Positions 1 to 64,000 of a DNA stretch of 64,000 bases are shown piece after piece. This DNA comes from Emticicia aquatilis (lineage in GTDB: Bacteria > Bacteroidota > Bacteroidia > Cytophagales > Spirosomataceae). The stretch covers positions 248,001 to 312,000 of the forward strand of contig NZ_BMKK01000001.1 in the NCBI RefSeq assembly GCF_014644295.1, written 5' to 3'. A program made the translations under genes and the position numbers. The notes under the pieces are model-generated. The model was not told the DNA's origin and did no database searches. It worked only from the letters and a program-made list of their open reading frames with translations. Numbering within the stretch: position 1 is the first letter of the stretch; each line of letters begins with the position of its first letter.

Positions 1-52
1 TCAACCAAATAATGATTATGACTAACGCAGCCTTGATTTTTTGCCATCTCAT
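1..52 (-). CDS. 5' end of an unidentified membrane ORF (partial, position expected for kdpA)
   Basis: An ATG at 50-52 opens a minus-strand frame that stays open to the window edge. The 17 visible residues begin MRWQKIKAAL and continue as a run of Ile/Leu/Trp, as in a first membrane helix. It starts 4 bases after the kdpF stop, so it is probably co-transcribed with it. kdpA is the usual next gene, but this N-terminus does not look like a typical KdpA start, so another small ORF may lie between. An ATG at 45-47 in another frame gives a polar peptide and is less likely. Confidence 0.3.
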   Translation of the reverse strand, partial: MRWQKIKAALVIIIIWL

Positions 53-56
53 GGTT

Positions 57-134
57 TTAGAATTTTTCGGGTTTTAGTAATACATAGCACATGTATAAAA
101 ACACGGCGATTGAGACGATGAATAATGCTATCAT
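57..134 (-). CDS. kdpF: KdpF, small subunit of the K+-transporting KdpFABC ATPase (25 aa)
   Basis: The 25-residue product has one hydrophobic helix (MIALFIVSIAVFLYM) followed by a short tail ending in LLKPEKF. A single helix of this length with a terminal Pro-Glu-x-Phe motif is typical of KdpF in Bacteroidota. KdpF is an inner-membrane peptide that stabilises the high-affinity potassium pump KdpFABC. It lies 3 bases after another tiny membrane ORF and 4 bases before a further ORF on the same strand, so it is part of an operon. A sigma-54-type promoter precedes the group and an NtrC-type activator gene is upstream. kdpA, kdpB and kdpC would lie beyond the left edge. Confidence 0.8.
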   Translation of the reverse strand: MIALFIVSIAVFLYMCYVLLKPEKF

Positions 135-137
135 GGC

Positions 138-224
138 TTAGATGTTTTCGAAGAATTTAATGGATTTGTAGAAAAGGGCGAAACCCAATAGCCCTAAAAC
201 TGTAAGTGTGATTGTTAGAAACAT
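138..224 (-). CDS. 28-residue single-helix membrane peptide leading the kdp operon
   Basis: The ORF runs from ATG at 222-224 to TAA at 138-140. It encodes one hydrophobic helix (LTITLTVLGLLGFALFY) followed by KSIKFFENI. It is the first ORF after the predicted sigma-54 promoter and stops 3 bases before kdpF. Its size and topology resemble KdpF, so it could be a second KdpF-like peptide or a separate small accessory subunit. I do not recognise a named family. The tight spacing and clean hydrophobic profile argue for real translation. Confidence 0.5.
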   Translation of the reverse strand: MFLTITLTVLGLLGFALFYKSIKFFENI

Positions 225-253
225 GATTTTAATTATTTGTTTCTATATATAGT

Positions 254-270
254 TTCAAGAGATGTGCCAG
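254..270 (-). promoter_or_regulatory. Sigma-54 promoter of the kdp operon
   Basis: Read on the minus strand this is CTGGCACATCTCTTGAA: the -24 element TGGCAC is perfect, spacing to the -12 element is the canonical five bases, and the -12 element is TTGA instead of TTGC. Transcription would start near 243, about 20 bases before the first small ORF. The adjacent upstream gene encodes a GAFTGA-containing sigma-54 activator, which supports the call. Confidence 0.65.
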
Positions 271-336
271 CAGTAGGAAACAATCTATAAGTACCTTATT
301 ATCAGTTTTTTATAAAATTTATCGGATTTTGTAAAA

Positions 337-363
337 TAAAAAACCCTTTCAAAATGAAAGGGT
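337..363 (-). terminator. Rho-independent terminator after the NtrC-type regulator
   Basis: Inverted repeat ACCCTTTC-AAAAT-GAAAGGGT at 343-363. On the minus strand it is followed by a run of six T at 337-342. It separates the regulator transcript from the kdp promoter. Confidence 0.7.
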
Positions 364-393
364 CTGTACTATCGTTTTGAAAGGGTGATATAC

Positions 394-1746
394 CTAAAGT
401 TTGTATTCTTCGATTTTGCGATATAAAGTAGTGAGAGCAATATTGAGCAATTCGGCGGTTTTGGTTTTGTTGCCGTTTGTGTAGTTAAGTACTTTCTGAA
501 TATGGCTTTTTTCGGCATTAGCCAGCTCAAAGTTTGTCAGGATTTTGCCCGAAGTAGCACTGGCAGATTGCGAAGCATGCTGAATTTCCAGTGGTAGGTT
601 TTCAGTTTTTAACTCATCATCATTCATCAAAATAATGCTTCGTTCGATTACATTTTTTAGTTCTCTGATATTGCCGTTCCAGTTATGAAGTTTGAGAGTT
701 TCGATGAAAGATTCTTCAATTTTTCGTACTTTTTTATTCATTTTGTGTGAAAAAACCGTAACAAAATGATTGGTTAGTAGCTCAATATCAACAATTCTTT
801 CTCGCAGTGCGGGAAGTTTTATCTGAAAAACCGAAATTCTATAATATAAATCTTCTCGGAAATGCCCTGCTTCAATTTCTTTCAATAAATCTCGATTAGT
901 GGCGGCAATGATTCTGACATTTACTTTGATTGGTTTACTTTCTCCGACCTTCAATAACTCGCCCGATTCGATGATTCTCAAGAGTTTCGCTTGTAAGTCC
1001 AAAGCCATTTCACCGATTTCATCAAGAAAAATAGTGCCGTTGTGGGCTTCCTCAAACAAGCCTTTTTGGTCTTTCACTGCACCCGTAAACGCTCCAGCTT
1101 TGTGGCCGAACATTTCACTTTCAAGCAAATCTTTACTAAACGCCGAACAGTTGATAGCCACAAAACTCTGGTTAGAGCGTCTGCTGGCTTGGTGAATGGC
1201 TTGAGCAAAAACTTCTTTTCCAGTTCCAGTTTCGCCTGTGAGCAGCACGGTTGTGTCGGTTTCGGCTACTTTTTTTGCCAAATCAATGGTTTGTAGCATG
1301 ATTTTCGACTTACCGATAATTTTATCAAAGGAGTGTTTTTCGCCCAATTGTTTTTCCAACTGCTGCACTCTTTTTGATAAACTCACTTTTTCGATAGCCT
1401 TATGAAGCAAAGGAATGATTTTATTATTATCATCGCCTTTTGTGATATAATCGAATGCTCCGTTTTTGATGGCTTGCACACCATCGGGGATATTTCCGTA
1501 AGCCGTAAGCAGAATAACCTCGACGGTTGGGTACTTATCTTTAATTGTTTTGGTCAAGTCCACGCCACGACCGTCGGGCAGTTTTACATCACAAATAACC
1601 ACGTCAATGGCATTTTGTTCCAATCGCTTTAGCCCACTTTTACAATCGCCCGCCTGAAAAACCTCAAAGCCCTCCATTGTCAGGATTTTGGCCAAAAGAT
1701 TTCTCAATTTTTCTTCATCATCAATTATCAGAATGGTATTGTTCAT
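394..1746 (-). CDS. Sigma-54-dependent NtrC-family response regulator
   Basis: 450-residue three-domain activator. Residues 1-120 form a receiver domain with the acidic pair D9/D10, phospho-acceptor D53 (ICDVKLPDG), T81 and K103. Residues 140-380 form a sigma-54 AAA+ domain with Walker A GETGTGK (171-177), the GAFTGA loop (218-223) that contacts sigma-54, and Walker B TIFLDEI (238-244). The last 45 residues form a Fis-type helix-turn-helix (NKTKTAELLNIALTTLYRKI). When phosphorylated it should open sigma-54 promoters, and a good one lies just downstream ahead of the kdp genes. Control of kdp is inferred from this position and replaces the OmpR-type KdpE of E. coli. Its sensor kinase is not in the window; it may lie beyond the kdp genes. 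Confidence 0.9.
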   Translation of the reverse strand: MNNTILIIDDEEKLRNLLAKILTMEGFEVFQAGDCKSGLKRLEQNAIDVVICDVKLPDGRGVDLTKTIKDKYPTVEVILLTAYGNIPDGVQAIKNGAFDYITKGDDNNKIIPLLHKAIEKVSLSKRVQQLEKQLGEKHSFDKIIGKSKIMLQTIDLAKKVAETDTTVLLTGETGTGKEVFAQAIHQASRRSNQSFVAINCSAFSKDLLESEMFGHKAGAFTGAVKDQKGLFEEAHNGTIFLDEIGEMALDLQAKLLRIIESGELLKVGESKPIKVNVRIIAATNRDLLKEIEAGHFREDLYYRISVFQIKLPALRERIVDIELLTNHFVTVFSHKMNKKVRKIEESFIETLKLHNWNGNIRELKNVIERSIILMNDDELKTENLPLEIQHASQSASATSGKILTNFELANAEKSHIQKVLNYTNGNKTKTAELLNIALTTLYRKIEEYKL

Positions 1747-1782
1747 GGATGTGTTTCTTCAATAAATTCAATTTTGTTATTC

Positions 1783-2664
1783 TTACGCCTTCGGGTGGGC
1801 TTGCTTGAAGACTTTTTTGAGTTTTTCAATCGAATTATGGGTATAAACTTGCGTAGCGGCAAGGCTCGTATGTCCCAATAAATCTTTGATAGCATTCAAA
1901 TCTGCTCCACGATTGAGCAAATGAGTAGCAAAGGTATGCCGCAGAACGTGCGGGCTGCGTTGTTCGAGCGATGTCACTAATGACAAATATTTTTTCACCA
2001 AACGCTGAATAAACATCGGGTATGCTTGCGTTCCGCTATCAGTCACAATCAAGTAAGTATTAGTGGTGTCGTCAATAATATCGGTGCGAAGCGTAAGGTA
2101 TTTTTTGATGGCTTCAACCAACGATTTATTGACCGGAATGATTCGCTGTTTATTGCGTTTTCCGAGAACTACCAATGTATTATTATATAAATTTAGGTCG
2201 GTAATTTTCAAACCTATCAATTCGGCCAAACGCATACCTGTTCCGTAGAGCAATTCAAGAACGAGTTTATCTCGCAAACCAGAAAAATCGTCCGAAAACT
2301 CAATATCATCGAGCAGATTTTCCATGGGTTTTTCTTCGACGTATTTAGGGAGCGTTTTATCGGTTTTCAATGCTTTGATTTTGAGCATTGGGTCGGTAAT
2401 GATTGCCTTATGGCGAAGCAAAAAATTGTAGAAAGTGCGGAGTGTAGCAATTTTTCGATTGATACTACGGTTTTCGATTTTTTCGTCGACCAAAGCCACA
2501 ATCCAAGAGCGAATCATCTGAAAATCGGCTTTCTCTGGTTCTTTAAATTCGTACTGGTATAGTAGAAATGCCGAAAACTGCTTCAAATCACCCTCATAAG
2601 CCGTAACGGTATGATGGCTGAGGCGTTTTTCGTATTTGATATGTTGTAGAAAATAAGAAACCAT
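1783..2664 (-). CDS. xerC: Xer-type tyrosine recombinase (XerC-like)
   Basis: 293-residue site-specific recombinase, the usual length for XerC/XerD. An N-terminal SAM-like DNA-binding domain (about 1-90) is followed by a catalytic domain with R145 (GTGMRLAELIGL), H239 and R242 (HVLRHTFATHLL), H265 (LLGHTSLAATQ) and nucleophile Y274. All catalytic residues are present. The protein should resolve chromosome dimers at dif during division. It lies 36 bases upstream of the NtrC-type regulator on the same strand, but a functional link is unlikely. Choice of XerC over XerD rests on general similarity only. Confidence 0.88.
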   Translation of the reverse strand: MVSYFLQHIKYEKRLSHHTVTAYEGDLKQFSAFLLYQYEFKEPEKADFQMIRSWIVALVDEKIENRSINRKIATLRTFYNFLLRHKAIITDPMLKIKALKTDKTLPKYVEEKPMENLLDDIEFSDDFSGLRDKLVLELLYGTGMRLAELIGLKITDLNLYNNTLVVLGKRNKQRIIPVNKSLVEAIKKYLTLRTDIIDDTTNTYLIVTDSGTQAYPMFIQRLVKKYLSLVTSLEQRSPHVLRHTFATHLLNRGADLNAIKDLLGHTSLAATQVYTHNSIEKLKKVFKQAHPKA

Positions 2665-2877
2665 ATTAATAGAAATAAGTTACTGGTGATTAGCTATTGG
2701 TAAATAACTAATTTGAACAGTTAAAAATTATAATCAGTTTGAAAATATAAGCAATTTGCGAATAAAGATAACCAACCAATAACCAATAACTATTTTCCAA
2801 TGACAATATCTACTAATATGGTTTAAATATATTAGATTGCAATACTTGTTTGAAACAAATTGAATTGCTCAATAATA

Positions 2878-3072
2878 TTACATTTCTTCGTTGCTTCTCA
2901 ATTTACCCACATAAGTAGCGTGAATAATTTCGTTACGACGAGCTACTGATGGTTTTTCAAACGCCTGACGCTTGCGTAGTTGACGCAATACACCCGTTTT
3001 CTCAAATTTCTTCTTGAAACGTTTCAAAGCTTTATCAATAGATTCGTTTTCCTTTACGTTGATTACTAACAT
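2878..3072 (-). CDS. rpsU: 30S ribosomal protein S21
   Basis: 64-residue basic protein starting MLVINVKENESIDKALKRFK and continuing KKFEKTGVLRQLRKRQAFEK, the conserved S21 core. It binds the small ribosomal subunit near the anti-Shine-Dalgarno region and helps initiation. The length matches S21 of Bacteroidota, which lacks the longer basic tail of enterobacterial S21. It is monocistronic here, and the divergent phosphatase gene begins 160 bases away. Confidence 0.96.
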   Translation of the reverse strand: MLVINVKENESIDKALKRFKKKFEKTGVLRQLRKRQAFEKPSVARRNEIIHATYVGKLRSNEEM

Positions 3073-3144
3073 ATAAATACACCTCCTTTTGTTTGGGAGT
3101 GCAAAATTCGTAAAATTTAATTAAAAAAACAAACTTTCGTAGCA

Positions 3145-3178
3145 AAACCTGCAAGGTTTGAGAAAACCTTACAGGTTT
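3145..3178. repeat. AACCTG-type inverted repeat in the rpsU-phosphatase spacer
   Basis: AAACCTGCAAGGTTT at 3145-3159 and AAACCTTACAGGTTT at 3164-3178 form imperfect, mutually complementary arms round a four-base loop. It resembles short palindromic spacer repeats common in this phylum. Neither side has a T-tract, so a terminator role is doubtful. Confidence 0.5.
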
Positions 3179-3183
3179 AACAC

Positions 3184-3191
3184 TACATTTG
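3184..3191 (+). promoter_or_regulatory. Bacteroidota -7 element ahead of the phosphatase gene
   Basis: TACATTTG matches the TAnnTTTG -7 consensus exactly. A TTTG at 3157-3160 could act as the -33 element, but its spacing (23) is longer than the usual 19-20. Predicted transcription start is near 3197, about 35 bases before the ATG. Confidence 0.45.
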
Positions 3192-3232
3192 TGAAAATTT
3201 AAAATAAAACTTCCCTTTAGGGACTGAGCGTT

Positions 3233-4144
3233 ATGCGAACAGCCATTATTGATTTAGGCACAAATACATTTCATTTGCTGATTGTTGAAGGCACAGAAAC
3301 ACTTTATAAATCTTCGATTCCTGCCAAGATTGGGATGGGCGGAATTAGCCAAGGAGTGATTTCGGAGGAAGGTATCCAACGAGCTTTGGGGGTATTGAAA
3401 GGTTTCCGAGAAGTAATTGATAATCAATCGGTTGCACTAAAGAATGTTTTTGCTACTGGCACAAGTGCGATTCGGAATGCTGGTAATAAAACGGAATTTA
3501 TAGAAAGAGTTTTGGATGAAACAGGCATAAAAATTCAAGTTATTTCGGGCGATGAAGAGGCTGAATTGATTTGTCTGGGCGTAAAACAAGCCATGAGTAT
3601 TCCTGAAACTTCGATGATAATGGATATTGGTGGCGGGAGCGTAGAATTTATTATCTGCAATGATGAAAAGATATTTTGGAAGCAAAGTTTCGAGATTGGT
3701 GGGCAGCGTTTGATGGATAAATTCATGAAATCTGACCCGATTTCGATGCGTTCGGTGCAAATGATGGATGATTTTTTCCGTGAAAAACTATTGCCTTTGG
3801 CCAATGCTTGTCACCAATACGCTCCGAAGGTCTTGATTGGTTCGTCAGGGTCGTTTGATACGCTCATTGATATGCAATACATAAAAGAAAAAGGGCAACT
3901 TCCTGCCAGCGATGAAGTTGCGTTTGAATATTCACTCCCAGAGTTTTATTGGGCTTATGACGAACTGATTTTTAAAAATCACGCCGAAAGAATGCAAATT
4001 CCAGGTATGATTGAGCTACGAGTAGATATGATTGTAGTAGCCATGTGCTTGATTCGTTTCATTATTCAAACACTTGAAATCCAACGCATTAGAGTTTCGA
4101 GTTATGCCTTAAAAGAAGGTATGATGGCAAGAGTTTTAAATTAA
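3233..4144 (+). CDS. Ppx/GppA-family phosphatase (exopolyphosphatase-like)
   Basis: 303-residue protein of the ASKHA fold. Phosphate-binding loops are visible as DLGTNTFHLLIVEG near the N-terminus and MDIGGGSVEFIICN near residue 130. GTSAIRNA and ISGDEEAELI are also typical of the family. Members remove phosphate from polyphosphate or from pppGpp. At about 300 residues this is the short form without the C-terminal HD domain, so it is called an exopolyphosphatase-like protein and the substrate is left open. It is a single gene, with the next gene 125 bases downstream. Confidence 0.9.
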   Translation: MRTAIIDLGTNTFHLLIVEGTETLYKSSIPAKIGMGGISQGVISEEGIQRALGVLKGFREVIDNQSVALKNVFATGTSAIRNAGNKTEFIERVLDETGIKIQVISGDEEAELICLGVKQAMSIPETSMIMDIGGGSVEFIICNDEKIFWKQSFEIGGQRLMDKFMKSDPISMRSVQMMDDFFREKLLPLANACHQYAPKVLIGSSGSFDTLIDMQYIKEKGQLPASDEVAFEYSLPEFYWAYDELIFKNHAERMQIPGMIELRVDMIVVAMCLIRFIIQTLEIQRIRVSSYALKEGMMARVLN

Positions 4145-4208
4145 ACTCAGTTTTCCAACTTTAATCATCCTTTAATTTCCTTTTTAAAGCCTTTTTACAA
4201 GATTCTGA

Positions 4209-4216
4209 TACATTTG
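4209..4216 (+). promoter_or_regulatory. Bacteroidota -7 element ahead of the SDR-glycosidase operon
   Basis: TACATTTG matches TAnnTTTG exactly and lies 53 bases before the SDR start codon. No clear TTTG -33 box is seen at the right distance. Confidence 0.4.
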
Positions 4217-4269
4217 CAAGCAAACAACTTTAGATATTCTACGTTTATAAAACAAAAATCTTTAAGCAA

Positions 4270-5076
4270 ATGGCAGAAAAAAAATTATCAGGTCAAACCG
4301 CTCTGGTTACAGGAGCGAATTCGGGGATTGGTGAAGGCGTAGCGATTGCCTTGGGCGAAGCTGGTGCAAATGTGGTTGTCAATTTCGTTTCAAATCCAGA
4401 TGCTGCTAATGCCGTCGTCGAAAAAATAAAGTCTTTTGGTAGCAATGCCATCGCTATTCAGGCCGATGTAAGCAAAGAAGACCAAGTACAAGCCATGTTT
4501 CAACAAATGATTGAAACCTTCGGTACGATTGATATTTTGGTCAATAATGCGGGCTTACAGCGAGACGCCAAGTTTCACGAAATGACCTTAGCCCAATGGC
4601 AACTGGTAATTGATGTAAATCTTACAGGACAATTTTTGTGTGCCAGAGAAGCCATCAAAGAGTTTTTGCGTCGAGGGCCTGTGCCAGAGCGTTCGCTCGC
4701 AACTGGAAAAATCATTTGTATGAGTTCGGTCCATGAGTTAATCCCGTGGGCTGGTCATGTCAATTATGCGGCCTCAAAGGGAGCAATAAAAATGCTCATG
4801 CAAAGCCTCGCTCAAGAATATGGCGACCGCAAAATCAGAGTAAATAGTATTTGTCCGGGTGCTATTCAGACTCCAATCAACCGAGCAGCTTGGGAAACTC
4901 CCGAAGCCTTAAATAGCTTAATGTCGCTTATTCCTTACAACCGAATTGGTCAACCAAGCGATATTGGCAAATTAGCCGTTTTCTTAGCCTCTGACGATTC
5001 TGATTATATAACAGGAAGTAGTATGTTTATTGATGGAGGAATGACTGTTTTTGAAGGATTTGCTACTGGAGGTTGA
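4270..5076 (+). CDS. SDR-family oxidoreductase (glucose 1-dehydrogenase-like)
   Basis: 268-residue short-chain dehydrogenase. The nucleotide-binding motif TGANSGIG is at residues 14-21, NNAG at 92-95, the catalytic Ser at 152-153 and the YxxxK pair at Y166/K170. The protein ends with the usual IDGGM segment. Sequence style matches SDRs annotated as glucose 1-dehydrogenase, using NAD(P). Its stop overlaps the region where the glycosidase gene starts, with GGAGG at 5068-5072 serving as its Shine-Dalgarno sequence, so the two are coupled. A joint role in sugar metabolism is inferred; the true substrate cannot be read from sequence. Confidence 0.88.
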   Translation: MAEKKLSGQTALVTGANSGIGEGVAIALGEAGANVVVNFVSNPDAANAVVEKIKSFGSNAIAIQADVSKEDQVQAMFQQMIETFGTIDILVNNAGLQRDAKFHEMTLAQWQLVIDVNLTGQFLCAREAIKEFLRRGPVPERSLATGKIICMSSVHELIPWAGHVNYAASKGAIKMLMQSLAQEYGDRKIRVNSICPGAIQTPINRAAWETPEALNSLMSLIPYNRIGQPSDIGKLAVFLASDDSDYITGSSMFIDGGMTVFEGFATGG

Positions 5077-5081
5077 TAGAG

Positions 5082-7706
5082 ATGCTTAATTTAGAACAAA
5101 AACGGCTGGATATTAATGCCCAAAAGGCGGTTCCGCTCGAAAAATGGGGGCCTTATCTCTCAGAAAGACAATGGGGTACTGTCAGGGAAGATTATAGCGA
5201 AAACGGAGATGCTTGGGCATATTTTACACATGACCAAGCACGCTCTCGTGCGTATCGTTGGGGAGAAGACGGCTTAGGAGGTATTTCGGATAATCGGCAG
5301 AATTTATGTTTCGCTTTAGCTCTTTGGAATGGCAAAGATAAGATTTTGAAAGAACGCTTCTTCGGGCTTACCAATGCCGAAGGAAATCATGGCGAAGACG
5401 TGAAGGAGCTTTATTATTATTTAGATAATACGCCGACGCACTCTTACATGAAATTTCTATATAAATATCCACAAGACACATTTCCCTACGAAGAGCTACT
5501 CGAAGTAAATCGCAATCGCTCAAAACAAGAATTGGAGTACGAACTCTTGGATACGGGCATTTTTGACAATAATCGGTATTTCGATGTATTTGTTGAGTAT
5601 GCCAAGAATACTTCGGAGGATATTTGCATTAATATCGAAATCGTCAACCGAAGTAGCGAAAGTGCCGATTTAACTGTTTTGCCAACTTTATGGTTCAGAA
5701 ATCGCTGGATTTCGGGTGAAATGAACCAAAAACCACAAATTAATTTGATTTCAAAAAATTGTGCAAAAGCCACTCACGAGACGTTGGGGGATTATTACCT
5801 ATATTTTGATGATGCCAACCACACTTTTTTTACTGAAAACGAAACCAATACGAAGCGACTTTTTGACGAAGAAACAAATAGCATTTTTGTAAAAGACGCC
5901 TTCCATGAAGCGATTTGCGAAGGCAACTACAACTTGTTCAATTCGTTGATTACGAACAAATTAGGGACAAAATTTTCGCCAGTTTATCAACTTCATCTTG
6001 AAGGAGATTCTTCTCAAAAAATAAAACTCAGACTTTCGCAAGAACCTCATTCAGCTCCTTTCAATGATGATTTTGAGAAAACTTTCAGTAATCGAAAAAC
6101 TGAGGCTGATGTATTTTATAGTAGTTTCTTTTCAGACGAAAAATCAGTTGATGTCAAGAATATTCAAAGGCAGGCTTTTGCGGGTTTGCTTTGGAGCAGA
6201 CAATATTACTGCTACGATATAGAACGTTGGCTTGAAGGAGACCCCAATCAAATTATTCCTCCTTACGAGCGTACGTTAGGCAGAAATATCAACTGGAAGC
6301 ACTTGAAGAATGAAGACATTATTTCGATGCCTGATAAATGGGAATACCCTTGGTATGCCGCATGGGATTTGGCTTTTCACTGCGTGCCAATGGCGATTGT
6401 TGACCCGAACTTTGCCAAGCACCAGCTCATTTTGATTATGCGTGAATGGTACATGAGTCCAAACGGGCAGATACCTGCTTATGAGTGGAATTTCTCTGAT
6501 GTCAATCCGCCCGTACATGCTTGGGCAGCCTTGTCTGTTTATCGTATCGAAAAAAGTATTCATGGAAAAACTGACATTAATTTTTTGAAACGTATTTTCC
6601 AGAAATTACTCATTAATTTCACTTGGTGGGCTAATAGAGAAGATGAAAATGGAAATAATATTTTTAGTGGTGGTTTTTTAGGGTTAGATAATATTGGAGC
6701 TATTGACCGAAGTAACCTACCCGATGATGCCAATTTAGAGCAAGTAGATGCTACCGCTTGGATGGCTATGTATGCTCTAAATATGATGGATATTGCTTTA
6801 GAAATAGCTATAACCGACCAAAGTTTTGAGGACGTAGCTACCAAGTTTTATGAGCATTTTATTCTGATTGCAGAATCGCTTAATGAAAAACTATGGGATG
6901 CCAACGAACACTTTTTTTATGATTCTTTGAAGCTAAATAACCAAGCTCCTATCTCGATGAAAGTAAGGTCGGTTGTGGGTTTGAGCGTATTGTTTGCGGT
7001 TTCGGTCATTGACCAACAGAAGATGGCAACGCTCAAAGACTTTTCAAAAAGAATGAATTATATAAAAAATTATCGGCAGAAGGCACACAAATTTCTACCA
7101 AACGAACAGATAACCGAAGATGGAAATATATTGCTATCGTTGGTTGATAAGAGAAAACTTTCAGCGTTATTAACGGCAATGCTCGATGAAAATGAATTTT
7201 TATCGGCAGGCGGTATTCGTGCGGTATCGAAATTTCATCAAGACCACCCCTACGTAGTAAATATTGAAGGTGTTATCCACGGGATTTCGTATGTTCCAGG
7301 CGATTCGGATTCGGGTATGTTCGGAGGTAATTCTAATTGGCGTGGCCCTGTCTGGACGCCAATCAATTACCTGATTATCAAATCATTAAAAAAACACCAT
7401 CAATTTTATGGTGATAGTTTTAGAATTGAATTTCCAACAAATTCGGGCGTATTTATGAATTTAGCAGAAGTATCTGATACTTTGGCCAAACGAATTGTTT
7501 CGATTTTTGAAAGAGACAACGCTGGAATTCGACCCGTGCATGGCATTTACCAAGAGTTTTATCAAAGACCAGAAAACAAAGACCTGTTGCTTTTTTATGA
7601 ATATTTCCACGGTGATACTGCTCATGGTGTTGGAGCTTCACACCAAACAGGTTGGACGGCAGTAGTTGCCGAACTCATCAATGATGATGCTTGGGAATGG
7701 GAGTAA
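5082..7706 (+). CDS. GH63/MGH1-like glycoside hydrolase (putative glucosidase)
   Basis: About 874 residues. The C-terminal two thirds have the (alpha/alpha)6-barrel signature of the mannosylglycerate-hydrolase/GH63 group: EYPWYAAWDLAFH, GQIPAYEWNFSDVNPP, GGFLGLDNIG, GNSNWRGPVWTPINYL and YGDSFRIEFP. The Asp of WDLAFH and acidic residues of the later motifs would be catalytic by analogy. No signal peptide is seen, so the enzyme is probably cytoplasmic. The ATG at 5082 is preferred because GGAGG lies nine bases upstream; a TTG at 5073 in the same frame would start inside the SDR stop. Pairing with an SDR suggests breakdown of an intracellular glucoside, which is inference. Confidence 0.82.
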   Translation: MLNLEQKRLDINAQKAVPLEKWGPYLSERQWGTVREDYSENGDAWAYFTHDQARSRAYRWGEDGLGGISDNRQNLCFALALWNGKDKILKERFFGLTNAEGNHGEDVKELYYYLDNTPTHSYMKFLYKYPQDTFPYEELLEVNRNRSKQELEYELLDTGIFDNNRYFDVFVEYAKNTSEDICINIEIVNRSSESADLTVLPTLWFRNRWISGEMNQKPQINLISKNCAKATHETLGDYYLYFDDANHTFFTENETNTKRLFDEETNSIFVKDAFHEAICEGNYNLFNSLITNKLGTKFSPVYQLHLEGDSSQKIKLRLSQEPHSAPFNDDFEKTFSNRKTEADVFYSSFFSDEKSVDVKNIQRQAFAGLLWSRQYYCYDIERWLEGDPNQIIPPYERTLGRNINWKHLKNEDIISMPDKWEYPWYAAWDLAFHCVPMAIVDPNFAKHQLILIMREWYMSPNGQIPAYEWNFSDVNPPVHAWAALSVYRIEKSIHGKTDINFLKRIFQKLLINFTWWANREDENGNNIFSGGFLGLDNIGAIDRSNLPDDANLEQVDATAWMAMYALNMMDIALEIAITDQSFEDVATKFYEHFILIAESLNEKLWDANEHFFYDSLKLNNQAPISMKVRSVVGLSVLFAVSVIDQQKMATLKDFSKRMNYIKNYRQKAHKFLPNEQITEDGNILLSLVDKRKLSALLTAMLDENEFLSAGGIRAVSKFHQDHPYVVNIEGVIHGISYVPGDSDSGMFGGNSNWRGPVWTPINYLIIKSLKKHHQFYGDSFRIEFPTNSGVFMNLAEVSDTLAKRIVSIFERDNAGIRPVHGIYQEFYQRPENKDLLLFYEYFHGDTAHGVGASHQTGWTAVVAELINDDAWEWE

Positions 7707-7728
7707 CTGCTATTGGCAATACCTAAAT

Positions 7729-7772
7729 AAAAGAAATGCCCCTCGATTCAACATCAAGGGGCATTTCTTTTA
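7729..7772. terminator. Strong bidirectional terminator between the glycosidase and the giant gene
   Basis: AAAAGAAATGCCCCT at 7729-7743 pairs with AGGGGCATTTCTTTT at 7757-7771 round a 13-base loop. T-runs flank it on both strands. It lies 22 bases after the glycosidase stop and serves the plus-strand transcript; the giant gene on the other strand ends 117 bases away. Confidence 0.85.
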
Positions 7773-7888
7773 TTTAATTACTCAATATTAAGTAAAGAGA
7801 TGAAATTACTTTAAATTTGAAAAGACTTAAATGATTGATAATAAATGCCTTATATTCGTCATTCGTAAATCTAAATTCGTCCTTCTAC

Positions 7889-10800
7889 TTATTTAGACCT
7901 TGTTTTTGTTTTATTAATCAAAACAGGTACACAAATATCGGTTTTACAATCACATACTCGTTTCAATAATTCGACTGTTACATCTTTATAACAACCGTTG
8001 TTATTGAAGATTCTGATGGTGTACATCTGCGAGTTTGCAGTTGGGTTTGTAAGTGTATTAGTCAATACGCCATTCGATGGAATTGCTGCCGCAACCGCTG
8101 GAACTGCCGTTGAAGCATTGAATGTATTACCAGCTGAGTATTGATATTTCACTCCATTCACCACACCCGTAATTGTTAGTTTTCCATCATTATTGGCTGT
8201 TCCTGCCGTACAAGTAGCCATTGTTGCTGTAACTGACGTAAACGTTGGTTTCACGGTATCAGCCACTGTAATAGCTGCTGTAACTGTTCCCACACAAAGA
8301 TTTAGGTCTTTTACGGTAATCGTGTATGTTCCACCATTTAAGTTAGCAAAGCTATTTGATGGTTGGAAGTTTGTGCCATCAATTGAGTATTGATAAGCTG
8401 GTGTTCCTCCCGTTACGGTTGCTGTAATTGTACCTTTTGGAGTTGAGCAATCAATCATCGAACCTACGGCCGTAATTGCCAGTTTGGTTGGCTGTGTTAT
8501 TTCGGTTGTGGCCGTTGTCGAACATCCTTTTGTGTCGGTTGCTGTAATTGTGTATGTTCCTGCAACTAAATTTGTAAATAAGCCATTCGATTGAGCAGTG
8601 CCACCATTGATTGCAAAAGTGTACGATGGCGTTCCTCCTGTTGCTGTTGCTTGGATTTGGCCGTCAGTTGCACCGTTACATTTCAAGTTAGTTGGTGTCA
8701 CGGTCAAGGCTACGCTTGTTAAAGGCTCTTTTACGGTTACATTAATCGAAGCCGTACAACCTCCCGCATCTTGGATAGCTACTGCGTAAGTTCCAGCAGT
8801 CAGACCTGCAAACACATTGTTTGATTGGAATGCTCCAGTATTTAGTTTGAATTTATATGGTGCGATTCCATCAAAGCCAGTTACTGTAATTGAACCATTA
8901 TTTCCGCCTTTACAATCAACATCTTTTACATCTACTTGAGCCGTCACAGTGTTAAATTCTCTAATCAAGACAGATGCACTTGCTTTACAACCATTGAGAG
9001 CTGTTACTTCTACCGAATATGTACTCGCATCGTTTACATTAATGCTTGATGCTGTACTTCCATTACTCCATAAGTATGTATAAGTACCTGCTGGTGTAAT
9101 ACTGGCTGTCAATACTGACTGTGTTTTCAAGCAAGTCAATGTATCTTCAGTTGCTGTTATTGTAACCGTTGGCACGCCAGTATCAACAGTTACGCTCGTA
9201 GTTGCGGTTGCCGTACAACCATTAGCCGAAGTTACTGTTACAGTATAAGTTCCTGCGGCTGAAATAGTTGCGGTAGCCGATGTACCTAAGTTATTTGACC
9301 ACAAATAAGTACCACCACCACTTGCTACTCTTGTTACTGATGAAGCAGTACAAGTCAAATTATCATTTCGTGTAATACTTGCTGTTGGAGCTGTTTTATC
9401 AACTGTCACTACTACTGCATCGGTGGCCGTACAACCTGTAAGATTATTTGTCACTGTTAAAATATAAGTAGTTGTAGTAGTTGGAGTGGCTGTGGCGACT
9501 GAACCATTTGTTGCATTCAATCCTGTACTTGGGCTCCACAAATATGTTGCATTTGGTATAACCGCATCCGAACCTAACTCTACTGATGTTGTAGTACAGT
9601 TAATTGTTTTATCAATGCCTGCATCAGCATTTGGAGCTGATTTATCAACTGTCACTACTACTGCATCGGTGGCTGTACAACCTGTAAGATTATTGGTCAC
9701 TGTCAAGATATAAGTAGTCGTGGTAGTTGGAGTGGCTGTGGCAACTGAACCATTTGTTGCATTCAATCCTGCACTTGGACTCCACAAATATGTCGCATTT
9801 GGTATAACTGCATCTGAGCCTAACTCTACTGATGTTGTTGTACAGTTAATTGTTTTGTCAATACCTGCATCAGCATTTAGAGCTGATTTATCAACTGTTA
9901 CTACTACTGCATCGGTGGCAGTACAACCTGTTTGGTTATTTGTCACTGTTAATATATAAGTAGTAGTTGTTGTTGGAGTTGCCGTCACGATTGAACTATT
10001 TGTTGCACTCAATCCTGTACTCGGACTCCACAAATACGTTGCATTTGGTATAACGGCATCTGAACCAATTTGTACTGAACTCGTTGTACAGTTGATTACT
10101 TTGTCGATGCCTGCCTCTGCATTTGGAAGAGGATTTACTACAACATTAGTCGTAACTGTTGTTGTACAATTTACTCCCGTTAATGTAACTGTATAAACTC
10201 CTTGAGCAGTAGTTTGGGCATTACTAATTGTTGGATTTTGTTGGGTCGATGTAAAATTATTAGGCCCAGTCCAAGAATATGAATTACCTCCCGATGCCGA
10301 TAAATTAAGAGAGTTTCCTACACAAATCGGCGTATTACTACTTGCCAATGGGTTTTCTAAGCATTTGATAATTACGTTTGTAGTTGCGGTAACTTTACAG
10401 ATTCCATCAACAGTTACAGCCACAGTATAAACTCCTGCCATTGAAGGTGTTGAATTTGAAATACTTGGGTTTTGTAAACTTGAAGTAAACCCATTTGGTC
10501 CAGTCCAAGCGTTATCAATAGCACCCGTTGCAACTGATGAAAGATTAATAGTTCCTCCTGAAATAACTGGACTATTACTGCTTGCAGAAACTGTTGGCTG
10601 AGCTTGTTCTGTACACTCTGGCAAATTAGATAGATTAAAGACTATCACATTTGTCGTAGCTGTTGCGGTACAACCTGTAGGCGAACTCACTGTTACGGTA
10701 TAAACTCCTTCCATTAATTCTGTCGAACCACTGATTACTGGATTTTGCACCGTTGAAGTAAAGCCATTTGGTCCTGCCCATGAGTAACTTGTTCCGTTAG

Positions 10801-13800
10801 TCGATGTTGCTGTCAAATTAATTGGATTTCCTTCTTTAACAGAACTGTTACTTCCTGCTATTATATTCGACGGAATTGGATTAATCTCGGCCGTCACAGA
10901 AGAACGAGAACTCGTACACGAACCAACAGTACAGCTAACATAGTAGACAGCTGTAGTAGAAAGTACAGGGGTTGTGAAGGCCGCTGTTGTAGCAAGACTA
11001 ACATTACTTGTACTTGATGAATACCAGTTGTAAGTACCAGTACATCCAGTTGCAGAAAGTGTTAGAGTTCCTTCTCCACATCTTTCGGCTGAAGCTGTCG
11101 TTGGCTGTGGCACGGTTGAATCACTTGTTACTACAGTTGTAGCGGTTGCCGTACAACCATTTACACTCGTTACCGTTACTGTATATATTCCTGCGGTTGT
11201 TAAACTAACACTTGCAGTTGTTCCTGTAAATGAACTTGGACCTGCCCATGAATAAGTTCCTCCGCCTGTGGCTGTACGATTTACTGACGTAACTGAACAA
11301 GTTAGATTTTCCGTTCCTATAATTGATGCTGTTGGTGGAGTTTTATCTACTGTTACTACCACTGCATCAGTTGCTGTACAACCTGTTACATTATCTGTAA
11401 TTGTTAAGGTATAAGTCGTCGTTGTAGTTGGTGTCGCTGTCGGTAAGGCTGAACTTGAACTACTCAAACCTGTACTCGGTGACCAACTATATGTTGCATT
11501 TGGATAAATACCGTCTGAACCGATAGTTACTGAAGTAGTCGTACAGTTGATTGTTTTATCTAAACCTGCATCAGCTACTGGTGGAGTATTATTCAATATT
11601 ACTACTACATTATCCGTTGCGGTACAACCTGTAGCTGGGTTCGTTACTGTTAACACATAAGTACCTGCTGCGTTTACTACTGGACTTGCCGTTGTTGCAC
11701 CACTTACTATATTTCCTCCCGTTGTGGTCCATGCGTACGTTGCTCCTGATGTTGTGCTACTTCCATTCAACGTTACACTTGTTGTTGTACAAGTCAATGT
11801 TTTGTCTAAACCTGCATTTACGTTTGGTAAATTACTGTCTGTAATAACTACTACATTATCAGTCGCAGTACAACCCGTCGCTGGGTTTGTTACTGTCAAT
11901 ATGTATGTTCCCGAAGCATTGACTACTGGACTTGCTGTTGTTGCACCACTTACGATATTTCCTCCTGTTGTTGTCCATGCGTACGTTGCTCCCGATGTTG
12001 TGCTACTTCCATTTAATGTTACACTTGTTGTTGTACAAGTCAATGTTTTATCCGCTCCTGCATTTACATTTGGTGCGGTGTTGTCTAAAGTTACTACTGT
12101 TGTAGCTGTTGCCGTACAACCGTTAGCACTTGTTACAGTCACTGTGTAAGTTCCTGCGGTTGTTAAACTAACACTTGCAGTTGTTCCTGTAAATGAACTT
12201 GGACCTGCCCATGAATAAGTTCCTCCGCCTGTGGCTGTACGATTTACTGACGTAACTGAACAAGTTAGATTTTCCGTTCCTGTGATTGATGCTGTTGGTG
12301 GAGTTTTATCTACTGTTACTACCACTGCATCAGTTGCTGTACAACCTGTTACATTATCTGTGATTGTTAAGGTGTAAGTCGTCGTTACTGTTGGTGTAGC
12401 TGTTGGTAAGGCTGAACTTGAACTACTCAAACCTGTACTCGGTGACCAACTATAAGTTGCATTGGGATAAATACCGTCTGAACCGATAGTTACCGAGGTT
12501 GTCGTACAGTTGATTGTTTTATCTAAACCTGCATCAGCTACTGGTGGAGTATTATTCAATGTTACTACTACATTATCCGTTGCGGTACAACCTGTAGCTG
12601 GGTTCGTTACTGTCAATATATATGTACCTGCAGCGTTTACTACTGGACTTGCTGTTGCTGTACCACTTACTATATTTCCTCCTGTTGTGGTCCATGCGTA
12701 CGTTGCTCCTGATGTTGTGCTACTACCATTCAACGTTACACTTGTTGTTGTACAAGTCAATGTTTTGTCAGTTCCTGCATTTACGTTTGGTAAATTACTG
12801 TCTGTGATAACTACTACATTATCTATTGCAGTACAACCAGTAACTGGGTTCGTTACTGTCAATACATATGTTCCCGAAGCATTTACTACTGGGCTTGCGG
12901 TTGTTGCTCCACTCACAATATTTCCTCCTGTTGTGGTCCATGCGTAAGTTGCTCCCGCTGTTGTGCTACTTCCATTCAACGTTACACTTGTTGTTGTACA
13001 AGTTAAAGTTTTGTCCGCTCCTGCATTTACATTTGGTGCAATATTATCTAAAGTTACTACTGTTGTTGCTGTTGCCGTACAACCGTTAGCACTCGTTACC
13101 GTTACTATATATGTTCCTGCGGTTGTTAAACTAACACTTGCAGTTGTTCCTGTAAATGAACTTGGACCTGTCCATGAATAGGTTCCACTGCCTAAAGCTG
13201 TTCGCGTTACCGATGTTACCACACAAGTCAAATTATTTGTTCCTGTGATTGATGCTGTTGGTGGGGTTTTATCTACTGTTACTACCACTGCATCAGTTGC
13301 TGTACAACCTGTTACATTATCTGTGATTGTTAAGGTGTAAGTCGTCGTTACTGTTGGTGTAGCTGTTGGTAAGGCTGAACTTGAACTGCTCAAACCTGTA
13401 CTCGGTGACCAACTATAAGTTGCATTGGGATAAATACCATCTGAACCGATAGTTACTGAGGTAGTCGTACAGTTGATTGTTTTATCTAAACCTGCATCAG
13501 CTACTGGTGGAGTATTATTCAACGTTACTACTACATTATCCGTTGCGGTACAACCTGTAGATGGGTTTGTTACTGTCAATACATAAGTGCCTGCGGCGTT
13601 TACTACTGGACTTGCCGTTGTTGCACCACTCACTATATTTCCTCCTGTTGTTGTCCAAGCGTAAGTTGCTCCTGATGTTGTGCTGCTGCCATTTAACGTT
13701 ACACTTGTTGTTGTACAAGTTAAAGGTTTGTCAGTTCCTGCATTTACATTCGGTGCAGTGTTATCCAGAGTTACTACAACATTATCCGTTGCAGTACAAC

Positions 13801-16800
13801 CTGTTGCTGGATTGGTTACTGTTAATATATATGTTCCTGCTGCGTTTACTACTGGACTTGCGGTTGTTGCTCCACTCACGATATTGCCTCCTGTCGTTGT
13901 CCATGCGTACGTTGCTCCTGATGTTGTGCTGCTGCCATTTAACGTTACACTTGTTGTTGTACAAGTTAAAGTTTTGTCAGTTCCTGCATTTACATTCGGT
14001 GCAGTGTTATCCAGAGTTACTACAACATTATCCGTTGCAGTACAACCTGTTGCTGGATTGGTTACTGTTAATATATATGTTCCTGCTGCGTTTACTACTG
14101 GGCTTGCTGTGGTTGCACCGCTTACGATATTTCCTCCCGTTGTGGTCCATGCGTACGTTGCTCCTGATGTTGTGCTACTTCCATTCAACGTTACACTTGT
14201 TGTTGTACAAGTTAAAGTTTTGTCAGTTCCTGCATTTACATTTGGTGCAGTGTTATCCAGAGTTACTACTACATTATCAGTCGCAGTACAACCTGTTGCT
14301 GGATTGGTTACTGTTAATACATATGTTCCTGCTGCATTTACTATTGGATTTGCTGTTGTTGCACCACTTACAATATTTCCTCCTGTTGTGGTCCATGCGT
14401 ATGTTGCTCCTGATGTTGTACTACTTCCATTTAATGTTACACTTGTTGTTGTACAAGTCAATGTTTTGTCTAAACCTGCATTTACGTTTGGTAAATTGCT
14501 GTCTGTGATAACTACAACATTATCCGTTGCAGTACAACCTGTCGCTGGGTTCGTTACTGTCAATACATATGTTCCCGAAGCATTTACTACTGGGCTTGCG
14601 GTTGTTGCACCACTTACAATATTTCCTCCCGTTGTTGTCCAAGCATAAGTTGCTCCCGATGTTGTGCTGCTGCCATTCAACGTTACACTTGTTGTTGTAC
14701 AAGTCAATGTTTTGTCAGCTCCTGCACTTACATTTGGTGCAGTGTTATCCAGAGTTACTACTACATTATCAGTCGCAGTACAACCTGTCGCTGGGTTTGT
14801 TACTGTCAATACATATGTTCCCGAAGCATTGACTACTGGACTTGCGGTTGTTGCACCACTTACAATATTTCCACCTGTCGTTGTCCAAGCGTAAGTTGCT
14901 CCTGATGTTGTGCTGCTGCCATTTAACGTTACACTTGTTGTTGTACAAGTCAAAGTTTTGTCAGTTCCTGCATTTACGTTTGGTGCAGTGTTATCCAGAG
15001 TTACTACTACATTATCTGTTGCTGTACAACCTGTCGCTGGGTTCGTTACTGTCAATATATATGTACCTGCAGCGTTTACTACTGGACTTGCTGTTGCTGC
15101 ACCACTCACGATATTGCCTCCTGTTGTGGTCCATGCGTAAGTTGCTCCTGATGTAGTACTACTTCCATTCAATGTTACACTTGTTGTTGTACAAGTTAAA
15201 GTTTTATCTAATCCTGCATTTACATTTGGTAAATTGCTGTCTGTGATAACTACTACATTATCTGTTGCAGTACAACCTGTTGTTGGGTTCGTCACTGTTA
15301 ATACATATGTACCTGCTGCATTGACTATTGGGCTTGCAGTTGTTGCACCACTTACAATATTGCCTCCTGTTGTGGTCCATGCGTAAGTTGCTCCCGATGT
15401 CGTGCTACTACCATTCAAGGTTACACTTGTTGTTGTACAAGTTAATGTCTTATCTAATCCTGCATTTACGTTTGGTGCAGTATTGTCTAATGTTACTACT
15501 ACATTGTCAGTTGCAGTACAACCTGTAGCTGGGTTCGTTACTGTCAATATATATGTGCCTGCTGCGTTTACTACTGGGCTTGCAGTTGTTGCTCCACTTA
15601 CGATATTACCACCAGTTGTTGTCCATGAATATGTCGCTCCTGATGTAGTGCTGCTGCCATTCAAGGTTACACTTGTTGTTGTACAAGTTAATGTCTTGTC
15701 TGCTCCTGCATTTACATTCGGTAGTGTATTGTTTAGAGTTACAATAGCATTATCAGTTGCCGTACAACCTGTTGTTGGGTTCGTCACTGTTAATACATAT
15801 GTACCTGCTGCATTGACTATTGGGCTTGCAGTTGTTGCACCACTTACAATATTTCCACCTGTCGTTGTCCAAGCGTAAGTTGCTCCTGATGTTGTGCTGC
15901 TGCCATTTAACGTTACACTTGTTGTTGTACAAGTCAAAGTTTTATCTAATCCTGCATTTACATTTGGTGCTGTGTTTTCTAAAGTTACTACTACATTGTC
16001 AGTTGCCGTACAACCTGTAGCTGGGTTCGTTACTGTCAATATATATGTGCCTGCTGCGTTTACTACTGGGGTAGCAGTTGTTGCACCACTCACGATATTG
16101 CCACCTGTCGTGGTCCATGCGTAAGTTGCTCCCGATGTTGTGCTGCTACCATTCAACGTTACACTTGTTGTTGTACAAGTCAAAGTCTTATCTAATCCTG
16201 CATTTACGTTTGGCAAATTGCTGTCTGTAATAACTACTACATTATCAGTTGCTGTACAACCCGTCGCTGGATTTGTTACTGTCAATACATAAGTGCCCGA
16301 AGCATTAACCACTGGACTTGCCGTTGTTGCACCGCTCACGATATTGCCACCTGTTGTGGTCCATGCGTAAGTTGCTCCCGATGTTGTGCTGCTACCATTC
16401 AACGTTACACTTGTTGTTGTACAAGTCAAAGTCTTATCTAATCCTGCATTTACGTTTGGCAAATTGCTGTCTGTAATAACTACTACATTATCTGTTGCCG
16501 TACAACCTGTTGTTGGATTTGTTACTGTCAATACATAAGTGCCCGAAGCATTAACCACTGGACTTGCCGTTGTTGCACCGCTCACGATATTGCCACCTGT
16601 TGTGGTCCATGCGTAAGTTGCTCCCGATGTTGTGCTGCTGCCATTCAACGTTACACTTGTTGTTACACAAGTCAAAGTCTTGTCAGCTCCTGCATTTACA
16701 TTTGGTGTGGTATTGTCTAAAGTTACTACTGTTGTAGCTGTTGCTGTACAACCGTTAGCACTCGTTACTGTTACTGTATAAGTTCCTGCGGTTGTTAAAC

Positions 16801-19642
16801 TAACACTTGCCGTTGTTCCTGTAAATGAACTTGGACCTGCCCATGAATAGCTTCCACCGCCTGAAGCTGTTCTCGTTACCGATGTTACCACACAAGTCAA
16901 ATTATTTGTTCCTGTGATTGATGCTGTTGGTGGGATTTTATCTACTGTTACTACCACTGCATCAGTTGCTGTACAACCTGTTACATTATCTGTGATGGTT
17001 AAGGTGTAAGTCGTCGTTACTGTTGGTGTAGCTGTCGGTAAGGCTGAACTTGAACTACTCAAACCTGTACTCGGTGACCAACTATAAGTTGCATTGGGAT
17101 AAATTCCGTCTGAACCGATAGTTACTGAGGTAGTCGTACAATTAATTGTCTTATCTAAACCTGCATCAGCTATTGGTGGGGCATTATTTAGAGTCACAAC
17201 AGCATTATCAGTTGCTATACAACCCGTCGTTGGGTTGGTTACTGTCAATATATATGTTCCTGCTGCGTTTACTACTGGGCTTGCAGTTGTTGCTCCACTC
17301 ACGATATTGCCTCCAGTTGTGGTCCATGCGTAAGTTACTCCTGATGTTGTACTACTTCCATTTAATGTTACACTCGTTGTTGTACAAGTTAAAGTTTTAT
17401 CTAATCCTGCATTTACGTTTGGTGCAGTATTGTCTAATGTTACTACTACATTATCAGTTGCCGTACAACCTGTAGCTGGGTTGGTTACTGTCAATATATA
17501 TGTTCCTGCTGCATTTACTACTGGGCTTGCGGTTGTTGCACCACTTACTATATTTCCTCCTGTTGTGGTCCATGCGTAAGTTACTCCTGATGTTGTGCTG
17601 CTGCCATTCAACGTTACACTTGTTGTTGTACAAGTTAATGTTTTATCTAAACCTGCATTAGCATTTGGTGCGGTGTTATCCAGAGTTACTACAACATTAT
17701 CCGTTGCAGTACAACCTGTTGCTGGATTGGTTACTGTTAATACATAAGTTCCTGCGGCATTCACTACTGGACTTGCAGTTGTTGCACCACTTACTATATT
17801 GCCACCCGTTGTTGTCCATGCGTAAGTTGCTCCTGATGTAGTGCTACTTCCATTCAAGGTTACACTTGTTGTTGTACAAGTTAATGTCTTGTCTGCTCCT
17901 GCATTTACATTCGGTGGTGTATTGTTTAGAGTCACAATAGCATTATCAGTTGCTGTACAACCTGTCGTTGGGTTGGTTACAGTCAATATATATGTTCCCG
18001 CTGCATTTACTACTGGACTTGCTGTTGTTGCACCGCTCACGATATTCCCACCTGTTGTTGTCCACGAGTAGTTTACACCTGATGTAGTGCTACTTCCATT
18101 CAATGTTACACTTGTTGTCGTACAAGTTAAAGTCTTATCTAATCCTGCATTAGCATTTGGTGCGGTATTATCTAATGTTACGACTACGGCATCAGTTGCA
18201 GTACAGTTTGTTGTTGTATTTCTTACTGTCAATATATATGTTCCTGCTGCATTTACTACTGGGCTTGCAGTTGTCGCACCACTCACGATATTTCCACCAG
18301 TTGTTGTCCACGAATAGCTTACACCTGATGTAGTGCTACTTCCATTTAAAGTTACACTTGTTGTTGTACAAGTTAATGTTTTATCTAAACCTGCATTAGC
18401 ATTTGGAAGTGGATTCACCGTTACTTGGGCAGTTGTTGTTTCCGCACAGCCATTTGCATCAGTCACTGTAACAACATACTGCGTTGTTGCAGCTGGATTA
18501 ACAGTTATTGATGCTGCCGTAGAGCCTGTACTCCAAGAATATGTGTAAGGTGCTGTACCATTAGATGGAGTTGCTGTCACCGTTGCCGATTGCCCAGCAC
18601 AAATAGTGGCATTAATTGAAGGATATACAAAAGTAGGGCAAACCGTAAAAGTAAAACCTGAAATTCGGATAGCGTGGTCATCACTTACTCCATTTGTAGC
18701 ACCCTTTCCTGCTGTCACTGACCACCATGAATACAAAGAAGGATTATTTTGTTCTGCACTTGCATCTTCAGGGCCATTTGAATAAGCTACATCAAAACTT
18801 GTAATAGCTTTTGCTGTTGATAAAGTTGCTGTATTTGCAGCCAAGTTAGGGTCAACATCTCCTGTTGTACTCGTGTTATATGTTGCCTTTACAGTTTGTC
18901 CTGTTTTGGTAAGGTTCGCTCCAGCAACGATGTCAATCGGCACATTTCCTCCAATACCCGAAGCAGTGAAACTCACTTCATCTTGGTATGAGTTACCTGG
19001 TGCTTCATATTGGTTTACTGAATTACTGTAAGCCAAGCCAACATAATCAATATCGCCAACCGTATAATTATCTAAAAATATTGGTTTGGAGAATGTATAT
19101 CTGATAGTAACATCTTCAGCAGAATTAAGCGTTTTTATGGCAAAAGTAAGATACCCTGTGCCATAAGCACCTTCTGTTTCAGTAAAGATACTTCCACAGT
19201 CAGAATCCCAAGGGTCTGTTATTGTACCATTGCCTGTAATATTATCTGTTTCTGTTGACCCTGGATAAGGTAAACAGCCACCACCAGTATCAAAAGGGTG
19301 AGTCGTATAAACGTCTAAATCGTAGTTTCTGTTATGTGGGTCGATGATAGTCATCGTAACAGTCATCGTTTTAGTGACTCCTCCTTCGGTGTAGGTAATA
19401 TTGTAGGTTTTTGTATTGTCGCTTACCGCCCATGCGTTACCAACACCTGATGTACTCCAGCTAAAAGTACCAGACTGTGCCGATAAATGATTACTTACTA
19501 AAAATAGCAATAAACCCAACAACATTCGATACGAATATGTAATCAATCGAGGCGAGTTATTGGCTTTCATGGTATGGAAAGCAATTCCTAATAGCCTTTG
19601 GAATAAACTAACTTTGGATAGATGTTTCATTCTAACTATCAT
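7889..19642 (-). CDS. Giant secreted multi-repeat protein (PKD/Ig-like and SprB-type repeats), 3917 aa
   Basis: Residues 1-55 hold an extended signal peptide (hydrophobic MLLGLLLFLVSNHLSA). Residues 56-410 are a unique N-terminal region. From about 410 to 2845 there are 30 head-to-tail units near 82 residues each, in three classes: 22 with LTCTTTSVTLNGSSTTSG and GGNIVSGATT, four with INCTTTSVTIGSDG, and four starting PTASI. Each unit carries two Cys, probably a disulfide. Next come several Ig-like units, three more INC units, two PTASI/PTVTI-like units and, near 3565-3810, SprB-like repeats (NNGSITVTG, GTYAVAIQD). The end is CDCKTDICVPVLINKTKTRSK-like, not a standard type IX domain. It is most likely a surface adhesin or gliding-related protein. 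Copy number could be wrong if assembled from short reads. Confidence 0.9.
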   Translation of the reverse strand: MIVRMKHLSKVSLFQRLLGIAFHTMKANNSPRLITYSYRMLLGLLLFLVSNHLSAQSGTFSWSTSGVGNAWAVSDNTKTYNITYTEGGVTKTMTVTMTIIDPHNRNYDLDVYTTHPFDTGGGCLPYPGSTETDNITGNGTITDPWDSDCGSIFTETEGAYGTGYLTFAIKTLNSAEDVTIRYTFSKPIFLDNYTVGDIDYVGLAYSNSVNQYEAPGNSYQDEVSFTASGIGGNVPIDIVAGANLTKTGQTVKATYNTSTTGDVDPNLAANTATLSTAKAITSFDVAYSNGPEDASAEQNNPSLYSWWSVTAGKGATNGVSDDHAIRISGFTFTVCPTFVYPSINATICAGQSATVTATPSNGTAPYTYSWSTGSTAASITVNPAATTQYVVTVTDANGCAETTTAQVTVNPLPNANAGLDKTLTCTTTSVTLNGSSTTSGVSYSWTTTGGNIVSGATTASPVVNAAGTYILTVRNTTTNCTATDAVVVTLDNTAPNANAGLDKTLTCTTTSVTLNGSSTTSGVNYSWTTTGGNIVSGATTASPVVNAAGTYILTVTNPTTGCTATDNAIVTLNNTPPNVNAGADKTLTCTTTSVTLNGSSTTSGATYAWTTTGGNIVSGATTASPVVNAAGTYVLTVTNPATGCTATDNVVVTLDNTAPNANAGLDKTLTCTTTSVTLNGSSTTSGVTYAWTTTGGNIVSGATTASPVVNAAGTYILTVTNPATGCTATDNVVVTLDNTAPNVNAGLDKTLTCTTTSVTLNGSSTTSGVTYAWTTTGGNIVSGATTASPVVNAAGTYILTVTNPTTGCIATDNAVVTLNNAPPIADAGLDKTINCTTTSVTIGSDGIYPNATYSWSPSTGLSSSSSALPTATPTVTTTYTLTITDNVTGCTATDAVVVTVDKIPPTASITGTNNLTCVVTSVTRTASGGGSYSWAGPSSFTGTTASVSLTTAGTYTVTVTSANGCTATATTVVTLDNTTPNVNAGADKTLTCVTTSVTLNGSSTTSGATYAWTTTGGNIVSGATTASPVVNASGTYVLTVTNPTTGCTATDNVVVITDSNLPNVNAGLDKTLTCTTTSVTLNGSSTTSGATYAWTTTGGNIVSGATTASPVVNASGTYVLTVTNPATGCTATDNVVVITDSNLPNVNAGLDKTLTCTTTSVTLNGSSTTSGATYAWTTTGGNIVSGATTATPVVNAAGTYILTVTNPATGCTATDNVVVTLENTAPNVNAGLDKTLTCTTTSVTLNGSSTTSGATYAWTTTGGNIVSGATTASPIVNAAGTYVLTVTNPTTGCTATDNAIVTLNNTLPNVNAGADKTLTCTTTSVTLNGSSTTSGATYSWTTTGGNIVSGATTASPVVNAAGTYILTVTNPATGCTATDNVVVTLDNTAPNVNAGLDKTLTCTTTSVTLNGSSTTSGATYAWTTTGGNIVSGATTASPIVNAAGTYVLTVTNPTTGCTATDNVVVITDSNLPNVNAGLDKTLTCTTTSVTLNGSSTTSGATYAWTTTGGNIVSGAATASPVVNAAGTYILTVTNPATGCTATDNVVVTLDNTAPNVNAGTDKTLTCTTTSVTLNGSSTTSGATYAWTTTGGNIVSGATTASPVVNASGTYVLTVTNPATGCTATDNVVVTLDNTAPNVSAGADKTLTCTTTSVTLNGSSTTSGATYAWTTTGGNIVSGATTASPVVNASGTYVLTVTNPATGCTATDNVVVITDSNLPNVNAGLDKTLTCTTTSVTLNGSSTTSGATYAWTTTGGNIVSGATTANPIVNAAGTYVLTVTNPATGCTATDNVVVTLDNTAPNVNAGTDKTLTCTTTSVTLNGSSTTSGATYAWTTTGGNIVSGATTASPVVNAAGTYILTVTNPATGCTATDNVVVTLDNTAPNVNAGTDKTLTCTTTSVTLNGSSTTSGATYAWTTTGGNIVSGATTASPVVNAAGTYILTVTNPATGCTATDNVVVTLDNTAPNVNAGTDKPLTCTTTSVTLNGSSTTSGATYAWTTTGGNIVSGATTASPVVNAAGTYVLTVTNPSTGCTATDNVVVTLNNTPPVADAGLDKTINCTTTSVTIGSDGIYPNATYSWSPSTGLSSSSSALPTATPTVTTTYTLTITDNVTGCTATDAVVVTVDKTPPTASITGTNNLTCVVTSVTRTALGSGTYSWTGPSSFTGTTASVSLTTAGTYIVTVTSANGCTATATTVVTLDNIAPNVNAGADKTLTCTTTSVTLNGSSTTAGATYAWTTTGGNIVSGATTASPVVNASGTYVLTVTNPVTGCTAIDNVVVITDSNLPNVNAGTDKTLTCTTTSVTLNGSSTTSGATYAWTTTGGNIVSGTATASPVVNAAGTYILTVTNPATGCTATDNVVVTLNNTPPVADAGLDKTINCTTTSVTIGSDGIYPNATYSWSPSTGLSSSSSALPTATPTVTTTYTLTITDNVTGCTATDAVVVTVDKTPPTASITGTENLTCSVTSVNRTATGGGTYSWAGPSSFTGTTASVSLTTAGTYTVTVTSANGCTATATTVVTLDNTAPNVNAGADKTLTCTTTSVTLNGSSTTSGATYAWTTTGGNIVSGATTASPVVNASGTYILTVTNPATGCTATDNVVVITDSNLPNVNAGLDKTLTCTTTSVTLNGSSTTSGATYAWTTTGGNIVSGATTASPVVNAAGTYVLTVTNPATGCTATDNVVVILNNTPPVADAGLDKTINCTTTSVTIGSDGIYPNATYSWSPSTGLSSSSSALPTATPTTTTTYTLTITDNVTGCTATDAVVVTVDKTPPTASIIGTENLTCSVTSVNRTATGGGTYSWAGPSSFTGTTASVSLTTAGIYTVTVTSVNGCTATATTVVTSDSTVPQPTTASAERCGEGTLTLSATGCTGTYNWYSSSTSNVSLATTAAFTTPVLSTTAVYYVSCTVGSCTSSRSSVTAEINPIPSNIIAGSNSSVKEGNPINLTATSTNGTSYSWAGPNGFTSTVQNPVISGSTELMEGVYTVTVSSPTGCTATATTNVIVFNLSNLPECTEQAQPTVSASSNSPVISGGTINLSSVATGAIDNAWTGPNGFTSSLQNPSISNSTPSMAGVYTVAVTVDGICKVTATTNVIIKCLENPLASSNTPICVGNSLNLSASGGNSYSWTGPNNFTSTQQNPTISNAQTTAQGVYTVTLTGVNCTTTVTTNVVVNPLPNAEAGIDKVINCTTSSVQIGSDAVIPNATYLWSPSTGLSATNSSIVTATPTTTTTYILTVTNNQTGCTATDAVVVTVDKSALNADAGIDKTINCTTTSVELGSDAVIPNATYLWSPSAGLNATNGSVATATPTTTTTYILTVTNNLTGCTATDAVVVTVDKSAPNADAGIDKTINCTTTSVELGSDAVIPNATYLWSPSTGLNATNGSVATATPTTTTTYILTVTNNLTGCTATDAVVVTVDKTAPTASITRNDNLTCTASSVTRVASGGGTYLWSNNLGTSATATISAAGTYTVTVTSANGCTATATTSVTVDTGVPTVTITATEDTLTCLKTQSVLTASITPAGTYTYLWSNGSTASSINVNDASTYSVEVTALNGCKASASVLIREFNTVTAQVDVKDVDCKGGNNGSITVTGFDGIAPYKFKLNTGAFQSNNVFAGLTAGTYAVAIQDAGGCTASINVTVKEPLTSVALTVTPTNLKCNGATDGQIQATATGGTPSYTFAINGGTAQSNGLFTNLVAGTYTITATDTKGCSTTATTEITQPTKLAITAVGSMIDCSTPKGTITATVTGGTPAYQYSIDGTNFQPSNSFANLNGGTYTITVKDLNLCVGTVTAAITVADTVKPTFTSVTATMATCTAGTANNDGKLTITGVVNGVKYQYSAGNTFNASTAVPAVAAAIPSNGVLTNTLTNPTANSQMYTIRIFNNNGCYKDVTVELLKRVCDCKTDICVPVLINKTKTRSK
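11110..18410 (-). repeat. Tandem coding repeat array, about 246 bp per unit
   Basis: About 30 units. The commonest unit is 246 bp (82 codons). Some neighbours are almost identical in DNA, for example the blocks around 13755-13858 and 14001-14104, and around 16187-16250 and 16433-16496. Between about 11100 and 13500 the classes recur in the fixed order INC, PTASI, LTC, LTC, a higher-order period near 960 bp. The near-identity points to recent tandem duplication or gene conversion. Confidence 0.9.
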
Positions 19643-20176
19643 ATTAAAAAATTATTCAGCGGCTAAGAATAAATAAAATAATACCGCTTAATAATTTTTC
19701 TTACCAAAAAATATGCCATAAATAAACCTTTGTGCGAATACAAGAGAAGATTGGGTGTTTTTGGAGGAAAATAAAGGAGAGCATAAACGATACCGTTCAA
19801 TAATTTTTCATAATCAACAATCATGCCTATTACGTATAGTCATATATTTTTACCACCCTCGAATAATCTGTTTAGAGAGTAAAGTAGCTGATTTTCAGAG
19901 TACTATTCTTTATTCCTAATTGATTCATACACTTGAGGTTTCAAAAAACAATGAGACTAAAATCAATTATTGATATTTTTTTCGAGGAATGGTGATTTTT
20001 TTTCTTCGTTATCAAAATTTATTGTTTTATTAATGCTGTGTGTAAGTTGGCATAAAACCGAAATACTAAAATTCTGCGACCGTAGTCCAAATATTTCACC
20101 AAAATTTCATACTTTTAGCCGTTCTTTTTTCGATTGATAACCTATTCCTAAAAAACTTATTCAGCCAAGCCCAGTC
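19643..20176. other. 534-bp divergent spacer without a gene
   Basis: AT-rich region between the giant secreted-protein gene and the malonyl-CoA synthetase gene, both reading outward. It must hold both promoters. I see no exact TAnnTTTG box at a sensible distance, no RNA gene and no ORF worth calling. Confidence 0.6.
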
Positions 20177-21664
20177 ATGCTCAAATTAGTAAAAAACGCT
20201 ACCTCAAACCCTGATAACCAAGCTATCATTTCCGATAATCATTCATATACTTACAAAGATTTACTTGATTCTTCGCACCAATTTGCCTCTTTGTTGCTTC
20301 AAAATACATCAGACCTCAACGAAACACGAGTAGCATTCATGGTTTCACCAGGGTTCGACTACGTGAGTATTCAAAGGGGAATCTGGCGTGCGGGTGGAAT
20401 TGCCGTGCCTCTGTGCATTAGTTATCCGCTACCATCTTTGCAATATGTCATTGAAGATACTGGGGCTGAAATTGTGATTGCAGGTGCTGAATATGCCGAA
20501 ATCTTACGCCCATTGGCGGCCGAAAAAGGCTTTCGTTTTATTATTTTGCCCGAAGTTGATAAAGCAACTATCGAACTAAAAAAACTACCCAATTTACAAT
20601 CAAGCCGCAAGGCAATGATACTTTATACGAGTGGAACGACAAACCTTCCAAAGGGTGTCGTAACAACTCACGCCAACATCGAAGCACAGGTTTCGACCTT
20701 AGTAAAATCGTGGCAATGGTCGGCCAAAGACCATATTTTATGTGTGCTTCCACTTCACCATGTTCATGGCATTATCAATGTTATTTCGTGTGCTTTGTGG
20801 TCGGGTGCGACGGTTGAGTTTTTGCCTTCATTCTCGGCCGAGGGTGTTTTTGGAGCATTTCAGAAAGGTAAAATCAATGTTTTCATGGCCGTTCCTACTA
20901 TCTATTTTAAACTTATTTCGCACTGGGAAAGTCTTTCGGCCGACCAACAGACACAAATTACCGATACACTTGCCAAATTCCGTTTGATGGTTTCTGGTTC
21001 GGCAGCCTTGCCTGTTTCGGTGATGGAAAAATGGAAAACAATAAGTACCCATACCCTACTCGAACGCTATGGAATGACCGAAATCGGCATGGGAATCAGT
21101 AATCCGTACGATGCAGAACGCAAAGCTGGGTACATCGGAAAACCACTTGCGGGTGTAAAGGCCAGACTGGTTGATGAAAACAACGTGGTGGTGAAACGTG
21201 GACAAGCTGGCGAGATTCAGATAAAAGGCAAAAATGTTTTCTTGGAATATTGGAATAAACCCGAAGCTACTCAAAAGGCTTTTACAGAGGATGGTTGGTT
21301 TAAAACTGGCGATGTGGCAGTAGTAGAAAAAGGCTATTATCGAATTTTAGGTCGTGATTCCATCGACATTATAAAATCGGGTGGCTATAAGATTTCTGCC
21401 TTGGAAATTGAAGAAATACTTCGTACGCACCCTGCCATAGAAGATTGTAGCGTAGTGGGGGTTCCGAACGAAGAATGGGGCGAACTCGTAGCGGCAGCCA
21501 TTATCGTAAACGATACAAACTTAGACCTAAAAGCCCTCAATACTTGGATGCGTGAAAAAATGCCTGCCTACAAAACTCCACGCCAATACAAAATTGTAGA
21601 AGAACTCCCTCGCAACGCCATGGGCAAGGTGACTAAGAATGATTTGAAGAAACTATTCAACTGA
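20177..21664 (+). CDS. Malonyl-CoA synthetase-like acyl-CoA ligase (ACSF3/MatB type)
   Basis: 495-residue AMP-binding enzyme. The P-loop motif ILYTSGTTNLPKGVV is at about 148-162 and ERYGMTEIGM follows near 295. The C-terminal hinge and lysine region (TGDVAVVEKGYYRILGRDS then IDIIKSGGYKISALEIEEIL) closely resembles human ACSF3, which activates malonate and methylmalonate. The enzyme would make malonyl-CoA from malonate, ATP and CoA in the cytoplasm. The two genes that follow encode the MadL/MadM malonate transporter, which strongly supports malonate as substrate. Start ATG at 20177 gives the normal family length. Confidence 0.88.
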   Translation: MLKLVKNATSNPDNQAIISDNHSYTYKDLLDSSHQFASLLLQNTSDLNETRVAFMVSPGFDYVSIQRGIWRAGGIAVPLCISYPLPSLQYVIEDTGAEIVIAGAEYAEILRPLAAEKGFRFIILPEVDKATIELKKLPNLQSSRKAMILYTSGTTNLPKGVVTTHANIEAQVSTLVKSWQWSAKDHILCVLPLHHVHGIINVISCALWSGATVEFLPSFSAEGVFGAFQKGKINVFMAVPTIYFKLISHWESLSADQQTQITDTLAKFRLMVSGSAALPVSVMEKWKTISTHTLLERYGMTEIGMGISNPYDAERKAGYIGKPLAGVKARLVDENNVVVKRGQAGEIQIKGKNVFLEYWNKPEATQKAFTEDGWFKTGDVAVVEKGYYRILGRDSIDIIKSGGYKISALEIEEILRTHPAIEDCSVVGVPNEEWGELVAAAIIVNDTNLDLKALNTWMREKMPAYKTPRQYKIVEELPRNAMGKVTKNDLKKLFN

Positions 21665-21786
21665 AATACGATTTACTAAGCGTCGGTTACCACGGAGACA
21701 CGGATTGCACTGAATTTCACGGAGAAATATTCTGTTCTTAACCATGTTGCGACTGATGTCCGACAAATACAAACTAACCTAAATTA

Positions 21787-22155
21787 ATGATAATCTACGG
21801 AGTAGCCATTTTGGCTTTTTGTTATGTAATTGGCCAACTTTTTGGCGAATTTTTGGGTAAAATCATCGGAGTTGATGCCAATGTTGGGGGTGTTGGTTTT
21901 GCGATGTTATTGCTGATTTTACTCAGCGATTGGTTCAATAAAAAGGACTATCTCGACCGAAATACCGAAAACGGGATTATGTTCTGGAATCAGATGTATA
22001 TTCCTATCGTAGTAGCAATGTCGGCAACCCAAAATGTGCGAGTTGCCGTTTCGAGTGGATTCATTGCGGTCTTGGCGGGCCTTGTACCTATCGTTATTTG
22101 TGCTATCACGATTCCTTTACTGGCTAAACTTTCAAAAAATACCCAACTCGACTAA
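21787..22155 (+). CDS. madL: Malonate transporter subunit MadL
   Basis: 122-residue membrane protein beginning MIIYGVAILAFCYVIGQLFG and containing IGVDANVGGVGFAMLLLIL and MFWNQMYIPIVVAMSATQNV, all diagnostic of MadL. It has about four membrane helices. MadL and MadM together take up malonate, probably with cation symport. The stop codon is one base before the madM start, so the two are translationally coupled. The acyl-CoA ligase gene ends 122 bases upstream on the same strand. Confidence 0.93.
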   Translation: MIIYGVAILAFCYVIGQLFGEFLGKIIGVDANVGGVGFAMLLLILLSDWFNKKDYLDRNTENGIMFWNQMYIPIVVAMSATQNVRVAVSSGFIAVLAGLVPIVICAITIPLLAKLSKNTQLD

Positions 22156-22156
22156 C

Positions 22157-22918
22157 ATGGAAATCATCGCAAAGTTCCTCGAAAAAAATGGTTTGGTGGT
22201 GGCTTTCCTCTTGGTGGGTATCATCATTTATGTGTCAGGCATTATCTCTGATAAGTTTACCAACAAAAAAATCCCTGCTTCGGCTATCGCCATTCTTATG
22301 GGTTTGGTTTTGGCCTATATCGGTGGCGTTTATACCAAAGGTGAAAAAGGCATTGCCGACATCAAAATATTCTCGGGCTTTGGCACAATGGGCGGTTCAA
22401 TGCTACGTGACTTTGCCATTGTCTCGACTGCTATGGGTGCAAGTTTTATTGTCATGAAACGCACAGGTTGGGTTGGGGCATTATCACTTTTCTTGGGCAT
22501 TGTTTTATCGTTTTTAGGTGGAGTTGTAGTGGCATTGCTCGGTGGTTATACCGATGCTATTAGCCTCACCACCATCGGTGCGGGTGCGTGTACATATATC
22601 GTAGGTCCTGTAACGGGTGCAGCCATCGGAGCAAACTCTGATGTGATGGCTTTGAGCATTGCAGCGGGTGTAGTGAAAGCCGTAGCCGTAACGATTGGCA
22701 CACCATTTATTGCCAAATACATAGGCCTAAACAACCCACATACAGCCATGGTTTTTGGTGGACTGATGGGAACAACCAGTGGTGTAACGGCAGGTTTAGC
22801 AGCCACCGACTCTAAATTAGTGCCTTACGGAGCATTAACGGCCACTTTCTACACAGGTCTGGGCTGTCTGTTCTGTCCTTCGGTTTTGTTTTTACTAATG
22901 AAAATGATATTTGGATGA
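22157..22918 (+). CDS. madM: Malonate transporter subunit MadM
   Basis: 253-residue multi-pass inner-membrane protein starting MEIIAKFLEKNGLVVAFLLV. Glycine-rich helices such as GGVVVALLGGYTDAISLTT and YIVGPVTGAAIGANSDVMAL fit MadM. The open frame extends upstream to 22034, but that part overlaps madL; the ATG at 22157, one base after the madL stop, gives the family's normal length. With MadL it imports malonate for the adjacent synthetase. The order synthetase-madL-madM replaces the larger Mad decarboxylase cluster of Malonomonas and Pseudomonas. Confidence 0.93.
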   Translation: MEIIAKFLEKNGLVVAFLLVGIIIYVSGIISDKFTNKKIPASAIAILMGLVLAYIGGVYTKGEKGIADIKIFSGFGTMGGSMLRDFAIVSTAMGASFIVMKRTGWVGALSLFLGIVLSFLGGVVVALLGGYTDAISLTTIGAGACTYIVGPVTGAAIGANSDVMALSIAAGVVKAVAVTIGTPFIAKYIGLNNPHTAMVFGGLMGTTSGVTAGLAATDSKLVPYGALTATFYTGLGCLFCPSVLFLLMKMIFG

Positions 22919-23064
22919 TAAAAAAGTACCAATTCTCTTCAAATTTCATTCAGAGTTAGTAATGTAACTGTCCATAAATTGAATAGAAATGGTAATTTTT
23001 TATAGGTTTTATTTTGAAGGAGTTAAATACTAAGTTACGAGTCATATCATACCTATTCAGATCT

Positions 23065-25485
23065 TCATTTCACTTTCAAGAATTTTTTAGAATACATTTT
23101 TTCTGAATTCTCAACTAACAAAAAGTAAGACCCTGCTGAAAGTGTTTGAATATCGAGTTTGATGCTATTCCATCCGTTAGTTAATGCAATATAGGCTGAT
23201 TTATACACAGATTTACCAGCAATATTTACAATGGATAGACTGACGAATGATGATTTTGACGCATAAATTTCAATCTTTAGATTATCTTCTACAGGGTTGG
23301 GAGAAAGCTTTAATTTTTGATTAATTTCTTCTTCATTTAAGCCCAAAACTTGCGGTTTTATGGTTACTTGAGTAGGAGCAGAAGTAATCGTGCAGCCCTC
23401 TGCATTTGTTATTCTGAGTGTATAATTGCCATTTTCGCTAACTGTATAGCTACTATTGGTAGCATTGGCGATTGGGTTATTGTCTTTAAACCATTGAAAA
23501 CTCAAGCCAGTTGTAGCAGTTGTAGATAATATAGTTGTTTTGCCAAAATCTACTTCTGTACCATTACTTGATTGTATTTGTGGTGGAGTTAGCGTGATTT
23601 TTACCAACTTTATCTCATTTGAAATTGGACTTTCACAGCCTTCGGCATTACGAATAACTGCTGTATATGCAGCTGTTGTTTCTTTAGCATTTATTTTATT
23701 GGTTTGCAAATTGAGTGAAGTACCATTGTAATACCACATGACTTGTTCGCCTGTTTTGAGGCTCACCGCCAACTCGGTTTGTGAGCCTTCGCAAAATCTG
23801 AAATTAGTGGTTGAGGTAATAACAGGCTTGGTAGGTTGAGGCAATTTTACCAGTTTTACTTCATCCGACTCTAAACTATTACACCCATCAGCCCCTCTGA
23901 TACTGACGGTATATCCGCCAGAAGTTTCATTGGCATTAATTTTACCTGTTCTGTTATCTAAAGGAACACCTCTATAATACCAAATTGCCTGCTCGCCCGT
24001 TTTGAGACTGACTGATAATTCAGTCTGTGAGCCTTCGCAAACCTTAAAATTATTGATTGAAGTAATAACTGGTTTGGCAGGAACTGTAGTACAATTTACG
24101 TTAGTGTTTAGTAAGGTTCGCATGGTGGCTTTATCTCTCGTTGCCAATCTAAATGGCTTCGCAAGCGACATCGTAAGTCCATTACGTATTTCTACTGCTA
24201 CATTACTTTCGGCACGTTTCAGGTTATGATTCAAATAGGCCATTTCATCGTCCGATAATAGTTTTTCAGAAACCACAATCGTTGCCATCGTAAATTGTTT
24301 CTGGCTCTGGGTAAAATCAGGCACACGATTGCCCATTTGAGCAATAAAATCATTGATAGTATAATAGTTGAAATCCGTTTTAGGATAAATCGAACCCAAT
24401 GGATATTTACTTTGGTCTTTAAATATTATCGCTTGACTCTTAACCTCAGAGGCAGGAATTAACCCCATAAGATATAATTCCCATTCATTAAAAATATCAT
24501 CTTCCGCTTTATTTTTAGCTACTAATCGATACGAATTTCCTTCTTCAACAAAATTATTATGAAAATCGCCACCTGCTCCGCCAGCACCACCAATGCTTAT
24601 GCCCATCACACCACTGGCTATATTACTTGCGGGCATGTGAGGCACCCCATCTTTCAGAAAACTGTTTTTTGCATAATTTATCCACTGATGCCCTGTCTCG
24701 TGGTTAAAACCATTATTGATACCATCAAAAATAGATAATTGTGGAGCATAATTAAAACCTTTGAGTCTTGCAGCACTACCATATTGGTCGCCTGCATTAA
24801 GGTTGCTTTGTCCGATTCCTTGTACCGAATTTCTTAACGAAGAATGAAAACGGTTATCTATATAACCCGGAACCAAAATAAAATTTAGAAAATCATACTC
24901 ATCTCGGTGATACTTATAAAATTCTTTGGCAAGAACCGCTTCATTGGCAAAATTTTTAGAACCAACATCGTCCGTGATGTTAAATATATAATCCGTAAAT
25001 TGAATGTTATTATTGATTTTTCTGATAGTTGGCGATGGCATTGCAGCAGTCCGAATTTCTGTAAAAATATTAAATCGTAGTTGCTGTACGCCGTTTTCGA
25101 ATAGATAAATATAGCCTAATACTTTATCATGATTCCAGCCCGCACTTGGTTTACTTATCGTAATACTGTACGTTCCATCACCAGCTATTTTATCGCCATT
25201 TGTGGCATTATCAAGGAGCTTGGTACGAGTAGTGCTACCATCAAACTCAAATTCGATAGATGAGGGGGTACCTCCCGTAATAATCGCTTCTAAAAGAAAA
25301 TTAGCGGTATTAGCATTTAGTACAGCAGGAGATTTTCTGACAGTTTTTATCGAAACCGCATTTGGCCGCATATTTTTTGCACTTTGATTGGCCATATCAA
25401 TATCGCATTGAGCGATGTGTCCAATATGCTGTGCAAATAGACTACTGGTACTAAAGAACAAGAAGAATAAAAACAGTTTAGGCAT
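23065..25485 (-). CDS. Secreted HExxH protein with Ig-like modules and type IX sorting domain
   Basis: 806 residues. Signal peptide at 1-18 (MPKLFLFFLFFSTSSLFA). Residues about 60-150 form a beta-rich domain. A HETGH motif at 262-266 fits a zinc metallopeptidase site, with acidic candidates for a further ligand near 312 (FVEEGNSY). Two similar modules (CEGSQTELSVSLKTGEQ and CEGSQTELAVSLKTGEQ) and an Ig-like domain follow. The last 75 residues, from LKLSPNPVEDNLKIEI to KKFLKVK, are a type A type IX C-terminal domain, so the protein should be exported and anchored at the surface. It lies 19 bases after the tail-fibre-like gene in one operon. Protease activity is inferred from the motif only. 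Confidence 0.8.
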   Translation of the reverse strand: MPKLFLFFLFFSTSSLFAQHIGHIAQCDIDMANQSAKNMRPNAVSIKTVRKSPAVLNANTANFLLEAIITGGTPSSIEFEFDGSTTRTKLLDNATNGDKIAGDGTYSITISKPSAGWNHDKVLGYIYLFENGVQQLRFNIFTEIRTAAMPSPTIRKINNNIQFTDYIFNITDDVGSKNFANEAVLAKEFYKYHRDEYDFLNFILVPGYIDNRFHSSLRNSVQGIGQSNLNAGDQYGSAARLKGFNYAPQLSIFDGINNGFNHETGHQWINYAKNSFLKDGVPHMPASNIASGVMGISIGGAGGAGGDFHNNFVEEGNSYRLVAKNKAEDDIFNEWELYLMGLIPASEVKSQAIIFKDQSKYPLGSIYPKTDFNYYTINDFIAQMGNRVPDFTQSQKQFTMATIVVSEKLLSDDEMAYLNHNLKRAESNVAVEIRNGLTMSLAKPFRLATRDKATMRTLLNTNVNCTTVPAKPVITSINNFKVCEGSQTELSVSLKTGEQAIWYYRGVPLDNRTGKINANETSGGYTVSIRGADGCNSLESDEVKLVKLPQPTKPVITSTTNFRFCEGSQTELAVSLKTGEQVMWYYNGTSLNLQTNKINAKETTAAYTAVIRNAEGCESPISNEIKLVKITLTPPQIQSSNGTEVDFGKTTILSTTATTGLSFQWFKDNNPIANATNSSYTVSENGNYTLRITNAEGCTITSAPTQVTIKPQVLGLNEEEINQKLKLSPNPVEDNLKIEIYASKSSFVSLSIVNIAGKSVYKSAYIALTNGWNSIKLDIQTLSAGSYFLLVENSEKMYSKKFLKVK

Positions 25486-25504
25486 AATAAATTTGTTTTT
25501 AAAA

Positions 25505-26734
25505 TTACAAATTATATTTCACAACCAAACTCCTAATTTTCATAGAAGTACCTTGCCAATAGTTTGGAGTAATTCCTGAGCTAATGACAGGGTAAAAATT
25601 AATAAAATACGAGTAAATATTATTATCTATTGTTTCGGTAGTTGGTATATTCGTGGTTTGTAGAGTTGTTGAATTGATGCCACTTGTTGTAATAAACAAG
25701 AGATTAGAAATACTTCCTGTCGTATGATTCTTTTTGTAAAAGGCCATAGCAATATCTGCCACGGCAGAATTATCAATTACATACGATATGATATTGCTTA
25801 TAACAGACCCTTGTGGTAAATTAATACCCATCGAGAAGTCGCTATCTGAGCCTGTATTTCCATACGCATCACGATTATTAAATTGTATCAGATTATTTAA
25901 TGCACTATTATCCGCAGTAGCTAATTGATATGCTCCGTAAGCCATAACTTGTGGTACACCCGTACTCAAAGTACCGTTTACATCGGCAAAAACTTGTCTA
26001 ACGCCTGTCCCTGCCAAACCCGACGAACGTATATTTCCCGACACATGCAATTTTTCTAATGGATCCGTCGCTCCGATTCCAACATTTCCACCATCTGTTA
26101 TGCTTAATCTTTCCAATAAATCTTGTGTATTGGTTCCTGCAAAAGTATAAAAACCCATACGGGCAGATTGCGAAGTAACACCAATCGATTTAATAGCTCC
26201 CGTAAAATAACTACCCGTTTTGAAATACATATCGTTTGTAATATTGGTAGCTAAAGTCGAAGTATTTTCTAATCTCATTTTTTCGGTTTCAGTACCACTC
26301 AAATGTAGCCTTGCCGATGGTGTAACAGTCCCCATGCCAATATTGCCATTATGGTCTATGAGCATTTTTGCGGTTTGTAGAGCCGTACCATTTTGGGTAG
26401 TATAAAACACCATTCTTGTTCCATTACCCGTGCTTGTCCATGACTCAGAGGTCCAAAATCCGATACTTGTTCTTGTGGGAGTGAATGCACTATTGGCATA
26501 GCCACCCGCACCAATCCTGAAAAGTTCAGTACTCGTAACAGTATTACTTGGCGAAGCAGCCGTACCCGAAGCAGCCCTACCTGTAATTATCGCACTTGTA
26601 TTGCCATATTGATTCAACTCTATGTCGTTTTGATAAGTATCCGTATTTTTTTTCAAGGAAGTAGGTGTGATAGAAACTGATTGCCCCCAAGCAAAATTGA
26701 TTACGGAAACGAATATAATAAGTAGTCTTTTCAT
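25505..26734 (-). CDS. Secreted tail-fibre-like protein of unknown function
   Basis: 409 residues with a signal peptide (MKRLLIIFVSVINFAWG). The middle has repeats of the kind GNIGMGTVTPSARLHLSG and GNVGIGATDPLEKLHVSG, typical of Bacteroidota fibre-like proteins that resemble phage tail fibres or S74-associated stalks. The C-terminal part is a beta-rich domain ending MKIRSLVVKYNL. No type IX sorting domain or chaperone domain is visible. It lies between the LytTR remnant (21 bases upstream) and the HExxH protein gene (19 bases downstream), so all three were probably one operon. Confidence 0.7.
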   Translation of the reverse strand: MKRLLIIFVSVINFAWGQSVSITPTSLKKNTDTYQNDIELNQYGNTSAIITGRAASGTAASPSNTVTSTELFRIGAGGYANSAFTPTRTSIGFWTSESWTSTGNGTRMVFYTTQNGTALQTAKMLIDHNGNIGMGTVTPSARLHLSGTETEKMRLENTSTLATNITNDMYFKTGSYFTGAIKSIGVTSQSARMGFYTFAGTNTQDLLERLSITDGGNVGIGATDPLEKLHVSGNIRSSGLAGTGVRQVFADVNGTLSTGVPQVMAYGAYQLATADNSALNNLIQFNNRDAYGNTGSDSDFSMGINLPQGSVISNIISYVIDNSAVADIAMAFYKKNHTTGSISNLLFITTSGINSTTLQTTNIPTTETIDNNIYSYFINFYPVISSGITPNYWQGTSMKIRSLVVKYNL

Positions 26735-26755
26735 GACTATAAAGGTTTAATGAGT

Positions 26756-27075
26756 TTAATAATTAGAAATATTACGGCACACTTCTTCCAATCGTCTTCT
26801 TGAAATCACAAACTCTGACCCATCTTTAAGCAAAATTTTCTTGGATGAAGTATCTATTTCGCTAAAAAATGGAGATTAATAATACACGATTTATTAACTC
26901 GAACGAATGAAAAAGTAAGGCTGTCTTGATAATTTTTAAGCGAATACGACATCACTTGGGTTTTGCCACTTTGCATATAAAATACCGTGTAATTGATGTC
27001 GGCCTCCAGTCTTATGATTTGTTTGGGAGCATCGTTGAGTAGGGTTTGATGCTTTCTGGATAGTTTATTTTTCAT
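26756..27075 (-). pseudogene. Frameshifted stand-alone LytTR DNA-binding regulator
   Basis: The first frame (27075 to 26854) encodes 73 residues with the N-terminal LytTR strands (IIRLEADINYTVFYMQSGKT, then VRVNKSCIINLHF) and stops early. The next frame continues at once with EIDTSSKKILLKDGSEFVIS and then RRRLEEVCRNISNY, the C-terminal LytTR half, to a stop at 26756. One extra base in the A6 run at 26864-26869 (T6 on the coding strand) would join them into a protein of about 108 residues. It is either a real frameshift, a slippage switch, or a sequencing error. Intact, it would be a transcription factor for the two secreted-protein genes just downstream. Confidence 0.75.
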
Positions 27076-27236
27076 GACTTTCGTTTTTAGATAATTTATT
27101 CTACAAAATTGAGAAAGTATATCTTAGCCGTCAATCGAATAAATATATGGTTTTTAGTAGCCTAACAAAGGTAGAAGTTTGTCAGAGAGGCTTATTATGG
27201 GTTTACTCTGCGAATGAAAATGATGTGTGTCTAATT

Positions 27237-27415
27237 GTAGGACAAGTTTCCAAATGTCAGTTGCCGAGAATAAAAACAATAAAAGTTCGACTCCTCCAGA
27301 GTCGGAAAATCTCTCCTATTCTTTCTCCCTGAATTTCATTTAGGGCTATTCAAGTTTGACCACCAAGTGGTCAGTTTTTTGTAGGGCAAGTTTCCAACTT
27401 GTCTGTTGCCGAGAA
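27237..27415. repeat. Pair of CAAGTTTCC-type spacer repeats in a 365-bp gene-free stretch
   Basis: Two copies of a 34-35-base sequence at 27237-27270 and 27381-27415 share GTAGG-CAAGTTTCCAA and end in GTTGCCGAGAA. A degenerate relative (GTAGGGCAGATTTCTGG) is near 60372, and the core resembles the inverted repeat at 50722-50783. The stretch 27076-27440 has no credible gene; it holds these repeats, a terminator and the upstream region of the LytTR gene. Confidence 0.6.
27357..27380 (+). terminator. Rho-independent terminator, plus strand
   Basis: TGACCAC (27357-27363), loop CAA, GTGGTCA (27367-27373), then G and six T. No credible plus-strand gene precedes it, so it may belong to a lost gene or limit stray transcription. 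Confidence 0.55.
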
Positions 27416-27440
27416 ATATTTACTCTGATTTGTTATCAAT

Positions 27441-27474
27441 AAAAAAGCTCCTAAATCAGTGATTTAAGGGCTTT
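27441..27474 (-). terminator. Terminator of the toxin-antitoxin operon
   Basis: GCTCCTAAATCA and TGATTTAAGGGC form a hairpin. On the minus strand it abuts the toxin stop codon and ends in six T (27441-27446). A near-identical hairpin is at 28090-28124. Confidence 0.75.
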
Positions 27475-27810
27475 TCATAAAATATCTTTTATTAATTTCA
27501 GGAGAACATTCTTCTGTTTGGTACTTTCTTCAGATTTATCATAAATCGTTACCAAATAAATATCAGTTCCTTCTTTGGTCTGATTTATTAAGTATGTAAT
27601 TACCCTAAAACCTCCACTTTTTCCACTTCCTTTACTCTCCACGGCCACACGAATTTTGTATAAACCTGCCCCTAAAGATTCTCCCAAAGTTGGGTTTTTG
27701 AGCAATTCATTAACTAAAGTATCTACCTCACCTCCAAGCGAGGCGAACTTCTTGGCAAATCGTTTGTAGTTTCGTTCAAAATGAGGTGTAACAATTACTT
27801 CATTTTTCAT
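27475..27810 (-). CDS. Type II toxin, RelE/ParE superfamily
   Basis: 111 residues starting MKNEVIVTPHFERNYKRFAK. The pattern of helix-rich N-terminus (FAKKFASLGGEVDTLVNELL), the LGAGLYKIRVA strand, GGFRVITYL and DIYLVTIYDKSE matches RelE/ParE/HigB-type toxins, which cleave mRNA or act on gyrase. The frame is open upstream to 27864, but the ATG at 27810 overlaps the antitoxin end by 11 bases, the normal coupling in such pairs. The antitoxin gene is immediately upstream. Which toxin subclass it is cannot be decided by eye. Confidence 0.8.
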   Translation of the reverse strand: MKNEVIVTPHFERNYKRFAKKFASLGGEVDTLVNELLKNPTLGESLGAGLYKIRVAVESKGSGKSGGFRVITYLINQTKEGTDIYLVTIYDKSEESTKQKNVLLKLIKDIL

Positions 27811-28012
27811 TAACCATTTCTTTTTTGAGTTCAGCAAATGTTTTTCGTGGTAATTTTCCATCACGAATTTGCTTCACTTCTTCCAAACCCTTTTCAATAG
27901 CTTTTAGTGAAACTTCTACGGTTTCGTCATTTTCAATGAGAAGTTTTACCTCTTTTTGCACCTTCTTTGGCAATGCCTTATAAACCTCATAGAATCCCTG
28001 TGCTGCACTCAT
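27800..28012 (-). CDS. Antitoxin of a RelE/ParE-type pair
   Basis: 70-residue charged, helical protein starting MSAAQGFYEVYKALPKKVQK. The C-terminal part (RDGKLPRKTFAELKKEMVNE) resembles the flexible toxin-wrapping tails of Bacteroidota antitoxins. Its stop overlaps the toxin start by 11 bases. It should neutralise the toxin and may repress the operon. A GTTAG-type direct repeat at 28021-28037 lies just upstream of the start codon. Confidence 0.75.
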   Translation of the reverse strand: MSAAQGFYEVYKALPKKVQKEVKLLIENDETVEVSLKAIEKGLEEVKQIRDGKLPRKTFAELKKEMVNEK

Positions 28013-28089
28013 GATATTCTGTTAGTAAATGTGTTAGTGACTCCGCTCTTATCGGTTTCAAATCTATAAAAATTTCAATTAAAACCAAA

Positions 28090-28124
28090 TAAAAAAAGCT
28101 CCTAAATCAATGATTTAAGAGCTT
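28090..28124 (-). terminator. Probable original terminator of the tRNA-Leu gene, now displaced
   Basis: AGCTCCTAAATCA and TGATTTAAGAGCT form a hairpin followed on the minus strand by seven A-complement T residues. It lies four bases outside the left attachment repeat. Before integration this position was directly downstream of the minus-strand tRNA-Leu gene, so it is read as the native tRNA terminator. Confidence 0.55.
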
Positions 28125-28127
28125 CTA

Positions 28128-28142
28128 AGTACCCGGAGCCGG
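28128..28142. repeat. Left attachment repeat (attL core)
   Basis: AGTACCCGGAGCCGG, identical to 35779-35793 at the tRNA-Leu 3' end. It is a partial copy of the tRNA acceptor/T-arm end left by integration. Confidence 0.85.
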
Positions 28143-28204
28143 CAAATAAATCAACTCCATAAATATCTGACTTTAAGCACTTTGCATAGTATTATCTGTA
28201 AATT

Positions 28205-28221
28205 GTTAGTAATGGTGTTAG
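28205..28221 (+). promoter_or_regulatory. Left subterminal integrase arm-type motif
   Basis: GTTAGTAATGGTGTTAG, 63 bases inside the left repeat. It matches the reverse complement of 35687-35703 at 15 of 17 positions, so the two ends carry it in inverted orientation. A third copy (15/17) is at 28021-28037 outside the element. Confidence 0.55.
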
Positions 28222-28326
28222 CATGGAACCAAAATTCTGCCTAAAATTAAATAGCCTCTTGAATGAACATAAATCATTTTATCCTTGTTTTGTTTATAGG
28301 AACAGATGTATTATTTCTACAATAGT

Positions 28327-29127
28327 ATGAGCAAATATTTTTTATTTATTTTCTTTTTAATTTCTCAAGCTGGGTTTTCACAAATCGACTTACCTCATCT
28401 ATCATTAGACCAAATATCAACAAGTATAGTTGTTCTATATGACAATGAATGTAGATTATCTGGCACGGGAACATTAATAAGTCATGATAACCGATATTTC
28501 ATAATTACAGCCAAACACGTTGCTTCAAATTTAAGTAATCATGCACAAGTTGTCTTTTCTTTTAGAAAAGATAGCGTTCCAATTAAGATAGATATAATTT
28601 TCATAAGCAAAAACTTGCCAACAATTTGGACACATCATCCAAAAGCAGATATCTCTTCTTTGGAAGTAGAACCAATTAATAAAGACTGGGAACAGTTTTT
28701 ATTACAAATTGCTATTAATTCCATACGTATTCCAAAATCGTTAGATGCACTAATGAGAGGTGATGAAACTTATTTTTATGGATTTCCTAATTTTGACATC
28801 AATTCACCAAAGATATCGCCTGTAAGTTTTTCTGCCGAAATATCAAGTATAATAAATTCAACTAAGATATTTGAATCAAGAGTATTTGAGTCATTACAAA
28901 CTAATGAATACGTTGAATACTTTTATTTAGACAAACCCAGTATGCAGGGAGCAAGTGGTTCAAGCGTTTTTGTTAGGGCAACGAAGTCTGGTTCGGGGAT
29001 AATGAGAAGTCATTTTAGTATGACTGCAATGATTGGAGTTATCACTCATACTCACTCAGATAATACAGGAGGAAAACTGGGAGTAGTAATGCCTTGTTAT
29101 TATATATGGGATTTAATTTCTAAATAA
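28327..29127 (+). CDS. Secreted trypsin-like serine protease, element cargo
   Basis: 266 residues from the preferred ATG at 28327, which puts a signal peptide (MSKYFLFIFFLISQAGFSQ) at the very N-terminus; an ATG at 28306 in frame adds seven residues. A chymotrypsin-like triad is visible: His in FIITAKHVASN, Asp in HPKADISSLEV, and Ser in QGASGSSVFV. GTGTLISHDNR before the His is also typical. The product should act outside the cytoplasm. It is the first gene inside the left end and has no obvious partner, so it is probably cargo. Its target is unknown. Confidence 0.7.
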   Translation: MSKYFLFIFFLISQAGFSQIDLPHLSLDQISTSIVVLYDNECRLSGTGTLISHDNRYFIITAKHVASNLSNHAQVVFSFRKDSVPIKIDIIFISKNLPTIWTHHPKADISSLEVEPINKDWEQFLLQIAINSIRIPKSLDALMRGDETYFYGFPNFDINSPKISPVSFSAEISSIINSTKIFESRVFESLQTNEYVEYFYLDKPSMQGASGSSVFVRATKSGSGIMRSHFSMTAMIGVITHTHSDNTGGKLGVVMPCYYIWDLISK

Positions 29128-29304
29128 GATGTGACTAAAATCAAATTCCAGCAAAAACAAAAGTATCGAGACTATTCTTTTAACCTTGATTAATAAATTT
29201 AAAAGAAACTTCAACTTCGGTCATTATAGCAACAAACTTTTATAATTCGTGAGTTTTAGTATTCAAAATAACAAATTTGTATTTTGAGATATTCTAAATA
29301 ATAA

Positions 29305-29799
29305 TCATTTTGCCCCAATCATATCAATAGCTTTTTCAAGAATTCCAATCATTCTATCTTTATCTTTTATAATATTCTCTTTTTCTTGAATAATGTTTTC
29401 TTTCTCTTTTATCTTATCTTGAAGTTGTTTAATCTTAGTCTTTAAGGAATCAATCTCTCTTGATTTTCTGCGATAGTCTTCAATTTCTTCTTCGTCTCTT
29501 TGGTCGTCTTCTTCTTTTAATTTTTCGACTTGTTTCGCTAATTTTTTACTTAAATTATAATAATATTCAAAATCCTCCTTAAAATCGACCGGATTCTCTT
29601 TATCATAGTTTAAAACGCTACTAACCGACATCTCAAAAATTTCTGCAATTTTTTCTAATCTTTCAACGGATATTTCCGTAAGTCCACGTTCTACACGTCC
29701 ATAATTGCTTGGGGCTAATCCAAGTTTTTCGGCTACGTCTTCTTGCTTCAACCCCTTAGCGAGACGTATAGCTTTAATATTTGCATAAATCTTATTCAT
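29305..29799 (-). CDS. XRE-family repressor-like regulator with a long coiled coil
   Basis: 164 residues. Residues 1-65 form a Cro/CI helix-turn-helix (IRLAKGLKQEDVAEKLGLAP, then SNYGRVERGLTEISVERLEK). Residues about 85-160 are a continuous, highly charged coiled coil with heptads such as KIKQLQDKIKEKENIIQEKE, which should drive dimer or oligomer formation. No protease or peptide-binding domain is present. It is divergent from the small HTH gene at 29909, with three TTTGCA motifs between them, so it probably represses the element's rightward genes like a satellite or prophage master repressor. That role is inferred from layout. Confidence 0.8.
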   Translation of the reverse strand: MNKIYANIKAIRLAKGLKQEDVAEKLGLAPSNYGRVERGLTEISVERLEKIAEIFEMSVSSVLNYDKENPVDFKEDFEYYYNLSKKLAKQVEKLKEEDDQRDEEEIEDYRRKSREIDSLKTKIKQLQDKIKEKENIIQEKENIIKDKDRMIGILEKAIDMIGAK

Positions 29800-29841
29800 A
29801 ATACAAAAATCAGAATTTATATTTTATAGATAAAATCATAT

Positions 29842-29891
29842 TTTGCACATTTAAAATTTGCATTTTTTAAATTTAAATTCAATATTTGCAC
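29842..29891 (+). promoter_or_regulatory. Divergent control region with TTTGCA repeats and a Bacteroidota promoter
   Basis: TTTGCA(C) occurs at 29842-29848, 29857-29862 and 29885-29891. TTTG at 29857-29860, a 20-base spacer and AATATTTG at 29881-29888 fit the TTTG-N20-TAnnTTTG promoter with one mismatch, placing a start near 29895 for the rightward HTH gene. TTTAAATTTAAA-like palindromic sequence lies between the boxes. The repeats overlap the promoter and are candidate operators for the XRE protein. Confidence 0.55.
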
Positions 29892-29908
29892 AAACAAAAA
29901 CTAACATT

Positions 29909-30133
29909 ATGCAAAATAAAACATTAACTCCAATTTCTCAGCTGATTAATGAATCTCTAAAATCAGTCATGCTACCTAATACTGAATTTAAACCTAATGC
30001 CATGTTTTACTCAACTATTGGCATTAATAAACACCGATTTGCAAAAATTATGCGAAATGAAGTAGAGCCAACACGGATTGAAATAAAGGCTTTATCAGAC
30101 TACTTTAAGATAAATCCAAAAGACCTTTTTTAG
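29909..30133 (+). CDS. Small Cro-like helix-turn-helix protein
   Basis: 74 residues starting MQNKTLTPISQLINESLKSV; the frame is open further upstream but would enter the operator region, and ATG 29909 sits 14 bases after the predicted transcription start. The segment INKHRFAKIMRNEVEPTRIE, then IKALSDYFKINPKDLF, is a compact HTH of the kind found in Cro-like and YdaS-like regulators. It is divergent from the XRE repressor gene, reproducing a CI/Cro or Stl/Str switch. It might also act as an excisionase. Confidence 0.65.
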   Translation: MQNKTLTPISQLINESLKSVMLPNTEFKPNAMFYSTIGINKHRFAKIMRNEVEPTRIEIKALSDYFKINPKDLF

Positions 30134-30153
30134 ACATTCACCCTTAGAAATAC

Positions 30154-30190
30154 AAAAAGCCCTTTCCTATTGCAGTAGGTCGGGGCTTGT
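30154..30190 (+). terminator. Weak hairpin between the Cro-like gene and the integrase
   Basis: AAGCCC and GGGGCTT enclose CCTATTGCAGTAGG, giving an interrupted stem. There is no clear T-tract, so it may be an attenuator or processing site. Confidence 0.35.
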
Positions 30191-30223
30191 AAACTTAAAT
30201 TTTAACTTTAAACACTCAAATAT

Positions 30224-31426
30224 ATGGATAATCCATTTATTATCAATCAAGTATCGTATCTCCAATGGATACGCCGACAGTCAGAAAGTAAAAGCGGTGA
30301 AGTTTCTGTTTATATAACTATCACCTGTAATGGTCAAAAGGCACAGTTTAATTCATTTGTAAAAGGTCAAGAAAAGCAATGGAACGCAAAGAAAAAGTGC
30401 TTTAATGGCGTTGAAAACGAGCCAATAAACGCCAAACTAAGGTTAATCACTTCGACCTTACAACAAATTGAACTCCAATTATCTGCAAGCAACCAAGAAG
30501 TAACAGCCAAAACAATCATTGAAGCCTACAAAAGTAAGTTAGAAAGCAAAATTATTAAAGCAGATAAAACACCTCCATTCTTGAAGGTTTTAGATGCGTA
30601 TTTACAACGCCAAAACGAATATGGAAATAAGCACCAAACTAAAAAGAATCATAATACTTACCGTAGGCATTTAATTACTTTTCTAAAGCAATCCAAAAAG
30701 GAAAATATTAAATGTCAAGATTTTGACTATGATTTAGCTGAAGAATTTAAGCTATTCATGTTTAGGAACAAGAGTGGCAATAATCACACAAGCCGTGTTC
30801 TTGGACTTGTGAAAAGAGTATTAGATTTTGCTATTATCAAAAAATACATTCCTAATAATCAACTCACAGCCCTACGCCTAAAGTTCGATGAAAGAATCAA
30901 TACTACATCGTTGGATATTGAGCATTTAGAACGCCTGCAAAACCACGCATTTACACCACGATTAGAAAAGATTGTCGATATGTTTCTGTTTATGTGTGGC
31001 ACAGGAATCGACCATTGTGACTATGCACGACTAACAAATGATAACTACTATTTAGAAAACGGTAGGCATTTTATTAAGCAAGAAAGGCAAAAATCGGGTT
31101 CGGAAGCCGATGCCTTAATGCTAAATTTTGCCATTAAGATTTTGGACAAATACAAAAGCATTAACGACCTCCCAAAGTGTAGTTTGACCGAACTAAACCG
31201 AGAACTTAAAGAAGCTGCAAAAATCGTTGGTATCTACATTCGTCTAACCTCCAAGATAGCCCGAAAAACATACGCTAATCACTTAGCTAATATTTCGGGT
31301 TTCTCCGATGAAAATATAGCCTATTTCATGGGTCACAAAACTACAAAGCATCTGAAACACTATCGAAAAATCAAGAAAAACAGGGTGTTCAACGAACTTT
31401 CAAAAATTGATAATAATCTATTATAA
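30224..31426 (+). CDS. Tyrosine integrase of the element (IntDOT-like)
   Basis: 400 residues with the Bacteroidota integrase layout: N-terminal arm-binding domain (about 10-100), SAM-like core-binding domain (115-220) and catalytic domain (230-390). The catalytic region shows R347 (KIARKTYANHL), H371 (FMGHKTTKHL) and nucleophile Y380 (HYRKI). The first catalytic Arg is missing: the TGxR position reads GTGIDHCDYARL with Asp at 263. Loss of this Arg is known in IntDOT-type enzymes. It should insert the element at tRNA-Leu using the 15-bp core. The gene lies between the regulatory switch and the replication genes. Confidence 0.88.
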   Translation: MDNPFIINQVSYLQWIRRQSESKSGEVSVYITITCNGQKAQFNSFVKGQEKQWNAKKKCFNGVENEPINAKLRLITSTLQQIELQLSASNQEVTAKTIIEAYKSKLESKIIKADKTPPFLKVLDAYLQRQNEYGNKHQTKKNHNTYRRHLITFLKQSKKENIKCQDFDYDLAEEFKLFMFRNKSGNNHTSRVLGLVKRVLDFAIIKKYIPNNQLTALRLKFDERINTTSLDIEHLERLQNHAFTPRLEKIVDMFLFMCGTGIDHCDYARLTNDNYYLENGRHFIKQERQKSGSEADALMLNFAIKILDKYKSINDLPKCSLTELNRELKEAAKIVGIYIRLTSKIARKTYANHLANISGFSDENIAYFMGHKTTKHLKHYRKIKKNRVFNELSKIDNNLL

Positions 31427-31447
31427 ACCACTCAAAGCACTACCACA

Positions 31448-31681
31448 ATGATAAGCAAAATAGATGCTCAAACAATAGAGCCAACACCTTCAAACATGGC
31501 AAATTTGGTTGAAAAGTATAATATTTTAGTCGAGTTATATGGAATGTCTGTCCATTGTCAGCTAAAGTACCAAGAACTATACGAATCAAATTTTGATGAA
31601 TGTAGAATATTGAAAGAGCATAATACAGCCCTTTTGATACAAGCGGATAAAATACAGGAATTTAACCAAATAAGACTTTAA
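31448..31681 (+). CDS. Small element protein of unknown function
   Basis: 77-residue acidic, helical protein starting MISKIDAQTIEPTPSNMANL. I see no known motif, signal peptide or membrane helix. It starts 21 bases after the integrase stop and is followed by a hairpin terminator, so it shares the integrase transcript. A regulatory or directionality-factor role is possible only by position. Confidence 0.55.
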   Translation: MISKIDAQTIEPTPSNMANLVEKYNILVELYGMSVHCQLKYQELYESNFDECRILKEHNTALLIQADKIQEFNQIRL

Positions 31682-31683
31682 TC

Positions 31684-31718
31684 AAAAAAGCCCTATTCGA
31701 CGGCATGAATAGGGCTTT
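31684..31718 (+). terminator. Hairpin after the integrase unit
   Basis: AAAGCCCTATTC and GAATAGGGCTTT form a 12-bp stem round eight bases, just after the stop of the 77-residue ORF. The downstream T-run is short, so read-through to the primase-helicase gene is possible. Confidence 0.6.
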
Positions 31719-31753
31719 ACACTAATCTATCAAATCTTTAGCTTTTCAAATAT

Positions 31754-33016
31754 ATGAGCAAAAATAATGATAATCAACTATTTCAAGATAAAGAAGAATT
31801 AGCAAAACGCTTTATCCGTGTAGGCGATGAATACATGAAAGAAGTATTTATACCTGATAAAGATGGGAAATTACACCGTAATTATGTAAAAAGAGACAAA
31901 GGAACTGTGCAAGACGATTTGGGCAAAAATAGTGACTTTTTTAGGTCAATTAAGAAATATGAAGGTTTTTGTCTTGTGCCTTCACACATACGCTACCAAC
32001 AAGTAGTGCAAGGATTTTTTAATGAATATTATAAGATTTCACACGAACCAAAAGAAGGCAAGTTTGATGCTATTTTAGATTATCTAAATCATGTATTTGG
32101 TAATAAAATAGACTTTATTTTAGACTATTTGCAAATACTATATATGAAACCGACACAACGACTACCAATATTATTATTGGAATCAAAAGAGCGAGGAACG
32201 GGCAAAAGTACCTTTGGGAACTTGCTTAAATTAATGTTTCAAGATAATACCGCCAAACTTGGAAACGCTGAATTAGAAAGTGATTTCAACTCTATTTGGG
32301 TCAAACGATTAGCCATTATTGTAGATGAAACCTCTTTAGAAAAGAATGGCATAATGCAAATGCTTAAACGCTTCAGTACTGAAACAGGCAAAATAACCGC
32401 CAACGAAAAAAACAAAGCCCAAAAGCAAATTGACTTTTTCGGCAAATTTATCTTTTTAAGCAATGAAGAAGGCAAAGCCCTACCAATAGAAAAAGGTGAA
32501 ACAAGATTTGCAGTTTTTAAAGTACCAACATTTGCAGAAAAAGGGATAAAAGAAAACCCAAACATTGAAGCGGATTTTATGAATGAAATGCCTGCTTTCT
32601 TATACTTTTTAACTAACCGCAAATTAGTACACGAAGAAGCTGGAAGAATGTATTTTGCACCCGAAGCATACCACACCGACCAACTCCAATACTATTTTGA
32701 TAATAGTCTAACCGCCACAGGTAAAGCGATTAGAGACCTAATGATAGAATCATTTAACTACTTCGATGAAGAAAACGAACTTAGGTATTCTGTAAGTAAC
32801 CTGTATGACGAACTTGAAGACCGATTTAGGTTTTTAGACCGTTCAAAAATCAAACGCTCACTAATCGAAGAATTTGGACTAACAGAACAAAAGAAAAACC
32901 GATATTCTTTCCATAGCCTAAAACGAGCCGAAAGAACTAAAGAAGGTAATTTCTTCCCCGAAAACGAAAATAATTGGCATTTCATTTTCAAAAGAGAATC
33001 ATTTATAAAGCCTTAA
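31754..33016 (+). CDS. Primase-helicase-like SF3 ATPase (DUF5906 type)
   Basis: 420 residues. The ATPase core has Walker A SKERGTGKSTF (about 144-154), Walker B LAIIVDET (186-193), and a sensor-like strand FGKFIFLSNEEG, the pattern of superfamily 3 D5/VirE-type helicases. RLPILLLESKERG before the P-loop is common in phage and plasmid replication proteins. The C-terminal region (SNLYDELEDRFRFLDRSK) looks like a winged-helix domain. It probably unwinds DNA at the element's own origin, a candidate for which lies 0.9 kb downstream. No conserved primase catalytic residues are evident in the N-terminal part. Confidence 0.8.
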   Translation: MSKNNDNQLFQDKEELAKRFIRVGDEYMKEVFIPDKDGKLHRNYVKRDKGTVQDDLGKNSDFFRSIKKYEGFCLVPSHIRYQQVVQGFFNEYYKISHEPKEGKFDAILDYLNHVFGNKIDFILDYLQILYMKPTQRLPILLLESKERGTGKSTFGNLLKLMFQDNTAKLGNAELESDFNSIWVKRLAIIVDETSLEKNGIMQMLKRFSTETGKITANEKNKAQKQIDFFGKFIFLSNEEGKALPIEKGETRFAVFKVPTFAEKGIKENPNIEADFMNEMPAFLYFLTNRKLVHEEAGRMYFAPEAYHTDQLQYYFDNSLTATGKAIRDLMIESFNYFDEENELRYSVSNLYDELEDRFRFLDRSKIKRSLIEEFGLTEQKKNRYSFHSLKRAERTKEGNFFPENENNWHFIFKRESFIKP

Positions 33017-33103
33017 AATCCTACTTTTTCATTTCTAAATGTGATTCTCCTGGCGGTAAAGTAGTAAAGCTGAATCACAGATTTTCAAATAAAATAACTG
33101 ACT

Positions 33104-33910
33104 ATGAAATTAATACTTTCACTTTTTCAAGGAATAGGAATGTTGGATAATGGATTTACTGAAAACGGTTTTTGTGTTGTTGCTGCACCCGAAAAACTAC
33201 TTAGTGGGGACATTAGAAACTTTAAAGGAATGATAGGCAAATTCGATGGTATAATTGGCGGTAGTCCATGCCAAGATTTTAGCTTATTGAATCGAACACC
33301 TAAAGGCAATTCTATTGAAATGCTATGGCATTTTTGCCGTATTGTTAATGAGTGCAAGCCTAATTGGTTTCTCTTAGAAAATGTTCTACAAGTGCCAACG
33401 GTAGCAATCGACGGCTATCATGTTCAACGGTTTAATTTATCACCTAACGATTTAGGATTTGAACAAAGTAGAAATAGAACTTTCCAATTTGGTAGTCTTG
33501 ACGGTATGATTTTAAATGTTTTCGACTTCAAAAAGTCAGATACAAAACAAAGAATTGTGCTTGCATCTGAAGGCAAAAAACAAGACCGTAGAAAGTTTGA
33601 TGATTTTTGCAAATTACAGGGGTTCAATACTACACCCGAATTAGATTCATTTACACGTTCTGCTAAATATCAAGCCGTAGGTAATGGCGTACATTTAGGC
33701 GTATCCTATGTGATTGCTAAAGCTATTTGGGACGTGGCGACTTCTACGAATCCTAAAACAATTCACAATACGAAAGTTTGTGTTTGCGGTTGTGGAAGGA
33801 TAACCACCAACAAAAAGAAAAGTGCAACCGATGCGTGTAGAAAAAGACTACAAAAGAACCGTGAAAGAGCTTTATTTCAATATAACTCGATTAGGGACGG
33901 TAAAGCGTGA
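33104..33910 (+). CDS. Compact C5 cytosine DNA methyltransferase
   Basis: 268 residues. Motif I (LSLFQGIGMLDNGF), motif IV with catalytic C56 (GGSPCQDFS), motif VI (FLLENV, 92-94), motif VIII (QSRNRTFQFG, 121-130) and the closing motif (YQAVGNGVHLGVSYVIAKAI-like, 189-208) are present in order. The target-recognition region between VIII and the end is only about 55 residues, much shorter than in typical Dcm enzymes. The last 45 residues carry a Cys cluster (CVCGCG, then DAC) and a basic tail, possibly a zinc-binding DNA-contact module. No restriction partner is adjacent, so it is likely a solitary enzyme that protects or marks the element. Confidence 0.85.
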   Translation: MKLILSLFQGIGMLDNGFTENGFCVVAAPEKLLSGDIRNFKGMIGKFDGIIGGSPCQDFSLLNRTPKGNSIEMLWHFCRIVNECKPNWFLLENVLQVPTVAIDGYHVQRFNLSPNDLGFEQSRNRTFQFGSLDGMILNVFDFKKSDTKQRIVLASEGKKQDRRKFDDFCKLQGFNTTPELDSFTRSAKYQAVGNGVHLGVSYVIAKAIWDVATSTNPKTIHNTKVCVCGCGRITTNKKKSATDACRKRLQKNRERALFQYNSIRDGKA

Positions 33911-33983
33911 AAGTACCTGGTATATGTACGCTCAGGAGATTCACAAAACCACATTTTCTTAAATATTGGAAAAGTACAATTAA

Positions 33984-34213
33984 TTTCCAAAAAAGCCGAT
34001 TTTGTTCCAAAATAAAAAGTGCTTGGAACACATTTGGAACAACAAAAAGACAAGAAAATGATTGGTTTATATTTTTCTTAAAATCTTGGAACATTGGAAC
34101 AAATGACAATAAGTATTTAATAATCAATTAATTATACTGTTCCAAATATGTTCCAAAAGTGTTCCAAAGTTCCAAAAAAAATACCAAAAATGTCTTTGTT
34201 CCAAATGTTCCAA
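33984..34213. other. Iteron-like array, candidate replication origin
   Basis: The 363-bp gap 33911-34273 holds 11 exact GTTCCAA/TTGGAAC heptamers. Forward copies start at 34004, 34139, 34150, 34161, 34169, 34198 and 34207; reverse copies at 34023, 34034, 34086 and 34094. Spacings of 11, 11, 11, 8, 8 and 9 bases put many on one helix face. Four reverse and six forward copies flank a 38-base AT-rich core (34101-34138). Position between replication genes suggests an origin. Confidence 0.65.
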
Positions 34214-34273
34214 AAAAACAGCTATATCACGCCAAAACGCATTAAATTCTATTACCGCTAAAAGAAAAGTACA

Positions 34274-35203
34274 ATGTTTATAAATAAATCAGACATCGAA
34301 GAAGTAAAGCAATATTCTATTATTGACTATCTAAACAGTAATGGAATACATCCATTTAAAGAAGTTGGCAGGCAAATGGTGTATTATTCACCATTAACCA
34401 ACGAGAAAACAGCATCGTTTTTGGTCGAACCAAACAAGAACGTATTCAATGATTATTCAAGCGGTCAAAAAGGCGATATAATTCGATTAGTTGAACTAAT
34501 TGAACAAATACCTTTCATTGAAGCAGTCAAGCGAATACAGAGCCTAAAAAGCACCTGTTTTGCACCTAATAGCAACGTTACAGAGAAGTATCCGAGACGT
34601 GAAAACAACGTTTCTGATTTATCTTTTTCTTTTAGCGGTAATAACACTATCAAGGAATCAAAGATTGAAATAAAGAGCGTTCAATCAATTACAAACCCTT
34701 CATTGATTCAATATATAGAACAACGAGGAATCAATATAGATTTAGGCAAAATCTATTTAAAAGAAATACACTTCAGCAATAACGGCAAAAGGTATTTTGC
34801 AGTAGGCTTTCAGAATAATAGTGGTGGTTATGAATTGAGAAATGCCTTAAAGTTTAAAGCCAAGACCGCTAACGGAATAACCGTATTTGATAAAGGCACA
34901 AAAACTGTTAATTTATTTGAAGGATTCTTCGATTTTCTTTCAGCACTTCAGTACTATAATACCAAAGCATTTAATAATACTACTATTGTACTTAATACTA
35001 ATAACAATCTACAATTATTCTTAAAGACCCTAACCGATAATCAAATTATCAATTCTTTTCTTGATAACGACAAAAGTGGTCAATCTACTGTAAATCAATT
35101 GATTAACAAAGGTTATAGCGTAGTAAATCAGTCTCAAAAACTATACCCTAATAGTAAGGACTTTAACGATTATCTGTTAGGAAAACCCATAGAAACCGTT
35201 TAA
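34274..35203 (+). CDS. TOPRIM primase-like protein
   Basis: 309 residues. The N-terminal part (IIDYLNSNGIHPFKEVGRQM, then YYSPLTNEKTASFLVEPNKN and FNDYSSGQKGDIIRLVELIE) follows the fold of the CHC2 zinc-finger domain of DnaG but lacks the zinc Cys/His set. The C-terminal half has a TOPRIM-like pattern: VNLFEGFFDFLSAL with a conserved Glu, then SFLDNDKSGQSTVNQLI with the DxD-like acidic motif. Such proteins prime replication in phages, satellites and plasmids. It follows the iteron array by 61 bases and with the SF3 helicase forms the replication module. Confidence 0.78.
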   Translation: MFINKSDIEEVKQYSIIDYLNSNGIHPFKEVGRQMVYYSPLTNEKTASFLVEPNKNVFNDYSSGQKGDIIRLVELIEQIPFIEAVKRIQSLKSTCFAPNSNVTEKYPRRENNVSDLSFSFSGNNTIKESKIEIKSVQSITNPSLIQYIEQRGINIDLGKIYLKEIHFSNNGKRYFAVGFQNNSGGYELRNALKFKAKTANGITVFDKGTKTVNLFEGFFDFLSALQYYNTKAFNNTTIVLNTNNNLQLFLKTLTDNQIINSFLDNDKSGQSTVNQLINKGYSVVNQSQKLYPNSKDFNDYLLGKPIETV

Positions 35204-35261
35204 CGGATTTCATACCAATATCAAACGTATTTTATAACTATTAACAAACCAATATATTCCA

Positions 35262-35675
35262 ATGGAAAAGAAAAAATGTAAACAATGTGGCAAAAGTTTT
35301 GAAGCTAAAAGAAGTGATTCTCTTTATTGCTCAAACACCTGTAAACAACAGGCACACCACAAAAGAGCGACTGAAAAAAGCCCTTCACCTAATAAAGACC
35401 AAGAAATGACTGTGTTTTATTTAGATGAATACCAAAATTTAAACTGGGAAAACTTCGATATAATCACTTTTTGTTTTTTAAGGAGGAATTTAAAAGGCAA
35501 TGTTTCTCAAGATGAAATTAATCATTACATCAATGCTGTTGTGTGGGACGATACCGATTGGAGAGTAAAGTATGATACCATCAGACGAACTAAAGCATTT
35601 GCCGATTTTCAAGAAAGATTTTTAAGTGGTGAGATTCAAGTTTTATCCAAAAAAGAAATTGAATCAGAGGCTTAA
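35262..35675 (+). CDS. Small zinc-finger protein of mobile-element type
   Basis: 137 residues starting MEKKKCKQCGKSFEAKRSD. The CxxC and YCSNTCKQQAHH elements make a treble-clef-like zinc ribbon in residues 5-35, followed by a charged linker and an acidic helical domain. Proteins of this kind are common in Bacteroidota integrative elements, with unknown function. It is the last gene before the right end and starts 58 bases after the TOPRIM gene on the same strand. Confidence 0.65.
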   Translation: MEKKKCKQCGKSFEAKRSDSLYCSNTCKQQAHHKRATEKSPSPNKDQEMTVFYLDEYQNLNWENFDIITFCFLRRNLKGNVSQDEINHYINAVVWDDTDWRVKYDTIRRTKAFADFQERFLSGEIQVLSKKEIESEA

Positions 35676-35686
35676 AATCTGTGTTA

Positions 35687-35703
35687 CTAACGCTATTACT
35701 AAC
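35687..35703 (-). promoter_or_regulatory. Right subterminal integrase arm-type motif
   Basis: CTAACGCTATTACTAAC on the plus strand, the inverted counterpart of 28205-28221 (15/17 matches). It lies about 76 bases inside the right attachment repeat. Confidence 0.55.
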
Positions 35704-35723
35704 AATTCTGATTTTTGAGAAAT

Positions 35724-35769
35724 AAAAAAACCGTAATTGCTTAATTATCAGCATATTACGGTTTTTTTT
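35724..35769. terminator. Element-borne terminator now serving tRNA-Leu
   Basis: AAAAACCGTAAT and ATTACGGTTTTT pair round an AT-rich loop, with long A and T runs on both sides, so it works in both directions. On the minus strand it comes 12 bases after the tRNA-Leu 3' end and on the plus strand it ends the zinc-finger gene transcript. Confidence 0.8.
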
Positions 35770-35778
35770 GATACTTAG

Positions 35779-35793
35779 AGTACCCGGAGCCGG
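35779..35793. repeat. Right attachment repeat (attR core, inside tRNA-Leu)
   Basis: AGTACCCGGAGCCGG, identical to 28128-28142. It covers the tRNA 3' end, so integration leaves the tRNA gene intact. Confidence 0.85.
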
Positions 35794-35864
35794 AGTCGAA
35801 CCGGCACGAGTGTAACCTCATTGGTGTTTGAGACCAACGCGTCTACCAATTCCGCCATCCGGGC
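35781..35864 (-). tRNA. tRNA-Leu (CAA anticodon)
   Basis: 84 bases on the minus strand, GCCCGGATGGCGGAATTGGT at the 5' end. The acceptor stem GCCCGGA pairs with TCCGGGT. The anticodon loop CTCAAAC is closed by a TTGGT/ACCAA stem and gives anticodon CAA (codon UUG). A long variable arm and the T-arm GGTTCGACTCC fit a class II leucine tRNA. CCA is not encoded. Its 3' end is the integration target of the adjacent element. Confidence 0.95.
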
Positions 35865-36084
35865 AAATCGCTTTGGGACTGCAAAGGTAGAATTTAATTT
35901 TTCAAATCCAAAACTCAACCCAAGAAATTTTCAAAAATATTTTAATGTTTTTTGCTGTAAGCAATTAGCAATTAGCTTTTAGGCTGATAATCAGCAACTT
36001 AGCTTTTAAACAAAAAAATGGGATGCCGAAACAACCCATTTTTCAATAGTAAGTAAAATATTATCTTTCAATAAAATCCTTCTT

Positions 36085-36113
36085 GACTATGGTCTATCGA
36101 CTATCGTCAGTGG
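36085..36113. repeat. Dispersed GTCCAC/GGTC repeat, copy 1
   Basis: Short spacer repeat with GACTATGGTCTATCGAC and a CGTCAGTGG end, located just after the murA stop codon. Related copies are near 38380, 41105, 41324, 51386, 56071 and 61527. Confidence 0.5.
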
Positions 36114-36115
36114 AA

Positions 36116-37420
36116 TTAAATTCTAATAATTTCTGCACCAATCGCATTCAAACGTTTGTCGATATCTTGGTAGCCACGGTCAATTTGCTCAATGTTATCA
36201 ATCGTACTTGTACCATCGGCCGAAAGTGCTGCAATCAACAACGAAACCCCCGCACGAATATCAGGCGATGTCATTCTGATTCCACGCAAATTATGCTCAC
36301 GGTTCAAACCAATCACGTTGGCACGGTGCGGGTCGCACAAAATGATTTGAGCCCCCATTTCAATCAATTTATCGACAAAGAATAAGCGGCTTTCAAACAT
36401 TTTTTGGTGAATCAATACCGCACCTTTGGCTTGAATAGCCGTTACCAAAATAATCGAAATCAAATCAGGTGTAAATCCTGGCCACGGAGCATCATAAATC
36501 GTCAGAATCGAGCCATCAATCAATGAACTGATTTCGTAGTGAGTCTGAGCAGGAATATGAATATCATCGCCACGGAATTCCATCTTAATTCCCAATTTCT
36601 TGAATACATCAGGAATAATACCGAGTTCTGGAATCTGACAGTTTTTAATCGTAATCTCTGATTGGGTCATGGCCGCTAAACCAATGAAGCTACCAATCTC
36701 AATCATATCTGGTAGCATCGTATGCTCGCAACCGCCCAATTCGCTCACTCCTTCAATCGTGAGGAGATTTGAGCCAACTCCGCTGATTTTTGCTCCCATA
36801 CGGTTGAGCATCTTGCACAATTGTTGTAGATACGGCTCACAAGCGGCGTTATAAATGGTGGTCGTGCCTTCGGCCATTGCGGCAGCCATCAAAACGTTGG
36901 CTGTTCCTGTTACCGAAATTTCGTCCATCCAAACATACGCACCTTTCATTTTAGAACCATCTACTGTGTAGAAAGCATCGTTCGGGTCGTAGATAAATTC
37001 GGCACCGAGTTTCTGAAAACCAGTAAAGTGCGTATCCAACGGACGACGACCAATTTTATCTCCACCTGGGCGAGGAGCTTTTCCTTTGCCAAAACGTGCC
37101 AACATCGGCCCCAAGAGCATGATTGAGCCACGCAATGAAGCTGCTTTGTCTTTGTATTCGGCTGTCTCGAAGTATTCAAAGTTCACGGCATCGGCTTGAA
37201 AACGGTATGAGCCATCGCCTACTTTATTGCGACTTACGCCCATATCTTCGAGCAATTCCATGAGTTTGTTTACATCACGGATATTCGGAATATTATGAAT
37301 CGTTACGGGTTCTTTGGTCATCAAAACGGCACACAAAATCTGTAATGCTTCGTTTTTTGCTCCCTGCGGAATAATCTCTCCTTTAAGTTTTCGTCCTCCT
37401 GTAATTTTAAAAGATGCCAT
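36116..37420 (-). CDS. murA: UDP-N-acetylglucosamine 1-carboxyvinyltransferase (MurA) with Asp at the fosfomycin site
   Basis: 434 residues, EPT-transferase fold, first committed step of peptidoglycan synthesis in the cytoplasm (enolpyruvyl transfer from PEP to UDP-GlcNAc). K22/N23 lie in the PQGAKNEALQIL motif. The mobile loop reads APRPGGDKIGRRPLDTHFTG: Asp121 stands where E. coli MurA has Cys115. This exchange is known from mycobacterial and chlamydial MurA, keeps activity and blocks fosfomycin alkylation. The other active-site segments (RGSIMLLGPMLARFG, DMIEIGSF) are intact. A DUF4290 gene lies upstream on the same strand. Confidence 0.95.
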   Translation of the reverse strand: MASFKITGGRKLKGEIIPQGAKNEALQILCAVLMTKEPVTIHNIPNIRDVNKLMELLEDMGVSRNKVGDGSYRFQADAVNFEYFETAEYKDKAASLRGSIMLLGPMLARFGKGKAPRPGGDKIGRRPLDTHFTGFQKLGAEFIYDPNDAFYTVDGSKMKGAYVWMDEISVTGTANVLMAAAMAEGTTTIYNAACEPYLQQLCKMLNRMGAKISGVGSNLLTIEGVSELGGCEHTMLPDMIEIGSFIGLAAMTQSEITIKNCQIPELGIIPDVFKKLGIKMEFRGDDIHIPAQTHYEISSLIDGSILTIYDAPWPGFTPDLISIILVTAIQAKGAVLIHQKMFESRLFFVDKLIEMGAQIILCDPHRANVIGLNREHNLRGIRMTSPDIRAGVSLLIAALSADGTSTIDNIEQIDRGYQDIDKRLNAIGAEIIRI

Positions 37421-37425
37421 TTTAT

Positions 37426-37530
37426 GGAATTAAGAATTGAGAATGTAGAATTGAGAATGAGAAAAGGAGTATATAGAATCAGGAAACCTTAGTTTCAATA
37501 ATTCTTAATTCTCAATTTTTAATTCTCAAT
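37426..37530. repeat. AATTCTTAATTCTCAATT-type inverted spacer repeat
   Basis: GAATTAAGAATTGAGAATG with a second AGAATTGAGAATG on the left faces TTCTTAATTCTCAATTTTTA with a second ATTCTCAATT on the right. The arms could form a long stem in the murA-DUF4290 spacer. Function unknown. Confidence 0.55.
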
Positions 37531-37543
37531 TGTGCGTCAGCAC

Positions 37544-38290
37544 TTATCTCGGTCTGCGGTTATTGTTATTTTTATTATTGTTGTTTCTATCGTTACGGTC
37601 GTTTTTGTAATTGCCGTTGCCGAAATTTTTGTTGCGGTCGTTACGGTCATTACCACGATTACGGTCACGATTGTCACGGTCGCCACCACGATTATCTCTA
37701 AACTGGTAGTTATTTCCGCCCTGCGACTGATTTTGTTGTGTACGTTGGCGATTGCTGCTGCCATCTCTCGGCGATGATTCCATCAAACCATCACGACGAA
37801 GCTCGTCGATTTCCTTTTGAAGTTTAAAGCCTGATAATTCGAGAATCTGTTGTAAACAATCGGCCGTTTCGATGGTGTCTTTGTTCCAAACTTGGAAGAA
37901 ACTCTTCATTAAGCGTACCATGTACGAAATAAAAGCCTTGCGTTCGTCGTAATCTTGCGTAATCATGGCTTTTACTACCAATAATTCTAAATTTCGGCCA
38001 TACAAACGGTGTTTTAGCTGATGCTGATTGTACGGAACGGTCATTGGTTTTTTACCCAAAATCTCTTTTGGTGGTGGCGGAAATGGACTGTCAACATCCA
38101 AATCAAAATTGGCAATGATATAAAGGTCATCCCAAAGTTTTTTAGAATAATCAATTCCCTCACGCATATTTGGGTGAATCTGACGCATCAACTCAATCAA
38201 AATATGGGCATATTTTGTGCGTTGTTCACGGTCAGGCAGACTCACGATGTAGTCTGTTAGTTTTTGTATATTACTTCCGTATTCTTTCAC
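37544..38290 (-). CDS. DUF4290 protein with an RG/ND-rich low-complexity tail
   Basis: 248 residues. Residues 1-170 match the DUF4290 pattern (MKEYGSNIQKLTDYIVSLPD, then REQRTKYAHILIELMRQIHP and LKHRLYGRNLELLVVKAMI). From about 175 the protein is a disordered tail built from NRGGDRDNRDRNRGNDRNDR and similar stretches ending RRPR, typical of RNA-binding or phase-separating tails. Conserved location next to murA in this phylum suggests an envelope or division link, but no function is known to me. The tail's DNA is repetitive, which explains several spurious ORFs on both strands. Confidence 0.8.
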   Translation of the reverse strand: MKEYGSNIQKLTDYIVSLPDREQRTKYAHILIELMRQIHPNMREGIDYSKKLWDDLYIIANFDLDVDSPFPPPPKEILGKKPMTVPYNQHQLKHRLYGRNLELLVVKAMITQDYDERKAFISYMVRLMKSFFQVWNKDTIETADCLQQILELSGFKLQKEIDELRRDGLMESSPRDGSSNRQRTQQNQSQGGNNYQFRDNRGGDRDNRDRNRGNDRNDRNKNFGNGNYKNDRNDRNNNNKNNNNRRPR

Positions 38291-38379
38291 AGTGTATATT
38301 TTTGTCGATAGTCTTTCAAGGAGCTATGACAGATTTAAGTTTAAATGTCGTTAATCTAAAAAAGAATGTTAATTGATTT

Positions 38380-38408
38380 GTGGACTGTGGACAGTTGACC
38401 GTGGACTA
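38380..38408. repeat. Dispersed GTCCAC/GGTC repeat, copy 2
   Basis: GTGGACTGTGGACAGTTGAC then CGTGGACTA, an internally repeated GTGGACT motif upstream of the GHL10 lipoprotein gene. Confidence 0.55.
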
Positions 38409-38489
38409 TTTAAAGCAAAAGTAACAAAAAATAACCTTTGGGTTAAATTTTTCTCTAATTTTGAACAAAATTTCAAAAAAAGTATTTCG

Positions 38490-40043
38490 ATGCACTTCAA
38501 AAAAGCTGCTTTTTGTCTGATAATCTACGCTTTTCTAAGCGGATGTAATAAAAAGGTAACCCAACAAATAGTTTCAAAACCTACTGGTCCAAAACGTGAA
38601 TTTCGTGGAGTTTGGATAGCAACCGTCGATAATATTGACTGGCCAAGCCGAAAAGGTCTGAGTTCGGAATCCCAACAACAAGAATTTAGAACCATACTCG
38701 ATAAGCAAAAAAGCTATGGAATGAACGCTGTTTTGGTACAAGTGCGTGCCGCAGCCGATGCTTTTTATGCTCGTGGCAAAGAACCGTGGTCAGAATGGCT
38801 TTCGGGCGAACAAGGCAAAGCTCCCGAACCCTACTACGACCCAATGGTGTTTATGATTCAAGAAACCCACCAACGAGGTTTGGAGTTTCATGCGTGGCTC
38901 AATATGAATCGTGGCGTACATAAGGCATCAAAGAGCATCATGGACGAACACATAACAAAAACCAAACCCGAATGGTTTTTGACTTATGGTGGCTATAAAT
39001 TATTTAATTTGGGCATTCCCGAAGTCCGTGATTATATAACGGATGTGGTCGTGACAATCGTACGTAACTACGATGTTGATGGCATTCATTTCGACGATTA
39101 TTTTTATCCCTACACCGAGCCAAATCAGAAACTACGAGACGAAGATACTTTCAGAAAATATAGTAATGGCTTCAAAAATATAGAAGATTGGCGACGTTAT
39201 AATGTGGATATGGTCGTAAAAAATGTCAGTGAGGCCATTAAACGAGAAAAACCAAAAGTAAAATTTGGAATAAGCCCATCAGCAGTTTGGCGAAATGCTT
39301 CAACTGACCCAATTGGTTCGGCCACACAAGGCGGACAACCTTCGTATGATAATTTATATGCCGATACCCGCAAATGGGCAAAAGAGGGCTGGCTGGATTA
39401 CATCACGCCACAGATTTATTTCAGCTTTGAGTTTGATAAAGTTCCGTACAAAACCATGACCGATTGGTGGACAAAGAATTCGTTTGGTCGCCATCTTTAT
39501 ATCGGACACGGCGTGTATCGTGTAAAAGCTGGTAGTAAAGAAATTGGTTGGGATAAGGCCAATCAGATTCCTCGTCAGATTCGATACAATCGTACTAAAC
39601 CGCAGATTTCGGGTAGTATGTATTTTAGTTCTAAGCAGGTCATCAATAATGAATTATCGGTCAACGATTCTCTAAAAAAACTTTATTACTATCCTGCTTT
39701 GATGCCAACAATGCCGTGGAAAGATAAAATTCCACCAAATGCTCCGCAGAATGTAAAGATTCGTAAAATTGCTGATTTGGGTGTAGCTATCACTTGGGAA
39801 GCCCCAGCAACTCCTCCCAAAGATGGCGACGAAGTAAATGCGTTTGTGGTGTATCGTTTTGAAGAAAATGAACAAATAAACCTCGAAAATCCAGCAAGAA
39901 TCTTACAGATTGTGAGAAACGAAGGAATTTTGAGTTGCACTGATAAAACACTCAATCAAGAGAAAAACTATGTTTATGTTGTTACGGCACTCGACCGCTT
40001 GCAGAATGAAAGTGCCATGAGTAATGTGGCGAAGTTGAAATGA
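38490..40043 (+). CDS. GHL10-type glycosyl-hydrolase-like lipoprotein (UPF0748)
   Basis: 517 residues from ATG 38490, which places a lipoprotein signal at the start (MHFKKAAFCLIIYAFLSGC, Cys19 for lipidation). Residues 35-370 match the GHL10 family: REFRGVWIATVDNIDWPS, VLVQVRAAADAFYARGKEPW, EFHAWLNMNRG, DGIHFDDYFYP and DYITPQIYF. Asp/Glu residues in these motifs fit a TIM-barrel hydrolase. A fibronectin-type domain (PPNAPQNVKIRK, VAITWEAP) ends the protein. It is probably an outer-membrane enzyme acting on cell-wall or exopolysaccharide; the substrate is unknown. The frame extends upstream, but that part lies in spacer repeats. Confidence 0.85.
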   Translation: MHFKKAAFCLIIYAFLSGCNKKVTQQIVSKPTGPKREFRGVWIATVDNIDWPSRKGLSSESQQQEFRTILDKQKSYGMNAVLVQVRAAADAFYARGKEPWSEWLSGEQGKAPEPYYDPMVFMIQETHQRGLEFHAWLNMNRGVHKASKSIMDEHITKTKPEWFLTYGGYKLFNLGIPEVRDYITDVVVTIVRNYDVDGIHFDDYFYPYTEPNQKLRDEDTFRKYSNGFKNIEDWRRYNVDMVVKNVSEAIKREKPKVKFGISPSAVWRNASTDPIGSATQGGQPSYDNLYADTRKWAKEGWLDYITPQIYFSFEFDKVPYKTMTDWWTKNSFGRHLYIGHGVYRVKAGSKEIGWDKANQIPRQIRYNRTKPQISGSMYFSSKQVINNELSVNDSLKKLYYYPALMPTMPWKDKIPPNAPQNVKIRKIADLGVAITWEAPATPPKDGDEVNAFVVYRFEENEQINLENPARILQIVRNEGILSCTDKTLNQEKNYVYVVTALDRLQNESAMSNVAKLK

Positions 40044-40051
40044 TTTTTCGG

Positions 40052-40160
40052 CCCTTCGGCTTCGCTCAGGCACCGAAAAATGCCCCACTTGGATACCCAA
40101 AATAGAGTAAAGCCTTAGCTGGTGCCTGAGCGAATCGGACAGCCGACGCTGTCGAAGGCC
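40052..40160. repeat. TTCGGCTTCGCTCAGG-type inverted repeat
   Basis: TTCGGCTTCGCTCAGG at 40055-40070 faces CCTGAGCGAATCGGA at 40125-40139, and a CGAAGGCC end follows. It sits between two convergent genes. Related copies lie at 49987-50002 and 50011-50026 inside a gene and at 62523-62538. Confidence 0.6.
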
Positions 40161-40163
40161 CAA

Positions 40164-41081
40164 CTAAGGCTTTCTCGTACTCCAAAAACTGGCCAAAAGT
40201 GAGCCGTTGGTATTCATAATTGGGCCAAAAAGTGCTGGAGCGATACCGACTGTGGCGAGTTTTCCCATTGCTTTGGCCAAACCCGATGCTAAACCTGCAT
40301 TTTGTAGGCCAACTTCGATGGCTACGGTTCGGCAATCTTGCTCGGGTAATTTGAATAATCTTGCTCCCCAATAACCCAAAACAAAACCACCGATATTATG
40401 CAAAAACGTAGCAAAAACTAAAGCCAAACCAACGGTTTGTAATGATTTTTGACCTGCTGCCGTAATAATTACAATAATCAAAGCAATGCCCGCCATTGAG
40501 ATGATTGGTAGCACTTTTTGCAGCCACTCGCCTCTTCCTTTCAGTAATTTTGTGAGTAAAAAGCCAATTCCAACTGGCACAATTATCATTTTTGAAATAT
40601 CGAGAGTCATGCTCCAAAAATCAATTTCGATGAATTGACCACCCAACATTTTCATCAAAAAAGGTGTCATAATCGGTGCAAGCAGCGTAGCAAACGAAGT
40701 AATCGTGATTGATAAAGCAACATTGGCTTTAGCAATATACGACATCACATTGGAAGCCAAACCACTGGGCGAACAACCCACTAAAATAACTCCAGCAGCA
40801 ATTTCAGGTGGAAAATTGAAACTTTTGGCGATAGCAAAGCCCAGAAATGGCATAATCGTAAACTGGCAAACCAAACCCACCACAACGGCTTTCGGCATTT
40901 TGATTACACCCATAAAATCATCGTAAGTCATGGTTGTTCCCATACCAAACATGATAATTTGCAACAGCGGAATGATTAACTCTTTTAACTGAAAACCATT
41001 GATTTCGGTAAAATATTGGGGAAAGAAATAAGCAACAGTAGCCGCTACGACGATACAAAGCGTGTAAGTATAATTTTTCAT
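40164..41081 (-). CDS. Bile acid:sodium symporter (BASS) family transporter
   Basis: 305 residues with nine to ten membrane helices. GVILVGCSPSGLASNVMSYI, ANVALSITITSFATLLAPIM and EVGLQNAGLASGLAKAMG are the conserved BASS/SBF segments that form the sodium and substrate crossover. The family moves organic anions such as bile acids, pantoate or keto acids. Nothing nearby fixes the substrate. The gene converges on the GHL10 gene with a dispersed repeat between. Confidence 0.88.
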   Translation of the reverse strand: MKNYTYTLCIVVAATVAYFFPQYFTEINGFQLKELIIPLLQIIMFGMGTTMTYDDFMGVIKMPKAVVVGLVCQFTIMPFLGFAIAKSFNFPPEIAAGVILVGCSPSGLASNVMSYIAKANVALSITITSFATLLAPIMTPFLMKMLGGQFIEIDFWSMTLDISKMIIVPVGIGFLLTKLLKGRGEWLQKVLPIISMAGIALIIVIITAAGQKSLQTVGLALVFATFLHNIGGFVLGYWGARLFKLPEQDCRTVAIEVGLQNAGLASGLAKAMGKLATVGIAPALFGPIMNTNGSLLASFWSTRKP

Positions 41082-41104
41082 GAAACTTTATAGGGTTGAA
41101 GAAA

Positions 41105-41139
41105 TAGTCCACGGTCGATAGACGACGGTCAACAGTGAA
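41105..41139. repeat. Dispersed GTCCAC/GGTC repeat, copy 3
   Basis: TAGTCCACGGTCGATAGACG then ACGGTCAACAGTGAA, just upstream of the BASS transporter gene. Confidence 0.55.
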
Positions 41140-41244
41140 TTAAAATTTTGAATATCAATTTATTGCAAAGATAAATTTATCTATGTAATGAGACTAAAGG
41201 AATGTTTCTTCATTGATTCATTCGAAATTAAATTGACAAAGCCC

Positions 41245-41277
41245 AGCGACGGCATCGCTTCGAGCGATGCCGTCGCT
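41245..41277. repeat. Perfect GC-rich hairpin, 14-bp stem
   Basis: AGCGACGGCATCGC and GCGATGCCGTCGCT are exact complements round the loop TTCGA. The stem is far richer in GC than its surroundings and has no T-tract. It looks like a REP/BIME-type element. Confidence 0.7.
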
Positions 41278-41323
41278 CTTCTCATACAAATCAACGAAAA
41301 GTCAAAGAAATTTAAGTTTAAAA

Positions 41324-41348
41324 ACTGTGGACTATCGACAGTGAACTA
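41324..41348. repeat. Dispersed GTCCAC/GGTC repeat, copy 4
   Basis: ACTGTGGACTATCGACAGTG then AACTA. Its end overlaps the stop codon of the membrane-protein gene at 41346. Confidence 0.5.
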
Positions 41349-43010
41349 AATAATCTTATAAATCCACACTCGCCAGTTGGCATCTTCTACTTTTGAAAGC
41401 AGTTTCAAATGCTCTGACGGATGCCTCACTTCAACAGCTGATAAAATATAACCGCACTTTAATTGCTTCAATTTATCGAAGTCATAATCTAAGCTTTCAG
41501 TACAGCATTTTTGTTTTTTCAGAATACCATCACCCGCAATAACAGCTTCATTATCAAATAAATAGCATCTACTCCCCCACTGCTCAAAATAGTTTTTTAT
41601 GAATTTATTTTGATTCAATTCGGGCTGAATAATTGCTTGAATTTGATGTTTATAGGCCAACGAATAAAGCACCACATAACCATCAATCGTTGGAATTTGG
41701 TTGTACTGTGCAACCGCAGGGTGAAGCCCCACCATTCCGACTCGTTTATTCGGATTTTCGTCTTCCTTCAATACCGTTTTTACTTTCGAGAAAAGGTCTT
41801 CGGCATAAAATTCTCGGTAAGAAACGTAGTCTCTTCCATGAATGGTTTTCTTGATGTAATCACCAACTAATTGATTCGAAAATAACACAATCATAACCTG
41901 AATACTGGCTAAAATTATGGCTATTTTTATTGGTAATTCTCTGATTATCAACACAAAAACACCAAACCAAAGATTCGGGTAAAGTGAGTAAAAGCGGTCG
42001 AGTTGAATGGCTTTTAAAATTGGCAATTTATCTTTTAGTGATTCAAACCCTGTGAAATTCCAAAAGCCGTCTATTATTGCAATAATTCCAAGAATGACGA
42101 GACAAAAAACTACTGTGACAAGTTTCTTTTGTTTGAAAAAACCATATATCAAATAGAAAAATACGAGCGGTAGAATCAAATAAGTATGAAAAGAAGGGAA
42201 GTGATTTTGCCCACCTAAGAAGGAGTTTTTGGCAGCTTTTATGCTTTCAGCAAACGTATTTCCCTGCACAAACTCGACTCGATGCGGAGTAAACCCAGCG
42301 GGTGTTCCGATTTTAAGAATATCTAAAAACAAACGATAATCTACTAAAATGTAGCCAATTGTAAGAATTATTAAAGATAAAACTCCCGTACCATAGGCTA
42401 TTTTTCGTTCCTTTTTAAGAAAATTTACTCCTAAATAACCCACCATCAAAACCATCATAAATAACCCCGATAGAATCAATGAAGAGTAAAAAGGGAATAA
42501 TAAAAAGATAATCCAATCAATAACAGAATTGTGTTTTTTTAAGATTCTATCAAAACTCCAAAATAACAATGGCTGCCCAGCCGAACTCAGTCCACCAGAA
42601 AACCAAAAAGGTAATAAAGCAAATCCTAAAGCTATGAAAGGAGCAATTTTGGGCGAAAGTTTGAGGGTATCTTTTGTAAACAAATAGGTACCAAAAAAAG
42701 CCACCAAACTCATCAAAATCACATTGATATTATAGGCAACAATTGGCTTAAACCACACAAACAACCACGCTATCAAACTCCACTCGGAGCCAAACGCAAT
42801 GCGTGGAGCTTGCATCACGGTTTCGTTGGGTGTGTACGAACTCGCCAAAAGTAGGTGCTGGTCGGCCAATGATTTATACCAAGCAATGTTTGCTTCCAGA
42901 TTATCATGCACTCTGATTGACGCATCTTCGCCCAAAAACACAATAAAGCCGAAGAAAAGCAGCAATGATAAAAAACTGATAATAAATGATTTATTCAAAA
43001 AAAGAGGCAT
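41346..43010 (-). CDS. Large multi-pass membrane protein (DUF6044-like)
   Basis: 554 residues with about ten membrane helices and a soluble C-terminal domain. VHDNLEANIAWYKSLADQHL near the start is followed by an LLFWSFDRIL segment. The layout, an early Asp-rich loop between helices 1 and 2, resembles GT-C-type glycosyltransferases and DUF6044 proteins. The C-terminal 190 residues (AEDLFSKVKTVLKEDENPNK, QYNQIPTIDGYVVLY) should face the periplasm. The next gene upstream is an RffA-like aminotransferase, so a part in surface-glycan assembly is likely but not shown. Confidence 0.6.
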   Translation of the reverse strand: MPLFLNKSFIISFLSLLLFFGFIVFLGEDASIRVHDNLEANIAWYKSLADQHLLLASSYTPNETVMQAPRIAFGSEWSLIAWLFVWFKPIVAYNINVILMSLVAFFGTYLFTKDTLKLSPKIAPFIALGFALLPFWFSGGLSSAGQPLLFWSFDRILKKHNSVIDWIIFLLFPFYSSLILSGLFMMVLMVGYLGVNFLKKERKIAYGTGVLSLIILTIGYILVDYRLFLDILKIGTPAGFTPHRVEFVQGNTFAESIKAAKNSFLGGQNHFPSFHTYLILPLVFFYLIYGFFKQKKLVTVVFCLVILGIIAIIDGFWNFTGFESLKDKLPILKAIQLDRFYSLYPNLWFGVFVLIIRELPIKIAIILASIQVMIVLFSNQLVGDYIKKTIHGRDYVSYREFYAEDLFSKVKTVLKEDENPNKRVGMVGLHPAVAQYNQIPTIDGYVVLYSLAYKHQIQAIIQPELNQNKFIKNYFEQWGSRCYLFDNEAVIAGDGILKKQKCCTESLDYDFDKLKQLKCGYILSAVEVRHPSEHLKLLSKVEDANWRVWIYKII

Positions 43011-43060
43011 GTAATAGAAATTAATGGCATTGATAAAGGCTTATCAATACTTGTCATAAC

Positions 43061-44188
43061 TTACGAATTATAAAACTCAATAATTTTATCAATAATCAAT
43101 TGTTGTTCTACTTCGGTTAGTTCGTAAAATAAAGGCAAACGCACCAAACAATCAGAGTAATAATCACTTATGGGCAGCGAAACATCACCCGCTTTTTCTT
43201 TATAAAATGGACTACTATGTAACGAAATATAATGAAAAACAGCATAGATTTTGTTTTTTTTCAAGAAACCAATCAAGGCATCACGTTGCTCAATCGAATC
43301 GGTGAGCAAGTAAAACATGTGGGCATTATTAGTGGCGTAGCTTGGCACTATTGGCAGTTTTAACTTACCTGATTGCTCTAAAAAAGAGAAATCGTTATAA
43401 TATTTCGCCCAAATCTGTTTGCGTCTTGCTTGTATTTTTTCAAGATTTTCGAGTTGTGCAAATAAATACGCAGCCACCACTTCCGAAGGCAAAAACGATG
43501 AACCAATATCTACCCAATTATATTTATCGACTTCACCACGCCAAAATGCCGAACGATTGGTTCCTTTCTCCCAAATAATTTCGGCACGTTTCTCGAAACG
43601 TTCATCGTTGATAACCAACATTCCGCCTTCGCCTGAAATAATATTTTTGGTTTCATGAAAACTAAAAGCCGACAAATGTCCGATACTTCCCAACGGACGA
43701 CCATTATAGAATGAGTCAACGGCTTGGGCGGCATCTTCTATTACAAATAAATTATTGGCTTCGGCAATTGCCATTATTTTGTCCATATCGCAAGCAATTC
43801 CTGCATAATGCACCACCACAATTGCTTTGGTTTTAGGCGTAATTAAGGCCGAAAGTTTATCAGCATCGAGGTTTGGGTTTTCGGTAGAGCTATCGGCAAA
43901 TACAATTTTTGCTCCACGCAACACAAAAGCATTGGCCGTAGAAACAAAAGTATAAGATGGTACAATTACCTCGTCACCCGCTTGAATATCACACAAAATG
44001 GCGGCCATTTCGAGGGCATCCGTACACGAAGTCGTGAGCAGGCAGCGACGAAAACCGTATTTTTCTTCAAAAAAATGCTGGCATTTTTTAGTAAAAACAC
44101 CATTCCCAGAGATTTTGCCCGATTGCACGGCCTCTCCGATGTATTGTAGCTCGTTGCCCGAAAGGTATGGTTTGTTGAAAGGAATCAC
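43061..44188 (-). CDS. rffA: dTDP-4-amino-4,6-dideoxygalactose transaminase (RffA/WecE-like)
   Basis: 375 residues from a GTG at 44186-44188 giving the family N-terminus (M)IPFNKPYLSGNE; the frame is open upstream to 44251, but that part is a short tandem repeat. PLP-binding residues are visible: SCTDALEMAA, EDAAQAVDS, and the Schiff-base K181 in FSFHETKNIISGEGG, the same number as in E. coli WecE. The enzyme makes dTDP-Fuc4N, a sugar precursor of enterobacterial common antigen and other surface glycans. Neighbouring methyltransferase, flippase and glycosyltransferase genes fit a surface-polysaccharide role. Confidence 0.88.
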   Translation of the reverse strand: MIPFNKPYLSGNELQYIGEAVQSGKISGNGVFTKKCQHFFEEKYGFRRCLLTTSCTDALEMAAILCDIQAGDEVIVPSYTFVSTANAFVLRGAKIVFADSSTENPNLDADKLSALITPKTKAIVVVHYAGIACDMDKIMAIAEANNLFVIEDAAQAVDSFYNGRPLGSIGHLSAFSFHETKNIISGEGGMLVINDERFEKRAEIIWEKGTNRSAFWRGEVDKYNWVDIGSSFLPSEVVAAYLFAQLENLEKIQARRKQIWAKYYNDFSFLEQSGKLKLPIVPSYATNNAHMFYLLTDSIEQRDALIGFLKKNKIYAVFHYISLHSSPFYKEKAGDVSLPISDYYSDCLVRLPLFYELTEVEQQLIIDKIIEFYNS

Positions 44189-44202
44189 GAGAAAATGAAT
44201 GT

Positions 44203-44232
44203 TGAATGAGTGAATGAGTGAATGAGTGAATG
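44203..44232. repeat. Octamer tandem repeat upstream of rffA
   Basis: TGAATGAG repeated 3.75 times directly upstream of the rffA GTG start. CATTCACTCATTC at 44248-44260 is complementary and could pair with it in the leader. Confidence 0.7.
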
Positions 44233-44287
44233 GTTTTTCATTTTCTATCATTCACTCATTCTGAACGGGCGGCGAACCGCCTCAAAA

Positions 44288-45133
44288 TTATCTTTTAGTT
44301 AGAACCACCGCACAACTTGCTCCGAACGACATTTTTGACTTTCGCAGTTGAGCTAATTCCCAACTATGAATCTTATCGAAAATCGCAGTAGCAAGTTTTG
44401 ATGGCGTATGATTGTCAAACTCGGCATCGAGGGTATTTTTGCGAGTTTTGCCAAAAAGTTTGGCGAGACGAAACGGAATCGCACGCAAAACGCCCATTAT
44501 TGGCGGCAAATACGAGAAAATATAGCTACCATAAGTATATTCAAGCCCGCAATCTTTGGCGAGTTTATCAAACATTTCGAGGTTATAACGTCGATAATGT
44601 CCGCTTTCGTCATCAACTTCTGACCAAAGCCACTGATGAGCAGGCACGGTAATGTAAATGTGTGACCCCGAAGGCAAATACTGAGCAAGTGAGGTTAAAA
44701 ATGCCTTATCGTTTTCGATATGCTCAATCACATCAAAGAGTCCGACCGCATTAATTTGCTTTTCGGCAAACGGAAACTCTTGAAAAAATATGTTGTAGGC
44801 TTCTTTTACGCCTCGTTTTTTGGCGTTCAAACAACCTGCATAACCTGGTTCGATTAAAAATATTTGTTTTTCGGGATACTTTTCCGACAAAAATTTAACT
44901 TGAAAACCATTTCCTCCGCCCACATCGGCAAAGTTTTTGGCAAATTTAAAGCGTTGCGTAAGCGTCAGAATCACATCGTTTCGGTGTTTAAACCAAAAAC
45001 TATTGTCTTCAACCGCAAAACAATAGTTGTTTCCCTCTTCGGGATAGGACATTTTTTCAGCGTGAGAAGCACGCCAAATATCATTTTTATCAAGCACCAA
45101 TGGTGCGGTTTTTATTTCTTCCGAAACGGCCAT
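44288..45133 (-). CDS. SAM-dependent class I methyltransferase
   Basis: 281 residues. The SAM-binding motif I is FADVGGGNGFQVKFLSEKYP, with the acidic end of strand 2 at QIFLIEPGYAG and motif IV at NAVGLFDVIEHIENDKAFL. This last pattern (DVIEHIEN) is common in Ubi/Coq-like methyltransferases of polysaccharide clusters. The C-terminal 80 residues are basic and partly hydrophobic (YIFSYLPPIMGVLRAIPFRL), possibly for membrane contact. It lies upstream of rffA on the same strand with a 99-base spacer. The acceptor is probably a sugar or lipid-linked glycan; this is inferred. Confidence 0.8.
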   Translation of the reverse strand: MAVSEEIKTAPLVLDKNDIWRASHAEKMSYPEEGNNYCFAVEDNSFWFKHRNDVILTLTQRFKFAKNFADVGGGNGFQVKFLSEKYPEKQIFLIEPGYAGCLNAKKRGVKEAYNIFFQEFPFAEKQINAVGLFDVIEHIENDKAFLTSLAQYLPSGSHIYITVPAHQWLWSEVDDESGHYRRYNLEMFDKLAKDCGLEYTYGSYIFSYLPPIMGVLRAIPFRLAKLFGKTRKNTLDAEFDNHTPSKLATAIFDKIHSWELAQLRKSKMSFGASCAVVLTKR

Positions 45134-45287
45134 TATTTAAACAATTCAATTTTACTGCAAATATTGTCTATTTTGATGATTAACTTTGCAAATTGTAAGC
45201 CAATTATTTTGATTTAGGTTTAAAACCGATTTTACTTGGTATATATTTTCACTCAAAGGAACAACTTGGAAAGTTGTTGTACAATTC

Positions 45288-46781
45288 ATGAATGTCATAA
45301 AAAAACAGGCTTTTCTTGGTACAATTTTCTCTTATGGAGGTGTGTTGGTTGGATTCGTCACACAGTTTTTCTTAATTGGTAATTATCTTGAACCCGCCCA
45401 AAATGGACTTTTAGCCGTTTTGCTTTCCTATATGTACGTTTTGGTACAACTTTCATCATTGGGATTTAATGCAGCAGGAAGTCGTTTTTTTCCACATTTC
45501 AGAAATGCAAAAAACGGCCATAATGGTTATCTATTCTTAGGACTTTCCGTGGGAATGTTCGGTTTTATCATCACAACTCTCGGTCTTATATTATTGAAAG
45601 AAAGTATCATTAAAAATGAAGAAAACTCTACGCTTTTTGCCGATAATTTCTATTTTTTGTTGCCGCTTACATTGGCCACGCTCTTATTCAATCTGCTTGA
45701 TAATTACGCAAAAAACCTCTACGATACCGTAACTGGGACTTTCTTGGCTCAGTTTCTACAGCGATTGCTTCAGTTAGTTGCGATATTATTCTTCATATTT
45801 CAAATAGTTGATTTTCAGCAATTTATGTATGTATGGGTATTTGCGGTATCGTTTTATGTGGTACCCATGCTCTGGAAAGCGAGTAAACTCGAAGGCTTTT
45901 CGTTAAAACCTAATTTTTCAGTAATGACGCCCGCTTTTAGCAAGGAGTTTGGTTTTTATAGTTTCTTAACGATTCTGACAGGCTTTTCATCAATGGTGAT
46001 TTTATATATCGATAAAATTATGCTGGCAGGAATTACTACTTTTTCTGAAACAGGTATCTACAACACCGCTTCATTTTTTGGTAGCGTAATGGGGATGTCG
46101 CTTTTGGCAGTAAATAAAGCGGCTCAACCTTTGATTGCTGATTCGTTTGCCAACAGTGACTTGTCTAATATAGCTACCATTTACAAGAAAAGTTGCACCA
46201 CCGCTTTGATTGTCGGTTGTTGGATTTTCCTCGGCATTTATCTCAATATTGATAACCTTTTTCTTTTCCTAAAGCCTGAATATTCCGCTGGAAAAATGGT
46301 GGTGATTATTATCTGTCTGGGAAAACTCTTCGACTTGGCAACGGGACTGAACGGAACGATTTTGGCTCTTTCGAAACACTACATCTACGATACTTATATA
46401 ATGGTTGGGCTGATTTTCATAACAGTTGCTCTCAACTATTTTCTGATACCCATCTACGGCATGAATGGTGCAGCATTTGCACTGGCCATCGCTACGGTTT
46501 ATTATAATTTGGCTCGTTATTTAGTAGTTTTGATTAAACTCGGCATGCAACCTTTTACTTTTGATTTGGTAAAAGTTATTGTTGTGGCCTCAGTTTCTTG
46601 GTTGATTATCAGATTTTTACCCGAATTGGGAGGCAATAAAATGATGTCAATCGTAGATATGGGCTATCGTTCGGCGGCTCTTACGGTATTGTATGGAGTA
46701 ATTATTTATTGGAGCAATATTTCGCCCGAATTGAACGGTGCAATGAAGAATTTATGGTTGAAAGTGACTAAGTTTTTCTGA
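45288..46781 (+). CDS. Polysaccharide flippase (MOP/Wzx-like)
   Basis: 497 residues with about 12-14 membrane helices. MNVIKKQAFLGTIFSYGGVL at the start, the TGIYNTASFFGSVMGMSLLA segment and IPIYGMNGAAFALAIATVYY near the end fit the oligosaccharide-flippase branch of the MOP superfamily. It should move lipid-linked glycans across the inner membrane. It is divergent from the methyltransferase gene and close to rffA and two glycosyltransferases, a normal O-antigen or exopolysaccharide setting. Confidence 0.85.
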   Translation: MNVIKKQAFLGTIFSYGGVLVGFVTQFFLIGNYLEPAQNGLLAVLLSYMYVLVQLSSLGFNAAGSRFFPHFRNAKNGHNGYLFLGLSVGMFGFIITTLGLILLKESIIKNEENSTLFADNFYFLLPLTLATLLFNLLDNYAKNLYDTVTGTFLAQFLQRLLQLVAILFFIFQIVDFQQFMYVWVFAVSFYVVPMLWKASKLEGFSLKPNFSVMTPAFSKEFGFYSFLTILTGFSSMVILYIDKIMLAGITTFSETGIYNTASFFGSVMGMSLLAVNKAAQPLIADSFANSDLSNIATIYKKSCTTALIVGCWIFLGIYLNIDNLFLFLKPEYSAGKMVVIIICLGKLFDLATGLNGTILALSKHYIYDTYIMVGLIFITVALNYFLIPIYGMNGAAFALAIATVYYNLARYLVVLIKLGMQPFTFDLVKVIVVASVSWLIIRFLPELGGNKMMSIVDMGYRSAALTVLYGVIIYWSNISPELNGAMKNLWLKVTKFF

Positions 46782-46794
46782 TAAAATATCAATA

Positions 46795-46834
46795 AAAAAT
46801 CGTGGCATATCATTAAGATTTGCCACGATTAATT
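46795..46834. terminator. Bidirectional terminator between flippase and sugar dehydrogenase
   Basis: AATCGTGGCA and TGCCACGATT form the stem between two convergent genes, with an A-run on the left and an AT-rich right flank. Confidence 0.7.
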
Positions 46835-46846
46835 CATAAAAAACTA

Positions 46847-48055
46847 CTATTTCTTAGCCAGCGTATAAACTTTTCCATTACTATAATTGAGTATATAAAT
46901 CTCGCCGTTGGCATCTTGCCCGAAGGCTGAAACGGCAATTACAGTCGTAATTTCATCAGATTTTGTCACGGTTTTGCCATCGTAAGTCAAAGCCCAAATT
47001 TTTCCGCTTACGTAGTCTCCACAGAAATACTTTCCTACTAAATCAGTATATTTTTTACCTCTATACACAATTCCACCTGTTACTGAACGGCCGTCATTGC
47101 CTTGCTGATATTCCCAAACCGGAGCAATTAAATTGGTCTGCGAGCAATCTCCCGAATAGCACGAACTTCCCTCTTTCACTTTCCAACCATAGTTGCCGCC
47201 TTTTGTTATGATGTCAATTTCTTCTATTTTATTTTGGCCAACATCGCCAGTCCATAAATCTTTTGTGACAGAATCAAAACTAAAACGCCACGGATTTCTC
47301 AGTCCATAAGCATAAATTTCTTCTCTAAAACCCTGTGTATTAGCTACATAAGGATTATCTTTCGGAATACCATAATTTCCTTTCTCAGTCGAGTTTACAT
47401 CAATTCGTAGCATTTTTCCCAATAAACTGGCTCGATTCTGAGCATAATTCTCTGGGTCCCCGCCACTTCCACCATCGCCCGTAGCTATGTATAAATAACC
47501 ATCTGCTCCAAAAGCCAATTGGCCACCGTTGTGGTTGGTATAGGGTTGGTCGAAAGTAAACAAGATAGTTTCGCTGCTTGGGTCGGCAGTCTGACCATTA
47601 GCCTTAAATCTTGCAATTACACTCTGACGACGAGGAGAATTTCGGGTATAATTCACAAAGAAAAATCCATTATTTTTAAAATCAGGGTGAAATGTGACGC
47701 CTAACAACCCCATTTCGCCACCCGAAGCAACTCGGCTGGTAATATCCAAAAATACCGATTTAGTTTCAGTGGTAGTGCTATTTTCAAAAGCCTGAATTAC
47801 ACCTCTTTGTTCAACCACAAATACACGATTAGTGCCATCATTGGCGTGGGTAAAATCAACGGGCGAATTGAAAGATAATTTCGGAAAAGCCTCAACTGCC
47901 TGATACGAAACGGTTGTTGGAGGAGTGACTACCACTGTTGTAGGTGTGGTTGGCGTTGTGGTTGTAGTTGTAGGAGCATCTTCGGCTTCTCTACACCTAA
48001 AAGCCAGCAAAGAAGTGAAACCGCAAAAGCCGATAATAACAAACGTTTTTTTCAT
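46847..48055 (-). CDS. PQQ-dependent sugar dehydrogenase (glucose/sorbosone family), secreted
   Basis: 402 residues. Signal sequence at 1-20 (MKKTFVIIGFCGFTSLLAF); a Cys follows but Arg at -1 makes a lipoprotein signal doubtful. A Thr/Pro-rich linker spans about 28-48. The beta-propeller shows FNSPVDFTHANDGTNRVFVV, GEMGLLGVTFHPDFKNNGFF, NHNGGQLAFGADGYLYIATG, YAYGLRNPWRFSFD and GDVGQNKIEEIDI, the signature of the soluble aldose-dehydrogenase family. It should oxidise a sugar in the periplasm or at the surface with PQQ and calcium. PQQ synthesis genes are not in the window. Confidence 0.88.
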   Translation of the reverse strand: MKKTFVIIGFCGFTSLLAFRCREAEDAPTTTTTTPTTPTTVVVTPPTTVSYQAVEAFPKLSFNSPVDFTHANDGTNRVFVVEQRGVIQAFENSTTTETKSVFLDITSRVASGGEMGLLGVTFHPDFKNNGFFFVNYTRNSPRRQSVIARFKANGQTADPSSETILFTFDQPYTNHNGGQLAFGADGYLYIATGDGGSGGDPENYAQNRASLLGKMLRIDVNSTEKGNYGIPKDNPYVANTQGFREEIYAYGLRNPWRFSFDSVTKDLWTGDVGQNKIEEIDIITKGGNYGWKVKEGSSCYSGDCSQTNLIAPVWEYQQGNDGRSVTGGIVYRGKKYTDLVGKYFCGDYVSGKIWALTYDGKTVTKSDEITTVIAVSAFGQDANGEIYILNYSNGKVYTLAKK

Positions 48056-48121
48056 TAGAATACATGGTTTATGAGTATATAACGAAAAAAAACGCTTGTA
48101 AGTTTTAAGGCTTTCATTGAA

Positions 48122-48751
48122 TTAATTGTCTTGCAATTCTTGCTGTAATTTCTCCAATTCGCTCAAATCTTTTTTAAATTCAATCTCTTTTTGATTATTA
48201 AAAGCCCCCATTTTATAAGCTATTAAGTAAATAGCTACCGAAATAGCCAACGGAATCAATGTATCAACTATTGCCATTGATAGACTTTTGGTTGCCAGTT
48301 TATGGGGCAAAAATGAGAAAATTGTCAAACATCCCGACACAAACATAATTGCTCCAAACCAACCTTCGGCTTTTTTGTTGCTCTCAAATGTGACTATCAG
48401 ATTTTTCAAGAACGACCTTAAATTGGCATCTGTAATATCAATTTTCAGCATTTTATAAGCTCTAAAAAGCACACCGATAGCCATCAGATTTCCAATTAAA
48501 ATAAACAAAAAAGGCACATATTGCCACAAAAACTTAAAATCAAAAGGATTTCCTGCGAAAACCGCCACTAAGAAAAAGAACTCCAAAAACATCAGCAACA
48601 TTAATAAAATGTTTTCTCTTTTGATGCGTGAAACTCTCGAATTCGACCGCTCTCTAATCATACTAAAAATTAGTTTTTCGTTGATTGCCTGCGATGCTTG
48701 AAGTTTGCGGTCATAAACTTGCCAAGCTGATTTTAGTTCTTCTAAGTTCAT
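48122..48751 (-). CDS. Membrane protein coupled to an ECF sigma factor (possible anti-sigma)
   Basis: 209 residues. The N-terminal 60 residues are soluble and charged (MNLEELKSAWQVYDRKLQAS), followed by four membrane helices (about 65-80, 85-105, 130-150, 160-180) and a charged tail. The start overlaps the sigma-factor stop by four bases (ATGA), so the two proteins are made together. Gene order and topology suggest it holds or senses for the sigma factor, though no known anti-sigma domain is visible. The N-terminal ELKSAWQ is common in proteins paired with such sigma factors in Bacteroidota. Confidence 0.7.
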   Translation of the reverse strand: MNLEELKSAWQVYDRKLQASQAINEKLIFSMIRERSNSRVSRIKRENILLMLLMFLEFFFLVAVFAGNPFDFKFLWQYVPFLFILIGNLMAIGVLFRAYKMLKIDITDANLRSFLKNLIVTFESNKKAEGWFGAIMFVSGCLTIFSFLPHKLATKSLSMAIVDTLIPLAISVAIYLIAYKMGAFNNQKEIEFKKDLSELEKLQQELQDN

Positions 48752-49239
48752 AGTGTATTTGATTTTATGATTTTTTCTAATTTTTGTTTAATTCTATTTA
48801 ATCTTACGCCCACATTTGAGTTAGAAATACCGATAATCTCGGCTATTTCATCGTAAGTTTTTTCTTCCAAATAAAGCATAATTATGGCCTTTTCTACTTC
48901 CGAAAGCTTTTCGATTGCCAACTTGAGCATGCCCAATTTTTCTTCTTCATCGGTATCAAAACTCATATCCGGAATCTGGAATTCTTCTGCCGTAATTGCC
49001 TTTTTATCAGGCTTTTTAGTCTCTTTTCGCAAATTAGAAATAGCCGTATTTAGTCCAACTCGATACATCCATGAAGTATTCAAAGACTCGTTTCTGAAAC
49101 TCGGATACGCTTTCCATAGCTGTAAAACTATTTCTTGAAAAAGGTCTTTCTTCGCTTCTTCATCGTGGCAATATAGATTACACACCTTAAAGATGATTCC
49201 CCGATGAGTATTGAGCATTTCGACAAAGTCTTTTTCCAT
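48748..49239 (-). CDS. ECF-type RNA polymerase sigma-70 factor
   Basis: 163 residues. Region 2 spans about 12-80 (KDLFQEIVLQLWKAYPSFRN, then TSWMYRVGLNTAISNLRKE), a linker follows, and region 4 at about 110-158 (EKLSEVEKAIIMLYLEEKTY, then DEIAEIIGISNSNVGVRLNR) carries the helix-turn-helix for -35 recognition. No region 1 or 3 is present, as in ECF factors. It is co-translated with the membrane protein downstream, which is its probable regulator. Target genes cannot be told from the sequence. Confidence 0.92.
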   Translation of the reverse strand: MEKDFVEMLNTHRGIIFKVCNLYCHDEEAKKDLFQEIVLQLWKAYPSFRNESLNTSWMYRVGLNTAISNLRKETKKPDKKAITAEEFQIPDMSFDTDEEEKLGMLKLAIEKLSEVEKAIIMLYLEEKTYDEIAEIIGISNSNVGVRLNRIKQKLEKIIKSNTL

Positions 49240-49427
49240 ATTGATTTTTAGATTCGTTTGAACAATTAGTCGTCAAGTCGATGCAAAACTTACAATTACG
49301 CCACAACTTTTTTCAAGAAATGCACAATTTATACAAATAAAACCATCCAGTCGTGTAAAAGACCTTGGTGGTTTTTCGTAAAAAATCACGTAATTCGCAT
49401 TCAATTTATCAATCAATTTCTTTTCGT

Positions 49428-50741
49428 TTGAAAATTCTACTTATCAATACCGACGATGCCATGGGCGGGGCCGCCATTGCTTGCTTGCGATTACTCAAAA
49501 CACTCAATCAGACCGAAGGCATAGAAGCAACAATGTTGGTGCAAGAAAAAAAGCGAGATAACCCAAACGTAAAAGCGATTACCGAAACTTGGCTACAAAA
49601 AAAACTGGCATTCGCACGATTCGTACAAGAGCGTTTATTTTTCAAATTTCAAGAAAAAAACAAAGAAATCAGATTTGCTTTTTCGCCAGCCAATTCGGGT
49701 ATTGATATTTCTGAGCATCCGCTCGTGCAAGAGGCTGACATCATTCATTTGCATTGGATAAATTTTGGTTTTTTATCATTAAAATCGCTCGAAAAACTTT
49801 TTGCACTCAACAAACCTATCGTCTGGACACTGCACGATATGTGGGCTTTTACGGGCGGCTGCCACCACAGTGGAGACTGCGAAAACTTTCAAGATACTTG
49901 TGGAAATTGTGTGCAATATCTCAAAAATCCATATCCAACTGATTTATCGAATAGGATTTGGCAATGGAAAAGTGCAATTTTCGCCCTTCGGCTTCGCTCA
50001 GGGAACAACATTGAACTACGCTCAGGGAACGGCACTGCAATAGTAGGATGTAGCCAATGGCTGAGTAATAGGGCGAAAAAAAGTAGTTTATTTAAAGATT
50101 TTACGGTAAAAGCAATTCCAAACCCTTTGGACACAAATCTCTTTTCGCCACAAAATAAGGTAGAGGCAAGAGCAAAACTGGGGCTGCCGATTGATAAAAA
50201 ACTCATACTTTTTGTAGCGGCAAAGGTTTCGGTTATTTGGAAGGGATTTAGCTATTTTCAAGAATCTTTGGAGATTTTAAAAACACAATATTCTCATAAT
50301 CAAGATATTGAATTAGTAGTTTTGGGCGAAAGTGATGCAGAAACAATTCAAAAACTACCATTTAAAGCTCACGCTTTAGGCAGGATTTCGGATGTCAATC
50401 AAATAGTTTCTATTTACTCAGCTGCCGATGTTTTTGTTACATCTTCGATTCAAGAAAACCTACCCAATACCATCATGGAAGCAATGGCTTGTGGCACACC
50501 AGCCGTAGGTTTTGAAGTTGGAGGAATTCCTGAAATGATTGAATACCCAAATACAGGTTTCTTAGCAAAATACAAATCGGCTGAGAGTTTGGCCGAAGGT
50601 ATGCAATGGGTTTTATTTGAGGCAAATTACGAAGAATTATCAAAAAATGCTCGCCAAAAGGTATTGGATAATTATTCTGAAAAAGTGGTGATTGAGCAGT
50701 ATTTAGGGGTTTATCGAAATCTTGTAGCACAAGTTTCCTAA
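49428..50741 (+). CDS. GT4-family glycosyltransferase with an in-frame repeat insertion
   Basis: 437 residues from a TTG at 49428, giving the family start (M)KILLINTDDAMGGAAIAC; the frame reaches an ATG at 49365. GT-B fold: N-terminal domain with IHLHWINFGFLS and VWTLHDMWAFTGGCHHSGDC, C-terminal nucleotide-sugar domain with LPFKAHALGRISD, VTSSIQENLPNTIMEAMACG and the EX7E-type GFEVGGIPE. Residues encoded by 49978-50036 (ALRLRSGNNIELRSGNGTA) derive from two copies of a dispersed repeat inserted in frame. The last residues VAQVS are encoded by an inverted repeat. It probably adds sugars to a surface glycan. Confidence 0.85.
   Translation: MKILLINTDDAMGGAAIACLRLLKTLNQTEGIEATMLVQEKKRDNPNVKAITETWLQKKLAFARFVQERLFFKFQEKNKEIRFAFSPANSGIDISEHPLVQEADIIHLHWINFGFLSLKSLEKLFALNKPIVWTLHDMWAFTGGCHHSGDCENFQDTCGNCVQYLKNPYPTDLSNRIWQWKSAIFALRLRSGNNIELRSGNGTAIVGCSQWLSNRAKKSSLFKDFTVKAIPNPLDTNLFSPQNKVEARAKLGLPIDKKLILFVAAKVSVIWKGFSYFQESLEILKTQYSHNQDIELVVLGESDAETIQKLPFKAHALGRISDVNQIVSIYSAADVFVTSSIQENLPNTIMEAMACGTPAVGFEVGGIPEMIEYPNTGFLAKYKSAESLAEGMQWVLFEANYEELSKNARQKVLDNYSEKVVIEQYLGVYRNLVAQVS
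49987..50026. repeat. TTCGGCTTCGCTCAGG repeats inside a glycosyltransferase gene
   Basis: TTCGGCTTCGCTCAGG at 49987-50002 and TTGAACTACGCTCAGG at 50011-50026. Both match the spacer repeat at 40055-40070 and the reverse copy at 62523-62538. The reading frame stays open through them. Confidence 0.7.
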
Positions 50742-50783
50742 CTTGTTTCGCCCAAAGCACAAGTTAGGAAACTTGTGCTACAA
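50722..50783. repeat. Perfect 25-bp inverted repeat spanning two convergent gene ends
   Basis: The arms 50722-50746 and 50759-50783 are exact complements (core GCACAAGTTTCCTAACTTG) round a 12-base loop. The stop codons of both flanking genes, at 50739-50741 and 50764-50766, lie inside the arms. It would form a very stable hairpin in either transcript. Confidence 0.85.
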
Positions 50784-51978
50784 AATCAGCAATTTCTTCG
50801 TAGGCTTTCAGCACGTTCTGTTGTAAATCAGCGTTTAACCTCTGTGCATTTTGCTTTTTAATGGCTAAATCTTCGGTTGTCAAATTGCCTAAATATTCTT
50901 TAATCTGTTCACTCAAATCGGCATCTTCACGAATCAGCCAAGCGGCCTCTTGTAGCATATCCCAATTATCGCTTTCTTGACTACCACAAAACAAAATCGC
51001 TCCACCAGCCGCCACCGCACTGACCGCTTTCGACGGAATCATCAGATGCGTGTATTTTGTCAATAAACTCACCAAATGTACATCTAAAAAATTGAGTTGG
51101 CTTCTTGGTACATTCGGCAAAGTACTTATTCCTTCATAGTTTTTAGCAAATTCAAGCACTTTTTGAGCTTTTTTGCCGTAAAGAGCCAAAACTAAATGAT
51201 GCTTTTCGGGGTTAAAAGCCTTGATAAACTCTATCAAAAACTGCCCATTGTGTGCATCATTCAAATTACCACAATAACCAAAATAGATTTTATTATCATT
51301 TTCTTTTCGCCAAACAGGTAACTGACTTTCATAAGTCTGATGAAAAATAACACCACAAGGAAGAATGGTTGTATCTAATTTATTTGTGGACTGTAAACCG
51401 TGGACTGTTGACTTATCAATATACTTTTCTCCCAAAACCTCCGCTTGCTTTCGTCCCAGAGCAATTAATTTATTAGGAGCATTTTTATATGTTTTCTTTA
51501 AAAACCACTGATAAACAGCACTTTTCTCGGCAATCATGCCAATCGCTACGAAGGCTTCGGGAAATAAATCCATTGACCACAACGCCCACTTTCGTTTGGG
51601 TGGCGTCCCGCCGGGCGGCGTCCTGCTCCCTAATAACATCGAAGCCCAAAATGGTAACAATGGTGGACTCGTCATTACAATAATAGCAGCATTCTTGTCG
51701 ATACTCTTCGCCTTTCTGATAAGCATAAAACCATCCAAAAATCCCGCCAGTTGTTTCAGTAGCTTGCTTTTACCATCATAAAGTGTTTGCAAAGTATGTA
51801 GTTTGCCCACAGGAGTTCGCTTAGCTCCACCGCCATCGTCGTTACCTTCGATGTTTACGATATGTACTTCGATTTGATGTTTTTCGATGAGATATTTAGC
51901 CAAATCCCATGCAGATTCTCCCGTAATTCCAGGGTTTGGAGGATAGTGGCGATTAACTATAATAACTTTATGGCTCAT
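50764..51978 (-). CDS. Glycosyltransferase (GT-B, WcaI-like)
   Basis: 404 residues. The N-terminus VIIVNRHYPPNPGITGESAW is typical of GT-B enzymes of surface-polysaccharide clusters. KIYFGYCGNLNDAHNGQFLI begins the C-terminal domain, and MIPSKAVSAVAAGGAILFCG replaces the usual nucleotide-sugar motif, as in WcaI-like proteins. Two oddities are encoded in frame: SRTPPGGTPPKRK from a GC-rich block at 51599-51630 and STVHGLQSTNK from a dispersed spacer repeat at 51386-51413. Its start overlaps the stop of the upstream barrel-protein gene by four bases. Confidence 0.78.
   Translation of the reverse strand: MSHKVIIVNRHYPPNPGITGESAWDLAKYLIEKHQIEVHIVNIEGNDDGGGAKRTPVGKLHTLQTLYDGKSKLLKQLAGFLDGFMLIRKAKSIDKNAAIIVMTSPPLLPFWASMLLGSRTPPGGTPPKRKWALWSMDLFPEAFVAIGMIAEKSAVYQWFLKKTYKNAPNKLIALGRKQAEVLGEKYIDKSTVHGLQSTNKLDTTILPCGVIFHQTYESQLPVWRKENDNKIYFGYCGNLNDAHNGQFLIEFIKAFNPEKHHLVLALYGKKAQKVLEFAKNYEGISTLPNVPRSQLNFLDVHLVSLLTKYTHLMIPSKAVSAVAAGGAILFCGSQESDNWDMLQEAAWLIREDADLSEQIKEYLGNLTTEDLAIKKQNAQRLNADLQQNVLKAYEEIADFVAQVS
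51386..51413. repeat. Dispersed GTCCAC/GGTC repeat, copy 5 (inside a gene)
   Basis: GTGGACTGTAAACCGTGGAC then TGTTGACT, an intact member of the spacer family located inside a glycosyltransferase gene and translated in frame. Confidence 0.6.
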
Positions 51979-52817
51979 TCAACTTTACTCAGATATTTAT
52001 AACCTCTCGCAAGGTCAATTCTCAACAACAAGCCAAAATTATAACTTATTCCTCTCAAAGACTGCGTTGCACCATCAATTTTATTAGAATTTTGCGTATA
52101 AACTACGTCAGAGCGTAGTCCGCCACTCTGCCCTATATTCATTCTTCCAAAAAGACTTATATAAAAACCATTCGCAATTCGTCCTTGTAACTCGGTCTGC
52201 ACTTCAAATGCAGCCGTCATTTTCTTTGTTATATAAGAATCTGATGTAAGTCGAATAGTATCACGTTTTGCAGGACTACCCGATACCCCCGTAAAGGTTC
52301 TTGTATAAATCAGTTTTTCTTTAGCATTCGTATTCAATAATACACCACCACCAATGTACAAAGCTGCACTTTTAGTAATCCCATCAAGATTTGCCACTTT
52401 ATACTTAAATCTCACAGGTATTGTATGTAAAGTTGCCCCGATTCGATAAGTAAAAGGCACGCCTCTTCCCGATGCAATCGACTGAATGAAATAAACAGGA
52501 TTCTTCAAATAGCCAGTCTCAACCGCCCATCTATTATCCAGATTATATCCGACCGACACTCCCCAAGCAAAATCGTTATTATTTTGGCTGTTCACTAAAT
52601 TACCAATCGTATTACTAAGCGAAGCATAGTTGAGTTTAAAGCCACCTTCAAGCCCCATATACAAGCTCATTTCCTTGCGGTTGAGGTTCGGATAAGCATT
52701 ATTTCTTACATCCAAGCGTTTGGTTGGTGGTTTATAGTATTCTTCATCATCTTGAGCCTTCAACTCAGCGAAAATACCTACTACCAAAAACAAAAATATA
52801 AATATAGATTTCATCAT
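51975..52817 (-). CDS. Outer-membrane beta-barrel protein
   Basis: About 280 residues from the ATG at 52817, giving a signal peptide (MMKSIFIFLFLVVGIFAELKA); an in-frame ATG 42 bases upstream is less likely. The mature part has alternating strands such as MSLYMGLEGGFKLNYASLSN, GVSVGYNLDNRWAVETGYLK and SYNFGLLLRIDLARGYKYL, a small barrel like those of the OmpA/PorT type. No plug or peptidoglycan-binding domain is present. It overlaps the following glycosyltransferase gene by four bases, so the two share a transcript. Function unknown. Confidence 0.72.
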   Translation of the reverse strand: MMKSIFIFLFLVVGIFAELKAQDDEEYYKPPTKRLDVRNNAYPNLNRKEMSLYMGLEGGFKLNYASLSNTIGNLVNSQNNNDFAWGVSVGYNLDNRWAVETGYLKNPVYFIQSIASGRGVPFTYRIGATLHTIPVRFKYKVANLDGITKSAALYIGGGVLLNTNAKEKLIYTRTFTGVSGSPAKRDTIRLTSDSYITKKMTAAFEVQTELQGRIANGFYISLFGRMNIGQSGGLRSDVVYTQNSNKIDGATQSLRGISYNFGLLLRIDLARGYKYLSKVE

Positions 52818-52989
52818 TCTGTAAATATTTCCAAAACTACTAACAAAGACGACACGCATTCACTAAAAGTTGCCAGCAAAGCAAAACGAGATTTTATTTA
52901 GCAAAGAAATAATATAACTTTTCTATGTTTTTTCAATAAATAACGAAAGAAACGTAGTAGAATTTCGTGATGAAAGCAAAAAGAAAATT

Positions 52990-52997
52990 TATATTTG
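52990..52997 (+). promoter_or_regulatory. Bacteroidota -7 element of the pgk promoter
   Basis: TATATTTG matches TAnnTTTG exactly, 101 bases before the pgk start codon. No clear TTTG box lies 19-20 bases upstream. Confidence 0.45.
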
Positions 52998-53098
52998 TAA
53001 AAGATTCTCAAAAAGCCTCTTATAATGTTTGAGCCGCAAAAAATGAGTAAATTTACTTATTTGCTCAGACGCCCATTCACTTAATTATTCATTATTGA

Positions 53099-54286
53099 AT
53101 GAAAACCTTAGACACTTATGATTTTTCGGGCAAGAAAGCCCTCATTCGAGTAGATTTCAATGTGCCTCTTAATGAAAAGTACGAAATCACTGACGACACT
53201 CGTATCACTGCCACTATCCCGACTATCAAGAAAATCTTGAAAGATGGTGGTTCATGTATCTTAATGTCGCACTTAGGGCGTCCGAAAGATGGTCCAACCG
53301 AAAAATACTCTCTTAAACACTTAGTAAACCCACTTTCTGTTATTTTAGGTTTACAAGTAAAATTTGCTGATGATTGTATCGGAGCATCGGCTGCCGAGCA
53401 AGCTGCCAGCTTACAACCAGGCGAAGTGCTTTTGCTCGAAAACCTTCGTTTTTATAAAGAAGAAGAAAAAGGAAATGTTGAATTTGCCGAAAAATTATCG
53501 AAACTCGGTAATGTTTGGGTAAATGATGCTTTCGGAACTGCCCACCGAGCTCATGCTTCTACGGCTATCATCGGTCAATTCTTTGAAGACCGTGTTTGTG
53601 GCTACGTTATGCAAGCCGAAGTAGATAACGCCGAGAAAATCTTAAACAACGCTGAGCGTCCGTTTACGGCTATCATGGGTGGAGCAAAAATCTCTGATAA
53701 AATCTTATTGATTGAGCGTTTGTTGGATACTGTTGACAACCTCATCATTGGTGGCGGTATGACTTATACCTTCACAAAAGCACAAGGTGGTTCAATCGGA
53801 AAATCTCTTTTGGAAGCCGACAAAATGCCACTCGCTTTAGAGCTTATCGAAAAAGCAAAGGCAAAGGGTGTAAACCTTATCATGCCACTTGATAATGTTT
53901 GTGGTGATAAATTCTCGAACGATGCCAACAGAATAACCGTAGCAACTGGTCAGATTGGTGATGAGTGGGAAGGTTTTGATATTGGTCCAGAATCAGTAAA
54001 ACTTTTCACCGAAACAATCTTAAAATCGAAAACTATTCTTTGGAATGGCCCAATGGGTGTATTTGAATTCCCGAATTTTGCAGTTGGTACAAACGCTATC
54101 GCCGAGGCGGTAGTAAAAGCAACTGAAGAAAACGGTGCGTTCTCGCTTATTGGTGGTGGCGATTCAGCTTCGGCTATCAACAATGCTGGCTACGGCGACC
54201 GTGTCTCTTATGTTTCGACCGGTGGCGGTGCATTGCTCGAATATATGGAAGGCAAAACTCTCCCAGGTGTTGCTGCTCTTGCGTAA
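53099..54286 (+). CDS. pgk: Phosphoglycerate kinase
   Basis: 395 residues, the usual length. Substrate-binding segments [33 protein letters not shown] and [11 protein letters not shown] are in the N-domain; [15 protein letters not shown] and [16 protein letters not shown] form the nucleotide site of the C-domain. The enzyme transfers phosphate between 1,3-bisphosphoglycerate and ADP in glycolysis and gluconeogenesis, in the cytoplasm. It is a single gene with its own terminator. Confidence 0.97.
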
Positions 54287-54312
54287 TTAGAGCATTTGTA
54301 GAGACAGAAATA

Positions 54313-54345
54313 AAAAAATCCCCGTTCGAGAACGGGGATTTTTGT
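54313..54345 (+). terminator. Terminator of pgk
   Basis: AAAATCCCCGTTC and GAACGGGGATTTTT form a GC-rich stem with a 1-2 base loop and flanking A/T runs, 27 bases after the pgk stop. Confidence 0.88.
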
Positions 54346-54382
54346 TTATAAATATTAGATAAGGAAATAATAATTTGGACAC

Positions 54383-54499
54383 TTACCAAAGTTTAACATT
54401 GGTAAAATACAGCCCGATAGCCACTGCTACGGTCAGGCCGCTGATTAATAATAATTCAGCGTACTTCATTTGGGATTCAGATTTAGCTGCTCTGTTCAT
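54383..54499 (-). CDS. 38-residue single-helix membrane protein
   Basis: ATG at 54497-54499 and stop at 54383-54385. The product has a polar start (MNRAAKSESQMKYAE) followed by one clear membrane helix (LLLISGLTVAVAIGLYF) and the tail TNVKLW. The amphipathic start, helix and aromatic end are what a real small membrane protein looks like. It converges on pgk and lies beyond the pgk terminator. No family is recognised. The plus-strand ORF covering the same DNA has no such pattern. Confidence 0.55.
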   Translation of the reverse strand: MNRAAKSESQMKYAELLLISGLTVAVAIGLYFTNVKLW

Positions 54500-54709
54500 G
54501 GCAAATCAATTTAGTTTATATGGAGTTTTTATTTGGACGCAATTTTTATATAAAAGCCACAAAATACATTTCGACATCTAAACTTATATCTACCTTTCTA
54601 AAACGAATTTAATTAAAAAAGATTTCTCAATCAAGTTAAATTTATTAAACGGTAACTGATATTTTCAAAAAACCTACCTGATTTATACCCTCATTTCTTT
54701 TTCAAGTAG

Positions 54710-54717
54710 TATCTTTG
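54710..54717 (+). promoter_or_regulatory. Bacteroidota -7 element of the carboxynorspermidine dehydrogenase gene
   Basis: TATCTTTG matches TAnnTTTG exactly. The leader of about 120 bases contains a hairpin, AAAATGCT (54736-54743) with AGCATTTT (54765-54772). The 346-bp spacer 54500-54845 shows no other gene. Confidence 0.5.
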
Positions 54718-54845
54718 CAAGACTTTGTGTATGCTAAAATGCTTTAAACAAACTTTTGTTGTTCAGCATTTTAAACATATACCGACGAATCAAATTCATC
54801 ATAAAATCAGGGAAATCTGATAAACCAGTTTAATCAGAGTCAAGA

Positions 54846-56057
54846 ATGTCAAAAGTTATTATCATTGGTGCCGGTGGAGTCGGCAGCGTTGTCGCTCACA
54901 AATGTGCGATGAACTCCCAAGTATTTACCGAAATCATGTTGGCAAGTCGCACAAAATCAAAATGCGATAAAATTGCAGCTGATATTGAGGAAATGCACGG
55001 TGTAAAAATCCAAACGGCACAAGTCGATGCCGATAACGTACCCGAATTGGTAACTTTAATTAAAAGTTTCCAACCAAAAATGGTTATCAATGTGGCCCTT
55101 CCATACCAAGACCTTACCATCATGGATGCTTGTTTGGAAACTGGCGTACACTACCTCGATACAGCAAATTACGAGCCAAAAGATGTAGCTAAGTTTGAAT
55201 ATAGCTGGCAATGGGCTTACCAAGACCGTTTCAAAGAAGCTGGCTTGATGGCTCTTTTGGGTTGTGGATTTGACCCAGGCGTAACACAAGTTTATTGTGC
55301 GTATGCCAACAAACACCACTTCGACGAAATGCACTACCTCGACATCATCGACTGTAATGCAGGAAATCACGGAAAAGCATTTGCTACAAACTTTAACCCC
55401 GAAATCAATATCCGTGAGATTACTCAAAACGGACGTTATTGGGAAAACGGAGAATGGGTAGAAATTCCACCAATGTCAATCCACAAAGCCATTGATTACC
55501 CAGGAATCGGCCCGAAAGAGTCTTATGTTTTATACCACGAAGAATTGGAGTCTTTGGTAAAAAACTTCCCAACTTTGAAACGTGCCAGATTCTGGATGAC
55601 GTTCGGACAAGCTTACTTGACTCACCTCGAAGTACTTCAGAACGTGGGTATGACTCGCATCGACCCTGTGAAGTTCAACGGCATGGACATCGTTCCGTTA
55701 GAGTTTTTGAAAGCGGTATTACCAGCTCCTGATACTTTGGGTGAAAACTATACGGGTCAAACCTCAATCGGTTGTCAAATCAAGGGTATCGAAGGCGGAA
55801 AAGATAAAACCTACTACGTTTGGAATAACTGCGACCACGCCGAGTGCTACAAAGAAGTAAAAGCACAAGCAGTATCGTACACAACTGGCGTACCAGCCAT
55901 GATTGGTGCGATGTTGATGCTCACAAACCCAGACTGGCAAAAAGCGGGTGTTTGGAACTGCGAAGAACTCAACCCAGACCCATTCATGGCTTTGCTCAAT
56001 ACGCAAGGTTTACCATGGCATGAGCAAGTAAACGGAGTTTTACCTCACGAATATTAA
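54846..56057 (+). CDS. Carboxynorspermidine/carboxyspermidine dehydrogenase (saccharopine dehydrogenase family)
   Basis: 403 residues. A Rossmann motif IIIGAGGVGSVVAHKCAMN opens the protein; MVINVALPYQDLTIMDACLE and GVHYLDTANYEP follow, and GLMALLGCGFDPGVTQVYCA is typical of the carboxynorspermidine branch. The enzyme condenses a diamine with aspartate semialdehyde using NADPH; the decarboxylase encoded at 59009 then gives norspermidine or spermidine. This is the alternative polyamine route of many Bacteroidota and Vibrio. The two genes are 3 kb apart with unrelated genes between. Confidence 0.9.
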   Translation: MSKVIIIGAGGVGSVVAHKCAMNSQVFTEIMLASRTKSKCDKIAADIEEMHGVKIQTAQVDADNVPELVTLIKSFQPKMVINVALPYQDLTIMDACLETGVHYLDTANYEPKDVAKFEYSWQWAYQDRFKEAGLMALLGCGFDPGVTQVYCAYANKHHFDEMHYLDIIDCNAGNHGKAFATNFNPEINIREITQNGRYWENGEWVEIPPMSIHKAIDYPGIGPKESYVLYHEELESLVKNFPTLKRARFWMTFGQAYLTHLEVLQNVGMTRIDPVKFNGMDIVPLEFLKAVLPAPDTLGENYTGQTSIGCQIKGIEGGKDKTYYVWNNCDHAECYKEVKAQAVSYTTGVPAMIGAMLMLTNPDWQKAGVWNCEELNPDPFMALLNTQGLPWHEQVNGVLPHEY

Positions 56058-56070
56058 AATTTTAGTCGAT

Positions 56071-56095
56071 TGTCCACAGACGATGGTCGATAGAA
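56071..56095. repeat. Dispersed GTCCAC/GGTC repeat, copy 6
   Basis: TGTCCACAGACGATGGTCGA then TAGAA, 13 bases after the carboxynorspermidine dehydrogenase stop. Confidence 0.5.
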
Positions 56096-56116
56096 AGTTT
56101 TAGAAAATATAATTAA

Positions 56117-56147
56117 ATCCTGCCACACAAAATGGCAGGATTTTTTC
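56117..56147 (+). terminator. Terminator after the carboxynorspermidine dehydrogenase gene
   Basis: AATCCTGCCA and TGGCAGGATT pair round CACAAAA, followed by six T. Confidence 0.85.
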
Positions 56148-56209
56148 GTTCCTGTGGAGCAAATATTCTGTTCGCTCACTATATTTACATCAGAAACAAA
56201 CCTAAACTT

Positions 56210-56980
56210 ATGAAAAAAGCACTTATAATCATTACACTCCTATCAAACATAGCTTTCGCTCAAGAAAAAAAAGAAGAACCGAAAAAAAACGTTAATGCCA
56301 AAGACGAGCCTTCAGTGCAAGCAGCCATGATTTATAATTCTCTGCAACGCAACGAAGAAACTGGCGGAGGCACTGGTGTAGTAAGAACTTATGACCTACG
56401 ATACGAAGGAATGCAAGGCACTCCCTATTTTATTGATGAATGGCTTTCGGGGCAGTTAGTTTTCACGAATGGCGATGCAGGCAAGAAAAGCCATTTGTTA
56501 AAATACAATACTCAAACCAAAGAATTATTAATGAAGCGTCCGCAAGGAGACTCCATTATTATATTCCCAAATCAAATCACGGCATTTACGATAAATGATG
56601 TCAGCAAAAATGTGAGTTATCCATTCGTAAAAGTTGAAAATCTCAAAGCTGATGGCGGAACAGTACCTGTTTGCTTTTTGATGGTATTGTATAAAAACAA
56701 ATCTTCACTGCTAAAATATGTGAGTAAAAATATTCTGAAAGCAAATTATCAAGGCGGATACAGTGCCGACCGCCGTTATGATTCTTATGTCGATAATTCA
56801 CAATATTTCATTCGTAAGACAGATAATTCACTGGTGAAAGTAAAATTAAAGAAAAGCTCAGTTTTGGATGCTTTGGAAGATAAAAAAGTCGAAATAGAAG
56901 CCTTCATCAAAAAAGAAAACCTTTCATTCAAAAATGATATTGATGTAGCCAAAGTATTGGCTTACTATGATAGCCTGTAG
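56210..56980 (+). CDS. Secreted protein of unknown function
   Basis: 256 residues from ATG 56210, which starts a signal peptide (MKKALIIITLLSNIAFAQ); the frame is open to 56132 but that part lies in the upstream terminator. A Lys/Glu-rich stretch (EKKEEPKKNVNAKDEP) follows the cleavage site. The rest has mixed strands (GGGTGVVRTYDLRYEGMQGT, YFIDEWLSGQLVFTNGDAGK) and a charged C-terminal helix. I recognise no family. Proteins of this style are common periplasmic hypotheticals in Cytophagales. It has its own terminator. Confidence 0.7.
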   Translation: MKKALIIITLLSNIAFAQEKKEEPKKNVNAKDEPSVQAAMIYNSLQRNEETGGGTGVVRTYDLRYEGMQGTPYFIDEWLSGQLVFTNGDAGKKSHLLKYNTQTKELLMKRPQGDSIIIFPNQITAFTINDVSKNVSYPFVKVENLKADGGTVPVCFLMVLYKNKSSLLKYVSKNILKANYQGGYSADRRYDSYVDNSQYFIRKTDNSLVKVKLKKSSVLDALEDKKVEIEAFIKKENLSFKNDIDVAKVLAYYDSL

Positions 56981-57006
56981 CATTTCTTCTGTTGCTTCGT
57001 ACCTTC

Positions 57007-57057
57007 AAAAGTGTCAGATTTCGTTACATCAACTACGAAATCTGACACTTTTTCTTT
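57007..57057 (+). terminator. Long-stem terminator after the secreted protein gene
   Basis: AAAAGTGTCAGATTTCGT and ACGAAATCTGACACTTTT form an 18-bp perfect stem followed by T-rich sequence. Confidence 0.85.
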
Positions 57058-57090
57058 TAGATTAGTGATTCTTTTTAATTTAAAAAAAAT

Positions 57091-57118
57091 AAATATTTAG
57101 ATAAATATCTAAATATTT
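57091..57118. repeat. 28-base perfect palindrome upstream of the TonB gene
   Basis: AAATATTTAGATA and TATCTAAATATTT are exact complements separated by AA. It lies about 93 bases before the tonB-type start codon and could be an operator or an extra stem-loop. Confidence 0.6.
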
Positions 57119-57210
57119 TTATCCATTTGCTTGCACAATTCATTTTTCTTGCCTAACATTGTATCGTAGTTCAGCGAAACTACAAATGTTCAACTTAAAC
57201 TTTTACTAAA

Positions 57211-58053
57211 ATGAAACCTCACACACAAGGGGTGCAAGCTACTGCTTTACCCAATCCAACTACGCTCGATGAAATCATTTTCGAGCAACGCAACAAAGAT
57301 TATGGTGCTTATGAGCTTCGCACCAAATACTCTCAAAACCTCAACCGTGCCTTGTGGATTGGTGTCGGTTGTTTTGGGCTAATGCTACTTACAAACTTTA
57401 TTTTTGCGAGACAGAAAGAAAATTCTGAACGAATTGTTTCGGTGGATTTGACTGCTCAAAAAATTCCTGATGAACCACTTCCAGAACTCGAAAAACCTAA
57501 GGAAGTAGAACCTCCAAAGCCAGTAGAACAAGTAAAAACCATCACATTTCTTGTTCCTGAAGTAGTTGAAGAGACAAATAATGAAATGCCTCCACCAGAT
57601 TATGATGCAATAGAAAATTCAGTTATAAGCGATAAAACACAAGATGGAATTGAAACAGACGAAATTGCAGCAGCCCCTCCTACTGAAGTAAAATCCGTTG
57701 AAAAAACAATAGTTGAGCTTCCTGAAGAAGATAACACAGCTTTTATAACCGTCGAAGTACAACCATCATTTATGGGTGGAAATAGCGAAATGTACAAGTT
57801 CTTAAGCAAAAATCTAAAGTATCCTACGGCCGCTCAACGTGCCAATATTCAAGGTAAAGTTTTCTTAAGTTTTATCGTTGAAAAAGATGGTAGCATTACC
57901 GACATCGAAACTATGAAGGGAATCGGTTTTGGTTGTGATGAAGAAGCCATGCGAGTAGTAAAACTCATGCCAAAATGGATTGCAGGAAAACAAAACGGCA
58001 GAAATGTAAGAGTAAAATTTACAATTCCTGTTTTTTTTAGACTTGATGATTAG
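57211..58053 (+). CDS. TonB-family energy transducer
   Basis: 280 residues. The N-terminus has the Bacteroidota TonB signature (TLDEIIFEQRNKDYGAYELR), followed by one membrane helix at about 51-68, a Pro/Glu-rich periplasmic linker (ELEKPKEVEPPKPVEQ), and a C-terminal TonB domain at about 185-280 (LKYPTAAQRANIQGKVFLSF, DGSITDIETMKGIGFGCDEE). It should carry ExbBD energy to outer-membrane TonB-dependent transporters. No exbB or exbD is adjacent, so it is an orphan TonB. Confidence 0.92.
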   Translation: MKPHTQGVQATALPNPTTLDEIIFEQRNKDYGAYELRTKYSQNLNRALWIGVGCFGLMLLTNFIFARQKENSERIVSVDLTAQKIPDEPLPELEKPKEVEPPKPVEQVKTITFLVPEVVEETNNEMPPPDYDAIENSVISDKTQDGIETDEIAAAPPTEVKSVEKTIVELPEEDNTAFITVEVQPSFMGGNSEMYKFLSKNLKYPTAAQRANIQGKVFLSFIVEKDGSITDIETMKGIGFGCDEEAMRVVKLMPKWIAGKQNGRNVRVKFTIPVFFRLDD

Positions 58054-58090
58054 ATATTTGTATAATAATATACAATAAAATCGAACAATA

Positions 58091-58116
58091 TAGAGACAGG
58101 GTATACCCTGTCTCTA
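58091..58116. repeat. 26-base perfect palindrome TAGAGACAGGGTA/TACCCTGTCTCTA
   Basis: TAGAGACAGGGTA is followed directly by its exact complement. It lies in the spacer after the TonB gene. A fragment (GTAGAGACAG) occurs near 54298 after pgk. It looks like a dispersed palindromic repeat. Confidence 0.7.
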
Positions 58117-58193
58117 CCGTATAACAACGTTTTTCTAACACGCCTATTCCCGTCTAACACTAAAATCCAGAAACTATCAACCAATACCAAATC

Positions 58194-58862
58194 ATGAAAA
58201 TATCTCTCTTCATTTTTATTGTTTCAATATCATTTTGGACTTGTAAAACCAAACCCGAAAAAGTTGGTCGAGGATTTTATAATGATATTGTAGAAGATTT
58301 AGTTCGGCACAAATTCTATGGATACTATTTGAATAGGGATGCTAACGATGCATATGGAAAATTAGTAGATAAATATCGTCCACTCTATAGAAAAGCAGAA
58401 ACAGATGAAGAATATCTCGAAATACATAATGAATTTGAAGAAGAGAAGAATTTATTGGAAGGTGTTTTTTTTACTGGTAAGAACTCTGCTTGCTATTTAG
58501 AAAATGACACAAAACATATTGAAAAGTTTAAATTTGCAGCAAACTTAGAAAGAGTTCCTTTCTATAATGAATTTACAGATTATGATAGCTGTGCAATCTT
58601 AGAAATATTAAAAACACATCTTTCTTATAGCCTAAATAATGTTAAATCTCGTTATTTTAGAGTAGGTAAAACCCCTAAAGACAGTTGCGAAATAGGAAAG
58701 ATAGCTTTATCTGAACCTTTTTTTAACAAGAATAAAAATAAAGGCCTGATATTTTGTAGATTTCGATGTGGTGGTTTGTGTGGTTTTGAAAAAGTTTATC
58801 TTTTAGAGAAAATAGGCAGTTATTGGTTTATAAAAGATGAAGAACAAATTTCGATTTCTTAA
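58194..58862 (+). CDS. Probable lipoprotein of unknown function
   Basis: 222 residues. A signal sequence (MKISLFIFIVSISFWTC) ends in Cys17, a likely but imperfect lipidation site. The mature part is charged and rich in Tyr, Asn and Lys (FYNDIVEDLVRHKFYGYYLN), with six or more Cys further on (SCEIGKIAL, FCRFRCGGLCGF). No family is recognised. It stands alone between the TonB gene and nspC and has its own terminator. Confidence 0.65.
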   Translation: MKISLFIFIVSISFWTCKTKPEKVGRGFYNDIVEDLVRHKFYGYYLNRDANDAYGKLVDKYRPLYRKAETDEEYLEIHNEFEEEKNLLEGVFFTGKNSACYLENDTKHIEKFKFAANLERVPFYNEFTDYDSCAILEILKTHLSYSLNNVKSRYFRVGKTPKDSCEIGKIALSEPFFNKNKNKGLIFCRFRCGGLCGFEKVYLLEKIGSYWFIKDEEQISIS

Positions 58863-58886
58863 TTATTCTACCTAAATCAACACAAA

Positions 58887-58918
58887 CAGCCCGCACAACA
58901 TTGTTCGGGCTATTTTTT
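58887..58918 (+). terminator. Terminator after the lipoprotein gene
   Basis: AGCCCG and CGGGCT with inner AACAxxxTGTT pairing form the stem, followed by ATTTTTTG. Confidence 0.85.
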
Positions 58919-59008
58919 GTTATGGATTGGTATTAAATAAGTAATTTTGTGAAACAAAAATGCGTTTCAAAGCATTATTCATTTTTACATTATTCATTTT
59001 GCCTTAAA

Positions 59009-60145
59009 ATGCCAATAGATATTTCTCAAATTCCTTCGCCGTGCTACGTTTTAGAAGAAAGACTCCTACGCCGAAATCTTGAATTATTAAACCGAGTTCA
59101 AACCGAATCGGGTGCTTCAATCATCGTCGCCTTAAAAGGCTTTTCGATGTATGCTACTTTCTCGATGGTCAAGCAATATTTGTCGGGAGCAACCGCCAGT
59201 TCGCTCAACGAAACTCGCCTCATTGTAGAAGAAATGGGTTGTTTGGCACATACCTACTGCCCTGCCTATAAACCAGCAGAATTTGAGCAAATCATGGCCA
59301 ATAGTAGCCATATTACGTTCAATTCCTTGAATCAGTGGAATCAGTTTAAAGACCAAGTACAAGGTTTTGAACGAAAAATCTCGTGCGGAATCAGAATTAA
59401 CCCACAATACGCTGAGGTTGAAACCGATATGTACAATCCGTGTATCGTAGGTTCAAGACTTGGAGTCACTCGTGAATTATTGGGCAAAGAACTCCCAGAA
59501 GGCATCGAAGGATTACACTCGCACACCCTCTGCGAAAATGATTCTTACACACTCGAACGCACGCTGGTGCATATCGAAGATAAATTTGGCGATTTGTTAC
59601 ACCAAGTAAAATGGCTTAATCTCGGTGGTGGACACTTAATGACTCGTGAAGGCTATAACCACGAACATTTGATTGCCTTAATCAAACGTTTACGAGAAAC
59701 TTATAACATAGAAATTATTCTCGAACCAGGCTCAGCCATTGGTTGGCAGACGGGCTATCTGACCTCAACAGTTTTAGACATCGTTGATGCCCAAGGAGTT
59801 GATGTAGCTATTCTTGATGTATCTTTTGCCGCTCACATGCCCGATACGCTCGAAATGCCCTACAAACCACGCATTTGGGGAGCAACCGATGCCGTTGAAG
59901 GCAAACCTACTTACCGCATGGGTGGTATGACTTGTTTGGCAGGCGATTACATGGGAGATTATTCTTTCGATAAGCCTCTACAAGTGGGCGATAGCGTAGT
60001 TTTTGATGATATGATTCACTACACAATGGTAAAAACTACGACTTTCAATGGCGTTGGTTTACCATCCATCGGTATTTGGAAGGAAAACGATGAGTTTAAG
60101 TTACTAAAAAGCTTTGGTTACGAAACTTACAAAGATAGGATTTAA
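59009..60145 (+). CDS. nspC: Carboxynorspermidine decarboxylase
   Basis: 378 residues from ATG 59009, giving MPIDISQIPSPCYVLEERLL; the upstream part of the frame is repeat-like spacer. Fold-III PLP decarboxylase: Schiff-base K43 in VALKGFSMYAT, GLHSHTLCEND, NLGGGHLMT, EPGSAIGWQTGYL, and the closing CLAGDYMGDYSFD that supplies the second-subunit Cys and Asp. It converts carboxynorspermidine or carboxyspermidine to the polyamine, the step after the dehydrogenase encoded at 54846. Confidence 0.93.
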   Translation: MPIDISQIPSPCYVLEERLLRRNLELLNRVQTESGASIIVALKGFSMYATFSMVKQYLSGATASSLNETRLIVEEMGCLAHTYCPAYKPAEFEQIMANSSHITFNSLNQWNQFKDQVQGFERKISCGIRINPQYAEVETDMYNPCIVGSRLGVTRELLGKELPEGIEGLHSHTLCENDSYTLERTLVHIEDKFGDLLHQVKWLNLGGGHLMTREGYNHEHLIALIKRLRETYNIEIILEPGSAIGWQTGYLTSTVLDIVDAQGVDVAILDVSFAAHMPDTLEMPYKPRIWGATDAVEGKPTYRMGGMTCLAGDYMGDYSFDKPLQVGDSVVFDDMIHYTMVKTTTFNGVGLPSIGIWKENDEFKLLKSFGYETYKDRI

Positions 60146-60157
60146 TAGCCCCTCCCT

Positions 60158-60187
60158 ACCCTCCCCAATAGGGAGGGTTCTTTTTTC
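60158..60187 (+). terminator. Terminator of nspC
   Basis: ACCCTCCC and GGGAGGGT pair round CAATA, followed by TCTTTTTTC. The rest of the 323-bp spacer to the next start codon shows only a degenerate GTAGGGCAG spacer repeat near 60372. Confidence 0.85.
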
Positions 60188-60468
60188 TCGCTTTTTTTCT
60201 TGCAAATAATTTTTACTTGTTTACATTTGCACAAAAATATTATTCTTCAATTGTTTAAAGACCTAAAATATCTCTTAGCACGCCTCGCCTATCTACGTAG
60301 TGCCTGCTCATTTGTTCCTGACTTCTGTTAGGTTATCTTTTTACGTTTATTCCCGACAAAGTTTCTCAGTTGTAGGGCAGATTTCTGGTCTATCTTGTCG
60401 AGTTTATGACTCGCTGTTCGTTGTCGCATTTATACTTCATCTATAACATTTTAATCTTTTTCCTAACA

Positions 60469-61524
60469 ATGAAAAACGTACTTGTCATTGGTATGGGCAA
60501 GGTAGGTTCATTGGTTGGTACATTACTCGCAAAACGCTTTGCCGTTACGGGTATTGACCTACGCCAACCTTCTACCAAATTGCCCTTTGATGTCTTACTC
60601 GGAGATGTAAACGACATCAGTTTTTTAGAATCCACCCTCAAAGATTTTGATGCGGTTGTATCGGCCATGCCCTACAACCTTAACTTGCCAATTGCCCAAA
60701 CGGCTCATAAACTCGGCATTCATTATTTCGATTTGACCGAAGATGTACCCACAACTTCGGCCATCAGAGAAATGGCCAAAACTTCTACGGCAGTCATGGC
60801 TCCACAGTGTGGACTCGCTCCAGGTCTAATCGGAATCGTAGGAGCGGATTTAGCCAAACGCTTCACCAAACTGCGTGATATTGAGCTTCGAGTGGGTGCT
60901 TTGCCTCGTTTTCCGAATGGTTTGATGGGTTATTCGTTTACATGGTCGCCTGCGGGTGTGATAAACGAATACATCAATGACGCCGAAGTGATTCATAATG
61001 GCGAAGTAAAAATGGTAACTTCTCTCGATGGTATTGAGCATATCCAAATCGAAGGACAAGAATTTGAGGCATTCAGCACTTCTGGTGGACTTGGTACAAT
61101 GTGCGAAACCTTTGCAGGGAAAGTTGATACACTCAATTATAAAACAATTCGCTACCCAGGCCACGCAAAATTGATGAAGTTCTTACTTTATGAGCTAATT
61201 TTGAAAGATAAACGACAATTGTTAGAGCAAATCCTGACCGAAGCAAAACCACCTGTGCAAGAAGATGTGGTTTATGTTTATGCGGTTGTTGAGGGTTGGA
61301 AAGGCACTGAACTGGCTCGTGAAGAATTTTACAGAGCCTACAAACCAATCGAAATTGATGGTAAACATTGGCGAGCAATTTCGTGGACAACAGCCGCTTC
61401 GGTAGCTGCGGTCGTAGAAATGGTAGCCGATGGAAAATTACCACAACAAGGATTTTTGAAACAAGAAGATATAGATTTCGGTTCTTATCTTGAAACCCAA
61501 AACGGTTCGTTTTTTAAAGATTGA
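60469..61524 (+). CDS. Saccharopine dehydrogenase-like oxidoreductase (probable lysine catabolism)
   Basis: 351 residues from ATG 60469, giving MKNVLVIGMGKVGSLVGTLL with a Rossmann glycine motif. Further motifs are DAVVSAMPYNLNLPIAQTAH, GIHYFDLTEDVPTTSA and VMAPQCGLAPGLIGIVGADL, which place it in the saccharopine dehydrogenase/lysine 6-dehydrogenase group. The DUF1338 gene follows by 67 bases, and DUF1338/HglS acts on 2-oxoadipate, the later intermediate of lysine breakdown. The pairing supports a lysine-degradation role over a biosynthetic one. The frame is open upstream to 60406. Confidence 0.8.
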   Translation: MKNVLVIGMGKVGSLVGTLLAKRFAVTGIDLRQPSTKLPFDVLLGDVNDISFLESTLKDFDAVVSAMPYNLNLPIAQTAHKLGIHYFDLTEDVPTTSAIREMAKTSTAVMAPQCGLAPGLIGIVGADLAKRFTKLRDIELRVGALPRFPNGLMGYSFTWSPAGVINEYINDAEVIHNGEVKMVTSLDGIEHIQIEGQEFEAFSTSGGLGTMCETFAGKVDTLNYKTIRYPGHAKLMKFLLYELILKDKRQLLEQILTEAKPPVQEDVVYVYAVVEGWKGTELAREEFYRAYKPIEIDGKHWRAISWTTAASVAAVVEMVADGKLPQQGFLKQEDIDFGSYLETQNGSFFKD

Positions 61525-61526
61525 AG

Positions 61527-61557
61527 TAGTCCACGGTCAACAGACTACGGTCAACAG
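61527..61557. repeat. Dispersed GTCCAC/GGTC repeat, copy 7
   Basis: TAGTCCACGGTCAACAGACT then ACGGTCAACAG, with CGGTCAACAG twice. It fills the spacer between the saccharopine-dehydrogenase-like and DUF1338 genes. Confidence 0.6.
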
Positions 61558-61591
61558 TTTTTCTTTTGCATTACAACTGGTATATAAAATA

Positions 61592-62506
61592 ATGAAAAAC
61601 AGTAAAATAGAAACCTTAGAATACGTACTCAACGGACTGATGCGAAGATACAGCGAGCGAGTACCCGATGTAAATAAAGTAGCCGATGCCATGATTGCCG
61701 AAGGAATTATTTCGGAGCGGAATGAGATTGAAAACGACCACGTAGCTTTTCGTACAATGGGCGTTCCGCAGTTAGGAATTCAATCTTTCGAGAAAATCTT
61801 CTTGCATTTCGGTTACGAAAAACGTGATTTTTTCAATTTTGAAGGCAAAAAACTCAATGCTTATTGGTTTTCGCCACCCCAACCTCATTTCCCAAGAATT
61901 TTTGTGAGCGAACTTCGAGTAGATGATTTATCAGAAAATGCCCAAAGAATCATCAGAAGTTATACCGACGAGGTAAAATCTGACCCAGCCGATAGTTTGG
62001 ATTTAAATGATGGCGTGGTCGTTGATGAATTTCTGCATCAACCATTGTGGCGAACACCCACTTGGGAAGATTACGAAGCTCTCCAACAAGAAAGCGAGTA
62101 TGCCGCTTGGGTAATTTATAACCGATATTACCTCAATCATTATACCATTAGTGTGCATAATCTGAAAGAAGGCTACGGCACAATTCAAGAATTTAATGCC
62201 TTTTTAGAGCGAATTGGAGTAAAACTCAATGATGCGGGTGGAAAAATAAAAATCAGTCCAGATGGGGGTTTATTGCAAAGTTCGACGGTAGCAGAAATGA
62301 TTGATGCGGAATTTGCCGATGGAAGTACGCACGCAATTTCGGGAAGTTATGTAGAATTTGCCGAAAGAAAAGTGTTGCCACAATTTGCGGGAATACCTAT
62401 TGATAAAATCGAAAGGGTTCATCGCCGAGATGGCTTTGAAACTGGCAATGCCGATAAGATTTTTGAAAGTACATTTACGAGCCAAACTATGAAGGCTGAG
62501 ATGTAA
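61592..62506 (+). CDS. DUF1338 protein, 2-oxoadipate dioxygenase/decarboxylase-like (HglS)
   Basis: 304 residues from ATG 61592 (MKNSKIETLEYVLNGLMRRY); the longer frame to 61490 overlaps the upstream gene. The DUF1338 metal site can be read as His in NDHVAFRTMGVP, a second His in YYLNHYTISVHNL and Glu in GSYVEFAERKVLP. Characterised members turn 2-oxoadipate into D-2-hydroxyglutarate with iron and oxygen in lysine catabolism. At about 300 residues it is shorter than Pseudomonas HglS. It follows a saccharopine-dehydrogenase-like gene, which fits the same pathway. Confidence 0.82.
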   Translation: MKNSKIETLEYVLNGLMRRYSERVPDVNKVADAMIAEGIISERNEIENDHVAFRTMGVPQLGIQSFEKIFLHFGYEKRDFFNFEGKKLNAYWFSPPQPHFPRIFVSELRVDDLSENAQRIIRSYTDEVKSDPADSLDLNDGVVVDEFLHQPLWRTPTWEDYEALQQESEYAAWVIYNRYYLNHYTISVHNLKEGYGTIQEFNAFLERIGVKLNDAGGKIKISPDGGLLQSSTVAEMIDAEFADGSTHAISGSYVEFAERKVLPQFAGIPIDKIERVHRRDGFETGNADKIFESTFTSQTMKAEM

Positions 62507-62507
62507 G

Positions 62508-62554
62508 TTTTTTTCTTCGTTGCCTGAGCGTAGTCGAAGGCAACGAAGAAAAAA
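62508..62554. terminator. Bidirectional terminator built around a dispersed repeat
   Basis: TTTTTTCTTCGTTGCC and GGCAACGAAGAAAAAA form a 16-bp stem; the loop CCTGAGCGTAGTCGAA (62523-62538, overlapping the stem end) is a reverse copy of the TTCGGCTTCGCTCAGG repeat. It serves the convergent DUF1338 and threonine synthase genes. Confidence 0.8.
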
Positions 62555-62566
62555 CAATGAAATATA

Positions 62567-63877
62567 TCACAAATTTGCCATCAACCAAGCCTTGAAATCA
62601 GAAAACTCCGTTGACATTGGTGTTGCTTGTTTTTCTAAACTCAATAAATCTGAAAGGCGTGTTGGAATATCTTGTTTTCCAACTACTTCTTCTACCACAT
62701 CCAAAAATTTAGCATAATGTGCCGTTGAGAAAAATACACCACTAACTGGCTCTGAAAGTGTATTTGTATAAGCCTTTAAACCCAAATACGCAACGGCCGT
62801 ATGCGGACACATTACATAGCCCGTGCGGTCGAATACGTCCTTCATGGCCACTTTGGTAGCTTCATCATCGTAGAAGTAACCAACTACCAATCTACGCATT
62901 GTGTCTAAATCATTATCCAACAAGGCTTTCATGCGTGGAAAATTACTCGGATTTCCAACATCCATTGCATTAGAAATCGTTGATAATGAAGGGCTTATTG
63001 GCTCGTAAACGCCACTTTCTAAATACGCTGGTACAACTTTATTAACGTTGGTAGCAGCTATAAATTTATGCACTGGTAAGCCCAATTTCCAAGCGATGAT
63101 TCCTGCACTCAGATTACCAAAGTTTCCACTCGGAACCGACATTACGACTGGTAAATCAACTCCCGATTTCTTTAGTTGAGCATACGCATTTACATAATAA
63201 AATGCTTGTGGAATCAGACGAGCAATATTGATTGAGTTGGCCGAAGCTAAATCAAACTTATCAGTCAATTCTTTATCCAAAAAAGCTAATTTCACGAGTT
63301 TTTGGCAATCATCAAAAGTGCCGTTTACCTCTAAAGCTCTTACGTTTTCGCCGAGAGTTGTGAGTTGTTTTTCTTGAATATCGCTTACTTTTCCGCTTGG
63401 GTAAAGAATCGTGACATCAATATTTGGTGTTTTATAGAAGCCTTGAGCCACAGCTCCACCTGTATCGCCCGAAGTTGCTACCAAAATATGGATTTGCTTC
63501 TGAGATTTTTGCAGAAAATACGACATCAAAGCAGCCATAAATCTTGCCCCAAAATCTTTAAATGCCATCGAAGGGCCATGAAAAAGCTCTAAGCAGTAAA
63601 TATTTGCCTCAACCTCCACAATCGGTGCAGTAAAATCTATCGCATTATTGATTAATTGACGTAAATCTTCGGTCGGAACATCTTCACCGATTAGGGCATT
63701 GGCTATTTCAAAAGCAATTTCTTGCAAGCTAAGATTCTGAACATTTTCCCAGAAAGTCGGAGGCAATGGTCTAAACTCAGTTGGCATATAAAGTCCGTTA
63801 TCGGGTGGTAGCCCACGAAAAACCGCTTCGGCTAAATCAACATCAGAACTTTGGTGGTTTGTGCTGTATAATTTCAT
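62567..63877 (-). CDS. thrC: Threonine synthase
   Basis: 436 residues from the ATG at 63877 (MKLYSTNHQSSDVDLAEAVF); a longer frame to 63910 would overlap the next gene's end. PLP-binding K107 is in FHGPSMAFKDFGARF, with the phosphate-binding ATSGDTGGAVAQGF and the substrate segment MSVPSGNFGNLSAGI. The enzyme makes threonine from O-phosphohomoserine. It starts 13 bases after the stop of a PIN-type gene on the same strand; this spacing does not imply a shared role. hom and thrB are not in the window. Confidence 0.95.
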   Translation of the reverse strand: MKLYSTNHQSSDVDLAEAVFRGLPPDNGLYMPTEFRPLPPTFWENVQNLSLQEIAFEIANALIGEDVPTEDLRQLINNAIDFTAPIVEVEANIYCLELFHGPSMAFKDFGARFMAALMSYFLQKSQKQIHILVATSGDTGGAVAQGFYKTPNIDVTILYPSGKVSDIQEKQLTTLGENVRALEVNGTFDDCQKLVKLAFLDKELTDKFDLASANSINIARLIPQAFYYVNAYAQLKKSGVDLPVVMSVPSGNFGNLSAGIIAWKLGLPVHKFIAATNVNKVVPAYLESGVYEPISPSLSTISNAMDVGNPSNFPRMKALLDNDLDTMRRLVVGYFYDDEATKVAMKDVFDRTGYVMCPHTAVAYLGLKAYTNTLSEPVSGVFFSTAHYAKFLDVVEEVVGKQDIPTRLSDLLSLEKQATPMSTEFSDFKAWLMANL

Positions 63878-63890
63878 AAATAATTGATTA

Positions 63891-64000
63891 TCAAAGAGAT
63901 GCTTTATCAAGTTTCAGACCAAATTCAGTCAGATGGTCAAAATCATTGTCAGTAGTTTGTAGAGGAATATCAAAAAAGTAGGCTGTTGCAGCAATCCATA
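63891..64000 (-). CDS. PIN-domain (VapC-like) protein, C-terminal part only
   Basis: The minus-strand frame is open from the right edge to a TGA at 63891-63893. The 35 visible residues begin WIAATAYFFDIPLQTTDNDF and end LDKASL. The pattern of WIAATA, a hydrophobic stretch, then a Thr/Asp pair followed by Asp-Phe is the closing part of VapC-type PIN nucleases (usual form DxWIAATAxxxxxxLVTxDxxF). The start and any antitoxin gene are beyond the window. Confidence 0.65.
   Translation of the reverse strand, partial: WIAATAYFFDIPLQTTDNDFDHLTEFGLKLDKASL

Follow-up and report, generated by a model that had tools for sequence, protein, structure and literature searches.

A candidate iteron origin in an integrative element of Emticicia aquatilis, and co-variation of its repeats with the neighbouring helicase

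Short repeats packed between the helicase and primase genes of a small integrated element raise the question of what function they serve. In the window analysed here, a 64,000-nucleotide stretch of the Emticicia aquatilis genome, eleven exact copies of GTTCCAA or its complement TTGGAAC occupy the space in front of a TOPRIM gene (Table 1), and a first-pass annotation had read them as a candidate iteron origin with an AT-rich opening zone. All eleven copies were confirmed by position, and the placement given for them, between the helicase/methyltransferase genes and the TOPRIM gene, matches the gene coordinates; the annotated right end of the array, 34213, is right, but the left end, 33984, is 20 bp early, the true start being 34004. 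The genome-wide count that had been proposed as a check returned 680 copies of GTTCCAA (335 + 345; 6,747,492 bases, 36 contigs), from which 0.0206 are expected in the array stretch against eleven seen (Poisson P(≥11) ~7e-27), and the top 7-mer never exceeded six copies when the intergenic region was shuffled 200 times. Four further heptamers, one of them (28576) within the element, lie in the rest of the window, and the total of 15 against 11.8 expected is no enrichment by count; the exceptional feature is therefore clustering. Similar density elsewhere in the genome had been named as the observation that would speak against an origin, and what was found is that all six of the genome's same-orientation heptamer pairs with a gap of 1-6 nt lie in this array.

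The copies form two opposed arms around a core, in the order that had been described: a lone forward copy outside the left arm, four reverse copies, a 38-base AT-rich stretch and six forward copies. The AT-rich stretch also held up on inspection, having 87% A+T compared with 68% for the element, being the least stable 38-mer in the intergenic region and ranking 23rd of 7,628 across the element; the inner GGAACA and TGTTCC boxes on its two sides have 36 bp between them. Start-to-start spacings are 19, 11, 52, 8, 45, 11, 11, 8, 29 and 9, so phasing is only partial: the steps of 11 or 8-9 bases reported earlier are present (11, 11, 11, 8, 8, 9), but so are 19, 52, 45 and 29.

Table 1 Features of the element and of its candidate origin, in window coordinates.
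Feature	Position	Strand	Basis
Left attachment core, AGTACCCGGAGCCGG	28128..28142	+	Repeat search and empty-site alignment
Trypsin-like protein, cargo	28306..29127	+	Pfam, PADLOC
XRE-type regulator, divergent from next gene	29305..29799	-	Pfam
Small HTH (Cro/C1-like) protein	29906..30133	+	Weak Pfam match below cut-off
Tyrosine integrase	30224..31426	+	Pfam
DUF5906 SF3-type helicase, proposed initiator	31754..33016	+	Pfam, PDB profile, predicted structure
C5-cytosine methyltransferase, cargo	33104..33910	+	Pfam; missing here in L057
Candidate iteron array, 11 exact GTTCCAA/TTGGAAC	34004..34213	.	Genome-wide copy count and density statistics
Heptamer starts and strands	34004+, 34023-, 34034-, 34086-, 34094-, 34139+, 34150+, 34161+, 34169+, 34198+, 34207+		
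Left arm, 4 reverse heptamers, inner two 8 bp apart	34023..34100	-	Heptamer positions
AT-rich core, candidate unwinding zone, 87% A+T	34101..34138	.	Composition and stability
Right arm, 6 forward heptamers, first spacings 11, 11, 8	34139..34213	+	Heptamer positions
CCGCTAAAAGAAAA copy 1, just upstream of primase gene	34255..34268	+	
CHC2-like/TOPRIM primase-family protein	34274..35203	+	Pfam, PHROGs, alignment
CCGCTAAAAGAAAA copy 2, inverted, within primase coding sequence	34625..34638	-	
Small zinc-finger-like protein after primase	35262..35675	+	Weak matches only
Right attachment core, overlaps tRNA-Leu 3' end	35779..35793	+	Repeat search and empty-site alignment
tRNA-Leu(CAA), integration target	35780..35864	-	

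The array lies in an element of 7,651 bp plus repeat (7.65 kb, 28128-35793) that is integrated at a tRNA-Leu gene and has the same 15-bp repeat at both ends. Two genomes of the same genus, L169 (G009) and L170 (G004), align across the element without it: the 55 or 51 bp of the window that end at 28142 join the right flank from 35779 with 15 bp in common, and this direct flank-to-flank alignment marks an empty attachment site. Leftward, alignment to these genomes resumes only at 27475 or 27473; the toxin-antitoxin segment at 27474-28091 is thus also extra in the window, and this element does not account for it. A RelE/ParE-like toxin is encoded there, by a weak Pfam match, and the segment is flanked by a 33-bp terminator-like repeat (27441-27473 and 28092-28124). 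Six of eight related loci scanned each contain one tRNA gene, at varying distance (Leu in L057, Arg in L073, Ser in L084, Asn in L074, L071 and L063). GTTAGTRA repeats near the element ends (28205, 35684, 35696) are possible integrase arm sites; the motif also occurs outside the left end (28021, 28033), and its seven copies in the window, against 4.75 expected, are no enrichment.

Gene order in the element is trypsin-like protein, divergent XRE regulator, HTH protein, integrase, a small protein without matches, helicase, C5 methyltransferase, array, primase and zinc-finger-like protein, and by annotation alone the genes share one direction except that for XRE. The methyltransferase is cargo: L057, the sister element in Emticicia aquatica, carries the same array but lacks a methyltransferase gene at that place. 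PADLOC matches the trypsin-like cargo in part to LmuA (E 1.4e-11). No cysteine occurs within the first 90 residues of the primase's CHC2-like domain, and the full zinc-ligand set is absent in the other 14 aligned primases, as judged by inspection. Ten proteins scanned with Pfam and PHROGs included no phage structural or lytic gene product, and Rfam gave no match at gathering scores in 33600-34700.

We consider it very likely, from comparison of related sequences, that the array serves this element as its replication origin. A repeat cluster beside an initiator gene and an AT-rich zone, by which iteron origins are recognized, are both present, and the matching of repeat identity to initiator is present as statistical co-variation, not as binding. 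The iteron-origin interpretation of the first-pass annotation is accordingly the best-supported one, on four grounds: the array's place, an arm-core-arm geometry in six arrays, unit letters that follow helicase type and plasmid initiators in two relatives.

The geometry is best seen among close relatives. All eleven heptamers occur at window spacing in L057 (primase 96% identical) and in an Emticicia metagenome-assembled genome, L058 (64%), and over a 220-bp block the heptamer positions are fully identical (77/77 in both), compared with 125/143 of the other positions for L057 and 123/143 for L058 (Fisher p 3e-4 and 1e-4). The helicases of L060, L073 and L084 are 48-53% identical to that of the window, and the arrays of these loci repeat the opposed layout with TGTTCC(A) units and right-arm spacings of 11-11-8, 11-11-8 and 12-11-9, respectively. 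The inner-box core measures 36 bp in five of the six window-type arrays (window, L057, L058, L060 and L084) and 46 bp in L073; by eye the cores of L060, L073 and L084 appear unrelated in sequence. The A+T maximum of the gap, taken over 40 bp, falls to the left of the core in both L058 and L060.

Further loci with window-type helicases (21 loci, 29-41% identity, drawn from 395 genomes of the class) contained no GGAACA repeats, nor has L024 (helicase 32-33% identical) a GGAACA array, which together rule out the same letters accompanying every DUF5906 helicase. Six of these 21 (L145, L147, L148, L150, L157, L158) carry a different array directly 3' of the helicase gene; the other fifteen have none directly after it in a test returning only each locus's best window, and L165 only equalled its shuffle maximum. 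A left pair 8 bp apart, 46 bp across the core (start to start) and a right pair 11 bp apart are common to L147, L148 and the Phocaeicola record L183, which perhaps form one clade; L158 has 8, 46 and 12, and the window by the same 6-mer measure 8, 42 and 11. The opposed layout is not kept in L145, L150 and L184. As far as these sequences indicate, the array's place often holds while its letters drift, and the geometry is common, not universal.

Repeat letters were then compared across primase relatives (the best 80 of 404 from genome contigs, 7 from viral contigs, and others from whole genomes), and repeats were found in the same place with other letters. Of 76 primase-upstream regions 150 bp or longer, 37 had a significant array at p ≤ 0.01, with 200 shuffles each, and 39 had none, which counts against the reading as an origin. 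The genes in front of the arrays form several BLAST clusters, and Pfam, run on ten such genes, recognized VapE-like proteins (also weak DUF5906), DUF5906 proteins of the window type and D5_N with DUF5906; L063 matched AAA_22/AAA_25 below cut-off, L082 of the same cluster had no match, and neither had L109. Units found with VapE are TACTCGA, TACTACA, TACAACA, TACCACA and GGTAGCA, those with the AAA cluster AACGAAC, ACGGACA and AGGGACA, those with the window type GTTCCAA/TGGAACA, and that with the cluster of L109 AGTGCAT. Orientations are mixed in the VapE-type arrays (for example >><>>><<<), which lack the simple arrangement of two opposed arms. For the 34 arrays whose helicase was assigned, 69/203 pairs of the same helicase type had a unit in common, as against 0/358 pairs of different type (permutation p 2e-4, with relatedness left in by the permutation). 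Pairs matched at 40-50% primase identity gave 25/76 versus 0/113, and on a primase tree of 90 rows, whose bootstrap had not settled, the three commonest helicase types change at least 12 times, the sister rows L071 and L082 (100/99) having different helicases and different repeats. The co-variation counts, with which the primase-matched counts and the tree agree, argue that the array's partner is the helicase rather than the primase.

Plasmid initiators take the helicase's place in two relatives. L078 has a Rep_3 initiator there, with repeats below the array cut (the 6-mer count only equals the shuffle maximum, the 7-mer count exceeds it). The Runella plasmid pSP2_3 (11.3 kb, 'complete sequence') carries RepA_C, a repeat gap, a primase of the same family (28.8% identical), a SEFIR protein and SSB; its gap contains eight copies of GCGAGTAA in a single orientation, against a shuffle maximum of five. 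The order initiator, repeats, primase therefore occurs on a plasmid, which we take as a hint of replication. The module also occurs in Phocaeicola and Bacteroides 'plasmid' records, which were not taken to prove autonomous replication because one of them carries a chromosomal-looking gene.

An AlphaFold2 model of the helicase built on 21 aligned sequences reached a pLDDT of 87.5 (55 in a first run on eight). Its C-terminal part, about residues 321-413, has the order helix, strand, helix, helix, strand, short helix, strand, which we read as winged-helix-like. Foldseek placed the C-terminal region of the NrS-1 primase first (6k9c, E 4.7e-18), followed by poxvirus E5/D5 helicases and the SaPI5 primase-helicase (7ola, E 2.3e-9), the SaPI5 match being one of fold level (14-16% identity, TM-score at most ~0.5). 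A profile search of PDB sequences returned the NrS-1 primase only, and Pfam gave no Rep_3 or RepA_C match for the window helicase. Among the proteins named as candidates (the helicase, the XRE protein and the Cro-like protein), the helicase is the likely binder of the heptamers. In the mechanism that we propose, the integrase would excise the element, the helicase would bind the heptamers via its C-terminal part, the opposed arms would load two hexamers, the AT core would open and the hexamers unwind outward, the TOPRIM protein would lay primers, and a host or helper polymerase would copy the circle.

The array could instead be an operator that controls the primase gene and is bound by an element regulator or by a repressing helicase or primase, as its end 60 bp before the primase start codon and the frequent autoregulation of initiators might suggest. 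We consider this improbable because the heptamer is absent from the XRE/Cro-like intergenic region, no TAnnTTTG box (the Bacteroidota -7 consensus) lies on either strand of 33700-34700, eleven sites in opposed arms round a core of fixed length would seem to exceed the needs of an operator, and the letters follow helicase type. Centromeres can also contain repeat arrays and many Bacteroidota elements are mobilised, but a partition centromere or transfer origin is more improbable still, given that no ParA/ParB or relaxase family was found among the ten Pfam-scanned proteins and that the genes co-varying with the repeats are helicases or initiators. Least credible are accessory sites for the integrase or an excisionase: the element does encode a tyrosine integrase, and such enzymes use arm sites, but the array is 1.6 kb from the right end, GTTAGTRA is another repeat near both ends (though unenriched in the window), and the integrases detected with a single profile occur beside different arrays.

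Besides the heptamers, a second motif, CCGCTAAAAGAAAA, occurs as an inverted pair at the primase gene; both strands carry a copy close to the start of the primase in 24 of 87 related loci and in the window (at most two mismatches). Single copies are in-gene in L085 and L137 and upstream in L078 and L107. All 25 loci with the pair fall in a single part of the primase tree, 38 rows in size, whose support of 92/92 is below the tool's mark and which includes VapE, AAA and window-type helicases; none falls among the other 52 rows; the pair state changes at least nine times on the tree, and its distribution is thus patchy. The listed in-gene copies are in one frame in 23 of 25 cases (FSFSG in 19) and in another frame in L073 and L084, which argues that the motif is conserved as DNA and not as protein; protein conservation is ruled out by these two loci and by the non-coding partner copy. 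Both copies are upstream in L070, where the gene encodes PFSLSG with other codons. The two copies of an element agree beyond shuffled pairings in the core (p 3e-4) and the four 5' bases (p 1e-4), with p 0.06 for the four 3' bases (21 pairs, relatedness left in). A translation-start signal was rejected, as the motif lies 58, 111 and 181 bp before the start in L060, L059 and L063. By our own count over 98 genomes, exact CCGCTAAAAGAAAA is not in excess (37 copies, versus 41 for a reversed control); 18 of the 37 copies make up nine inverted pairs, each at a primase locus.

The inverted pair is therefore a concrete, unexplained cis element in one part of the primase family. Our preferred reading is that its copies may be start sites for the primase; alternatives are fork arrest, binding of another shared protein, or exchange between the two copies. 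The oriV of the IncQ plasmid RSF1010 combines iterons for one protein with an inverted pair of plasmid-primase sites, and these sites are hairpins. Like them, the CCGCTAAAAGAAAA copies are inverted and on opposite strands, but in six folded sites of three elements no single-strand hairpin beyond z -2 was found (best -1.79). A bolder and rather doubtful idea is that such origins carry two independently exchanged codes, in which the helicase or initiator would read the iterons and the TOPRIM primase would read the CCGCTAAAAGAAAA pair to start each strand, one site being hidden in the primase's own gene and kept as DNA whatever the frame.

The array, very probably an iteron origin, is of a known general kind, showing clear co-variation of helicase and repeat together with a second cis element still unexplained. 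PICI origins, according to PMC6092414, lie directly 3' of rep and have an AT-rich region with an iteron set on each side, and the window likewise has two sets round an AT-rich region 3' of its helicase gene, except that a methyltransferase gene, absent there in L057, lies between. Shared with PICIs and SaPIs are also a helicase fold similar to the SaPI5 primase-helicase, an integrase and divergent regulators, and a lack of phage structural or lytic genes among the ten proteins scanned. Unlike them, the element is in a Bacteroidota host, measures 7.65 kb compared with ~15 kb typical of Gram-positive PICIs, and has its integrase on the rep strand and its primase gene after the origin. Gram-positive PICIs place int to the left of and with the repressor, and xis, pri, rep and ori on the other side; the window's order of XRE (-), HTH, int, helicase, ori and primase differs from this, as does the element's size. 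For Gram-negative PICIs the trait is transcription in one direction, and what is seen here is gene orientation: the annotated element genes point one way except XRE. We suggest by analogy that the window origin may work like a PICI origin, a likeness of layout from which PICI membership is not claimed. Such a layout in Bacteroidota would mean either that these satellites reach further than thought or that the layout goes with the SF3 helicase and not with PICIs.

Other systems share less. The SCCmec helicase Cch2 binds short direct repeats downstream of its own gene via its C-terminal domain (PMC7581432), but has three iterons rather than eleven, and priming there is by a CCPol-MP pair, not a TOPRIM protein. 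Rep_3 and RepA_C iteron plasmids likewise have repeats beside the initiator gene, and two relatives of the module have such initiators, but the window has a DUF5906 helicase and opposed arms. PLE satellites of Vibrio cholerae encode their own initiator, which binds iterons in non-coding DNA of a mobile element (PMC7145576); that initiator is RepA_N, and the PLE iteron holds inverted sub-repeats. Titles and abstract openings in the open-licence literature yielded no description of Bacteroidota elements of this family. Because the family forms a natural series of matched helicase-repeat pairs, origin recognition is directly testable by swaps.

Two minor observations concern other loci. The genome's other TOPRIM gene (C6) has no obvious array (top 6-mer five times in 868 bp, raw count) and is, by eye, preceded by an integrase-like ORF. 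At G000:C1:157232-158144, five GTTCCAA copies recur at exact 228-bp steps, probably in a tandem-repeat gene.
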